Below, piece by piece: positions 1 to 39,115 of a stretch of DNA of 39,115 bases. The notes beneath the pieces are model-generated. The model was not told where the DNA came from, ran no database searches, and worked only from the letters and a program-made list of their open reading frames with translations. This DNA is from an uncultured Granulosicoccaceae bacterium (GTDB lineage: Bacteria > Pseudomonadota > Gammaproteobacteria > CALCKW01). The position numbers and the translations under genes were made by a program. The stretch is from the NCBI GenBank assembly GCA_937925815.1, contig CALAMQ010000160.1, positions 1 through 39,115 of the forward strand, read 5' to 3'. Position 1 is the stretch's first letter, and every line of letters begins with the position of its first letter.

Positions 1-208
1 GACCGCACTGCTTGAATTCTTGGTGTCCAGTGAATCTCAAGCTTGGTACGCCGAAGTCAACCACGAATACCCTGTGTCATCCAATGTGATGCCGAGCGAA
101 CTCGTCGCCTCTTTTGGCAGCTTTACAGCGGATGACCTCAATGTCTCAGTGCTCGGTGAGTTGAACGCTGACGCGGTGCGGGTGTTCGATACTGTTGGCT
201 GGGAATAA
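1..208 (+). CDS. Ferric-iron ABC transporter substrate-binding protein, C-terminal fragment
   Basis: The reading frame is open from the window edge and ends at TAA 206-208, so only about the last 68 residues are present. The tail contains FLVSSESQAWYAEVNHEYPV and ends with a motif of the type ADAVRVFDTVGWE. From memory this is the typical C-terminus of periplasmic Fe(3+)-binding proteins of the FbpA/FutA family, which deliver ferric iron to an ABC permease. The downstream permease on the same strand, 64 bases away, supports this. The N-terminal signal peptide and the Tyr ligands lie outside the window, so metal specificity cannot be checked here. Confidence 0.82.
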   Translation, partial: TALLEFLVSSESQAWYAEVNHEYPVSSNVMPSELVASFGSFTADDLNVSVLGELNADAVRVFDTVGWE

Positions 209-225
209 GTTTGCGGCACCCCAAC

Positions 226-254
226 GGGTGGCGCGCAGTGTAGCCACGCCACCC
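226..254 (+). other. Intercistronic stem-loop between binding protein and permease
   Basis: GGGTGGCG at 226-233 pairs perfectly with CGCCACCC at 247-254 around a 13-base loop, 18 bases before the permease ATG. No T-tract follows. In transporter operons such hairpins often protect the abundant binding-protein message from 3' exonucleases and reduce read-through into the permease. That role is inferred here. Confidence 0.5.
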
Positions 255-272
255 TAGGCAATGAATACCTGA

Positions 273-2003
273 ATGCAGACAACGCACGACGTTAGCACCT
301 TGATCCGCGCCCACGCGCCCAGCCGCCGACTCAAGCCCGGCGGCTGGGCTGTGGCCGCAATAGTCATCGGGGCAATGGTTTCGCTGCCTCAGCTGGTGGT
401 TCTAGCGCAACTGTTGGCTGGCACTTCGGACAGTTGGACTCACTTAAGTAGCACGGTGCTGCCGCGCTACGTCACCAACTCGGTCTACTTGATGGTCGGG
501 GTTGGGTTGTTGTCCACAGCCATCGGCGTGCCCACCGCGTGGTTTTTGACCACCTTCAATTTCCCTGGCCGTTCCTGGTTGGAGTGGGCGCAGCTCCTAC
601 CACTGGCGGTGCCGTCTTATATCATCGCCTACTGCTACACCGACCTGCTCGAATTTGCAGGCCCAGTTCAAACGTCTATTCGCACGCTCTTTGGTGTCCA
701 AGCCGGCGACTACCCTTTCCCCAATGTGCGGTCACTCGGTGGCGCCGTCGTCGTCCTGTCTCTGGCACTCTATCCCTATATTTATTTGTTGACGCGTGCG
801 GCTTTTGTCAATCGATCAGCGAGTGCGCTGGACGCCGGTCACACACTGGGCTGCGGCACCTACCAAGTGTTTTGGCGTGTCGCACTGCCACTGGCCAGAC
901 CCGCAATCTTGGCCGGCGTGGCCTTGGTTTTGATGGAAACACTGGCCGATTTTGGCACTGTCGACTATTTTGGCGTGCCAACCTTCACCACTGGCATTTT
1001 TAGAACATGGTTCGGGTTATTCGACACACACGCGGCGCTGCAATTGTCAGCTGTGTTGCTGATATTTGTCGTCGTGTTGTTTGCAGTCGAGCACTACTCC
1101 CGCCGCGAGTCGCGGTACCACAACAACTCCAACCGACAACATCCTCTGACACGTCAAACGCTAGAGCCTCGCACGCGCTGGGTGGTCTTCGGATTTTGTG
1201 TCACACCAGTCGTGCTCGGCTTTGCAATTCCAGCCTTGCAATTGACGTATTTGTCTTTGAGCCGCTGGTCGGAGACATTCGACTACGCTGTGCTGCTGCT
1301 GGCATTCAACAGCCTTGGCCTCGCGCTGATCACTGCAATCGTCATATTGGCACCCGCCGTGGTGCTTGTGGTCGCGCAAAGAAGCAACAGCAATCCGCTA
1401 ACGCGTATGGCCGTGCGGATCAGCACCTCAGGCTACGCCGTGCCCGGCACCGTCATCTCGCTCGCGGTGTTGATTCCCTTCGGTTTTATTGACAACCAGG
1501 TCGACAGCGCCGCACGTTCGTTGTTTGGCGTGTCCACTGGGCTGTTGCTCAGCGGTACTTTCTTCGCATTGATCTTTGCATATTGTGTACGTTTTCTCGC
1601 CGCCGCTTTTAACGCACTTGAAGCCGGCATGGCGCAACTGCAACCCACAGTTGAAGAGTCAGCGCGCACCATGGGTGCATCGAAACGGCGGGTACTCACG
1701 GACATCTATTTGCCTGTGCTGCGCGGCAGTGTGCTGACCGCATTGCTGGTGGTGTTTGTCGACACGTTAAAAGAGCTGCCGGCAACACTGGTGCTCAGAC
1801 CGTTTGATTTCAATACGTTGGCCGTACGCACTTATGAGCTCGCCTCTGATGAGCGCCTGGCCGACGCGGCCCTACCCGCGCTCTTGATCGTGCTCGCTGG
1901 GCTGGCACCGGTGATTCTTCTTAGCCGGGGAATTCGCCGCTCGCGACCAGGAATTGGTACCATTGACCCCAATACGGGACCCAACCACCATGACCCAAAC
2001 TGA
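273..2003 (+). CDS. Ferric-iron ABC transporter permease, fused two-domain (FbpB/SfuB type)
   Basis: A 576-residue inner-membrane protein with two homologous halves, each with about six hydrophobic helices. This is the duplicated architecture of FbpB/SfuB-type iron permeases. Each half carries an EAA-type cytoplasmic loop that docks the ATPase. The first is near residues 185-215 (ALDAGHTLG, then LPLARPAIL) and the second near 460-490 (VEESARTMGAS, then LPVLRGSVL). The start is ATG 273; an ATG at 261 runs straight into a stop. It follows the binding protein by 64 bases and its end overlaps fur by 14 bases. No ATPase gene follows, so the energising subunit must be encoded elsewhere or upstream of the window. 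Confidence 0.93.
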   Translation: MQTTHDVSTLIRAHAPSRRLKPGGWAVAAIVIGAMVSLPQLVVLAQLLAGTSDSWTHLSSTVLPRYVTNSVYLMVGVGLLSTAIGVPTAWFLTTFNFPGRSWLEWAQLLPLAVPSYIIAYCYTDLLEFAGPVQTSIRTLFGVQAGDYPFPNVRSLGGAVVVLSLALYPYIYLLTRAAFVNRSASALDAGHTLGCGTYQVFWRVALPLARPAILAGVALVLMETLADFGTVDYFGVPTFTTGIFRTWFGLFDTHAALQLSAVLLIFVVVLFAVEHYSRRESRYHNNSNRQHPLTRQTLEPRTRWVVFGFCVTPVVLGFAIPALQLTYLSLSRWSETFDYAVLLLAFNSLGLALITAIVILAPAVVLVVAQRSNSNPLTRMAVRISTSGYAVPGTVISLAVLIPFGFIDNQVDSAARSLFGVSTGLLLSGTFFALIFAYCVRFLAAAFNALEAGMAQLQPTVEESARTMGASKRRVLTDIYLPVLRGSVLTALLVVFVDTLKELPATLVLRPFDFNTLAVRTYELASDERLADAALPALLIVLAGLAPVILLSRGIRRSRPGIGTIDPNTGPNHHDPN

Positions 2004-2430
2004 TACCAACAGCTTTACTGACAACGGGTCTGCACACTTGCGTGCAGCGGGATTGAAGGTCACGTTGCCCCGGTTGCGTGTGTTAGACGTCATGGAACAG
2101 TCGGATCGACGGCACATGAGTGCTGAGGACGTCTACCGCAAGTTGATCGACTCAGACGCTGAGGTTGGCCTCGCCACGGTGTACCGAGTATTGACTCAGT
2201 TTGAGTCAGCAGGCTTGGTTTACAGGCGCCATTTCGACGGCGGCCAAGCGCTGTTCGAACTCAACGACGAGGAAAACCACTCACACGTCGTGTGCCTAAA
2301 GAGCGGGCATGTCGAGGAATTCAGCGACCCGATCATTGAGGCACGGTTGCGCGAAATCAGCGAATCACTCGGCTACACCATGACCGAACACACCATTGTG
2401 GTGCACGGCATTCACAAAGACGCTAAGTAA
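1990..2430 (+). CDS. fur: Ferric uptake regulator Fur
   Basis: A 146-residue Fur-family repressor. The winged helix lies near residues 20-80 and includes SAEDVYRKLI and the recognition-helix stretch GLATVYRVLTQFESAGLV. The metal-binding dimerisation domain has NHSH at 96-99 and Cys102. The second Cys of the enterobacterial CxxC zinc site is Ser105 and there is no C-terminal Cys pair, as in Pseudomonas aeruginosa Fur. The track-length start at TTG 1954 is unlikely: ATG 1990 gives the normal family length. It begins inside the permease gene, so it is probably co-transcribed with iron uptake and could regulate its own operon. I see no clear Fur box in the short sequence available. Confidence 0.93.
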   Translation: MTQTDTNSFTDNGSAHLRAAGLKVTLPRLRVLDVMEQSDRRHMSAEDVYRKLIDSDAEVGLATVYRVLTQFESAGLVYRRHFDGGQALFELNDEENHSHVVCLKSGHVEEFSDPIIEARLREISESLGYTMTEHTIVVHGIHKDAK

Positions 2431-2448
2431 TACAGCCCCGAGCACTGC

Positions 2449-2470
2449 GCGCACTTAATCAAAAGTGCGC
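2449..2470. terminator. Hairpin at the convergent fur / glycosyltransferase junction
   Basis: GCGCACTT (2449-2456) and AAGTGCGC (2463-2470) form a perfect 8-bp stem with a 6-base loop. It lies between two convergent genes, so it could serve both strands. Neither side has a U-tract, so intrinsic termination is not assured. Confidence 0.45.
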
Positions 2471-2478
2471 ACCTCAGC

Positions 2479-3720
2479 TCAGCGTTTGCGCGCCTTCTTC
2501 TTTACACACTCGGACAAAACATCGAGCATGGACAAGGCTTGCGTCTCGCGGGAATGCTTAGGCGCAGCAGCGAGGGCTTGCTCGCGCAGTGTGTTATAGA
2601 GAGCGCTGTCACCCGCCAGGCGCTTGAGCGACGCGGCAATCGATTCCGGTGATTCAGGTTCACACACGATACCGCAACCGGTCTCCTCGACAATGTCTGT
2701 CGCCTCACCACGTGGCAGTCCCATTAGCACAGGTTGACCCACGCCCATACTCTCGAAGAGCTTGGATGGAATCACCGTGGTGAAAACGTCGAGATTGCGC
2801 AGGTGGATTAACGCCACGTCACACAAACTCCAGATACGGTTCATGTCTGACTTTGGAAATCGACCGAGCGACACGACATTGTCTAGACCGCGCTCGGCGA
2901 TCATCGCTTCAAGCTTGGCCTTCTCCGAACCAGACCCAACCAAAATTATGCGGATGTTGTCATCGTCGCGCAGTAACTCGGCCGCCTCGACCACTTTGTC
3001 CAAGCCGTGAGCCATGCCGTGTGTGCCGACATAGCCTGCGACAAATTTGCCTTCGAGGCCGTGCTCCCGCGCCAACTCCGCGTCTTTCTCTCCGAGCGGC
3101 TGGTAGTGCGAGAGTTCGACACCGTTTCGCACAACATGAATCTTGTCACCGTCGATGCCACGTTCAATCAAGTCTCGCTTGAACGCCTGTGTGACAGAGA
3201 CAATGGCGTCGGAGTGACGGTATAGAAATAACTCGAGCTTCTCCATCCAAGACAGCAGTATCGGGTACTTGACCGCCCCGAGCGCTGCGATGGACGCTGG
3301 CCACAAATCCCGCAGCTCAAACACAAACGGCACGCGGCGCACTTTCGCCAGCACAAACCCACCTACCGCGGCGAAGAACTGAGGTGATGTCGCTACGATG
3401 ACATCCGGGCGTCGGACAAAGAACCCGCTGACACAAGCGCTGACCATAAAGCTCATGTACGACAAGGTGCGCTTGATGAAGCCCTCATTGGCTGTGATGT
3501 ACGTTTTGACCCTGAGAACCGAGACACCATCCTGATCAGTGCGATCCCACCACGCGTTTTTGTAGCCGTCATAGACAACGCCTTCAGGAAAATTTGGTGC
3601 AGAGGTTATGACATCAAGCTCGGTGTCACGTCCCAACCAATGCTGCGCGTGCTCGGCCAATCGGCTCGCTGGCGCATTGACTTCGGGTGGGTAGTTGTCA
3701 GAAACAAACAAAATTCGCAT
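2479..3720 (-). CDS. GT4-family glycosyltransferase (WbuB-like)
   Basis: A 413-residue GT-B-fold glycosyltransferase. The N-terminal half has MRILFVSDNYPPEVNAPASR and ELRDLWP. The C-terminal nucleotide-sugar half has VGTHGMAHGLDKVVEAAELL, ILVGSGSEK and the acidic motif region PSKLFESMGVGQPVLMG. The arrangement matches WbuB-type enzymes that add an aminosugar to undecaprenyl-linked O-antigen or capsule units. Donor and acceptor cannot be read from sequence. ATG 3720 is preferred over a start 21 bases upstream because family members begin at the MRILFVSDNY strand. It is not in a polysaccharide cluster; its neighbours are fur and secF. Confidence 0.87.
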   Translation of the reverse strand: MRILFVSDNYPPEVNAPASRLAEHAQHWLGRDTELDVITSAPNFPEGVVYDGYKNAWWDRTDQDGVSVLRVKTYITANEGFIKRTLSYMSFMVSACVSGFFVRRPDVIVATSPQFFAAVGGFVLAKVRRVPFVFELRDLWPASIAALGAVKYPILLSWMEKLELFLYRHSDAIVSVTQAFKRDLIERGIDGDKIHVVRNGVELSHYQPLGEKDAELAREHGLEGKFVAGYVGTHGMAHGLDKVVEAAELLRDDDNIRIILVGSGSEKAKLEAMIAERGLDNVVSLGRFPKSDMNRIWSLCDVALIHLRNLDVFTTVIPSKLFESMGVGQPVLMGLPRGEATDIVEETGCGIVCEPESPESIAASLKRLAGDSALYNTLREQALAAAPKHSRETQALSMLDVLSECVKKKARKR

Positions 3721-3860
3721 GGGGAACCTTGGCACAGGCAAAAGGGGTCACGGCGGGACCCAGAACAACCGTCGCGCGCAGCCAATTGGCTCGCTTTACG
3801 ACAACTCTCTCTGATGTCGGCGGATCATCAAAATTGTTGACTGGGGGCCACGTAGAAATT

Positions 3861-3906
3861 GCCGGATACCATCCGGCGTGGCACCCAGCCTATTGGCTGG
3901 TGCCAC
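3861..3906 (-). terminator. Tandem hairpins downstream of secF
   Basis: Two adjacent stem-loops lie just past the secF stop. Read on the plus strand, 3878-3890 pairs with 3895-3906 (12-13 bp with one bulge, TATT loop). Next to it GCCGGAT (3861-3867) pairs with ATCCGGC (3871-3877) around a 3-base loop. On the minus strand the second is followed by AATTTCT, only a weak U-tract. They probably mark the end of the yajC-secD-secF transcript. Confidence 0.5.
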
Positions 3907-3917
3907 CGGCACTGAGC

Positions 3918-4850
3918 CTAGGGGGTGGCGTCTGGGTTGACGCCTTCCTTCTCAACTTGTAACAGGTCTTCGCGCTTGAGCCCCATTAACAGCGCGGACC
4001 CCGATGCAACGTAAATCGAGGAATAGGTACCGACAAAGACCCCGATGATCAGAGCAAAGCTGAACGCGCGCAGTACTTCGCCACCGAAAAAGAACAGAGC
4101 AAACAGAGCCAGTAATGTTGTGCCTGACGTAATTAATGTGCGGGTCAGTGTCTGATTGATCGAGAGGTTCATCACCTCTTTTGTGTCACCCGTGCCGCGT
4201 TTACGGAAGTTTTCTCGAATGCGGTCAAAGACGACGATTGTGTCGTTGAGCGAGTAACCGATCACGGCGAGCACGGCCGCGAGCACTGAGAGATCGAAAT
4301 CCACCTGAAACAGCGCGCAGGCACCAATCACCAAGCAGACATCGTGTGCCAGCGCGAATATCGAGCCCGCCGCAAACTTCCATTCAAAACGCAGCCACAC
4401 ATAAACAAGTATGCCGGCGAGCGCGTAAATCACGGCCAAGCCACCCTGATCGCGGAGCTCGTCGCCAATCTGCGGGCCGACAAATTCCACCCGCTTCATC
4501 TCGGGGTCACCGCCGGCCGTGGCGAGCGCATCGAGAACGTTGCTGGAGATATCTGCCGTGCCCTCTTCTTCAGGTGGTGCGAGCCGAACCAGAACCTCAG
4601 TGGCGCTGCCGAAATTTTGCACTTGGGCTTCTTCGAAGCCGCCGCTTGCGAGCGCGTCGCGCAGATTGTCAAGATCGACTGGTTGTTCATAGCCAACCTC
4701 GATCAAGAACCCGCCAGTGAAATCCAACCCGAAGTTGAGACCGCGTGTCGCAACAAGCGCGATGGACAAGACAATAAGCGCAACGGACAGCATCGCGGCC
4801 TGCCGCGTCCAACGCAGAAAATCAAATTCAAAAGTGAAGGATCGTTTCAC
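3918..4850 (-). CDS. secF: Protein translocase subunit SecF
   Basis: A 310-residue inner-membrane RND-family protein that works with SecD to pull preproteins out of the SecYEG channel using the proton gradient. There is an N-terminal helix (about 17-37) followed by the GLDFTGG motif, a periplasmic domain to about 135, then five more helices containing VIGYSLNDTIVVFDRIREN, the conserved SecF signature. The start is GTG 4850, preceded by AGGAAA that overlaps the secD stop. The gene is 8 bases downstream of secD, so the two are translationally close. Length is normal for the family. Confidence 0.97.
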   Translation of the reverse strand: MKRSFTFEFDFLRWTRQAAMLSVALIVLSIALVATRGLNFGLDFTGGFLIEVGYEQPVDLDNLRDALASGGFEEAQVQNFGSATEVLVRLAPPEEEGTADISSNVLDALATAGGDPEMKRVEFVGPQIGDELRDQGGLAVIYALAGILVYVWLRFEWKFAAGSIFALAHDVCLVIGACALFQVDFDLSVLAAVLAVIGYSLNDTIVVFDRIRENFRKRGTGDTKEVMNLSINQTLTRTLITSGTTLLALFALFFFGGEVLRAFSFALIIGVFVGTYSSIYVASGSALLMGLKREDLLQVEKEGVNPDATP

Positions 4851-4858
4851 GGGATTTC

Positions 4859-6706
4859 CTAGATCGAAATCGTTTTCAAACGGCGTCCGCCGTAGCGCAA
4901 ATTAACCAGCGCACGCGTGCCGATGATGGCGGTAAACATGGACGTTGCGATACCAATTGAGAGCGTCACTGCAAAGCCTTGAATCGCGCCTGTACCAAAA
5001 GCAAAGAGCACCAGAGCTGCGATCAACGTCGTGATATTGGCATCGGCGATGGTGCCGACCGCACGGTCATAGCCCGCGTGGATGGCTTGTTGTACTGCTG
5101 TGCCTCGATTGAGCTCCTCTCGGATTCGCTCAAATATGAGGACGTTTGCATCCACCGCCATGCCGACAGTGAGCACCACACCGGCGATGCCGGGCAAAGT
5201 CAGTGTTGCTTGGATCAATGACAACACCGCCACAACCATAACGATGTTAACCATCAGCGCAAGGTTCGCCAGCAGCCCGAAGAATCGGTAGTACCAGAGC
5301 ATAAAGCCCATCACCAACAAGAGCCCAACCACGCAAGCGGTAAAGCCGCGTGCGATGTTCTCTTTACCCAAGCTTGGGCCCACGGTGCGTTCTTCAATGA
5401 TATAGACAGGTGCGCTCAAAGAGCCTGCGCTGATCAACAGCGACAAGTGCCGGGCTTCGTCGCTGGCCAAGCCAGTTGTTTGGAAACGGTGAGACAGAAC
5501 ATCTTGGATGGTGGCAACGTTGATCACTTCTTCTTCAACACGGGCCTCGTGTGAGACGGTGCCGTCCTCAGCCACAATGCGGTCGTAGTTGGATTCCTTG
5601 TACACCACGGCCATCGGTTCACCGATGTTTTCAGCCGTCACGCGCTGCATGCGATTGGCGCCGGTGCCATCGAGGTTAACGAATACGGCTGGCGAACCGG
5701 AATGCGAGTCGATACCTGATGACGCACTCTTGATTTCGTCGCCCGAGACAATCACTCGGCGGTTCAACAGAATGGGGCCGCCAGTGTCGCGCTGGGTGTA
5801 GAGGCGAGACGACGCAGGCACCCGCCCGCTTTCTTCAGCGGCGAGCCAGTCCGCCGCGTCACCGTAGACCAAACGGTATTCAAGCGTCGCCGTCGCGCCG
5901 AGTACAACCTTGGCCTGGGTTGTGTCCTGCACGCCTGGCAACTGCACCACAATTCGATCAGCGCCCTGGCGCTGGATGACAGGTTCGGCCACACCGAGTT
6001 GATTGACACGGTTGCGCAGGGTGGAAATGTTCTTTTCCAACGCCAGCGTGCGCTCTTCCTCGAGTGCGAATTCAGAATACCCAAGACTGAAGGTGTCGGC
6101 GCTGTCACTGAGGCTGAGCTCCGTCAACGGGTGTTGACGACGAATCTCAGCGACGGCGCTGTCGCGTTCGGCCGCATCACGCAACACCACAGTCACTTCG
6201 CCTTGGTCTAACGATATCGATCTGAAGCGAATACGCTCATCACGCAGCAAAACACGCAAATCTTGCTCAAGCGTGGCATAGGCCTTGTCAATCGCCGCGT
6301 CCATGTCGACCTGCATCAGGAAATGCACACCACCGCGCAAATCGAGCCCGAGATACATAGGGTCGGTTAGCGTGAGCCAGTCCGGCGAGCTCGACACCAG
6401 AGTCGGGGCAATGACAGCACGGTTGCCAAAGGCCTCACTGAGCGCATCCCGCGCAAGCGTTTGGGTATCGAGGTCGCTAAAGCGCAACTGCGCCCTGCCC
6501 GCAACCAGCTTGCCCTCTACGCCATCAATTCCCGCTGCGCGTACCACGTCGAGTGATTGATCGAGCAACAAGGTGGTTGCATCCCCAGCGCGCGGGCTGA
6601 CCATCACGGCCGGCACATTGCCAAATATATTGGGCAGCGCCAGCACTATTGCTGCGAGTACCACACCGAGGGTGAGGAGGTTTTTCCAGAGCGGATATCG
6701 GTTCAT
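4859..6706 (-). CDS. secD: Protein translocase subunit SecD
   Basis: A 615-residue partner of SecF. The protein starts at MNRYPLWKN (ATG 6706), giving the same length as the Escherichia coli protein; the longer reading frame upstream overlaps yajC and is not used. Visible signatures are the N-terminal helix, LGLDLRGGVHFLMQVDMD at the start of the first periplasmic domain, RVNQLGVAEPVIQRQGADRIVVQLPG, and the membrane-domain motif MAVDANVLIFERIREELNRG with the conserved proton-coupling Asp. It is the middle gene of yajC-secD-secF, 28 bases after yajC. No truncation or frameshift is seen. Confidence 0.97.
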   Translation of the reverse strand: MNRYPLWKNLLTLGVVLAAIVLALPNIFGNVPAVMVSPRAGDATTLLLDQSLDVVRAAGIDGVEGKLVAGRAQLRFSDLDTQTLARDALSEAFGNRAVIAPTLVSSSPDWLTLTDPMYLGLDLRGGVHFLMQVDMDAAIDKAYATLEQDLRVLLRDERIRFRSISLDQGEVTVVLRDAAERDSAVAEIRRQHPLTELSLSDSADTFSLGYSEFALEEERTLALEKNISTLRNRVNQLGVAEPVIQRQGADRIVVQLPGVQDTTQAKVVLGATATLEYRLVYGDAADWLAAEESGRVPASSRLYTQRDTGGPILLNRRVIVSGDEIKSASSGIDSHSGSPAVFVNLDGTGANRMQRVTAENIGEPMAVVYKESNYDRIVAEDGTVSHEARVEEEVINVATIQDVLSHRFQTTGLASDEARHLSLLISAGSLSAPVYIIEERTVGPSLGKENIARGFTACVVGLLLVMGFMLWYYRFFGLLANLALMVNIVMVVAVLSLIQATLTLPGIAGVVLTVGMAVDANVLIFERIREELNRGTAVQQAIHAGYDRAVGTIADANITTLIAALVLFAFGTGAIQGFAVTLSIGIATSMFTAIIGTRALVNLRYGGRRLKTISI

Positions 6707-6734
6707 AAGGTTGGCTAAAGTCAGATAACGCCGA

Positions 6735-7061
6735 TCAAGCGTTTTTGAGGGAACCTTTGGGCAACAAGCTCGCGACCGACTGCTTCTGAACCCGAACTTC
6801 GGTGTTCTCAGCAATCTTGACCGTCACGAAAGCCTCGCCGACGTTTACAACAGTGCCGCCAAGGCCACCCGCAGTGACAATTTCATCGCCCTTTTTGATG
6901 CCTTCAACCATTTCTTTGTGCTCTTTGACACGCTTTTGTTGAGGGCGAATCAACAGAAAGTAGAAGAGCACGAGGATCAAGACGGGAAATGCGAGACCAA
7001 AGAGTCCACCGCCAGCCGGCGCTGCGCCTTCGGCGTAGGCGTTTGATATAAAAAAGTCCAT
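6735..7061 (-). CDS. yajC: Preprotein translocase subunit YajC
   Basis: A 108-residue single-pass membrane protein. The transmembrane helix spans about residues 20-40 (FGLAFPVLILVLFYFLLIRPQQKR) and is followed by a basic cytoplasmic domain with the conserved RPQQKRVKEHKEMVEGIKKGDEIVTAGGLGGTV. YajC binds the SecD-SecF-SecYEG holotranslocon as an accessory subunit. It is the first gene of the minus-strand yajC-secD-secF operon. In many gammaproteobacteria tgt and queA lie just upstream; here the upstream gene is a divergent acyl-CoA dehydrogenase instead. Confidence 0.95.
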   Translation of the reverse strand: MDFFISNAYAEGAAPAGGGLFGLAFPVLILVLFYFLLIRPQQKRVKEHKEMVEGIKKGDEIVTAGGLGGTVVNVGEAFVTVKIAENTEVRVQKQSVASLLPKGSLKNA

Positions 7062-7362
7062 GGATTCAGCCTGTTTCGGGTTAATCGCGCATTATGGCAT
7101 AGGGCCCTGAACGCTGCCGTATCTACCGCGACTCAACAGGCAAACCCTCGCCACCGCAGCACGTCGTTTCGGACCGTGATATTGCCCGTTGGTTCATGGG
7201 ATGACCGACCCGCACTGAAATCATGCGTCAATAGGCCCTTGTGGATAGGGCCCACTCCAGCGAGGTCGAGCGCTGAAACCCTGTGTCAAGGGAAGCAGAT
7301 AACGCTGTTTATCCGGCCATGCGGTATGCTCCTGATGAGTCGATTCGCACGTGCCAACTGCC
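7062..7362. other. Divergent intergenic region, yajC / acyl-CoA dehydrogenase
   Basis: No convincing gene lies in these 301 bases. They must hold the promoters of both flanking genes. I see a hairpin GGCCCT/AGGGCC (7234-7239 with 7247-7252) and an imperfect palindrome of the form GATAA-N6-TTATC at 7298-7313, a size and position suited to an operator for the dehydrogenase. A TATGCT at 7325-7330 is a possible -10 box for that gene but has no good -35 partner. All of these are weak. Confidence 0.3.
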
Positions 7363-8556
7363 ATGCCCGAAAGCCCTACAAACCTACAAGCCGCGCTCTC
7401 GGCGTTCATGGATGAACACGTCTACCCAGCCGAGCGCCACTACCGTGCTCACACCGAGTCCGCAGCGGACCGCTGGAGCATTCCACCGATTATGGAATCC
7501 CTCAAGTCGCGCGCGCGCGAGGCGGGACTGTGGAATCTGTGGCGGCCCCGAGATCTCGGCGGCCGGCTGTCAAACCGCGAGTACGCGCCACTGGCGGAGA
7601 TCATGGGTCGCAGTCTGATTGGCCCGGAGGTCTTCAACTGCAATGCACCGGATACCGGCAACATGGAGGTGTTGCTCAAGTACGGCACTCAGGCGCAAAA
7701 AGCCCAGTGGCTCGAACCGCTTTTCGAAGGCTCTATCCGATCGGCGTTTTGCATGACCGAGCCCGACGTCGCCTCATCTGACGCGACAAACGTGCGTTGC
7801 AGTATCCAGCGCGACGGTGACAATTATGTCGTCAATGGCCGCAAATGGTGGAGCACGGGTGCGCCAGACCCACGCTGCAAAATCCTCATTGTGATGGGCA
7901 AGACTGACCCTGAGGCCGCCCGGCACACACAACAGTCCATGATCTTGGTTCCGGTAGACGCCGACGGCGTTCGGATTGTGCGTCCTCTGCAGGTATTTGG
8001 CAGCGATGATGCGCCACACGGTCACGCTGAAATTGTCTTCGACCAAGTGCGCGTCCCGGCAGACAATTTATTGCTTGGCGAGGGCCGTGGCTTTGAGATC
8101 GCACAGGGCAGGCTGGGACCAGGACGCATTCACCACTGCATGCGCCTAATTGGATGCGCCCAAAGGGCGCTGGAGATGATGTGCCAACGCACCAGCAGCC
8201 GTACAGCATTTGGTCGCCCACTGTCCGAGCAAGGCACAGTGCGCGCGGACATCGCCAACAGCTGGTGTGAGATCAACCAAGCTCGCTTGCTCACTTTGCA
8301 GGCCGCAGAACACATCGACGAGTTAGGCGCAAAAGGCGCGCGCGACCTCATCGCCGCGATCAAAATTGTTGCACCCACCATGGCACAGACCGTGATTGAC
8401 CGTTCGATCCAGGCGCATGGCGCTATGGGGGTTAGCCAAGATACGTTTCTGGCCGAGGCATTCGCCTATGCTCGAACGATCCGCTTAGCTGACGGTCCGG
8501 ACGAAGTGCACCGCGTGTCCCTGGCAAAACACGTTCTCGGCCTCTACACCCAGTGA
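7363..8556 (+). CDS. Acyl-CoA dehydrogenase (ACAD10/11-like)
   Basis: A 397-residue FAD-dependent acyl-CoA dehydrogenase of the kind that introduces the alpha-beta double bond in acyl-CoA oxidation. The middle domain has [16 protein letters not shown], which contacts flavin and substrate. The C-terminal helical domain has [15 protein letters not shown], and near the end [17 protein letters not shown], a pattern I associate with the ACAD10/11 subgroup. ATG 7363 is preferred to GTG 7351, four codons upstream. The gene stands alone, with no partner electron-transfer or thioesterase gene, so substrate chain length is unknown. Confidence 0.9.
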
Positions 8557-8566
8557 TCACTGCAAC

Positions 8567-8586
8567 GGCGCTGTCGTGACAGCGCC
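8567..8586. terminator. Strong hairpin between convergent acyl-CoA dehydrogenase and nhaD
   Basis: GGCGCTGTC (8567-8575) and GACAGCGCC (8578-8586) form a perfect 9-bp stem. The formal loop is two bases, so the inner pair must open. Flanking TGATC and GATCA could extend it. It sits between the stops of two convergent genes. No T-run follows on either strand. Confidence 0.5.
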
Positions 8587-8598
8587 TTCGACGATCAC

Positions 8599-10086
8599 TC
8601 AGAAACCGATGGGAACATCGAAGAGCTCTGCGTTGAGCTTGAGATGCACCCAGATGCTGGCCGCGTACCCAAGCGCAATGGCCCAACTCCACTTCAAGTG
8701 GCTGAAGAAGGTGTAGCGCCCTCTCGCCTGCCCCATGAGCGCGACCCCTGCCGCCGATCCAATGGACAGCAGACTGCCGCCCACACCCGCAGTAAGCGTC
8801 ACCAGTAACCACTGGCCGAGCGACATGTCGGGTTGCATTGTCAAGACTGCAAACATCACTGGGATGTTGTCAACCAGTGCCGAAATCACACCAACAGCAA
8901 TATTGGCGTAAGTCGGATCCCAGTTCACGTACATCGCCTCGGACATCATCCCGAGGTAACCGATGAAACCCAAGCCACCAACGCACATGATGACGCCATA
9001 GAAAAACAACAAGGTGTCCCACTCAGCGCGAGAGACACGGTTGAAAATGTCAAAGGGGCCAATGTGTTCCAAAGACTGAAGACGTTGTGGGTCATCGGCA
9101 AATCGCAGCCGTTTCTTGGCGAGCGATTGCGGCAAGGTCATACGCAGGAAGTAGCCAAATATCTTCAAGAGCGCAAGGCCGGTCATCATACCCAGCACCG
9201 GTGGCAGACCGAGGAAACTGTGCATGCTCACAGCCAAAGCGATGGTGATAAGGAAGAGCACCACGATGCGCCTAGCACCGCGCTTAAGTTCCACGTGCTC
9301 ATGAACCGGTTCCGGCCGCACGTTTGGAATGAAAAAAGTCATGATTGCAGCCGGGATCAAGAAATTGACCACCGAGGGCACAAACAACACAAGAAACTGT
9401 TGTACGCCGACCAGACCCTTCTGCCACACCATCAAAGTGGTGATATCACCAAAGGGCGAAAACGCGCCGCCAGCATTGGCTGCAACCACGATGTTGATGC
9501 AGGCAAGATTGACAAAACGCGTGTTATTGGCACCCAGCGCCAACACCACCGCACACATCAGCAAGGCTGTCGTGAGATTGTCGGCGATGGGCGAGATGAA
9601 GAATGACAGGATCCCTGTGAGCCAAAACAGCGCCCGGTAAGACAGACCGCGGTTGACCAGCCACACGCGCAACCCGTCAAACAAACGGCGCTCCTCCATC
9701 GCGTTGATGTAGGTCATCGCAACCAGCAAGAACAACATGAGCTCGGCATACTCGAGCAAGTTGTGTCGAAACGCCGCCTCCACAACGTGATCGATTTCAC
9801 GTTGCTGGTAAATCCAGCCAATCGCTGCCCAGATCGCGCCGGCTGCGAGGATGACAGGCTTGGATTTGCGCAAGTGAATGCGCTCCTCGCCAATTACGAG
9901 CGCGTAAGCGACCGCGAAAATAATCAAACACAAGGTGCCGACCCAATGGTCGGTGAGATCAAGCCGTTGTCCAGACGCGGCGGTATCCGCCGCCAGCGCA
10001 AAGCCTGGCAAAGCCAGAAAAATAATGCACGACAACGCCACAAAAACCATCTGCAAGGCATTGTAATTCCGGCTTATTTTAGACAT
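8599..10086 (-). CDS. nhaD: Sodium/proton antiporter NhaD
   Basis: A 495-residue polytopic membrane protein of the ion-transporter superfamily. An N-terminal signal-like stretch ends near ALAAD (about residue 34) and about a dozen hydrophobic helices follow. Conserved elements include SPIADNLTTALLMCAVVLALG, NAGGAFSPFGDITTLMVWQKG and, in the second half, SALVDNIPVMFAVL and GVGGSLLSIGSAAGVALMGQA. The Asp residues in these discontinuous helices are typical of NhaD, which expels sodium or lithium in exchange for protons. NhaD is frequent in marine and halophilic gammaproteobacteria. It is monocistronic, with a TATAAT box 38 bases upstream. Confidence 0.93.
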   Translation of the reverse strand: MSKISRNYNALQMVFVALSCIIFLALPGFALAADTAASGQRLDLTDHWVGTLCLIIFAVAYALVIGEERIHLRKSKPVILAAGAIWAAIGWIYQQREIDHVVEAAFRHNLLEYAELMLFLLVAMTYINAMEERRLFDGLRVWLVNRGLSYRALFWLTGILSFFISPIADNLTTALLMCAVVLALGANNTRFVNLACINIVVAANAGGAFSPFGDITTLMVWQKGLVGVQQFLVLFVPSVVNFLIPAAIMTFFIPNVRPEPVHEHVELKRGARRIVVLFLITIALAVSMHSFLGLPPVLGMMTGLALLKIFGYFLRMTLPQSLAKKRLRFADDPQRLQSLEHIGPFDIFNRVSRAEWDTLLFFYGVIMCVGGLGFIGYLGMMSEAMYVNWDPTYANIAVGVISALVDNIPVMFAVLTMQPDMSLGQWLLVTLTAGVGGSLLSIGSAAGVALMGQARGRYTFFSHLKWSWAIALGYAASIWVHLKLNAELFDVPIGF

Positions 10087-10423
10087 CTTTGGGTCTGCTC
10101 CAAGGCCTTGAACTCAGCCAGTCATTATACCCATTGGATTCCCAGTTCGCGCAATCTGTCGCCTCAAACTGTGAGCCCACCGCACTCTATAGCGCCCGCA
10201 AACCGCGCGACTACAACCGGATTGATCACAGAAAATCGTCTACCCGTTCATCACACAGCTAACTGTCATTAACCCGACAAAAGATCAGTCAAACCGGGCT
10301 GAAATCGACACGACCAGCCTCGGTCAGACGAGGTTCATGGTCAATGAGCACAACCTCTGCTGGCGCCTCTGGCCAAAATCTTTTACCGTGCGAGACGCCT
10401 TGCACCCGTCACCTGCGCACGAT
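10087..10423. other. Divergent intergenic region, nhaD / marR-type gene
   Basis: These 337 bases run between the nhaD start and the preferred start of the regulator. They hold the nhaD -10 candidate and a short hairpin CCTCG/CGAGG (10318-10322 with 10329-10333). An in-frame ATG at 10337 would extend the regulator by 29 residues. Nothing else gene-like is seen. Confidence 0.3.
10124..10129 (-). promoter_or_regulatory. Candidate -10 box for nhaD
   Basis: The minus strand reads TATAAT at 10129-10124, a perfect sigma-70 -10 hexamer, giving a leader of about 30 bases before the nhaD ATG. The nearest -35-like hexamer is TTGCGC with a long 19-base spacer, so the promoter may need an activator. Confidence 0.4.
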
Positions 10424-10903
10424 ATGACGTCTACAGACCGCCAAAGACCCCAAATACGACTCCAAGAATTCGTGCCCTATCAGCTCTCAGTCACCGCTGG
10501 GCGCATGACGCAGGCGATTAACAATCTGTTTGAACACAAGTATCAATTTCAGATTCCGGAGTGGCGCATTCTCATGACACTGGCGGAGAACGGCTCCCTG
10601 TCAGCGCACGAAGTCGCCGAGCTCTCTTCCATGGACCGAGCGCGCGTCAGTCGAGCGCAACGCCGAATGGCTGATCTTGGGTTGATCACAATAACCATCG
10701 ACGACGCGGACAGACGTCGTACGATTCTCGATCTCACTGAAAAGGGCTGGGGTATTGTGGACACAATCGTGCCCGATGCAGACCGCACTGGCGAGTGGCT
10801 GCTGGCTGGCCTGACTGATGAGGAGCGCCTGCAGCTCAACAGCCTGTTGGCGAAGCTGTTGGTCAGAACAGGTGAGATTCCCGACCAGGGTTTTGTCGAC
10901 TAG
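10424..10903 (+). CDS. MarR-family transcriptional regulator
   Basis: A 159-residue winged-helix regulator. The central domain shows FQIPEWRILMTLAENGSLSAHEVAELSSMDRARVSRAQRRMADLGLITI, which is the MarR helix-turn-helix, followed by the wing DDADRRRTILDLTEKG. Flanking helices form the dimer interface. MarR proteins usually repress a neighbouring gene until a small ligand binds; the ligand here is unknown. ATG 10424 gives normal family length. ATG 10337 would add 29 residues with no family resemblance. The divergent neighbour nhaD is the natural candidate target, but no shared operator is evident. Confidence 0.88.
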   Translation: MTSTDRQRPQIRLQEFVPYQLSVTAGRMTQAINNLFEHKYQFQIPEWRILMTLAENGSLSAHEVAELSSMDRARVSRAQRRMADLGLITITIDDADRRRTILDLTEKGWGIVDTIVPDADRTGEWLLAGLTDEERLQLNSLLAKLLVRTGEIPDQGFVD

Positions 10904-10960
10904 CAGTTGACAGTCACAGAGCGGCGAGGAACCACGCTCTGCCTCGCTCTCGACCTAGGC

Positions 10961-12088
10961 TCAGTTCTGAGCCCGCGCTGGCACCTTATCGGAATCCGCT
11001 AAGCGTCGCTTGCTGAGCCAAGTCGATCCAACGACAGAGAGCGCTACAAGTCCAACGAAGGACCAAAAACCAGCCGATTCCCACGCAGGCGAGCGTGAAA
11101 TCAGGAAGCCGATTCCAACCATGATGCTCTGCAGCGCGGCGAGCCTGACGACAGTCGAGTTGACTGTGTAGCCCGCGTCGAGAAAGAGGTAATGGATGTG
11201 CGAGCGGTCAGCACTGAATACAGACTGCCGCATGATTGCGCGCTTCACTATTACCGTTGCCGCGTCTAACAGCGGAACACCGAGAATCCATGCCGCGCCA
11301 ATTGGGCTTATAACAGCCTTATCACCCTGCGAATTTGATATCAGCAAGTAGGCGATCAACAAGCCCAACACCGTTGAGCCGGCGTCTCCCATAAAGACCT
11401 TTGCCTGCTCGCGGTAAAAGCGCGCGTTGAAGCACAGGAAACCAACAAGGGCGCAAGAGACCGACAGCGCCACCATAAATTCAGCATCGCCCTGACCAAA
11501 CAGTATTGCCGCAACACCCGCAAAGCTCATGAGCATGACAGACCCACTGAGGCCGTCTAGCCCATCAATCATGTTGACCGCGTTAATCACGCCAATGATA
11601 CAAAAGACCGTGAACGGGAGCGCCACGAAGCCGAGCGTGACATCAACGCCAGGCCAGAGCTCGCCGAGGGAGTGCAATTCAACACCAGTGCCCAGCAACA
11701 AAATCAGCGCCGCCATGCACTGGACCAGCAAGCGCAGCGCGACACGGATGGTGAATTTGTCGTCAATCATGCCGCAGAGCAACAGCAAGTACGCACTCGT
11801 ACCAAGCCAGAACACACCCCAAGACTGGCCTGACAGAACAACTGCAATGCTGGCCCCAACAACAATGCCTATGCCACCCACAACCGGTACAGCGCCCCGG
11901 TGCTGCTTTCGACCGTCGGGCACATCGACGAGCCCGAGCTGGTCGGCGAATCGAGAGAGGGGCAAGATGGCAGCCACGGTTGCTACCAGCGCGATCAGCG
12001 CAGTGGTCAAAACAATCACGATAAGACTATAGATGTGTACATGGGAATTTCCAGCCAATGCCGAAAAGTCTGTCGAGGCGGCGGTCAA
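10961..12088 (-). CDS. Undecaprenyl-phosphate sugar-1-phosphate transferase (WecA/MraY family)
   Basis: A 375-residue polytopic membrane enzyme that moves a sugar-1-phosphate from a UDP-sugar to undecaprenyl phosphate, the first step of lipid-linked glycan synthesis. Family signatures are GMIDDK (Asp109-Asp110), NAVNMIDGLDGLSG (about 169-182), FMGDAGSTVLG and the loop DRSHIHYLFLDAG. The His-rich loop suits the WecA/Rfe group, which uses UDP-GlcNAc, rather than MraY. The start is TTG 12088 because no in-frame ATG precedes the first helix, so it is uncertain. The gene stands alone, about 7 kb from a lone GT4 glycosyltransferase and outside any polysaccharide cluster. Confidence 0.88.
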   Translation of the reverse strand: MTAASTDFSALAGNSHVHIYSLIVIVLTTALIALVATVAAILPLSRFADQLGLVDVPDGRKQHRGAVPVVGGIGIVVGASIAVVLSGQSWGVFWLGTSAYLLLLCGMIDDKFTIRVALRLLVQCMAALILLLGTGVELHSLGELWPGVDVTLGFVALPFTVFCIIGVINAVNMIDGLDGLSGSVMLMSFAGVAAILFGQGDAEFMVALSVSCALVGFLCFNARFYREQAKVFMGDAGSTVLGLLIAYLLISNSQGDKAVISPIGAAWILGVPLLDAATVIVKRAIMRQSVFSADRSHIHYLFLDAGYTVNSTVVRLAALQSIMVGIGFLISRSPAWESAGFWSFVGLVALSVVGSTWLSKRRLADSDKVPARAQN

Positions 12089-12218
12089 TATGTCTGAATG
12101 CGGCGAACGATACGCCCAAACCCTGTGTAAACATAATTACAAGTCAGACATTGCGCTTAACACCAGTGTCGCAAATCAAGCGGCCAATTAATACATTCAG
12201 GCCTTTGGTATCTACCGA

Positions 12219-13586
12219 ATGAGCAGCACACTGCTACAAAACTGTGACACCCTCGTGACCATGAACCCGGCAGATGAGGAATTGCGCAATGCCGGGATCT
12301 TTGCAGAAGACGGCGTGATTGCTGCCATTGGACCCATGTCCGAGTTGCCAGATACCGCTGACACTGTTGTCGATTTGCGCCGACACGTCGTTTTGCCGGG
12401 CTTGGTCAACTGCCACCACCATCTCTACCAGAATCTCACGCGGGTGATTCCCGCGGCCCAGGATGCGCCCTTGTTTGGGTGGTTGCGCAGTTTGTATCCA
12501 ATTTGGGCAGGTCTCACCCCTGCCGCAATGCAGGTGTCCACTGAGCTTGGGCTGATTGAGCTGCTGCAAAGTGGGTGCACCACTAGCAGTGATCACCAAT
12601 ACCTTTTTCCGGGTGATTGCCGCCTAGACGATCAAATTGAAGCGGCAATCGGTCTCGGTGTGCGGTTCCACGCCATGCGCGGGAGCATGAGCATCGGCGA
12701 GAGCCTGGGTGGGTTGCCGCCAGACGCGGTCGTCGAATCCGAAATTGAGATACTCGCTGACTCACAGCGTGTGATCGAACGATGGCACGACCCGAACCCC
12801 CACGCCATGTTGCGCATTGGGCTTGCACCCTGCTCGCCCTTTTCCGTATCCACTGACCTGATGCGCGAATCCGCGGCACTGGCACGCGCCTATGGTGTCC
12901 GCCTACACACCCACCTTGCTGAAAACATCGAAGACATCAATTATTGCCGGGAGACTTTCGGGATGACACCCGGTGAATACGCTGAGTCCTGCGGTTGGAT
13001 CGGGGACGATGTCTGGCACGCACACTGTGTCCACCTGGACGCAGCAACTTCAGAGCGATTCGCCCAATCTGGCACGGGCATCGCCCATTGTCCGTGCTCA
13101 AACATGCGCCTCGGTTCCGGCATCGCACCGGTGCGGCGCTGGATGAATCAAGGCGTGCCAGTTGGGCTCGGCGTCGATGGATCGGCCTCCAATGACGCCG
13201 CCACACTCATCACCGAGGCGCGGCAGGCCATGCTGCTACAACGTGTGTCTCACGGCGCCGAGGCCTGCAGCGCCCGCGAGGCGCTTACCCTCGCCACGCG
13301 CGGCGGAGCTGCCGTTCTCGGGCGCGACGACATTGGCTGCCTCGACGTCGGCAAGGCCTGCGACGTCGTGGCCTGGCGAACCGATTCACTCGCGTTTGCG
13401 GGGTTTGCGGCGGACCCGGTGGCGGCGCTGGTATTTGGACACCCAGGCTCGGTGAACCACGCCATCGTTGCGGGCAAGCCCCTGATCTGTGACGGCGAGT
13501 TATTGGGCGTTGACATCGCAGAACTGCGTGAACGACACGCTCACGAGGCACGCGAGTTGATCAACCGATCCAGCGCTTCAATCTGA
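12219..13586 (+). CDS. 8-oxoguanine deaminase-like amidohydrolase (ATZ/TRZ family)
   Basis: A 455-residue amidohydrolase-superfamily deaminase. Metal and catalytic elements are visible in order: HxH at His66/His68 in NCHHHLYQN, THLAEN, WHAHCVHLD, CPCSNMRLGSGIAPV and GLGVDGSASND with the catalytic Asp. The combination of NCHHHLYQN with SDHQYLFP matches what I recall of the Pseudomonas 8-oxoguanine deaminases, which convert oxidised guanine to uric acid and ammonia. Related enzymes deaminate isocytosine, guanine or chlorohydrolyse triazines, so substrate is inferred. No other purine-catabolism gene is adjacent. Its start is divergent from the sugar-phosphate transferase gene. Confidence 0.83.
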   Translation: MSSTLLQNCDTLVTMNPADEELRNAGIFAEDGVIAAIGPMSELPDTADTVVDLRRHVVLPGLVNCHHHLYQNLTRVIPAAQDAPLFGWLRSLYPIWAGLTPAAMQVSTELGLIELLQSGCTTSSDHQYLFPGDCRLDDQIEAAIGLGVRFHAMRGSMSIGESLGGLPPDAVVESEIEILADSQRVIERWHDPNPHAMLRIGLAPCSPFSVSTDLMRESAALARAYGVRLHTHLAENIEDINYCRETFGMTPGEYAESCGWIGDDVWHAHCVHLDAATSERFAQSGTGIAHCPCSNMRLGSGIAPVRRWMNQGVPVGLGVDGSASNDAATLITEARQAMLLQRVSHGAEACSAREALTLATRGGAAVLGRDDIGCLDVGKACDVVAWRTDSLAFAGFAADPVAALVFGHPGSVNHAIVAGKPLICDGELLGVDIAELRERHAHEARELINRSSASI

Positions 13587-13725
13587 CGCTGAAAGTCGCC
13601 CACACGTCAGCTTCGTGTCGTCTGAGTGCCATTCGTCGTGCTGTCACGCTGTACAATGCGTTTTTAATTAACATGTGAAAGAATATTAGCCTCTCGCTAA
13701 TTCCGACACACAAAGAGATTGCCCG

Positions 13726-15174
13726 ATGAAACTTGCCGATCCGTCTCTGTTTCGCCAGCAGTGCTACATCAATGGCCAGTGGTCTGATGCCGAGAATGGC
13801 TCGACACTCACCGTCGACAACCCAGCCACCCAGACAGTCCTAGGCTCCGTGCCACGCATGGGCGACCTCGAAACCGCGTCAGCCATTGCGGCCGCTGAAA
13901 CGGCACTGCCCGCCTGGCGCGCGCTGACCGCGAAAGACCGAAGTACGCGGCTTCACAACTGGCACGCGCTGATCATGGCGCACCAGGAAGACCTCGCTCA
14001 GCTCATGACCGCAGAACAAGGCAAACCGCTCGCTGAGTCGCGCGGCGAGATCGGTTACGCCGCGTCGTTCATTCAATGGTTTGCCGAAGAGGGTCGGCGT
14101 GTATACGGCGACGTCATTCCGCCACACCAGCCGGACAAACGCATTGTGGTGATGAAACAACCCATTGGTGTCTGTGCGGCGATTACCCCGTGGAATTTCC
14201 CGGCTGCGATGATCACTCGAAAACTCGGTCCCGCGCTCGCAGCGGGCTGCACGATGGTGGTCAAGCCTGCCGCGCAAACGCCCTTCTCAGCTCTCGCGCT
14301 GTGTGAGCTCGCAGAACGCGCCGGCATTCCAGCTGGTGTGATCAATTGCGTCACCGGCAGCGCTCGCGAGATCGGTGCGCGACTGACCTCAGACCCGCGC
14401 GTGAAGAAGATCAGCTTTACCGGCTCAACAGAGGTTGGCAAATTGTTGCTCGAGCAATGCGCCAGTACAGTCAAAAAAGCGTCGATGGAGCTCGGTGGCA
14501 ACGCCCCTTTTATCGTGTTCGACGACGCTGATCTCGACAAGGCGGTCGAAGGCGCAATGATTTGCAAGTTCCGCAACGGCGGACAAACATGTGTGTGTGC
14601 AAATAGAATTTACGTTCAGGACGGCGTCTACGACGCGTTCAGCGCGAAATTGACCACGGCGGTCGAGGCAATCAACGTGGGTGACGGCGCATCAGACGGG
14701 GTCTCTCAGGGCCCTCTTATCGACGATTCAGCAGTCGCCAAGGTCGAGGAACACATCAGCGATGCCTTGTCTAAGGGCGCGCGAGTCGTGTCAGGTGGCA
14801 AACGCCACGCACTGGGCGGCACCTACTTCGAGCCGACAGTACTGGCTGATGTTCGTGCAGATATGGTTGTGGCGCGCGAGGAGACCTTTGGCCCTCTCGC
14901 GCCGCTTTTCAGGTTCGAAGATGAAGAGGATGTCATCCGACAGGCAAACGACACCGAATTCGGCTTGGCAGCATATTTCTATACGAATGACCTTGCCCGC
15001 AGCTGGCGTGTCAATGAAGCCCTCGATTACGGCATTGTCGGTTGTAACACTGGTCTGATTTCAACCGAAGTCGCACCGTTCGGTGGCGTTAAAGAATCGG
15101 GATTGGGCCGCGAGGGATCACACTACGGTATCGAGGACTACCTCGAAATCAAGTATTGCTGTATCGGCCTCTGA
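13726..15174 (+). CDS. gabD: NADP-dependent succinate-semialdehyde dehydrogenase
   Basis: A 482-residue aldehyde dehydrogenase, the same length as Escherichia coli GabD. It oxidises succinate semialdehyde to succinate at the end of GABA catabolism. The motifs are ITPWNFPAAMITRKLGPALAAGCT, the cofactor loop SFTGSTEVGKLL, the general base Glu255 in MELGGNAPF, and nucleophile Cys289 in GGQTCVCANR. The stretch NTGLISTEVAPFGGVKESGLGREG is the C-terminal signature. An AAAGAGA element sits about 8 bases before ATG 13726. No gabT or gabP is nearby, so the physiological aldehyde could be a different dicarboxylate semialdehyde. Confidence 0.93.
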   Translation: MKLADPSLFRQQCYINGQWSDAENGSTLTVDNPATQTVLGSVPRMGDLETASAIAAAETALPAWRALTAKDRSTRLHNWHALIMAHQEDLAQLMTAEQGKPLAESRGEIGYAASFIQWFAEEGRRVYGDVIPPHQPDKRIVVMKQPIGVCAAITPWNFPAAMITRKLGPALAAGCTMVVKPAAQTPFSALALCELAERAGIPAGVINCVTGSAREIGARLTSDPRVKKISFTGSTEVGKLLLEQCASTVKKASMELGGNAPFIVFDDADLDKAVEGAMICKFRNGGQTCVCANRIYVQDGVYDAFSAKLTTAVEAINVGDGASDGVSQGPLIDDSAVAKVEEHISDALSKGARVVSGGKRHALGGTYFEPTVLADVRADMVVAREETFGPLAPLFRFEDEEDVIRQANDTEFGLAAYFYTNDLARSWRVNEALDYGIVGCNTGLISTEVAPFGGVKESGLGREGSHYGIEDYLEIKYCCIGL

Positions 15175-15188
15175 TGTGATGCCTCGTC

Positions 15189-15219
15189 CAGCTTGGGGCA
15201 CCATGCTTGCCCCAAGCTG
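15189..15219 (+). terminator. Hairpin after gabD
   Basis: CAGCTTGGGGC (15189-15199) pairs perfectly with GCCCCAAGCTG (15209-15219), an 11-bp stem with a 9-base loop, 14 bases after the gabD stop. It lacks a T-tract, like several other gene-end hairpins in this window. It separates gabD from the pilin operon. Confidence 0.55.
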
Positions 15220-15319
15220 CGCCTGCGCCACGACCCCCAACACGCCTAATTAGCCTCAACTTTCTCGCCAAACTGCCGCTTGTGCCCAGACAGGCTCATT
15301 CCGTGCTTGGCGGGAGGCT

Positions 15320-15892
15320 ATGCGCAAAGAAAATTTTGGTTTCACCCTTATCGAGCTGCTGGTCGCGATGCTCCTCATGGGAATACTGCTCTCAATAGCA
15401 GTGCCCTCAGGGCTCACTATGCTCAAAAACGGCCGGCTCAGCGCCGCAGGTTACGCGCTGATCTCAGATATCAACCTCGCCCGTTCGGAGGCTGTTCGCA
15501 CAGGTCAGCGCGTTGTGCTGTGCCCTGCAGACAGCGCCACCAGCGATGGCTGTCGCTTGACGATGGTCTTCGGTGGCAACGCGGAATGGCAAGATAGCGG
15601 TTGGCTCGTTGGCATCGATCACGACCGTGACCTCGAACTCGATACGGGTTTCGACGAACCATTGAGCCGTCGCAATGACATCGCCAATGGCGTCAAGGTC
15701 AAGTCACCGTCCGACGCCGCCTTGTGGTTCTATCCAGACGGCTCAGTGCGGGACATTAATGGCCAGCGTACCGACGCGTCGTTTTCGATGTGCTCAAGCG
15801 ATGCCAACACCAATGGCCGCTCAATTGAAATCAACCGTGCAGGTTCCGCACGGATTGAACAAACCGACATTGTGGACGCCACGCTATGTTGA
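15320..15892 (+). CDS. fimT: Type IV minor pilin, FimT/GspH family
   Basis: A 190-residue prepilin and the first gene of the minor-pilin operon. The class III leader is seven residues (MRKENFG), cleaved by PilD before Phe8. The mature N-terminus FTLIELLVA has the +5 Glu (Glu12) and a roughly 20-residue hydrophobic helix. The globular part has the GspH-type stretch LISDINLARSEAVRTGQRVVLCP and a C-terminal Cys. Minor pilins prime pilus assembly at the inner membrane. Only one GspH-type gene is present, where Pseudomonas has both fimT and fimU, so the symbol is chosen by family. It overlaps pilV by 7 bases. Confidence 0.88.
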   Translation: MRKENFGFTLIELLVAMLLMGILLSIAVPSGLTMLKNGRLSAAGYALISDINLARSEAVRTGQRVVLCPADSATSDGCRLTMVFGGNAEWQDSGWLVGIDHDRDLELDTGFDEPLSRRNDIANGVKVKSPSDAALWFYPDGSVRDINGQRTDASFSMCSSDANTNGRSIEINRAGSARIEQTDIVDATLC

Positions 15893-16371
15893 ATCACGGC
15901 AACTCACAACGTGGCGTGAGCATGATAGAAGTGCTGGTCACTGTCGTCATTCTCGCAATCGGGTTACTCGGTGTGGCGGGCTTGCAGGTGCAAGCATTGC
16001 GGTCGAGCAAAACGTCATATGAACGCAACGTGATTCTCGAGCACAACGCTCGCATCCTCGAAGCCATTCGGGCTAATCCCGACATCGCTCAGAGTTACGC
16101 CATTGATTCAGATGCCCTGCCGTCCAACGCACCGAATTGCACGACGGCATGCACCGATGTTCAACGCGCGCAAATTGATTTGGTCGCAGTGCGCAACACA
16201 TTGGAAGAGAGCCTCAATAATTTTAATCCTGAGTTCTTTCTCGACGTGGCACCGGTCGCCGCCGCCGGAGTACCACCGTTTGTCGTCACCGTGCGATTTG
16301 AATGGACCACACGCAGTGCGCAAAGCAGCGGCACCACCACTTTCGAGTACGAGACGGAGAGCGTGATCTGA
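15886..16371 (+). CDS. pilV: Type IV pilus modification/minor pilin PilV
   Basis: A 161-residue prepilin. The leader ends at Gly10 and the mature sequence begins VSMIEVLVTVVILAIGLLGVAGLQ, with Glu15 at +5. The segment GLLGVAGLQVQALRSSKTSYERN is characteristic of PilV. A short C-terminal domain contains a Cys pair (NCTTACTD). It is co-directional with fimT (7-base overlap) and its TGA stop shares a base with the pilW start, indicating translational coupling. It is expected in the priming and tip complex with PilW, PilX, PilE and PilY1. Confidence 0.93.
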   Translation: MLNHGNSQRGVSMIEVLVTVVILAIGLLGVAGLQVQALRSSKTSYERNVILEHNARILEAIRANPDIAQSYAIDSDALPSNAPNCTTACTDVQRAQIDLVAVRNTLEESLNNFNPEFFLDVAPVAAAGVPPFVVTVRFEWTTRSAQSSGTTTFEYETESVI

Positions 16372-17378
16372 TGGCGCAGCGAACGCACCGAGCCCGTTTA
16401 CAAACTGGCTTCACCCTGATTGAGATGATGATTGCCATGGTCATCAGCCTGACCTTGGTCGGTGGCGCTTTTGGCATCATGGTCAGCAGCAACAACACAA
16501 AAGAAAAAACCCAGGCCAACACCGAGCTATTGGGTTCAGCGCGTTTAATTGCCGGGTCACTCGGCGAAGATGTTCGCCACGCCGGGATGTTCGGACGGCT
16601 GCGCGGTGCGCGAGCAATCGAGGGACGCCCTGGGTCCACCAACGAACTGGCCGCAGTGACGGGCGACTGCGACACCCAGTTCTACAGTGATCTCGAACAA
16701 TACATTTTTGCAACCAATGACAATAACCCGTGGGCTGCGACCTGTGTCGGTGGTAGCCACATACCCGACACCGACATCCTCGCGATTAAATACACGGAAT
16801 TGCAGGACATCCCACATGCAGATTGGGCAACTTTGCCGGAAGACAGCGTATACCTGTTCAGCAACCCATCCGGTGGGCGCTTGATTTGGGAAGGCACAAA
16901 TCCACCGACAACTGTCGGCTTCGGCACCGGCTTTGCGCCAGAGGCCGAGCGTTTGCTCAACCCATTGCGGGTTTATATTTATTACTTGTCTGGCCCCAAC
17001 GCAGCTGAAGGCATTGAAGAGAATTCGCTTGTGCGAGTCGGGCTCTCACCCGATGCGGGCGTGCTGTACGACAAAGAAGTCATCGCAACCGGCGTTGACA
17101 ACTTCCAAGTTCTGATCGGCGTCGAAGATTGCGATGACCTGGTCACAATGTGTGAAGGCAAAGTCACTGAATTTAGAACAGCTGACCTAATAGATTGGAC
17201 TGACACCGTCAGCATCAGTCGGATTCGCGCCGTGCGGGTATTAACGGTTTCCGGACACGCCTCTGACTCACTCGCGTCAACTGAGACACGGGACTACAGC
17301 TTCGGCACAGATTCCATTCAGGTCAATACCAATCGGCGCGTGTGGCAAGGCACCTTTCACGTGCGCAATTCACTATGA
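16371..17378 (+). CDS. pilW: Type IV minor pilin PilW
   Basis: A 335-residue prepilin. It starts at ATG 16371 in a TGATG junction with pilV; longer upstream starts lie inside pilV and are rejected. The leader ends at Gly13, and mature FTLIEMMIAMVISLTLVGGAFGI has Glu18 at +5. The large globular domain includes the PilW-type stretch LLGSARLIAGSLGEDVRHAGMFG after the helix and several Cys residues (GDCDTQF, AATCVGG, VEDCDD, TMCEG) that could form disulfides. It resembles GspJ in topology and is expected in the pilus-initiating complex. Its stop overlaps the pilX start (ATGA). Confidence 0.93.
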   Translation: MAQRTHRARLQTGFTLIEMMIAMVISLTLVGGAFGIMVSSNNTKEKTQANTELLGSARLIAGSLGEDVRHAGMFGRLRGARAIEGRPGSTNELAAVTGDCDTQFYSDLEQYIFATNDNNPWAATCVGGSHIPDTDILAIKYTELQDIPHADWATLPEDSVYLFSNPSGGRLIWEGTNPPTTVGFGTGFAPEAERLLNPLRVYIYYLSGPNAAEGIEENSLVRVGLSPDAGVLYDKEVIATGVDNFQVLIGVEDCDDLVTMCEGKVTEFRTADLIDWTDTVSISRIRAVRVLTVSGHASDSLASTETRDYSFGTDSIQVNTNRRVWQGTFHVRNSL

Positions 17379-17908
17379 GGACCGACTCGATGTACCGCCA
17401 ACCCGCGTCCAAGACGCAGCATGGGATGTCTCTCATAATTTCGCTGATGGTACTCGCGGTGCTCACACTCGCTGGTATGTCTGTCGCGGGTTTGTCGCGT
17501 GTCGAGTTGCGGATCGCGCAAAACGAACGCACTTCGCAGACAGCCTTTGACGCGGCTGAATCTGGTCTAAACAGTATCTTACGTTCACAGGCCGAGCGCC
17601 AAGTACACCTAAATCCATTTATCAATGGAACAGATCCTGTCGCCGACCTCGTCACGCCAACGCCAATAACCAGCCCGTCTGGCGACTGGACAGCGACTGT
17701 AGAAGTAAAACCACTGGGCGCATCGCTCCCTTGTCCCATTGACGATGTTGATTCTGCGGGCGGCAGCACGAGCTGTGTTTTCTACGAAGTCACTTCAATT
17801 GGCAGCGTGCGCACGCTTGCCGAACGTGGCGCTGAGCGCACCTTGGTGGGCAGCGCTTACGTCAAAGTCACAGACAGCGACAGCGGCGTCGCGTACACAT
17901 CTAACTGA
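17375..17908 (+). CDS. pilX: Type IV minor pilin PilX
   Basis: A 177-residue prepilin starting at ATG 17375, overlapping the pilW stop by four bases. The leader ends at Gly17; mature MSLIISLMVLAVLTLAGMSVAGLSRVELRIAQNERTSQTAFDAAESGL is the PilX N-terminal domain. Position +5 is Ile rather than Glu. From memory this is normal for PilX and GspK-like tip pseudopilins, which do not need to register on a preceding subunit. The downstream part contains two Cys residues (PCPIDD, TSCVFY). It is expected at the pilus tip with PilV, PilW and PilY1. Confidence 0.91.
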   Translation: MRTDSMYRQPASKTQHGMSLIISLMVLAVLTLAGMSVAGLSRVELRIAQNERTSQTAFDAAESGLNSILRSQAERQVHLNPFINGTDPVADLVTPTPITSPSGDWTATVEVKPLGASLPCPIDDVDSAGGSTSCVFYEVTSIGSVRTLAERGAERTLVGSAYVKVTDSDSGVAYTSN

Positions 17909-17953
17909 CACGGTTCAACCGGTCAGGCTCAGACCACACAGAGGATCAACACA

Positions 17954-18343
17954 GTGCGACAAACAAAGGGATTTTCACTTATCGAGCTGATGATCGTGAT
18001 TGCGATTCTAGGCATTTTGGCGTCCGTGGCGACCAATTCATATCGCAACTACGTCATCAAATCGGATCGCACCGAAGCGCAAGCCACACTGGTAAAGATT
18101 GCCGACGCTCAAGAAACTTACTATCTCGACAACAACCAATACGCAACCACGGCGCAACTTGGAAACGGATACACCAATACAACCGATGCAGGTTGGTCTT
18201 TCGCCATTGCGTTAACGAACGGCAATCAAACTTTCACCGCAACCGCAACACGTACAGATGACACGGACTGCCCCACCATGACAATCACATCGGGCAGCAG
18301 TCTTGGCACGGGCTCCTGGAACAATGATTCCAGCTGCGATTAA
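17954..18343 (+). CDS. pilE: Type IV minor pilin PilE
   Basis: A 129-residue PilA/PilE-like prepilin with a short leader MRQTKG and mature FSLIELMIVIAILGILASVATNSYRNYVIKSDRTEAQATLVKIADAQETYYLDNNQYA. Glu11 is at +5. Two C-terminal Cys residues (DTDCPTM and SSCD) define a disulfide-bounded D-region loop. The start is GTG 17954, in a 45-base gap after pilX. In Pseudomonas the pilE gene comes after pilY1; here it precedes pilY1. It is too divergent and in the wrong context to be the major pilin, but it could link the tip complex to the PilA filament. Confidence 0.9.
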   Translation: MRQTKGFSLIELMIVIAILGILASVATNSYRNYVIKSDRTEAQATLVKIADAQETYYLDNNQYATTAQLGNGYTNTTDAGWSFAIALTNGNQTFTATATRTDDTDCPTMTITSGSSLGTGSWNNDSSCD

Positions 18344-18508
18344 ATTCGATGCGAGCACCTGACCGGCAAACGCAGAAAACCACCCGGCACAGTCTCGCTT
18401 TATTTCGCTATTGCATTGTGACGCAGTCGAACTAGCGCTGACGACATCTGTCTGACTCATCATCAGATGACGCCACCTGGAAAACAAAATGAGTAAGGCA
18501 CGTAAACC

Positions 18509-21500
18509 ATGAACGTTCAAGCATTCCTCCGAGAAGCCAGGGCCAATTCACAGCGTGGCGTCCCTTATCGTAAATTCAAAAGCGTCGCTTTTTCCGCACT
18601 TGCATTATTGCTGTGTGCTCCGAGCGCCAGCGCGCTGGACACAGACATCTATTTCGATCGAGCCGTGGACGAATTGCCAAACGTGGTGTTCTATATGGAC
18701 ACTTCCGGCAGTATGGGCGGCTATATGTCCAACGTGCCTCAGCCATACGACCCACTGACAACCTACTCTGGTGATTTCGACGCCGACACGGTCTATTACG
18801 GACCAAGTGGACGCGTTCCAAGCACACCGTCTGCTGTCAGCGCAGGTGCGCGCGGTTACATACACTGTGATGCTGCCAATACCGGCATTGATACCCGTGG
18901 TTTTTTCAGTGACCGCCTGGTTGCGCGCTTGCCAAATTCAGTCCCAGGCAACCCTACAGCGCAGAATGTCTGGCTCCCCATCAGCAGGGGGCAGTGGGAC
19001 ACGACTGACAGCCACATGGTGGACTGCTATGCCGACCGTGGTGTGCACGGGGAAAACGGCAGCGCCGGCTCAGACCTCTTCCTCAGAGACAGCACTAACT
19101 CCGCGTGGACCAACAACACCACACAAGAAATCGACTGGGCTGACACCAATTTCACAACGGCCTATCTCGGCAATTACATCAACTACAAACTCAATCCCCC
19201 CATTTACACGCAGACGGAGTTGTACACGAATGCCGTGCACAAAGCGGCTGTAATGAAGCGCGTGATGACAAACGTTATTCACCTTTTTCCAAATATCAAT
19301 GCCGGACTCGCACGGCTGAATAGTAGCGGCCAGGGTGCATCAGTGATTCTTCCCGTCACCGACAACACCGACCCGGCGGCCCGGCAAGTGTTCGAAGACA
19401 CCCTCAACACTCTGCCCACAGCCGGCTCGACGCCGTTAACAGAGGGCCTCTATGAGATCTACCGCTATTACCGCGGGGATGCCATGCACTTTAGCGATGC
19501 GTCACTGACACACGCGGGCGCACTAAATGGCAGCGGCGACTACGCCAGCCCTGTGACACACGAGTGCCAACGCAATCACGTGATGATGTTCACCGACGGT
19601 ACTCCCTACCGCGACGAAAGCCAGCAAATAATTGCAACGCTGCCAAATTTCGGTGCTGTGACTGGAGATGGCGCGTGTAACTTTGGAACCTGGAATCGCA
19701 ACGCCAACAACAGCTGCCTCGATGAATTGCCGCTCTACATGGCAACACAAGACATAAGCCCGACCCTTCCCAACGTCTATGACGACGACAACGATGGCAC
19801 CAATGAGGGCCAGACGGTCAAAGTCCATCCCGTTGGAGTGCAAGTGGACTTCCAGCTCTTACAAGACGTCGCCGATGCGGCAGGGACAAATTACATCTCC
19901 GCCGGAGACGCGTTAAAACTTGAAAATGACATTGTTGAAACGCTGACCAACATCACCGGCAACAGCTCTGTGGCTAGCCGAATCGTCACCAGCTCTGACC
20001 AGTTCAGCAGAATTTCACATCGCAATGAAATCTACACCGCGATGTATGAACCAACGTCCTACTTCCAATGGAAAGGCAATCTCAAAAAATACCGCATTGC
20101 CTACAATGGCTTGACCCCCTATTTGACCGATTCCGATGAAGTAAACAACCCTGACATCTTGACCGCTGGTGGAAGTTTGATTGCCAGCGCGCAAAGCTAT
20201 TGGACAGCCAGCCCAGACGGCAACAATGTCCTAGACGGCGGCGTTCGCGAGCAGCTAAAAGCCAAAGATCCAGCTACGCGAAATTTTTACGGTGTGAACA
20301 ACGAGACAGAGAAAGATCTGACTGATCCGGACCACGCGCTCGACTTGTCGGTTACCGCTGTCGCACAAGCCATGGATGTCGCCGCCAGAAGTGCTGCCGA
20401 GCAACAAGACATCCTCGACTTTGCACTCGGCTACGACGTCAAAGACGAAGACGCTGACGCGGCAACAATCAGTCGCGGCCACATTGGGGCTATGGTTCGC
20501 AACGAACCGCTTGTCATCCAATACGGCGGCACCGAGGCCGACCCGGACGTGGTTGTCTTCGCAGCAACCTCCGACGGCATACTCCATGGATTTGACGGTG
20601 GCACTGGCGAAGAGCTGTTCGCCATTTCACCACTCGATTCGGTGCCAAATTTTGCCGACCAGTATGACAACGGCTTGACAGGCACTTCACGGGGTTGGGG
20701 AATCGACGGCCAATTGTTTGCAGTTGTCATCGACAAGGATCTCGACGGCAGCATTGAACCAAGCGACGGCGACACGGCGCACTTATTCGTGCCATATGGT
20801 TTGGGTGGCCGTGTGATCTACGCATTCGACGTAACACGCGCCCACGATTCGAGCTCACCAGACATCGAATTGATTGCACGTCTCAGTCACACAGATCCCA
20901 ACATGCGTTGGGCGGAAATGGGCCACGTGCTTTCAAAACCCGCGTTCGCACGCACCACACAAAGTGGCAGCCCGCACAACCTCTTGGCGTACGGTCTGGG
21001 TTATGACCCCAATGCTGAATTCAGCTACACAGGTCACACCATGGGCCGTGGCATTGCGATTGTCCGGCCAGATGACGCCTACAGCGCGTGGGTTGGCGTC
21101 TCAAGCGCAAGCACTGCATCCGCAGACAAATACTTCAACAACATGGACTACGCCTTTGTGGCCGAGCCGTCACCTGTAGACACCAACGGCGACGGATTCA
21201 CCGATCACTTTTATGCAGCAGACTTGGGCGCGCAAGTGTGGCGATTTGATTTCGCTGACGAATTCAATACGCGCAGCGGATCATCTGTAGATGGCCACCG
21301 TATTGCAACCCTGGGTTCGGATTCCAATGGAGAGCGGCGACGTGCCTTCAAACCCATCCAGACCGCATTGGTGCAGGACAATCAGTCAACGTGGGTTGCG
21401 CTGGCATTCGGCACTGGAGACCGAATGAACCCGCTTACCTCGGACAACGACAACCGTCTCTACGTACTCAAAGACACCAATTTCAATCTCGCGAGTCCGA

Positions 21501-22000
21501 CCTGGAGCACAGTTGATAACAGCGACCTATACGATGCGACCAACAATGATCTCGGCACTCTGACAGATCAAACGCAGCTACTCAATGAGTACGAAGACCT
21601 GGCAAATGCCAAGGGTTGGTATATCGATCTGCCCGCAGATCGCAAAGCGATCTCAACGCCACTCATTTCACAAGGCATTGTCAACTTCCCGGTGTACTCC
21701 ATCCCATCCAACAGCAACCCGTGTGCGCGCGACCTCGGCGAAGGCACGCTCTACCGCATGGCGTTGTTCGATGCCCAACCGGTGTTTGACTACAACAACA
21801 ATTCAAATCTCGATACCAGTGACCGTGAAGTGGCGCTCACCACACCGGGCATTCCGGCTGATCTGGTGGAACACCGGGACGAGTCTGGCAACTTGACAGT
21901 GTGCTCAGGACTCGAGTGCTTACCAGCGGATCCCACTCTCTCGCCAGGGGATGAGACGCCTGAGGTCTTTGAAAACTATTGGTTTCAGCGGCAAGACTGA
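18509..22000 (+). CDS. pilY1: Type IV pilus tip adhesin/mechanosensor PilY1
   Basis: An 1163-residue secreted protein. A signal peptide covers about residues 1-42 (hydrophobic core AFSALALLLC, cleavage near SASA). The N-terminal region resembles a von Willebrand A domain with a MIDAS motif DTSGS at Asp64-Ser68. The C-terminal part is the conserved PilY1 beta-propeller (FAATSDGILHGFDGGTGEELFAISP and following). Asp-rich candidate calcium loops are at 742-750 (DKDLDGS), 891-899 (DTNGDGFTD) and 1094-1107 (DYNNNSNLDTSD). PilY1 regulates pilus extension and adhesion and can sense surface contact. It is 165 bases after pilE and closes the operon. Confidence 0.94.
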   Translation: MNVQAFLREARANSQRGVPYRKFKSVAFSALALLLCAPSASALDTDIYFDRAVDELPNVVFYMDTSGSMGGYMSNVPQPYDPLTTYSGDFDADTVYYGPSGRVPSTPSAVSAGARGYIHCDAANTGIDTRGFFSDRLVARLPNSVPGNPTAQNVWLPISRGQWDTTDSHMVDCYADRGVHGENGSAGSDLFLRDSTNSAWTNNTTQEIDWADTNFTTAYLGNYINYKLNPPIYTQTELYTNAVHKAAVMKRVMTNVIHLFPNINAGLARLNSSGQGASVILPVTDNTDPAARQVFEDTLNTLPTAGSTPLTEGLYEIYRYYRGDAMHFSDASLTHAGALNGSGDYASPVTHECQRNHVMMFTDGTPYRDESQQIIATLPNFGAVTGDGACNFGTWNRNANNSCLDELPLYMATQDISPTLPNVYDDDNDGTNEGQTVKVHPVGVQVDFQLLQDVADAAGTNYISAGDALKLENDIVETLTNITGNSSVASRIVTSSDQFSRISHRNEIYTAMYEPTSYFQWKGNLKKYRIAYNGLTPYLTDSDEVNNPDILTAGGSLIASAQSYWTASPDGNNVLDGGVREQLKAKDPATRNFYGVNNETEKDLTDPDHALDLSVTAVAQAMDVAARSAAEQQDILDFALGYDVKDEDADAATISRGHIGAMVRNEPLVIQYGGTEADPDVVVFAATSDGILHGFDGGTGEELFAISPLDSVPNFADQYDNGLTGTSRGWGIDGQLFAVVIDKDLDGSIEPSDGDTAHLFVPYGLGGRVIYAFDVTRAHDSSSPDIELIARLSHTDPNMRWAEMGHVLSKPAFARTTQSGSPHNLLAYGLGYDPNAEFSYTGHTMGRGIAIVRPDDAYSAWVGVSSASTASADKYFNNMDYAFVAEPSPVDTNGDGFTDHFYAADLGAQVWRFDFADEFNTRSGSSVDGHRIATLGSDSNGERRRAFKPIQTALVQDNQSTWVALAFGTGDRMNPLTSDNDNRLYVLKDTNFNLASPTWSTVDNSDLYDATNNDLGTLTDQTQLLNEYEDLANAKGWYIDLPADRKAISTPLISQGIVNFPVYSIPSNSNPCARDLGEGTLYRMALFDAQPVFDYNNNSNLDTSDREVALTTPGIPADLVEHRDESGNLTVCSGLECLPADPTLSPGDETPEVFENYWFQRQD

Positions 22001-22009
22001 TCCAAGCAG

Positions 22010-22051
22010 CCCGAGGCCGTCAACCCGAGACCATCAGCCCGAGGCCGTCAT
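22010..22051. repeat. Three-copy 14-bp tandem repeat
   Basis: CCCGAGGCCGTCAA, CCCGAGACCATCAG and CCCGAGGCCGTCAT lie head to tail at 22010-22023, 22024-22037 and 22038-22051, immediately after the pilY1 stop. Copies one and three differ only at the last base; copy two has three changes. It looks like local slippage or duplication in noncoding sequence. Confidence 0.8.
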
Positions 22052-22285
22052 GCACACACCGCATGGCGGCCTGAGACACAGGCCCGTCGCCGCTCAATGC
22101 ATCCGCTCCTGAAATCTCAAGACGGAGGGACGAGCCCATAAACGCGTTGCCGTTCGCGTTGGGTCCATAGGGCGCAGAACAGCCTGCCTGATTCTCCATT
22201 GGGACTTTGGACGCCGATGTCTCACATTCGAAACATCAAGCCTCTCGCTCGCGGCCTTGGCATGCCCACCATCGCAAAACCGACC

Positions 22286-22314
22286 GAAACATATCTCCAT
22301 TGCTGAAATATAAT
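22286..22314 (+). promoter_or_regulatory. Candidate sigma-70 promoter for phaR
   Basis: TATAAT at 22309-22314 is a perfect -10 hexamer. GAAACA at 22286-22291, at a 17-base spacing, matches the -35 consensus only at its ACA end. The predicted start near 22321 gives a leader of about 63 bases. Confidence 0.45.
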
Positions 22315-22383
22315 GCTCCTGACGTTGATGGCCAAACTTTTGAGGGTTATGCTGCGCCGCACCAAGACAAATGAGCCAACAAT

Positions 22384-22845
22384 ATGCCGGGACAGACGTC
22401 AATAAGCGCGACACGTACAATCAAGAAGTACCCCAATCGACGCTTGTACGACACCCGCGAGAGCGCCTACATCACATTGGAAGGCGTGCGTCATATGGTG
22501 CGCAACAACGAAAAATTCAACGTGGTTGACTCGCGGACAGGTGACGACATCACGCGAGGCATTCTGATGCAGATTATTTGCGAACAGGAAGCCACATCAT
22601 CGACGCCCTGCTTCAATAATGCCTTTCTGGAACAACTCATCCGTTCCTCTGGTGATGCCATGAACGTGATGGTGAGCGAATTCCTCGAACGCAGTCTGCA
22701 AGCCTTTTCGCAAAACCAAGACGCGCTTCGTCAGCAAATGAACAGCGTGATGAACCTCAACCCAGTTGACGTGATGACATCCGAATCAGGGAACATCAAA
22801 CCGGGTGCTTGGCACGAAGCAGACCGTCAAGAAGGTCGCGTTTAG
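22384..22845 (+). CDS. phaR: Polyhydroxyalkanoate synthesis regulator PhaR
   Basis: A 153-residue protein with the PHB/PHA accumulation regulator DNA-binding domain at residues 12-75 (IKKYPNRRLYDTRESAYITLEGVRHMVRNNEKFNVVDSRTGDDITRGILMQII). A helical PHB-accumulation domain follows (FLEQLIRSSGDAMNVMVSEFLERSLQAF). PhaR represses phasin and PHA genes and is released by binding to PHA granules. No phaC, phaB or phasin gene lies in this window, so it is an orphan here. PhaR homologues also occur in bacteria without obvious PHA synthesis, where the role is less clear. Confidence 0.92.
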   Translation: MPGQTSISATRTIKKYPNRRLYDTRESAYITLEGVRHMVRNNEKFNVVDSRTGDDITRGILMQIICEQEATSSTPCFNNAFLEQLIRSSGDAMNVMVSEFLERSLQAFSQNQDALRQQMNSVMNLNPVDVMTSESGNIKPGAWHEADRQEGRV

Positions 22846-22903
22846 TCCGACGTTTTCGGACACACCGACCGCTGCACCAAGCTTGGTTCGACTATCCGAA
22901 CCA
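22845..22903. terminator. Two hairpins at the convergent phaR / phosphatase junction
   Basis: GTCCGA (22845-22850) pairs with TCGGAC (22856-22861), beginning on the last base of the phaR stop. TGGTTCG (22884-22890) pairs with CGAACCA (22897-22903). Both are short, perfect and lack clear T-tracts. The convergent gene arrangement makes a termination role plausible. Confidence 0.35.
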
Positions 22904-22925
22904 TCCGCCGCGCACGCCTATCCCA

Positions 22926-23699
22926 TCAAGCCAGGCGTTTTGCCGCGTCGGCGTGCAAACCTGCGTCACCGCTTGCCAACACTGATCGGGTTTCAAGCGA
23001 CAGCGCACCGCCGTCGAGATCGGTGAACACCCCCCCCGCCTCTTCAACAATCACAGACAGCGCCGCGACGTCGAGGATATTGACGTCCGATTCGACTATC
23101 AAATCGATACTGCCCTGAGCAAGCAGATGGTAATGCAGGTAGTCGCCGTAACCTCGGTGCCGATGCACAGACTGCATCAACCCACCCAGTGCAGTCCATT
23201 TGGCTTGCTGCGAAATCAAACTGCCCAGATTGCCGGTCGACAGCACGGCGCGATCAAGGGTTTGCGTGTCTCTGACCTGCAACCGTTGATCGCCACACCA
23301 AGCGCCCTGGCCACGTTCAGCATAAAACACGTCACCACTGACCGGAGCAGATGAGACGCCAAGCACCAGCTCGCCCTCGTGCATAAGGGCAATTTGAGTC
23401 GAAAAAAACGGGCAATTGCGGACAAATGATTTGGTGCCGTCGATGGGATCTATCAGCCAGGTGTAGCCGGAATTCCCCGCATGCTGCCCCAGCTCCTCGC
23501 CGTAGAAGCCGTGGTCATCGAATCGCTCGCGCAATAAAGAGACAATCGCCTCCTCTGCGCTGATGTCAGCTTGCGTGACAGGCGAATCGTCTCCCTTAAA
23601 ATGCACATCCACGCCGTCGCGATAGTGCTCGAGAATGACCTGACGGGCCGCATCTGCTGCGTCCAGAGCAGCCTGTAAGGCTTTAGATTTATTTTTCAT
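22926..23699 (-). CDS. Inositol monophosphatase-family phosphatase (HisN-like)
   Basis: A 257-residue Mg-dependent phosphatase of the IMPase/FBPase superfamily. The metal-site motifs are GEELG, the signature WLIDPIDGTKSFVRNCPFFSTQIAL and the C-terminal DVNILDVAALSVIVEEAGGVFTDLDG. The IDPIDGTKSF form and the absence of CysQ- or SuhB-specific variants make it closest, by eye, to HisN-type histidinol-phosphate phosphatases. Inositol phosphate or PAP cannot be excluded. It overlaps the ampD stop by 11 bases and is translated after ampD, so the two are probably co-expressed without an obvious metabolic link. Confidence 0.8.
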   Translation of the reverse strand: MKNKSKALQAALDAADAARQVILEHYRDGVDVHFKGDDSPVTQADISAEEAIVSLLRERFDDHGFYGEELGQHAGNSGYTWLIDPIDGTKSFVRNCPFFSTQIALMHEGELVLGVSSAPVSGDVFYAERGQGAWCGDQRLQVRDTQTLDRAVLSTGNLGSLISQQAKWTALGGLMQSVHRHRGYGDYLHYHLLAQGSIDLIVESDVNILDVAALSVIVEEAGGVFTDLDGGALSLETRSVLASGDAGLHADAAKRLA

Positions 23700-24282
23700 T
23701 TTGTCCTTTTAAACTTTGTGAATCCCACTCGCGCATCAAACGGGACCAATTGAAAGCCGGGCCTGGATCTGTCTTTCGACCCGGTGAAATATCACTGTGG
23801 CCAACAACGCGATCGCGCCTAATCGCGGGGTAGCGCTGTTGCATCGCCCCACAAAGTGCTGCGAGCACAGTGTATTGCTTGTCGCTGTACGGATCGGTGT
23901 CGCAGCCTTCGAGTTCAATGCCAATCGCGAAATCGTTGCATTTTGATCGACCTCGGAACGCACTTAAACCTGCGTGCCAAGCGCGATCCTGCAAGCGAAC
24001 GAACTGCACGAGCTCACCGTCGCGGCGCACCAGCAGGTGAGCGGACACACACAGTGAGGCAACGGATTCAAAGGCGGGATGCGCGTGCGCGTCTAGCCGA
24101 TTCAAAAACAAATCTTCAATCGCGTCTCCGCCATACTCCCCCGGCGGCAGACTGATCCCGTGCACCACAATCAGCGACGGTGACACGCCTTTTGGCCTTG
24201 CATCAAAATTGGGCGACCAGCGCACGCGGGCGTTGCGCACGAGTCCACCCACATCGATGCCCACGTCTAGACAATGACTCAT
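23689..24282 (-). CDS. ampD: 1,6-anhydro-N-acetylmuramyl-L-alanine amidase AmpD
   Basis: A 197-residue cytoplasmic amidase that removes the peptide from anhydromuropeptides during peptidoglycan recycling and so keeps AmpR-type regulators quiet. The zinc-site motifs are visible: IVVHGISLPPGEYGG with the first His, AWHAGLSAFRGRSKCNDFAIGIELEG, and VGHSDISPGRKTDPGPAFNW with the C-terminal His and Asp. ATG 24282 is preferred; GTG 24291 would add three residues. It is divergent from rep and overlaps the downstream phosphatase gene. No ampE follows, unlike the enterobacterial arrangement. Confidence 0.95.
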   Translation of the reverse strand: MSHCLDVGIDVGGLVRNARVRWSPNFDARPKGVSPSLIVVHGISLPPGEYGGDAIEDLFLNRLDAHAHPAFESVASLCVSAHLLVRRDGELVQFVRLQDRAWHAGLSAFRGRSKCNDFAIGIELEGCDTDPYSDKQYTVLAALCGAMQQRYPAIRRDRVVGHSDISPGRKTDPGPAFNWSRLMREWDSQSLKGQNEK

Positions 24283-24389
24283 GATACGCACGAGTTTATC
24301 ACGCCGGCGCAGCCCTTCTGTTCATGACAAGTGGCCAGCAGCACGTTAGGCTTGACGGGCTAACCCGCTGATCACCGTATCGCCCAACC

Positions 24390-26390
24390 ATGCAACTCAA
24401 CCCACAACAGCGCCAAGCCGTGCTGCACGTAAATTCCCCCTTGCTTGTGCTCGCCGGTGCTGGCAGCGGCAAGACCGGTGTGATCACTCACAAGATCGCG
24501 CATTTGGTGCGTGAACTCGGCACCTCGCCAGAGCGACTTTTCGCGGTGACCTTCACCAACAAGGCCGCCACAGAAATGAAGACGCGGCTAGCCAAGATGC
24601 TCGGCGCACAGACCGCCGACAGACTCAACGTGTCAACCTTTCACACGCTCGGCTTGCGCTTGTTGCGCCAGGAGGGTCAAGCGCTGGGTTTCACACGTAA
24701 CCTCACGATTCTCGACGGGACTGACGCGACAGTTGCGATCAAAGCACTTGCTCAAGACGCAAAGCTCTCAACCATTCAAGACGCCAACCAAGCCCGTTTC
24801 AGCCTTTCGCGCTGGAAGAACGACGGCCTGATGCCGGACGATGTCGACCCACGCTCAAACAGTCTTGCCGACGAAGAACTGGTCAGCCTCTTTCGGCTGT
24901 ATCAAGATCACCTCGCCCAGTGCAATGCTGTCGATTTTGACGACTTGCTCACCCTGCCAGTGCGCCTGCTCGAAGACCGTGACCGACGCGAGCGCTGGCA
25001 GTCCAAAGTCCGGCACTTACTGGTTGATGAATATCAAGACACTAACGCGGTTCAGTACCAACTTGTGCAAGCACTTGTGGGGGTTGAGGGCCGCCTAACA
25101 GCGGTGGGAGACGACGACCAATCGGTCTACGCCTGGCGTGGTGCACGCCCGGAAAACCTGTCGCAACTCAAGCACGACTACCCCAATCTCACGGTAATCA
25201 AACTCGAGCAAAATTTTCGCTCAACACAACGGATTTTGACCGCCGCGAACACGCTCATCGCGCACAACCCACACTTATTTGAAAAGGCTCTTTGGTCAGA
25301 CAAAACTGGCGGCGATCCGATTCGGGTCATGCAATGCAGCACAGGCGAAGACGAGGCAGATTGGATTGCCGCTGATATTCACGCGCACCAATTTCGCAAG
25401 CGCGGCCCGTGGAGCCAATACGCGGTGCTCTACCGCGGGAATTTCCAGTCGCGCGCCTTTGAACGCGCGTTGCGGGAAAAGCGAATCCCCTACATCGTCT
25501 CAGGCGGGGCAAGTTTTTTTGACCGCGCTGAAATCAAAGATGTCATCGCTTATTTGAGATTGCTGGTCAACCGCCGTGACGACGCCGCCTTCTTGCGTGT
25601 CATCAACACACCTAGACGGGACATTGGACCTGCGACCCTGCAAAAAATCGCAACCTACGCGCGACAGCGGCAAGTGCCATTGCTCGATGCTTGCTTCGAA
25701 TTTGGCATTGAGTCCGCACTTGGGCCAGCTGCGTTCAGACGCATCAACCGCTTTGCAAAGTGGTATGCGCACTGGTCACAACAACAGGCACAGGAACCGG
25801 CCAATGAATTGGTGCCCGCGCTTCTCGAAGACATTTCGTATCACGATTGGCTGCGCGAAAGCAGTGACAGACGGGAGATCGGAGACAGGCGTTGGCAAAA
25901 CGTTGAAGAACTGATCAGCTGGATCGCGCGGATTCCCGGCGAGTCGCCCGAGCAAACAGTCACACTCGAGCATGCCGTCTCGCATTTGTCCCTGATGGAC
26001 CGCCTCGAAGGCGAAGAAGACACCGGAGACGCCGTTCGACTCATGACGCTGCACGCCTCCAAAGGCCTCGAATTCCCGTCGGTTTACCTCGCAGGATTCG
26101 AAGAGGAACTGTTGCCGCACCGATCGAGTATCGAGGAAGACAGCATCGAAGAGGAGCGGCGTCTGTGCTACGTCGGGATCACCCGCGCACAGCACCGCCT
26201 GACTTTGACGCGGGCCAAAAAGCGGCAGCGTTTTGGCGACACCTCGCGCACCACCATGAGCCGCTTTCTGGCCGAGCTGCCAGCTGCGGAACTGAGCGTA
26301 TTTGGCGAAGATGACGGTGCGACCGAACAATCAGAGCAGCAAGGCCGCGATGCACTTGCCGACATGCGTGCCATGCTCAAAAATCGCTAA
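24390..26390 (+). CDS. rep: ATP-dependent DNA helicase Rep
   Basis: A 666-residue superfamily 1A 3'-5' helicase. Walker A AGAGSGKT is at residues 22-29, the Walker B box VDEYQDTN at 212-219, then DDDQSVYAWRGARPENL (motif III), EQNFRST (motif IV), VRLMTLHASKGLEFPSV (motif V) and EERRLCYVGITRAQHRL (motif VI). Rep displaces proteins ahead of the replication fork and helps restart. The sequence matches Rep better than UvrD in length and in the MQLNPQQRQAV start. It is transcribed away from ampD and ends 13 bases before a long hairpin. Confidence 0.96.
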   Translation: MQLNPQQRQAVLHVNSPLLVLAGAGSGKTGVITHKIAHLVRELGTSPERLFAVTFTNKAATEMKTRLAKMLGAQTADRLNVSTFHTLGLRLLRQEGQALGFTRNLTILDGTDATVAIKALAQDAKLSTIQDANQARFSLSRWKNDGLMPDDVDPRSNSLADEELVSLFRLYQDHLAQCNAVDFDDLLTLPVRLLEDRDRRERWQSKVRHLLVDEYQDTNAVQYQLVQALVGVEGRLTAVGDDDQSVYAWRGARPENLSQLKHDYPNLTVIKLEQNFRSTQRILTAANTLIAHNPHLFEKALWSDKTGGDPIRVMQCSTGEDEADWIAADIHAHQFRKRGPWSQYAVLYRGNFQSRAFERALREKRIPYIVSGGASFFDRAEIKDVIAYLRLLVNRRDDAAFLRVINTPRRDIGPATLQKIATYARQRQVPLLDACFEFGIESALGPAAFRRINRFAKWYAHWSQQQAQEPANELVPALLEDISYHDWLRESSDRREIGDRRWQNVEELISWIARIPGESPEQTVTLEHAVSHLSLMDRLEGEEDTGDAVRLMTLHASKGLEFPSVYLAGFEEELLPHRSSIEEDSIEEERRLCYVGITRAQHRLTLTRAKKRQRFGDTSRTTMSRFLAELPAAELSVFGEDDGATEQSEQQGRDALADMRAMLKNR

Positions 26391-26403
26391 TGAACACTGG
26401 TAG

Positions 26404-26439
26404 TCGGCGTCATCGTGCGTTCTGATACGCTGACGCCGA
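26404..26439 (+). terminator. Composite hairpin after rep
   Basis: TCGGCGTCA (26404-26412) pairs perfectly with TGACGCCGA (26431-26439). Inside the loop GCGT (26417-26420) can pair with ACGC (26427-26430), giving a stacked two-part structure. There is no T-tract. It separates rep from tatD. Confidence 0.5.
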
Positions 26440-26500
26440 ACCGCAACTCTCAGCGCAAACCTCACCGTTTTCAAACAACCTCGCCTTCAAGACCCTCGCC

Positions 26501-27283
26501 ATGCTCATCGACTCCCACTGCCATCTCGACTTTGACGACTTTAGTGACGATCTAGACGCAACCCTGTCGCGGGCCGACGACGCCGGTGTGTCGCACATCC
26601 TGTGCATCAGCGTCACGCTCGAGGATTTCCCCCGCGTGTTGGATGTCGCAACGCGACGCGACACCCTGTTCGCCTCAGTCGGGGTTCACCCCTGCTACCC
26701 GGACGCCAAGCAACCCACCGTCGCGCAGTTGGTTGATCTCGCAAAGCACCCCAAAGTGGTGGCGGTGGGTGAGACCGGTTTGGACTTCATGCGGGTGGAG
26801 GGCGACATGTCATGGCAACACGAGCGCTTTCACACTCACATTGAAGCTGCCGCTCAGACTGGCAAACCACTGGTAATCCACACACGCGCCGCAGCACAAG
26901 CCACCATCGACACGCTCAAATCTCACAACGCCGCGCGATCGGGCGGCGTGATGCACTGCTTTGCCGAGGACTGGGACATCGCCAAACAGGCACTGGATCT
27001 CGGGTTTTACATTTCGTTCTCAGGGATCTTGACCTTCAAATCTGCCAAAGCGGTTCAAGAGGCGGCAAAGCGGGTTCCTCTGGACCGGTTGTTAGTCGAG
27101 ACCGACGCGCCTTATCTCGCGCCCATGCCCCACCGCGGCAAAGCCAACGAGCCTGCATACGTACGTCACACAGCCCAATTTCTAGCTGATCTCAGAGGCG
27201 TGTCGCTCGAAGAGATCGCAACACAAACGACATCCAACTTTTTTGCTTTGTTCAAAGACGCAACCCGTGGTCAGACCACCTGA
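26501..27283 (+). CDS. TatD-family metal-dependent hydrolase/DNase
   Basis: A 260-residue TIM-barrel metal hydrolase of the TatD/YcfH group. The signature residues are all present: DSHCHLDF (His6, His8), SVGVHPCYP, VGETGLDF, VIHTRAAAQ, GVMHCFAEDW and ETDAPYLAPMPHRGK. TatD-family proteins are 3'-5' exonucleases on DNA or RNA and are linked to oxidative DNA damage repair. The SHCHLDF start and length suit YcfH-type paralogues rather than TatD itself. In many gammaproteobacteria YcfH is next to holB and pilZ; here it follows rep. Confidence 0.93.
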   Translation: MLIDSHCHLDFDDFSDDLDATLSRADDAGVSHILCISVTLEDFPRVLDVATRRDTLFASVGVHPCYPDAKQPTVAQLVDLAKHPKVVAVGETGLDFMRVEGDMSWQHERFHTHIEAAAQTGKPLVIHTRAAAQATIDTLKSHNAARSGGVMHCFAEDWDIAKQALDLGFYISFSGILTFKSAKAVQEAAKRVPLDRLLVETDAPYLAPMPHRGKANEPAYVRHTAQFLADLRGVSLEEIATQTTSNFFALFKDATRGQTT

Positions 27284-27351
27284 AAACGCGTGCGTAGCCA
27301 TCGAATACAGTTTTTCGTCCGCCAGACACTCGCGACTGCGCACGCATCTCG

Positions 27352-27357
27352 TATAAT
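27352..27357 (+). promoter_or_regulatory. Candidate -10 box for a possibly leaderless transcript
   Basis: TATAAT at 27352-27357 is a perfect -10 hexamer and ends only 6 bases before the ATG at 27364. Transcription starting 7 bases after the box would begin on the A of the start codon. No Shine-Dalgarno sequence precedes the ATG. No good -35 hexamer is present. Confidence 0.4.
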
Positions 27358-27363
27358 GAACGC

Positions 27364-27840
27364 ATGCGCACTGATTCCCCACGCAATTGGACCCAGCTGG
27401 TCTCACGCACGCTGATAGCGTTAAGCGTATTGGTATTGTCGGCCTGTGCGTCGATGATTGACCGCATCGTGCCCGAGCCGCCGGACGTCAGCTTGGTCGG
27501 CATTGAATTGGTCGAGGCCTCCCTGCTGCGACAGAGCTTTAATCTCACGCTCAACCTCAGCAACCCGAACGACCAAACAATCAATATTCAAAACACTGAA
27601 TTTTCAGCAATTATTAACGGCGAAGAATTTGCAAGCGGGGTCAGCACCCAGCCCATCTCCCTGCCCCCATTTGGCGACTCAACTGTCGCTGTGCGAGTTA
27701 ACAGCGGTCTGCTCAAAATCCTCGAAAACCTCAGCCGCCTGAGCAGCGACGGGCTCAACTACACCCTTGAAGGCTCGGTCAAGATTGAAGGCTTCCCGGT
27801 GCGAATCCCATTTGAGCGCACCGGCACACTGCTGCGCTAG
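27364..27840 (+). CDS. LEA14-like (WHy domain) lipoprotein
   Basis: A 158-residue putative lipoprotein. The N-terminus has a basic start, a hydrophobic core (LIALSVLVL) and the lipobox LSAC with Cys28 as the lipidation site. The remainder is a single WHy/LEA type 2 domain with the typical pattern VSLVGIELVEASLLRQSFNLTLNLSNPND, internal beta repeats and LPPFGDSTVAVRV. Bacterial LEA14-like lipoproteins are common but poorly characterised; a protective or envelope-associated role is inferred. The first Met must be used to keep the signal sequence, which is why the close TATAAT box suggests a leaderless message. Confidence 0.88.
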   Translation: MRTDSPRNWTQLVSRTLIALSVLVLSACASMIDRIVPEPPDVSLVGIELVEASLLRQSFNLTLNLSNPNDQTINIQNTEFSAIINGEEFASGVSTQPISLPPFGDSTVAVRVNSGLLKILENLSRLSSDGLNYTLEGSVKIEGFPVRIPFERTGTLLR

Positions 27841-27846
27841 TCGGCA

Positions 27847-28791
27847 TCACCACCCGCGTTCAGACATCACAAAGTCTGGCCAAATACCGCACTCGGCCAG
27901 ACGCGATCTCAAATCCTGCCCCCTGAGCAGGCCGTAATCAACGGTCAGGCAACTCTTCAAACCGTTGGCGCGGGCGCCGAGAATGTCGGTGTGCGGTGAA
28001 TCGCCAACCATCAACACCCGATCACGCGACAGCGCAGGCAACTTCAATTTCAGCCGGGACAACGCGAGCGCGTAGACATCAGGATGCGGCTTGCCAAACC
28101 ACGCGGTCTCCACCCACTCAATACCGGCAACACACCGCGCGACATAACCTGGCTCCAAGCTGTAGTGGTCAATAAATGGCGCCGTGACATCCGGGTTCGC
28201 CACCCACACCGGGCGCGGTCTACGTGCCAATGCGCGGCGCAATTGCGTGCTGTGAGCGTCCTCCCAGTGCAGCGTGGTAACCAATAAAAAGCCATCAACC
28301 AAGTCCCATGCACCCGCCTCGCTCAAACACACAAAGTGTCCCGGCAGGTCGTCGAGTGGACGCCCGCCCATTGGCGACACACCCCACACCCATTGCGGGT
28401 TCTCTCGGTGGTGTTGTGCCAATGCTTCCCGCGTGGCGTCTCGACTGGTGAGGATGTCCGGCGCACTCAGATCAAAGCCGAGGTCTCTATATTTTTTTAC
28501 CGCATCCTGTATTTGACCGGTCGCCCCGTTAGAGACAACCAGCAGCGACACCCCTCGCTCAGCCAATTCCTGCAACATTGCCGTCATGCCCGGCACGGCT
28601 GAATCGCCACAGTTAAGCACGCCAAAGCCGTCGAGCAACATGGCATCAACATCGTCTGCAACCGCTAGCAGGTCGGGGATTGCGCGAACTGAATGTGGGT
28701 CGCCGCGCTGATCGGCTGGCAGCGCGATGGGATCATTGAGATAGCTGTGCCAAGCGGTATCGAAATCCAGTTGCAAGCGTGGCCCAGACAT
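27847..28791 (-). CDS. HAD-superfamily hydrolase, IIA subclass (NagD-like)
   Basis: A 314-residue HAD phosphatase. Motif I is AMLLDGFGVLN with nucleophile Asp54; the residue two positions later is Phe, not the usual Asp. This recalls the D-x-W variant in some HAD-IIA families. Motif II is LLVVSNG and motif IV is VLMVGDSPHTDILGARANG. The large insertion between motifs II and III is the C2 cap of the NagD group, which acts on nucleotides and sugar phosphates. Its ATG shares a base with the LOG stop (TGATG), so the two are coupled. The 3' end is six bases from the convergent lipoprotein gene. Confidence 0.85.
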   Translation of the reverse strand: MSGPRLQLDFDTAWHSYLNDPIALPADQRGDPHSVRAIPDLLAVADDVDAMLLDGFGVLNCGDSAVPGMTAMLQELAERGVSLLVVSNGATGQIQDAVKKYRDLGFDLSAPDILTSRDATREALAQHHRENPQWVWGVSPMGGRPLDDLPGHFVCLSEAGAWDLVDGFLLVTTLHWEDAHSTQLRRALARRPRPVWVANPDVTAPFIDHYSLEPGYVARCVAGIEWVETAWFGKPHPDVYALALSRLKLKLPALSRDRVLMVGDSPHTDILGARANGLKSCLTVDYGLLRGQDLRSRLAECGIWPDFVMSERGW

Positions 28792-29354
28792 CAGCCAAGA
28801 ACCCCTTCACACCAAGCGCCTACAAAGCGCTCCACTGTGTCAAAGCGCTTGAGCTGGCTCAACAGCGCAAGGTCTGCAAAGCCCGCATCAACAGTGGACT
28901 CCAACACTGAGAACACGTCGCTGTAATAACCTTCGGAATCAATCACGCACACCGGTGAATCGTGCAGTCCAAGTTGTTGCCACGTCAGCGCCTCAAACAG
29001 CTCCTCAAAGGTGCCTATACCCCCTGGCAATGCGACAATCACATCGGCGAGTTCCATCATACGCGCCTTGCGCGTGTGCATGGTATCGACCACCTCGAGC
29101 GACGTGATATCGCCGCTTCCCTGCTCGCGCTGATCGAGAAACTGGGGAATGACTCCCAACACGCGGCCCCCGGCCACAGTGGCAGCAGACGAGAGCTCTC
29201 CCATCAACCCAACACTGCCACCGCCGTACACCAGCGTTGCGCCCTCACGCGCCAACGCCGTGCCCAGCTCGCGTGCAACCCGCTGGTGTACCGGCGCATG
29301 CCCTGAACGCGCGCCGCAATAAACACAAACACTTTTTCCAGCCAATCTGCTCAC
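28791..29354 (-). CDS. LOG-family nucleoside 5'-monophosphate phosphoribohydrolase
   Basis: A 187-residue Rossmann-fold protein of the LOG (TIGR00730) family. These enzymes release free base and ribose 5-phosphate from nucleoside monophosphates, including cytokinin precursors. The signatures are SVCVYCGAR, LVYGGGSVGLMG, the MHTRKARM segment, and PGGIGTFEELFEALTW with the catalytic Arg/Glu pair. GTG 29354 is chosen because GGGAGAG lies seven bases upstream. GTG 29384 would add ten residues with no family match. It is translationally coupled to the HAD-IIA gene and divergent from alkB. The physiological substrate is unknown. Confidence 0.9.
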   Translation of the reverse strand: MSRLAGKSVCVYCGARSGHAPVHQRVARELGTALAREGATLVYGGGSVGLMGELSSAATVAGGRVLGVIPQFLDQREQGSGDITSLEVVDTMHTRKARMMELADVIVALPGGIGTFEELFEALTWQQLGLHDSPVCVIDSEGYYSDVFSVLESTVDAGFADLALLSQLKRFDTVERFVGAWCEGVLG

Positions 29355-29361
29355 CTGCAAA

Positions 29362-29368
29362 CTCTCCC
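29362..29368 (-). promoter_or_regulatory. Ribosome binding site deciding the LOG start
   Basis: On the minus strand GGGAGAG ends seven bases before GTG 29354. This is the best Shine-Dalgarno match in the region and places the LOG start there rather than at GTG 29384. Confidence 0.55.
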
Positions 29369-29443
29369 TCGCCCCACGAGGCACACGGTATCATTGCGCT
29401 CAACACCTTGCAGCACACAAACGCCGCGCGGCAAAGTGACCTC

Positions 29444-30055
29444 ATGAGAGAATGCACGCAACCAACAACAGATGAGCGCATTGAATTACCGCCATCTGGG
29501 CACGCCCTCTTTTCGCGCCAATGGCTCAGGCAAGGGGCGGCGACACGCCTGCTTGACGAACTGCTGCAGGGCATTCAGTGGCAGCAGCCCGACATCAAAC
29601 TGTTCGGGCGAACCATGCCCATCCCAAGAATGCAAGCATGGATAGGCGATGAGGGCGCGAAATACCGCTACAGCGGTATCGACCTCGAACCGGCGCCTTG
29701 GCCTCGGTCATTGCGCCCAGTTCGCGACGCTCTCGAACGAAAACTCCAGGTTCCATTTAACAGCGTGCTGGCCAATCTCTATCGCGACGGCACGGACTGC
29801 ATGCACTGGCACGCCGATGATGAACCCGCATTGGGAGACAATCCGACGATCGCATCCCTGAGCCTCGGCGCGGCGCGAGACTTTCGGCTGCGTCGACGCG
29901 ATAGGCAATCCGAAGCCGTGACCGTTACACTCGGCAACGGGGATTTACTGAGCATGCTCGGGGAGGTCCAAACGCACTGGCAACACGCGCTGCCACGGCG
30001 CAAAGGTGTGACCGCGCCGCGCGTGAATCTGACCTTCAGGCGTATCATCCAATAA
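29444..30055 (+). CDS. Alpha-ketoglutarate-dependent DNA/RNA dealkylase AlkB (ALKBH2/3-like)
   Basis: A 203-residue Fe(II)/2-oxoglutarate dioxygenase. The iron ligands are His123 and Asp125 in MHWHADDE and His181 in HWQHALPR; 2-oxoglutarate is held by Arg193 and Arg199 in RVNLTFR. The NxYxDGxxxxxWHxD layout and the short N-terminus are typical of bacterial ALKBH2/3-like proteins, which oxidatively remove methyl or etheno lesions from bases. ATG 29444 is used; upstream starts would read into the divergent LOG promoter region. The hlyU-family gene follows by 20 bases. Confidence 0.93.
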   Translation: MRECTQPTTDERIELPPSGHALFSRQWLRQGAATRLLDELLQGIQWQQPDIKLFGRTMPIPRMQAWIGDEGAKYRYSGIDLEPAPWPRSLRPVRDALERKLQVPFNSVLANLYRDGTDCMHWHADDEPALGDNPTIASLSLGAARDFRLRRRDRQSEAVTVTLGNGDLLSMLGEVQTHWQHALPRRKGVTAPRVNLTFRRIIQ

Positions 30056-30075
30056 GACACAAGAGAGTCAAGACA

Positions 30076-30351
30076 ATGGGATGGATTTCACGATTATTCG
30101 GTGGATCGGGCGACACGCCCAAACGCGGCGCAACCGAGACAATCGAAGGCTACCGCGTGACCCCAGAACCCCAGCCACGCGACGGCCAGTTCCAAACCGC
30201 AGGCATCATTGAAAGGGGCGACGGTGACAGCCTGCAATCACACCGATTTATCCGTGCTGACCTGCACCCAAGCTTTGAACAAGCCTGCTCTCACAGTTTG
30301 CAAAAAGCTGAGCAAATCATCCGCGAGCAAGGTGAAAGACTTTTTCGCTGA
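30076..30351 (+). CDS. HlyU-family protein
   Basis: A 91-residue protein matching the HlyU family in its start MGWISRLFGG, the EGYRVTPEPQPRDGQFQTAGIIER strand pattern, SHRFIRADLHPSFEQA and the C-terminal KAEQIIREQGERLF. The family is widespread and named after a small annotated HlyU; it is distinct from the ArsR-type HlyU regulator of Vibrio. Its molecular role is not established. An AAGAGAG ribosome site precedes ATG 30076 and it probably forms an operon with alkB. It converges with the spermidine-synthase-like gene five bases downstream. Confidence 0.85.
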   Translation: MGWISRLFGGSGDTPKRGATETIEGYRVTPEPQPRDGQFQTAGIIERGDGDSLQSHRFIRADLHPSFEQACSHSLQKAEQIIREQGERLFR

Positions 30352-30356
30352 GCTGT

Positions 30357-31079
30357 CTAGCGCGCGCATCCGCGCGCAGCCGTGTGCCGTTGTGAAGCTG
30401 ACAAGCCACGGCACTGAGTCAACTGCTCTTGCCAGCGTGTCAAACTCAACGGCCGCCGCCGGTAGACCCCGATCACATTGTCGTACAAAGGCAGCGTAGC
30501 CTTTCGCCGGTGGCAGAACCCAGCCCGTCTCAAGCTGCGACAGCGCCACTGCGATTCCGCAGCGTGGTTGACCACCAACACGCCACCCGGTTGCAATTGA
30601 GTAGCCAGCGTTTTGGCCCAGCTGTCATCGACCGCGACCGCGCGTGAGGCCTCGCCGCCGCTGTGGCCAAAGAGGTCATCCACAATCAAATCAAAACGCT
30701 CGCCACGGTAGCTCTTCATCCAATGGCGGGCATCGGCAAGACACAACCTCGCGGCCTTCTCATCAACACCAAACCAGCGGTTGGCAACCTGGATATGCAC
30801 AGGGTCAAGGTCCACTGCGATCACCCGCGAGCCGGGCTTGAGGACGGCCAATTGGCGCACCACTGCGCCGCCTCCGAGCCCCAGCACCAAGACCCGGGGT
30901 TTCGACTGACGCAAGAAAAGCGCTGGTAGAGACAGCAGGTCCCACACTGAGCCGGACAGTGGCCGCGCCGGATTCCACTGCGAGTGAAAGACCCCGTTGC
31001 TGTAGAGACGGACCGCCCTGCCAGCGCTGCGCACCTCGTAACGGCTTGTGCCGCGTGAACACCGCCAGATAAGCCCCAC
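30357..31079 (-). CDS. Spermidine synthase-like class I SAM-fold protein
   Basis: A 240-residue protein with the Rossmann SAM-binding core of the spermidine/spermine synthase superfamily. The glycine-rich loop is RVLVLGLGGGAVVRQL, the acidic nucleotide contact is VIAVDLDPVHIQVANRWFG, and LADARHWMKSYRGERFDLIVDDLFGHSGG follows. The N-terminal tetramerisation region is shortened and the classical polyamine-binding motif is not obvious. No speD is nearby. It may be a methyltransferase-like or aminopropyltransferase paralogue rather than a true spermidine synthase. GTG 31079 is the likely start. Confidence 0.72.
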   Translation of the reverse strand: MGLIWRCSRGTSRYEVRSAGRAVRLYSNGVFHSQWNPARPLSGSVWDLLSLPALFLRQSKPRVLVLGLGGGAVVRQLAVLKPGSRVIAVDLDPVHIQVANRWFGVDEKAARLCLADARHWMKSYRGERFDLIVDDLFGHSGGEASRAVAVDDSWAKTLATQLQPGGVLVVNHAAESQWRCRSLRRAGFCHRRKATLPLYDNVIGVYRRRPLSLTRWQEQLTQCRGLSASQRHTAARGCAR

Positions 31080-31288
31080 TTTAGCCGCTCCCAGAACGCG
31101 CCCGAAGCGGGCACGATAACCGTGCTTTGGCCTGTGCCTCTGGTGGCCAACACACAGTGTAGTCGGTGAATATCACGTCCAATATCTGTGGCTCAATATC
31201 CGCATAATCAGATACTTCCGTGATAGTATGAAAGTATATTGTAAATAACACCAGTGCCCTCAGGGCCACTGCGAGACACACGCCCTCC
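31080..31288. other. AT-rich divergent promoter region
   Basis: This 209-base gap separates two divergent genes. It is noticeably AT-richer than its surroundings. AATATC occurs three times in the same orientation at 31169-31174, 31181-31186 and 31195-31200. Further on are alternating TATA-like tracts around 31225-31245 including TATATT, a possible -10 for the rightward HAD gene. Confidence 0.35.
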
Positions 31289-32026
31289 ATGCAGACGCTT
31301 GATACAGCTGACAATCGAACTGTGTCGTCGCGCGCGGCGGTCCCCGCTGGACCACCCGGAGCTGCGTATTACCTTTTCGTTTTCAATTTCGACGGTGTGC
31401 TAGCGGACTCCGCGCGGCTCTACCTCGAGCTGTGCCGCAATGCACTCACCGCTTGTGGTCACACGCGGCAGTTGCCGAGCCTTGAGGACTTAGTACGAAG
31501 CCAGACGCTCGACGCAGAGGGTCTGGCCGACACGTTCGCACTTACGGCGCAACAGCGCAGTCGCTTTTGCTCGACCTTCAACGCCTCACTGCAACGCATT
31601 GCTGTGCAATGCGATTTGTATCCAGGCATCGCGCTGACCCTACGCACCCTCGCCAGCACCGCATACACCGCAGTGGTGTCACGCAGCGACCCAAGTTTTG
31701 TCGCCACAGTGCTCAGAGCCAACGGCGTTCCAAACTCAATCAACCGCACACTGGGCGTCGATCGCGGCAACCCTGTTGATTGCATCCGCCAGTTGCTACA
31801 AGAGCTGTGTATCGCGCCATCGCGGGCAATTTACTGCGGTGATTGCGTTCACGATTTACATGTCGCTCGCCTGGCCGGTGTTCAGTCGGCGGCCTGCACG
31901 TGGGGTTGGCAGCAGCGTGAGCTCGAACACCACTCGCTCGACGGTGTGCGCCGATTCGACCGGCCAGCGCAAATGCTCACAGCACTCAGTGCGCCTCACC
32001 AGCGCCAGCCAGACCTCGTGCTATAG
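31289..32026 (+). CDS. HAD-family phosphatase homologue lacking the catalytic nucleophile
   Basis: A 245-residue protein with the fold signatures of phosphoglycolate-phosphatase-like HADs. Motif I reads FNFDGVLADS, so Asn33 occupies the place of the nucleophilic Asp while Asp35 is kept. Motif II is VVSRSD with Ser131, motif III has no recognisable Lys at RGNPVDCI, and motif IV GDCVHDLHVARLAG (Asp185, Asp189) is intact. Loss of nucleophile and Lys suggests a pseudophosphatase or regulatory protein, though the fold looks complete. A DUF1289 gene follows by 35 bases. Confidence 0.82.
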   Translation: MQTLDTADNRTVSSRAAVPAGPPGAAYYLFVFNFDGVLADSARLYLELCRNALTACGHTRQLPSLEDLVRSQTLDAEGLADTFALTAQQRSRFCSTFNASLQRIAVQCDLYPGIALTLRTLASTAYTAVVSRSDPSFVATVLRANGVPNSINRTLGVDRGNPVDCIRQLLQELCIAPSRAIYCGDCVHDLHVARLAGVQSAACTWGWQQRELEHHSLDGVRRFDRPAQMLTALSAPHQRQPDLVL

Positions 32027-32061
32027 TCCGCGCTCGCCGCTCCCTGCACCCTGAGTCCCCT

Positions 32062-32274
32062 ATGCCCCGTCGCACCAGACGAAGCCGCCCAATTCCGGAC
32101 AACACTGTTCCCTCGCCCTGTCTCGCCGTGTGTCAGCTCGACGACAGCGCTGTGTGCGTCGGGTGTTTTCGCAGCCAAGACGAAATTCGCGACTGGATCA
32201 TTGCCACTCGCGACGACAAGCTCGCCATACTCGAACGGGTGGCGGAACGGCGCGCTCAAGCAAAGCGAGATTGA
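32062..32274 (+). CDS. DUF1289-containing protein
   Basis: A 70-residue protein that is almost entirely a DUF1289 domain. The four-cysteine pattern is PSPCLAVCQLDDSAVCVGCFRS (Cys20, Cys24, Cys32, Cys35), followed by DEIRDWIIATRDDKLAILERVAERRAQ. The cysteines probably bind a metal such as zinc or iron. The function of the family is not established. It lies 35 bases after the HAD homologue on the same strand and may share its transcript. Confidence 0.9.
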   Translation: MPRRTRRSRPIPDNTVPSPCLAVCQLDDSAVCVGCFRSQDEIRDWIIATRDDKLAILERVAERRAQAKRD

Positions 32275-32337
32275 GTGGCGTTCCATTTCACCAGCACAAG
32301 ACCCTAAATCAGTGCACCACCCTTTCCGCTGTGCACT

Positions 32338-32802
32338 CTAGCTCAACCAACCAAAGCGGCCGCTGCTAGCAACCGCCACAGTCAACAAACCCAAGCCCAA
32401 ATTCGCCAACACCATCCGGCGCACAGCCGCCAACTGCACTCCCGCAGCTTGCCAATCCTCGGCCTCAATCAGCGTGCGCATGCGCTTGAATGGTGACGCG
32501 ACCAACCGGGCAAAGACCGCCACCATCAACAATCCGGTGCCGTGCATAATGTGCACATGAACGGGGGCACCTGAAAACCCACCAAATCCGCCAAACACCA
32601 TGACGTAGCCAGTCGTGAGCAACAGCAAAATTGCAATGCTGACCCACAGGAAAAAACCCTTGAGCACATCGAGCCAGAGCATCAAACGCTCGGGCGCTTC
32701 TAGTACACGCACAATCGCAGGACGCAAAACCACCGCCGCGAAAAACATGCCCCCCACCCACACCACTGCGGCCAGCACGTGCAAGACAATGGCGAGCGTC
32801 AC
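32338..32802 (-). CDS. CopD-family-like membrane protein
   Basis: A 154-residue inner-membrane protein with about four hydrophobic helices. The N-terminal helix LAIVLHVLAAVVWVGGMFFAAVVLRPA and the mid-region HVHIMHGTGLLMV carry His residues placed as in CopD-like proteins, which have a role in copper or haem handling that is not proven for this group. The start is GTG 32802, overlapping the peroxiredoxin stop by four bases (GTGA), so the two are co-translated. Confidence 0.78.
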   Translation of the reverse strand: MTLAIVLHVLAAVVWVGGMFFAAVVLRPAIVRVLEAPERLMLWLDVLKGFFLWVSIAILLLLTTGYVMVFGGFGGFSGAPVHVHIMHGTGLLMVAVFARLVASPFKRMRTLIEAEDWQAAGVQLAAVRRMVLANLGLGLLTVAVASSGRFGWLS

Positions 32803-33275
32803 AACGCAGCCAGCACAGCGGCAGCGCCGCTGCCGGTAATCTCGCGACCCGCTTCCACCGCGAGGTAACGCACGACGCCATTTTCAACAATCATCGCGTA
32901 CCGTTGTGACCGCACACCGAGTCCACGTGCGGTGAGATCAAGCTCCAGGCCGAGCGCGCGTGCAAAATCAGCGCTGCCGTCAGCCGCCATCGTGATTTGC
33001 TCAGCATTCTGCGCTTCGCCCCAAGCCTGCATCACAAAGACGTCATTGACCGACACACAGATAATCTCGTCCACGCCACGTGCCTTGATATTGTCCGCCT
33101 CCACCACAAATCCGGGCAAATGGGCAGCGTGACAAGTTGGCGTGAATGCACCGGGCACGGCAAACAACACAACGCGTTTGCCCGCTACGCGAGCGGCGAT
33201 ATCAAACGTCTCCGCGCCGTCGCTCGTCATGGTGGTCAGCTCTACGCTAGGCAGTGTGTCGTTCAAAGAAATCAT
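32799..33275 (-). CDS. Peroxiredoxin, Prx5 type
   Basis: A 158-residue thiol peroxidase. The active site PGAFTPTC has the peroxidatic Cys48 and the family's Thr/Arg environment, and IICVSVNDVFVMQAWGEAQN follows. Prx5-type enzymes reduce hydrogen and organic peroxides with glutaredoxin or thioredoxin. ATG 33275 is favoured because GAGG lies seven bases upstream; GTG 33281 would add two residues. It leads a two-gene minus-strand unit with the CopD-like gene. No glutaredoxin domain is fused here. Confidence 0.93.
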   Translation of the reverse strand: MISLNDTLPSVELTTMTSDGAETFDIAARVAGKRVVLFAVPGAFTPTCHAAHLPGFVVEADNIKARGVDEIICVSVNDVFVMQAWGEAQNAEQITMAADGSADFARALGLELDLTARGLGVRSQRYAMIVENGVVRYLAVEAGREITGSGAAAVLAAL

Positions 33276-33417
33276 ATGCACATCCTCGGGTTAGGGGGGA
33301 GTCGACTGACGCCGACCGCACAGAGTACTGACGGGCAGTATGGGTTGCAATGACGTATGACAACGACGGCCTCAGTCACGTATGCTTGTACCTCGAAGGT
33401 CGAAAATCAGTGAGCAC

Positions 33418-34254
33418 ATGTCACAAAACGGGTCGGGCGCATCCAAAGTCGGCGTTTTCATCGACGGTGAGAACATTCGTCGCAATGGCGGGTACCGAAT
33501 GCAATACGACGTGCTGCGTGATTTCGCCTGCCGCGACGGGGCACTGGCACAGCGACTCAACACGTATCTCGCCTACGATCAGCGCCGCGCCGAAAACGAC
33601 GTCCAATACATGCGGCGCGAACTCAACTTTCAGATGTCCGTTCGCGACCACGGCTACAAAGTCACGCAGAAAATTGTTCGCTGGTATCAAGACGAATCGG
33701 GTGACTGGCGCTCCAAAGCCAATGCCGATCTCGATCTCGCAGTCGATATGCTGCTGCAATCAGAGAACCTAGACCGCGTGTTGTTAGCGACCGGAGACGG
33801 TGATTTCGTGCGCGTCATCAACGCCTTGCAGTCGCGCGGAGTGCGCGTTGAAGTCGTGGCCTGCGAAAACGTCTCGCGCGATTTGCGGCGCGAGGCCGAT
33901 ATGTTTTTATCCGCTTACCTGATTCCAGGGTTGATCCCCTTTGCCGATGCCACCGGTGACACCGCGTGGGGAGATGTCGGCTCGCGAGTCCGGGGAATTT
34001 GCCACTTCCACAAAAGTGGCTACGGCTTCTTGCGCTACTTGAGCTGCGTGTCCGATCAGCTCTGGCAAACTGACTCACGCGACCCCAACTCGCCGTATGA
34101 GACCGTGTTTTTCAACGACAGCGATCTACCATCTGGGTTGGACCCAAATGTTTTACCTAGTCGAGAACACGTATTTGAATTCGACATCGCTGCACCCCGC
34201 AGTGATGGCGAAGCGCACCAAGCGGCAAACATCACGCTCGTACACCGGCTCTAA
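33418..34254 (+). CDS. NYN-domain nuclease fused to a cold-shock-like domain
   Basis: A 278-residue protein. The N-terminal part is a NYN/LabA (DUF88) domain of the PIN superfamily: VGVFIDGENIRR with Asp16, ANADLDLAVDMLLQ with Asp104 and Asp106, and LLATGDGDFVRVINAL with Asp127 and Asp129. These acidic residues form the expected metal site. From about residue 190 there is an OB-fold resembling the cold-shock domain: RGICHFHKSGYGFLRYL (RNP1-like), ETVFFNDSDLP (RNP2-like), and VFEFDIAAPRSDGEAHQAANITLV at the end. This suggests a nucleic-acid-directed nuclease with its own RNA-binding module. ATG 33418 is preferred to ATG 33382. Confidence 0.85.
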   Translation: MSQNGSGASKVGVFIDGENIRRNGGYRMQYDVLRDFACRDGALAQRLNTYLAYDQRRAENDVQYMRRELNFQMSVRDHGYKVTQKIVRWYQDESGDWRSKANADLDLAVDMLLQSENLDRVLLATGDGDFVRVINALQSRGVRVEVVACENVSRDLRREADMFLSAYLIPGLIPFADATGDTAWGDVGSRVRGICHFHKSGYGFLRYLSCVSDQLWQTDSRDPNSPYETVFFNDSDLPSGLDPNVLPSREHVFEFDIAAPRSDGEAHQAANITLVHRL

Positions 34255-34267
34255 TTGCAACCGAGCT

Positions 34268-34303
34268 ACAGCCTAAGCAGCACAGCCTAAGCAGCACAGC
34301 CTG
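34268..34303. repeat. 14-bp tandem repeat over the 3' end of the operon
   Basis: A 14-base unit (CACAGCCTAAGCAG) is present about 2.6 times between 34268 and 34303. One copy supplies the TAG stop of the minus-strand gene that ends at 34287. The repeat lies in the 32-base gap between the convergent NYN gene and that gene. Confidence 0.75.
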
Positions 34304-34931
34304 CACGCGCAGCCATGCGGTCTGCAAGCCACTCAAGCTTCAGACGCTGTGCTAGCGGTCGCTCGACTGAACCATGCGGCAATTGATTGAGCACCTTATT
34401 TGGTGCCACAGTTGCAAGACGAAATTCTTCTTTGTACTCGCCGACAATTTCCGCAAATTCAAACGGGAAGTCACGCATGGTCGTACCAACACCGTGCAAC
34501 AGCCGACCGGGGCGCAACAGCGTGAGCCCCTCTGGTGCACTTGCGCTTGCGCGCGCGTAACGCGGGTCGAGGAAAAAGACAAACCACTGCCCCTGCGCCA
34601 GACACAAGGCTTCAAAAACCTCCAATGCATCGAGCCGCCCCAGGCGATGAAAAATAAGCGAATCGCGGGATCGAGTCTGTAGGCGCGAGAGGTAAGCCAT
34701 CGCACCGACTGTGCCATTGACCGGCACCGGATTTGTCGGGGTGTAAGCAAAGCGCCCTATCGCACCCGGCACTTCCTCGGCTGCGCCATTCGAAAGCGCG
34801 TCCTCTGCAAATTCTGCCGACATAAACGACAGTTGGTACTCCGCGTCTTCTAGCAAACGATTGAGCCCGTCGACTTCGGCGTCCAACTGCGCCTCTGCCG
34901 TGCGCTGTGAGCGGTGACGAAACATGTCCAT
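34287..34931 (-). CDS. Hypothetical protein, third gene of the 37964-34287 operon
   Basis: A 214-residue protein I do not recognise. It has a charged N-terminal helix (about 10-45), then a compact region with PVPVNGTVGAMAYLSRLQTRSRDSLIFHRLG, and a central segment EVFEALCLAQGQWFVFFLDPRYARAS. Near the end LATVAPNKVLNQLPHGSVERPLAQRLKLEW is well ordered in appearance. No signal peptide or membrane segment is seen, so it is probably cytoplasmic. It starts two bases after the zinc-ribbon gene ends and is presumably translated with it. Its stop codon lies within a 14-bp tandem repeat. Confidence 0.75.
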   Translation of the reverse strand: MDMFRHRSQRTAEAQLDAEVDGLNRLLEDAEYQLSFMSAEFAEDALSNGAAEEVPGAIGRFAYTPTNPVPVNGTVGAMAYLSRLQTRSRDSLIFHRLGRLDALEVFEALCLAQGQWFVFFLDPRYARASASAPEGLTLLRPGRLLHGVGTTMRDFPFEFAEIVGEYKEEFRLATVAPNKVLNQLPHGSVERPLAQRLKLEWLADRMAARAGCAA

Positions 34932-34933
34932 GA

Positions 34934-36220
34934 TCAGTCCCCGTCAAAAAAAGTGTGTTGCAATCCGGCGACGCCATCCGCGAGCGCTTCACTGCCGACT
35001 GACTCTGCCGCCTCCAGCAAATCTGACATTGCGCTACGCATCAAACGACGTGAAGTGCGCAACTCCGCGAGCCTCTGTGGTGCACACCTCAACGGCTGGC
35101 TGAGACGCTTTTGAAGCGTCAACAATGACGCCAAACGGCTGATGAACGCCTCTGCAACGGCATCACCCTGTTGCACAATCGAGGTACATCGACGACACAA
35201 TGCCACCACTTTATCGCCCTCCGCCAAAAGCACAGGCCCAGCGTGGCGCCAGTAGTGCGCGACCAGAGCCTGAACGATTTTGCCAGGCGCCCCACCTGCG
35301 GGCGGACAGAAGTCGAGGTAGGCGTCCAGCAACCGATCTGTGGGCAACGTATCCAATGACGACACCAGCGAAGACACGATGCCATCCAAGCGAAGGATCA
35401 GCGCGCTAACAACATCCGACACACTGGCAACGTCCACCACTCCAGCTCGACGACGGCTGTCATTAAGCTGCGAAAAAAGCGCGTCCGCATCAATCGCCTC
35501 AAAGGCACTTTCCAGGTCGCGCACGCTTTGCGCAAGCTTGATCGAGTCCACATCATCTGAGCGCACAAACCGCCAGTGCAAACAGTTCAATCGCGCGAGC
35601 GGCGAGAGTGTCCCGGGCGATGTCTCGCCGTTGATCAACGCGCGCGATTCCTCGACTCCTAGGTCGCCAAGCCAATGGACTTCAACCTGTAATCGCTTGG
35701 CTGGATCGAGCAAACTTGCGCTGCTAACCGTCCACGATTCCCCGTCCACTGTGTTGGCGACCGCACGGGTTGGCAGCCGATCAATTGAATCAGTGCTCGA
35801 GGCACCTAGAACAAAAAATGGGTTGCCATCGAGGGTATTGGCGAGCCATCGGCGCGGCTCAGCCCTGCGCGTGCTCGCGCTGCCAGCGAGCACGGCTTTG
35901 GGTTTGTTCGCGGTTCGCGACGTCTCTCGATCGGACGCGAATCCAAGCAACTCCTGCAATTGCTTGTCGCTCAAACTGTGCTCGACGCTGCGCTGTTTGA
36001 CGGCCCTGTAAACCGGGTTATCAAACCGCGAGTCTTCTGACTTACGCGCTGTCGCTGCAGTCGAATCATAGCCACTGCGTGAGATCGCTTGGCGCAATTG
36101 ATCAACGGTCTCAGGCCGCCGCTGACAGGACGGGCAGCTCCCAATCACACCACTGCGCGCCGCGCCGCAAGCGAAGCAAACTGATTGCGGCAACGAGATC
36201 ACATCGAGCAGGTCCGTCAC
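34934..36220 (-). CDS. Zinc-ribbon protein with J-domain-like region, function unknown
   Basis: A 428-residue, probably cytoplasmic protein. Four cysteines at 15, 18, 29 and 32 (CFACG and CPSC) form a zinc ribbon. After a low-complexity linker, residues 132-185 read NPFFVLGASSTDSIDRL, then SASLLDPAKRLQVEVHWLGDLG. This resembles a DnaJ-like N-terminal module, where NPF-x-LG is followed by DP-x-RRL-x-x-E, though without a clear HPD. The rest is helical with a further CxxC near 345. The start is GTG 36220, one base after the previous gene's stop. I cannot assign a function. Confidence 0.75.
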   Translation of the reverse strand: MTDLLDVISLPQSVCFACGAARSGVIGSCPSCQRRPETVDQLRQAISRSGYDSTAATARKSEDSRFDNPVYRAVKQRSVEHSLSDKQLQELLGFASDRETSRTANKPKAVLAGSASTRRAEPRRWLANTLDGNPFFVLGASSTDSIDRLPTRAVANTVDGESWTVSSASLLDPAKRLQVEVHWLGDLGVEESRALINGETSPGTLSPLARLNCLHWRFVRSDDVDSIKLAQSVRDLESAFEAIDADALFSQLNDSRRRAGVVDVASVSDVVSALILRLDGIVSSLVSSLDTLPTDRLLDAYLDFCPPAGGAPGKIVQALVAHYWRHAGPVLLAEGDKVVALCRRCTSIVQQGDAVAEAFISRLASLLTLQKRLSQPLRCAPQRLAELRTSRRLMRSAMSDLLEAAESVGSEALADGVAGLQHTFFDGD

Positions 36221-36221
36221 A

Positions 36222-37964
36222 TCAATAACCTCTTGCCGTCAGTTCAGTCTGCAAGCAGCGGTAGTAGGCGGACGGCCCGCGCGACAACCGATCTTGCTGG
36301 CAGGCCGCTTCAATGTCCTTACGGTGTGCAAAACTTGCGACCCGCATATCGGGCTTGGGGCCAACGCGATCAAGCGCCTCGAGCTCATCGCTAACACAGC
36401 CATAGAAGTTGGCGATATCAAATACCGTTGACCCCGACGAGCACATTGATTCAATGGATGCGCGCTCGGTGAAATCCACCTGTTTGATGAACACCGGATT
36501 CAACGCGTCCGAGAGGTTGGCGAACTGCCCAGTCACGCAGCGCGCGTGCTCTCCTGCCGCCGCAGCTTCAAAAGGCTCACAGCGACTCTCAATCACAGTC
36601 ACAACGCTTTGTGGCAACCCCGCCGACTCCACCACATTCTGATTGGTCAGCTTGACTGCAAGGCCCGCTTGTTCCGCTTTACACACATAAAAAGCCGCGG
36701 GCCCCTCTGTGGCGCGCAGCGGTCCACAGGTGGACAACACCAAGCGACGTTCTTCGTCAGAGAGCGGCGTCAAAGCGACATTCGGTGCCAACTGCAAGGC
36801 CTCAAGCTGGCCGTCGACGCAGCCAGAGTAGTTGCTGTCTGCGCGGGACCGGCACAGCTGTACAATCGCGAGTCGATCGGCGTCGGCCAGGCGCAATAAC
36901 GCCTCAGCCACCGCATTTGGCAGCGCATTGACAGCCGCTGGTTCCGTATCCAACGGGGTCTGCACGCTGTCTGCTTGCACTGCGTCGTCAGTTGACTGTT
37001 CGTTTTCTGGGCTTTCACTTGCCTCTTCATCTGTCGTCTCGCCACGCGCTACAGCGTCATTGAGCAACAGCAGTGTGGTGGCGAAGTCTGTGGACTGAGG
37101 TTCGGCCATCGCATCGAGAAAGCGGGCTCTGGCTGCTTGCGTTTCCAGCGTGTCCAAGCCAGACATTTCGCCGTCGTAGTAGTTGAGTTTGAACAACAAC
37201 CACTGAACATCTCGCACCAGATCTGAGGGCTCGGCATTGCCCGTTTGTGCAGATGCAGTTGCGATTGGCGTCTGATCAACACCGCGCTGGGGGGCGCCGG
37301 CGGCGACCGAATCAGCCTCAGAAAGGGACGCCTCTTCAGCGGGTTCAATCGGCAACAGAAACGCCGTTTGACCGTCCGCGCGAATGGCATCCGCCCGTGC
37401 GAGCACGTCGGCCTCAGCGAGCGCGAGATCATCGCCTTGATACTGGAATGAAGCGCATCGCGCGTTGAGATCTGCCACGCTGGCATTCAATCGCCTGACG
37501 TCTACCGCTTGCGTGGCAACAACATCACGCGCCGCCTGCAAGCGCATTTCCTCTGACAAGCAATACCGAATTTCGGCGCGACTCAGCAGCTGCGCATTCC
37601 CTTGAGAAGGTTGTTTTACTGCTGCGGTCTCACCATCATTGGACGCCGAGCCGTCAGTCGGCAGGTTATCGCCACGCCAGACGATCATCGCAACCACCAA
37701 CAACGCACTGACAACTCCGAGGCAGAGCCACCCGAACCAGACCCCACCAGACCTTCGCGCAGCGGCAGGTGTGGCGGCGCTGTCTGTGTCATTGCCAAAG
37801 CGAACCTGGTTGCCTGCAGGCGCGGGAACGGCGAGATCAGTCAGTAAGTCCTCAACCGGAATACCGAGTGCTGCTAAACCAGCAAATCCACGCGGTTCCT
37901 GATCTTTTGCCCAGGTTGACTGCATCGTAGTGGGTCGACTCAACCGTTCTGTGTTACCGAACAC
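36222..37964 (-). CDS. Membrane-anchored protein with peptidoglycan-binding-like segment and Cys-pair repeats
   Basis: A 580-residue (or 567 from ATG 37925) protein, first in a three-gene operon. Residues 1-74 are cytoplasmic and a single helix follows at about 75-96. A periplasmic segment 130-190 has IRYCLSEEMR and LNARCASFQYQGDDL. Residues 248-285 read VRDVQWLLFKLNYYDGEMSGLDTLETQAARARF, which looks like a peptidoglycan-binding (PG_binding_1) fold. An acidic linker follows, then five degenerate repeats each with a Cys pair: 371/382, 413/428, 462/476, 508/523 and 555/570, several with a GP-x-x-xYxxC pattern. Function unknown. The start is ambiguous between GTG 37964 and ATG 37925. Confidence 0.78.
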   Translation of the reverse strand: MFGNTERLSRPTTMQSTWAKDQEPRGFAGLAALGIPVEDLLTDLAVPAPAGNQVRFGNDTDSAATPAAARRSGGVWFGWLCLGVVSALLVVAMIVWRGDNLPTDGSASNDGETAAVKQPSQGNAQLLSRAEIRYCLSEEMRLQAARDVVATQAVDVRRLNASVADLNARCASFQYQGDDLALAEADVLARADAIRADGQTAFLLPIEPAEEASLSEADSVAAGAPQRGVDQTPIATASAQTGNAEPSDLVRDVQWLLFKLNYYDGEMSGLDTLETQAARARFLDAMAEPQSTDFATTLLLLNDAVARGETTDEEASESPENEQSTDDAVQADSVQTPLDTEPAAVNALPNAVAEALLRLADADRLAIVQLCRSRADSNYSGCVDGQLEALQLAPNVALTPLSDEERRLVLSTCGPLRATEGPAAFYVCKAEQAGLAVKLTNQNVVESAGLPQSVVTVIESRCEPFEAAAAGEHARCVTGQFANLSDALNPVFIKQVDFTERASIESMCSSGSTVFDIANFYGCVSDELEALDRVGPKPDMRVASFAHRKDIEAACQQDRLSRGPSAYYRCLQTELTARGY

Positions 37965-38120
37965 AAATCACAGACGGGTTACGCGATCAGGAGCATCGAC
38001 GCCCCAAAGTACGCAACCGCTTCGACAATTCAGTGCGGGTACCGCGCAGCCAATTTGCCTTGAACCGGATTTTACCAGAGCGAGCGATCAACAGGACAGC
38101 TTCGCATCGCAGCAAAGCCT

Positions 38121-38148
38121 AAAAGTAAAAAGCCGGCTTGCGCCGGCT
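38121..38148 (-). terminator. Rho-independent terminator of the SSB-like gene
   Basis: On the minus strand AGCCGGC pairs with GCCGGCT around a GCAA loop (38148-38131) and is followed by TTTTTACTTTT (38130-38121). This is the clearest intrinsic terminator in the window and ends the ssb-like transcript 9 bases after its stop. Confidence 0.9.
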
Positions 38149-38156
38149 CCATGTGA

Positions 38157-38786
38157 TCAGTATTCCTTTGACGGCGTGCCACGCGATCGGCGGTAACCCA
38201 CGCCTCGCCCTCGCCGTGCGTCGTTTGGACCGCGACGCTCTTGATCTGGCGTCCAGCCACCGCCACTGGTGAGCGAATCCACCGAGCGATTGTCGTTGCT
38301 GTCAGGCTGCTTCTCATTGTCGTCTTCGTGCTGAGAATCACTGACATTGCCATCCGTATTGCCGCCCGCATTTCCCGCATTGCGGCCCCGGTTCGGCGCC
38401 GTGTTGGATGCGTTGTCGGTGTCGGCTTCGCGGTTGCGGTCTTGGCGGTGGTTGCCGTGATTTGGCCGCGTGAGGATATCGAGCTCATAGGCCATCACCT
38501 GCAGCTCACTGACCATCACGCCATCGCGTTCGAACTGGTTCGCTTGCAACTTGCCTTCAATGCGGACACGGGTGCCCTTTTGTAAGGTTGAGATGAACTC
38601 TGCAAGGTTGCCAAATGCGACAACTGGAACAAACTCTACGTAGGGCTGCCAGCCGTCAGGCGTTTTCTTGCGGTCATTGATCCGGATAGTCGGATTGCAA
38701 ACAGACTTTCCCTTGAGCGCCGTGGTACGAAGCTCTGGTTGCTCAGTGATGAAGCCGGTTACGAAAACGCGATTCTGGTCAGGCAC
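38157..38786 (-). CDS. Divergent single-stranded DNA-binding protein (SSB-like)
   Basis: A 209-residue protein. Residues 1-105 form an SSB OB-fold: NRVFVTGFITEQPELRTT, then YVEFVPVVAFGNLAEFISTLQKGTRVRIEGKLQANQFERDGVMVSELQVMAYEL. The tail (106-209) is disordered, rich in Asn, Asp, Gly and Arg, and ends GTPSKEY. The acidic tip of canonical SSB (DDDIPF), which recruits partner proteins, is missing, and the N-terminus is not the usual MASRGVNKVIL. It may be a secondary or specialised SSB. GTG 38786 has AGAGG five bases upstream and a TATAAA just before it. It ends at a strong terminator. Confidence 0.85.
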   Translation of the reverse strand: MPDQNRVFVTGFITEQPELRTTALKGKSVCNPTIRINDRKKTPDGWQPYVEFVPVVAFGNLAEFISTLQKGTRVRIEGKLQANQFERDGVMVSELQVMAYELDILTRPNHGNHRQDRNREADTDNASNTAPNRGRNAGNAGGNTDGNVSDSQHEDDNEKQPDSNDNRSVDSLTSGGGWTPDQERRGPNDARRGRGVGYRRSRGTPSKEY

Positions 38787-38932
38787 GTAAACCTCTTTTA
38801 TATCGAGTAAGGCGACCCGCTACGAACTGCTTCTAAAACCAGAACATCGCGGGGCCATCATTGCAATCTTATGCATTTAAAGGTGCTGCGCGGCCTTGCA
38901 CAGACCTGACACACGCCTCATGTTCGATACGG

Positions 38933-38951
38933 AAAAAAGGCTATATAAGCC
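38933..38951 (-). terminator. Weak terminator after tRNA-Met
   Basis: The minus strand reads GGCT-TATAT-AGCC followed by six T residues (38951-38933). The stem is only four base pairs, so it is a weak candidate for ending the tRNA transcript before the ssb-like gene. Confidence 0.4.
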
Positions 38952-38996
38952 GCCGCAAAGGACAAAACTGGGACAGTGATCTTCTAATAAAAATGG

Positions 38997-39073
38997 TGGT
39001 GGCCATACCTAGACTCGAACTAGGGACCCCATCATTATGAGTGATGTGCTCTAACCAACTGAGCTATATGGCC
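38997..39073 (-). tRNA. tRNA-Met (CAU), elongator
   Basis: A 77-nucleotide minus-strand tRNA with encoded CCA end. The acceptor stem begins GGCCATA and ends TATGGCC, then A and CCA. The D-arm is AGCTCAGTTGGTTAGAGC, the anticodon loop reads CTCATAA with CAT at the centre, and the T-arm holds GTTCGAG. The CACTCATAATGAT anticodon stem-loop matches elongator tRNA-Met of Escherichia coli closely, not initiator (no run of G-C pairs) and less well the lysidine-modified tRNA-Ile2. Confidence 0.94.
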
Positions 39074-39080
39074 ACGATCT

Positions 39081-39113
39081 GACAATGGTCCGCTCAGCGG
39101 CCATTTTTGTCAA
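39081..39113. promoter_or_regulatory. Stem-loop with consensus -35 hexamer upstream of tRNA-Met
   Basis: On the minus strand TTGACA (39113-39108) matches the -35 consensus exactly, though the -10 partner is poor. The same stretch forms a hairpin on the plus strand: ATGG and CCGC (39085-39093, one bulge) pair with GCGG and CCAT (39097-39104), followed by a run of T. It may be a tRNA promoter, a plus-strand terminator, or both. Confidence 0.35.
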
Positions 39114-39115
39114 GA

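Follow-up and report, generated by a model that had tools for sequence, protein, structure and literature searches.

The three-gene locus

The window (the whole stretch of 39,115 nucleotides that was analysed) contains three open reading frames on the minus strand, here named A, B and C, at 37964-36222, 36220-34934 and 34931-34287. A single base (36221) separates A from B and two bases (34932-34933) lie between B and C, confirming the layout of the compact three-gene operon described in an earlier note on this DNA. The start of A was revised. The earlier note had placed it at the GTG at 37964 (580 aa), which was replaced by the ATG at 37925 (567 aa) as the more likely start codon, because the protein of a congeneric species (L091/G002) begins at the aligned MQS.

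36222..37925, minus strand: gene A, single-pass membrane protein, 567 aa from the preferred ATG
34934..36220, minus strand: gene B, 428 aa; zinc ribbon, J-like segment and helical C-terminal part
34287..34931, minus strand: gene C, 214 aa, soluble mixed alpha/beta protein
38129..38150, minus strand: terminator-like hairpin 3' of the SSB gene, between A-B-C and the upstream gene

Terminator-like matches overall were not above shuffle expectation, which limits the weight of the hairpin at 38129..38150. No Pfam or NCBIfam family was found above cut-off for A, B or C, and each matched 0 families of PADLOC-DB 2.0.0, in agreement with the earlier statement that none of the three could be placed in a named system.

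The three other species of the genus (G001, G002 and G003) all keep the trio in this order. In the window it is flanked by SSB and NYN-domain genes, and the same neighbours are present in two of the three congeneric species; lying between these genes in three species, the window trio looks non-mobile. In G003 the trio is found at another site, with a shorter A and without the J-like segment (described below) in B. A GspE-like ATPase adjoins the trio there, and a link to type II secretion was considered and dropped, since the ATPase is absent in the other three species. Identity to the window in G001 and G002 is 44-51% for A, 38-40% for B and 59-66% for C (38-66% overall), compared to 73-85% for SSB and NYN. 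In the same comparisons dN was 0.27-0.74 and dS ~1.5 or more, near saturation. The dN/dS ratio, which has to be read with dS near saturation, was ~0.2-0.3 in pairs with finite dS (0.09-0.31 in B-C pairs), and the reading frames of all three genes are intact in four species. Judged from these alignments the trio is evidently under purifying selection; by the identities and dN/dS values it is constrained yet evolves faster than its neighbours.

Sequence features of the three proteins

Protein A contains one strong hydrophobic stretch at residues 64-82 (maximum Kyte-Doolittle 19-mer 2.58 at residue 64) and 13 Cys residues. Twelve of these lie beyond the transmembrane stretch as six pairs, one formed by residues 122 and 157 and five of the type C-X(10-14)-C. 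Window A was aligned with 20 homologues, giving 21 sequences, and the following features were recognised.

37875..37889, minus strand: tag GFAGL, residues 13-17, N-terminal and predicted cytoplasmic; G13 and F14 invariant in the 21 sequences
37680..37736, minus strand: predicted transmembrane segment, residues 64-82, positive charges on the N-terminal side
37326..37583, minus strand: 'IRYC' domain, residues ~115-200, predicted extracytoplasmic; C122, R156 and C157 invariant in the 21 sequences
37101..37220, minus strand: degenerate peptidoglycan-binding-like segment, residues ~236-275, weak TIGR03979 match
36222..36878, minus strand: C-terminal repeats, residues 350-567, five C-X(10-14)-C pairs

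Cys 122 and Cys 157 likely form a disulfide. The peptidoglycan-binding family PF01471 (PG_binding_1) matches 14 of the 21 aligned sequences; window A has no Pfam match at E 0.01. One homologue, A of locus L073, carries a lytic SLT transglycosylase domain. Based on PF01471 in the relatives and the SLT domain in L073, the extracytoplasmic half of A probably faces the cell wall. Cys-pair repeats of the window type are also present in A of L070, L073, L075, L080 and L083. A had been described as membrane-anchored, Cys-rich and peptidoglycan-binding-like; the first two properties hold, and the peptidoglycan-binding segment is real by homology but degenerate in window A.

Protein B combines a zinc ribbon with a segment resembling a J domain.

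36125..36178, minus strand: zinc-ribbon motif CFAC...CPSC, residues 15-32, CxxC at 15-18 and 29-32
35945..35974, minus strand: LxDxQLxxLL segment, residues 83-92; L83, D85, Q87, L88 and L92 invariant
35666..35824, minus strand: J-like segment without HPD, NPFFVLG...LLDPAKRL, residues 133-185, consensus NPFxxLG ... L-DPxxRL
34946..35602, minus strand: helical C-terminal part, residues 207-425; the extension seen in B of the parent operon (see below) is absent here

The four Cys residues of the zinc ribbon are invariant in 22 sequences. Against a profile built from real J domains of related genomes, B scored 19.8 compared to a shuffled mean of 9.2 (sd 1.9), and none of 300 column shuffles scored as high. 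HHalign probability to J domains was 17-19%, which is weak in absolute terms, and there was no Pfam DnaJ match. The HPD motif, a tripeptide between helices II and III that marks a functional J domain, is absent in all 21 B sequences compared. Given the missing HPD loop and the low HHalign probability, the segment is called J-like and not a J domain; as no homologue of B has HPD, a stimulation of Hsp70 by B is doubtful. The earlier description of B as a zinc-ribbon protein with a J-like region gained four invariant Cys residues and a shuffle-tested score, but the region lacks the HPD motif.

Structure prediction, a check proposed in the earlier note, yielded AlphaFold2 models of B and C, neither with a significant match to a solved fold in Foldseek and VIA-align searches. 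The model of B (mean pLDDT 78) shows long helices after residue 207 and generic helical-bundle similarity; its best Z of 10.7, to designed repeat proteins, is below the tool's meaningful level for helical bundles. For C (mean pLDDT 80.5) the best Z was 2.3. A sequence search found no PDB relative of B or C; C had been called an unrecognised soluble protein. It carries one signature.

34713..34733, minus strand: NPVPVNG, residues 67-73 of C, family form NPxPVNG

Relation to an Hsp70/AAA+ operon

Outside the genus, A-B-C is the second half of an operon with the order U-Hsp70-AAA+-A-B-C(-D-E-RDD), which occurs sporadically in Proteobacteria and is referred to here as the parent operon. Profile searches across the class detected homologues in two complete genomes, each with an Hsp70 of 829-831 aa and an AAA+ protein of 482-488 aa before A and B. 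The order is Hsp70-AAA-A-B-C in Comamonas testosteroni and Hsp70-AAA-B-A in the second genome, where no C was recognised. A single-sequence search of genome contigs with B gave no match; the C profile worked and recovered 28 loci in the genome collection. By ORF mapping, with C confirmed by alignment, U-Hsp70-AAA-A-B-C was found in Rhodocyclaceae, Comamonas, Acidovorax, Pusillimonas, Arenimonas and Rhodobacter. Piscinibacter, Aeromonas, Sinimarinibacterium, Lysobacter and Bordetella show Hsp70-AAA-A-B-C, with no separate call for U. C is often followed by D, E and an RDD protein. Hsp70 and AAA+ lie directly upstream of A-B-C in 14 of 14 loci with a contig reaching far enough upstream, and also on two plasmids; NZ_CP091834.1 (Shewanella xiamenensis) and CP044131.1 (Comamonas testosteroni) are examples of the parent operon.

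B is rare in the phylum (3 matches in 398 genomes, window included). Among 72,556 plasmids searched, B was found in 11 records, Hsp70 in 12 and U in 13. These are nearly the same few plasmids, which ties B to the Hsp70 of the parent operon. Aminobacter and Sinorhizobium have a minimal set of B, U and Hsp70, where A, C and AAA+ were not recognised. The trio is thus not indivisible, as shown by these sets and by the order Hsp70-AAA-B-A without C. Homologues of C outside the operon occur in Bacteroidales, Megasphaera, Bradyrhizobium, Ignavibacteriales, Desulfovibrio and on one Vibrio plasmid. Weak matches such as G049, G022 and G018 were judged marginal or merely of the PG_binding type. No phage records were found, and E. 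coli genomes had no near match. A search of the open-licence literature found no description of the operon, which is weak evidence given this coverage alone; the Hsp70/AAA+ parent operon is apparently undescribed.

The family relation of the trio to the parent operon is strongly supported at the sequence level, by gene order and by homology of A over its full length, of B in its zinc ribbon, J-like segment and helical region, and of C. In the neighbourhood comparison the trio recurs both in the genus and at distant loci; wherever all three genes are found, they lie side by side in unchanged order, which supports the earlier view of one assembly or pathway. Rare adjacency in other genomes, named in the earlier note as evidence against that view, was not what the comparison showed. 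That three functionally unrelated genes became neighbours by chance is hardly credible; their co-occurrence in one order, both within the genus and in distant taxa, already contradicts it.

A dedicated Hsp70 (~830 aa) and AAA+ protein were found neither in the window genome (99.13% complete) nor in its congeners (79-96% complete). The Hsp70 matches in the genus are 33-38% identical and lie in DnaK-sized frames of 592-661 aa, with weaker ones in frames of 434-460 aa, and the AAA matches are FtsH-like. The genus of the window is the only group found to have B without the parent-operon Hsp70. Accordingly, the proposed chaperone-like module linked to an envelope sensor stands in part: the parent operon does place Hsp70 and AAA+ directly upstream, but the genus has neither, B has no HPD, and the sensor role of A is inferred.

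In a tree of C, the trio-only sequences lie apart from the parent-operon clade, beside and not inside it, with modest support (83/80 and 84/68). Because the support is modest, the tree fits both histories: the window trio may have lost Hsp70 and AAA+, or may represent an older core. Loss could also have left the trio as a decaying remnant of the parent operon, as the absent C-terminal extension of B, the missing J-like segment in B of G003 and the degenerate peptidoglycan-binding segment of A might suggest. We consider decay improbable, however, as the frames are intact in four species, dN/dS is well below 1, the tag and the zinc Cys residues are preserved, and the tree sets the trio outside the parent clade.

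Possible function and comparison with known systems

The surroundings of the parent operon were inspected for hints at its function. On two plasmids it directly follows the tns genes of a Tn7-like element, and at various loci it adjoins BREX, Zorya, type I restriction and Gabija-like genes. One locus lies near conjugation genes (L036), another has BrxC within ~7 kb (L071), and a third has type I methyltransferase and specificity genes nearby (L074). Among the 81 flanking proteins are BrxC (E 0), a type I methyltransferase, a specificity subunit, an HmaC-like ATPase and six proteins of the phage integrase family. On Polaromonas pPNAP01, U-Hsp70-AAA-B lies between zorA and brxD; on S. meliloti pSymA, an Eco57I-type methylase comes after B-U-Hsp70, together with a UvrD helicase paired with an ATP-dependent endonuclease. 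This company, seen at parent-operon loci alone, is suggestive of defence or mobile-element cargo.

Envelope quality control and anti-phage defence are both possible outputs. A defence system in which A uses its ectodomain to detect damage to the envelope during infection, with a target acted on by Hsp70/AAA+ or a substitute, would suit these neighbours and the variable ectodomains of A. We regard it as somewhat unlikely, since no PADLOC family covers Hsp70, A, B or C, the neighbours were assessed at the parent-operon loci alone, and the window trio looks non-mobile at its site. Quality control of the envelope or of proteins, serving as stress-tolerance cargo and unrelated to phage, is a reasonable possibility short of being the expected answer. 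In its favour, one operon unites Hsp70, AAA+ and peptidoglycan-binding domains, with a transglycosylase domain in one homologue, and the trio is stably retained on the chromosome in the window's genus; against it, the neighbours that recur and can be recognised are genes for defence and mobility and not other stress genes.

On balance, A-B-C is probably the membrane-tethered adaptor arm of the Hsp70/AAA+ operon, kept in a lineage without Hsp70 and AAA+. In such an arrangement A would span the inner membrane, its N-terminus in the cytoplasm, and its extracytoplasmic half, comprising a likely disulfide domain, the peptidoglycan-binding-like part and a variable Cys-pair array, would sense the cell wall or tether to it. 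The GF(A/S)GL tag is common to A and D of the parent operon, D being a membrane protein as well, and to an extra protein in one variant. GF[SAT]GL was present within the first 110 aa in 36 of 501 ORFs of the loci (duplicate loci counted); with two exceptions these are A, D or other operon-encoded proteins. We infer that the cytoplasmic tag serves for docking and would be bound by B and/or C; survival of the tag where Hsp70 and AAA+ are absent suggests one of these two as its reader. B may act as a scaffold, which in the parent operon would pass either the tagged membrane protein or some client on to Hsp70 and the AAA+ motor, and C as a second adaptor or as the effector. In the window organism the trio might use the housekeeping DnaK or work without a chaperone.

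More tentatively, the tag-and-adaptor assembly of a mobile Hsp70/AAA+ machine could have become a fixed chromosomal system without a dedicated chaperone, with the tag as a new docking motif in the cytoplasm, through which one adaptor would collect several membrane proteins. The trio points to an Hsp70/AAA+ operon that is moved by Tn7-like elements, lies by BREX, Zorya and restriction genes and has no PADLOC-DB entry, and whose A, B and C have no Pfam entry. The window lineage can be seen as a natural deletion experiment, in which A, B and C alone are kept; it narrows the candidate tag readers to B or C and makes the role of a membrane arm without chaperone a directly testable question.

Among known systems, the anti-phage system IetAS consists of the AAA+ ATPase IetA and a protease partner. 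The AAA+ protein of the parent operon scores to IetA models (best E 7.4e-27), and its Hsp70 has no PADLOC family. The likeness to IetAS concerns this AAA+ domain alone; no protease partner was seen, and the window trio has no AAA+. With DnaK/J-domain systems (PF00226), B shares the J-like segment and, outside the genus, the coupling to an Hsp70; it differs by having neither HPD nor a Pfam DnaJ match, and the window genome has no dedicated Hsp70. In contrast to the parent operon, neither the window nor its genus has U, Hsp70, AAA+, D, E or RDD beside the trio, window B is without the C-terminal extension, and the window locus is chromosomal and apparently non-mobile. The window trio keeps A-B-C in the same order and shares with the parent operon the N-terminal tag, the IRYC domain, the peptidoglycan-binding-like region (degenerate in window A) and, in several loci, the Cys-pair repeats of A, the zinc ribbon and J-like segment of B, and NPxPVNG of C.

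Genes beside the trio and additional A- and C-like genes

Among the species of the window's genus, a GspE/PilB-type ATPase gene adjoins the A-B-C trio only in G003, where a second paralogue of the membrane protein gene A was also found. Second A- and C-like genes occur 3' of the parent operon. One A homologue carries its SLT domain in the extracytoplasmic half. Coordinates refer to each locus's own stretch.

L008 11749-13545, GspE/PilB-type ATPase gene immediately upstream of the trio, G003
L037 7646-8605, second A-like paralogue, terminal on a different contig, G003
L070 12735-14324, second A-like gene 3' of the operon
L087 13697-14362, second C-like gene 3' of the operon
L073 5708-7864, A homologue of 718 aa with SLT lytic transglycosylase domain

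The C domain outside the operon

The C domain (NPxPVNG motif), which has no Pfam name, was also found away from the operon (L092-L096, L099), in Bacteroidales, Megasphaera, Bradyrhizobium, Ignavibacteriales and on one Vibrio plasmid. In Bacteroidales the adjoining ORF is either TPR-like or large and NTPase-like, and a DarT-like gene lies close to the Vibrio gene.

Plasmid clusters of B and Hsp70

The zinc-ribbon gene B accompanies Hsp70 and operon gene U on both plasmids below.

L142 6828-15000, B-U-Hsp70-small-Eco57I/TaqI-type methylase cluster, S. meliloti pSymA
L134 4606-10641, U-Hsp70-AAA-B, Polaromonas pPNAP01

Next to the pSymA cluster is a gene pair for a UvrD helicase and an ATP-dependent endonuclease; in the stretch examined, the pPNAP01 genes lie between zorA and brxD.
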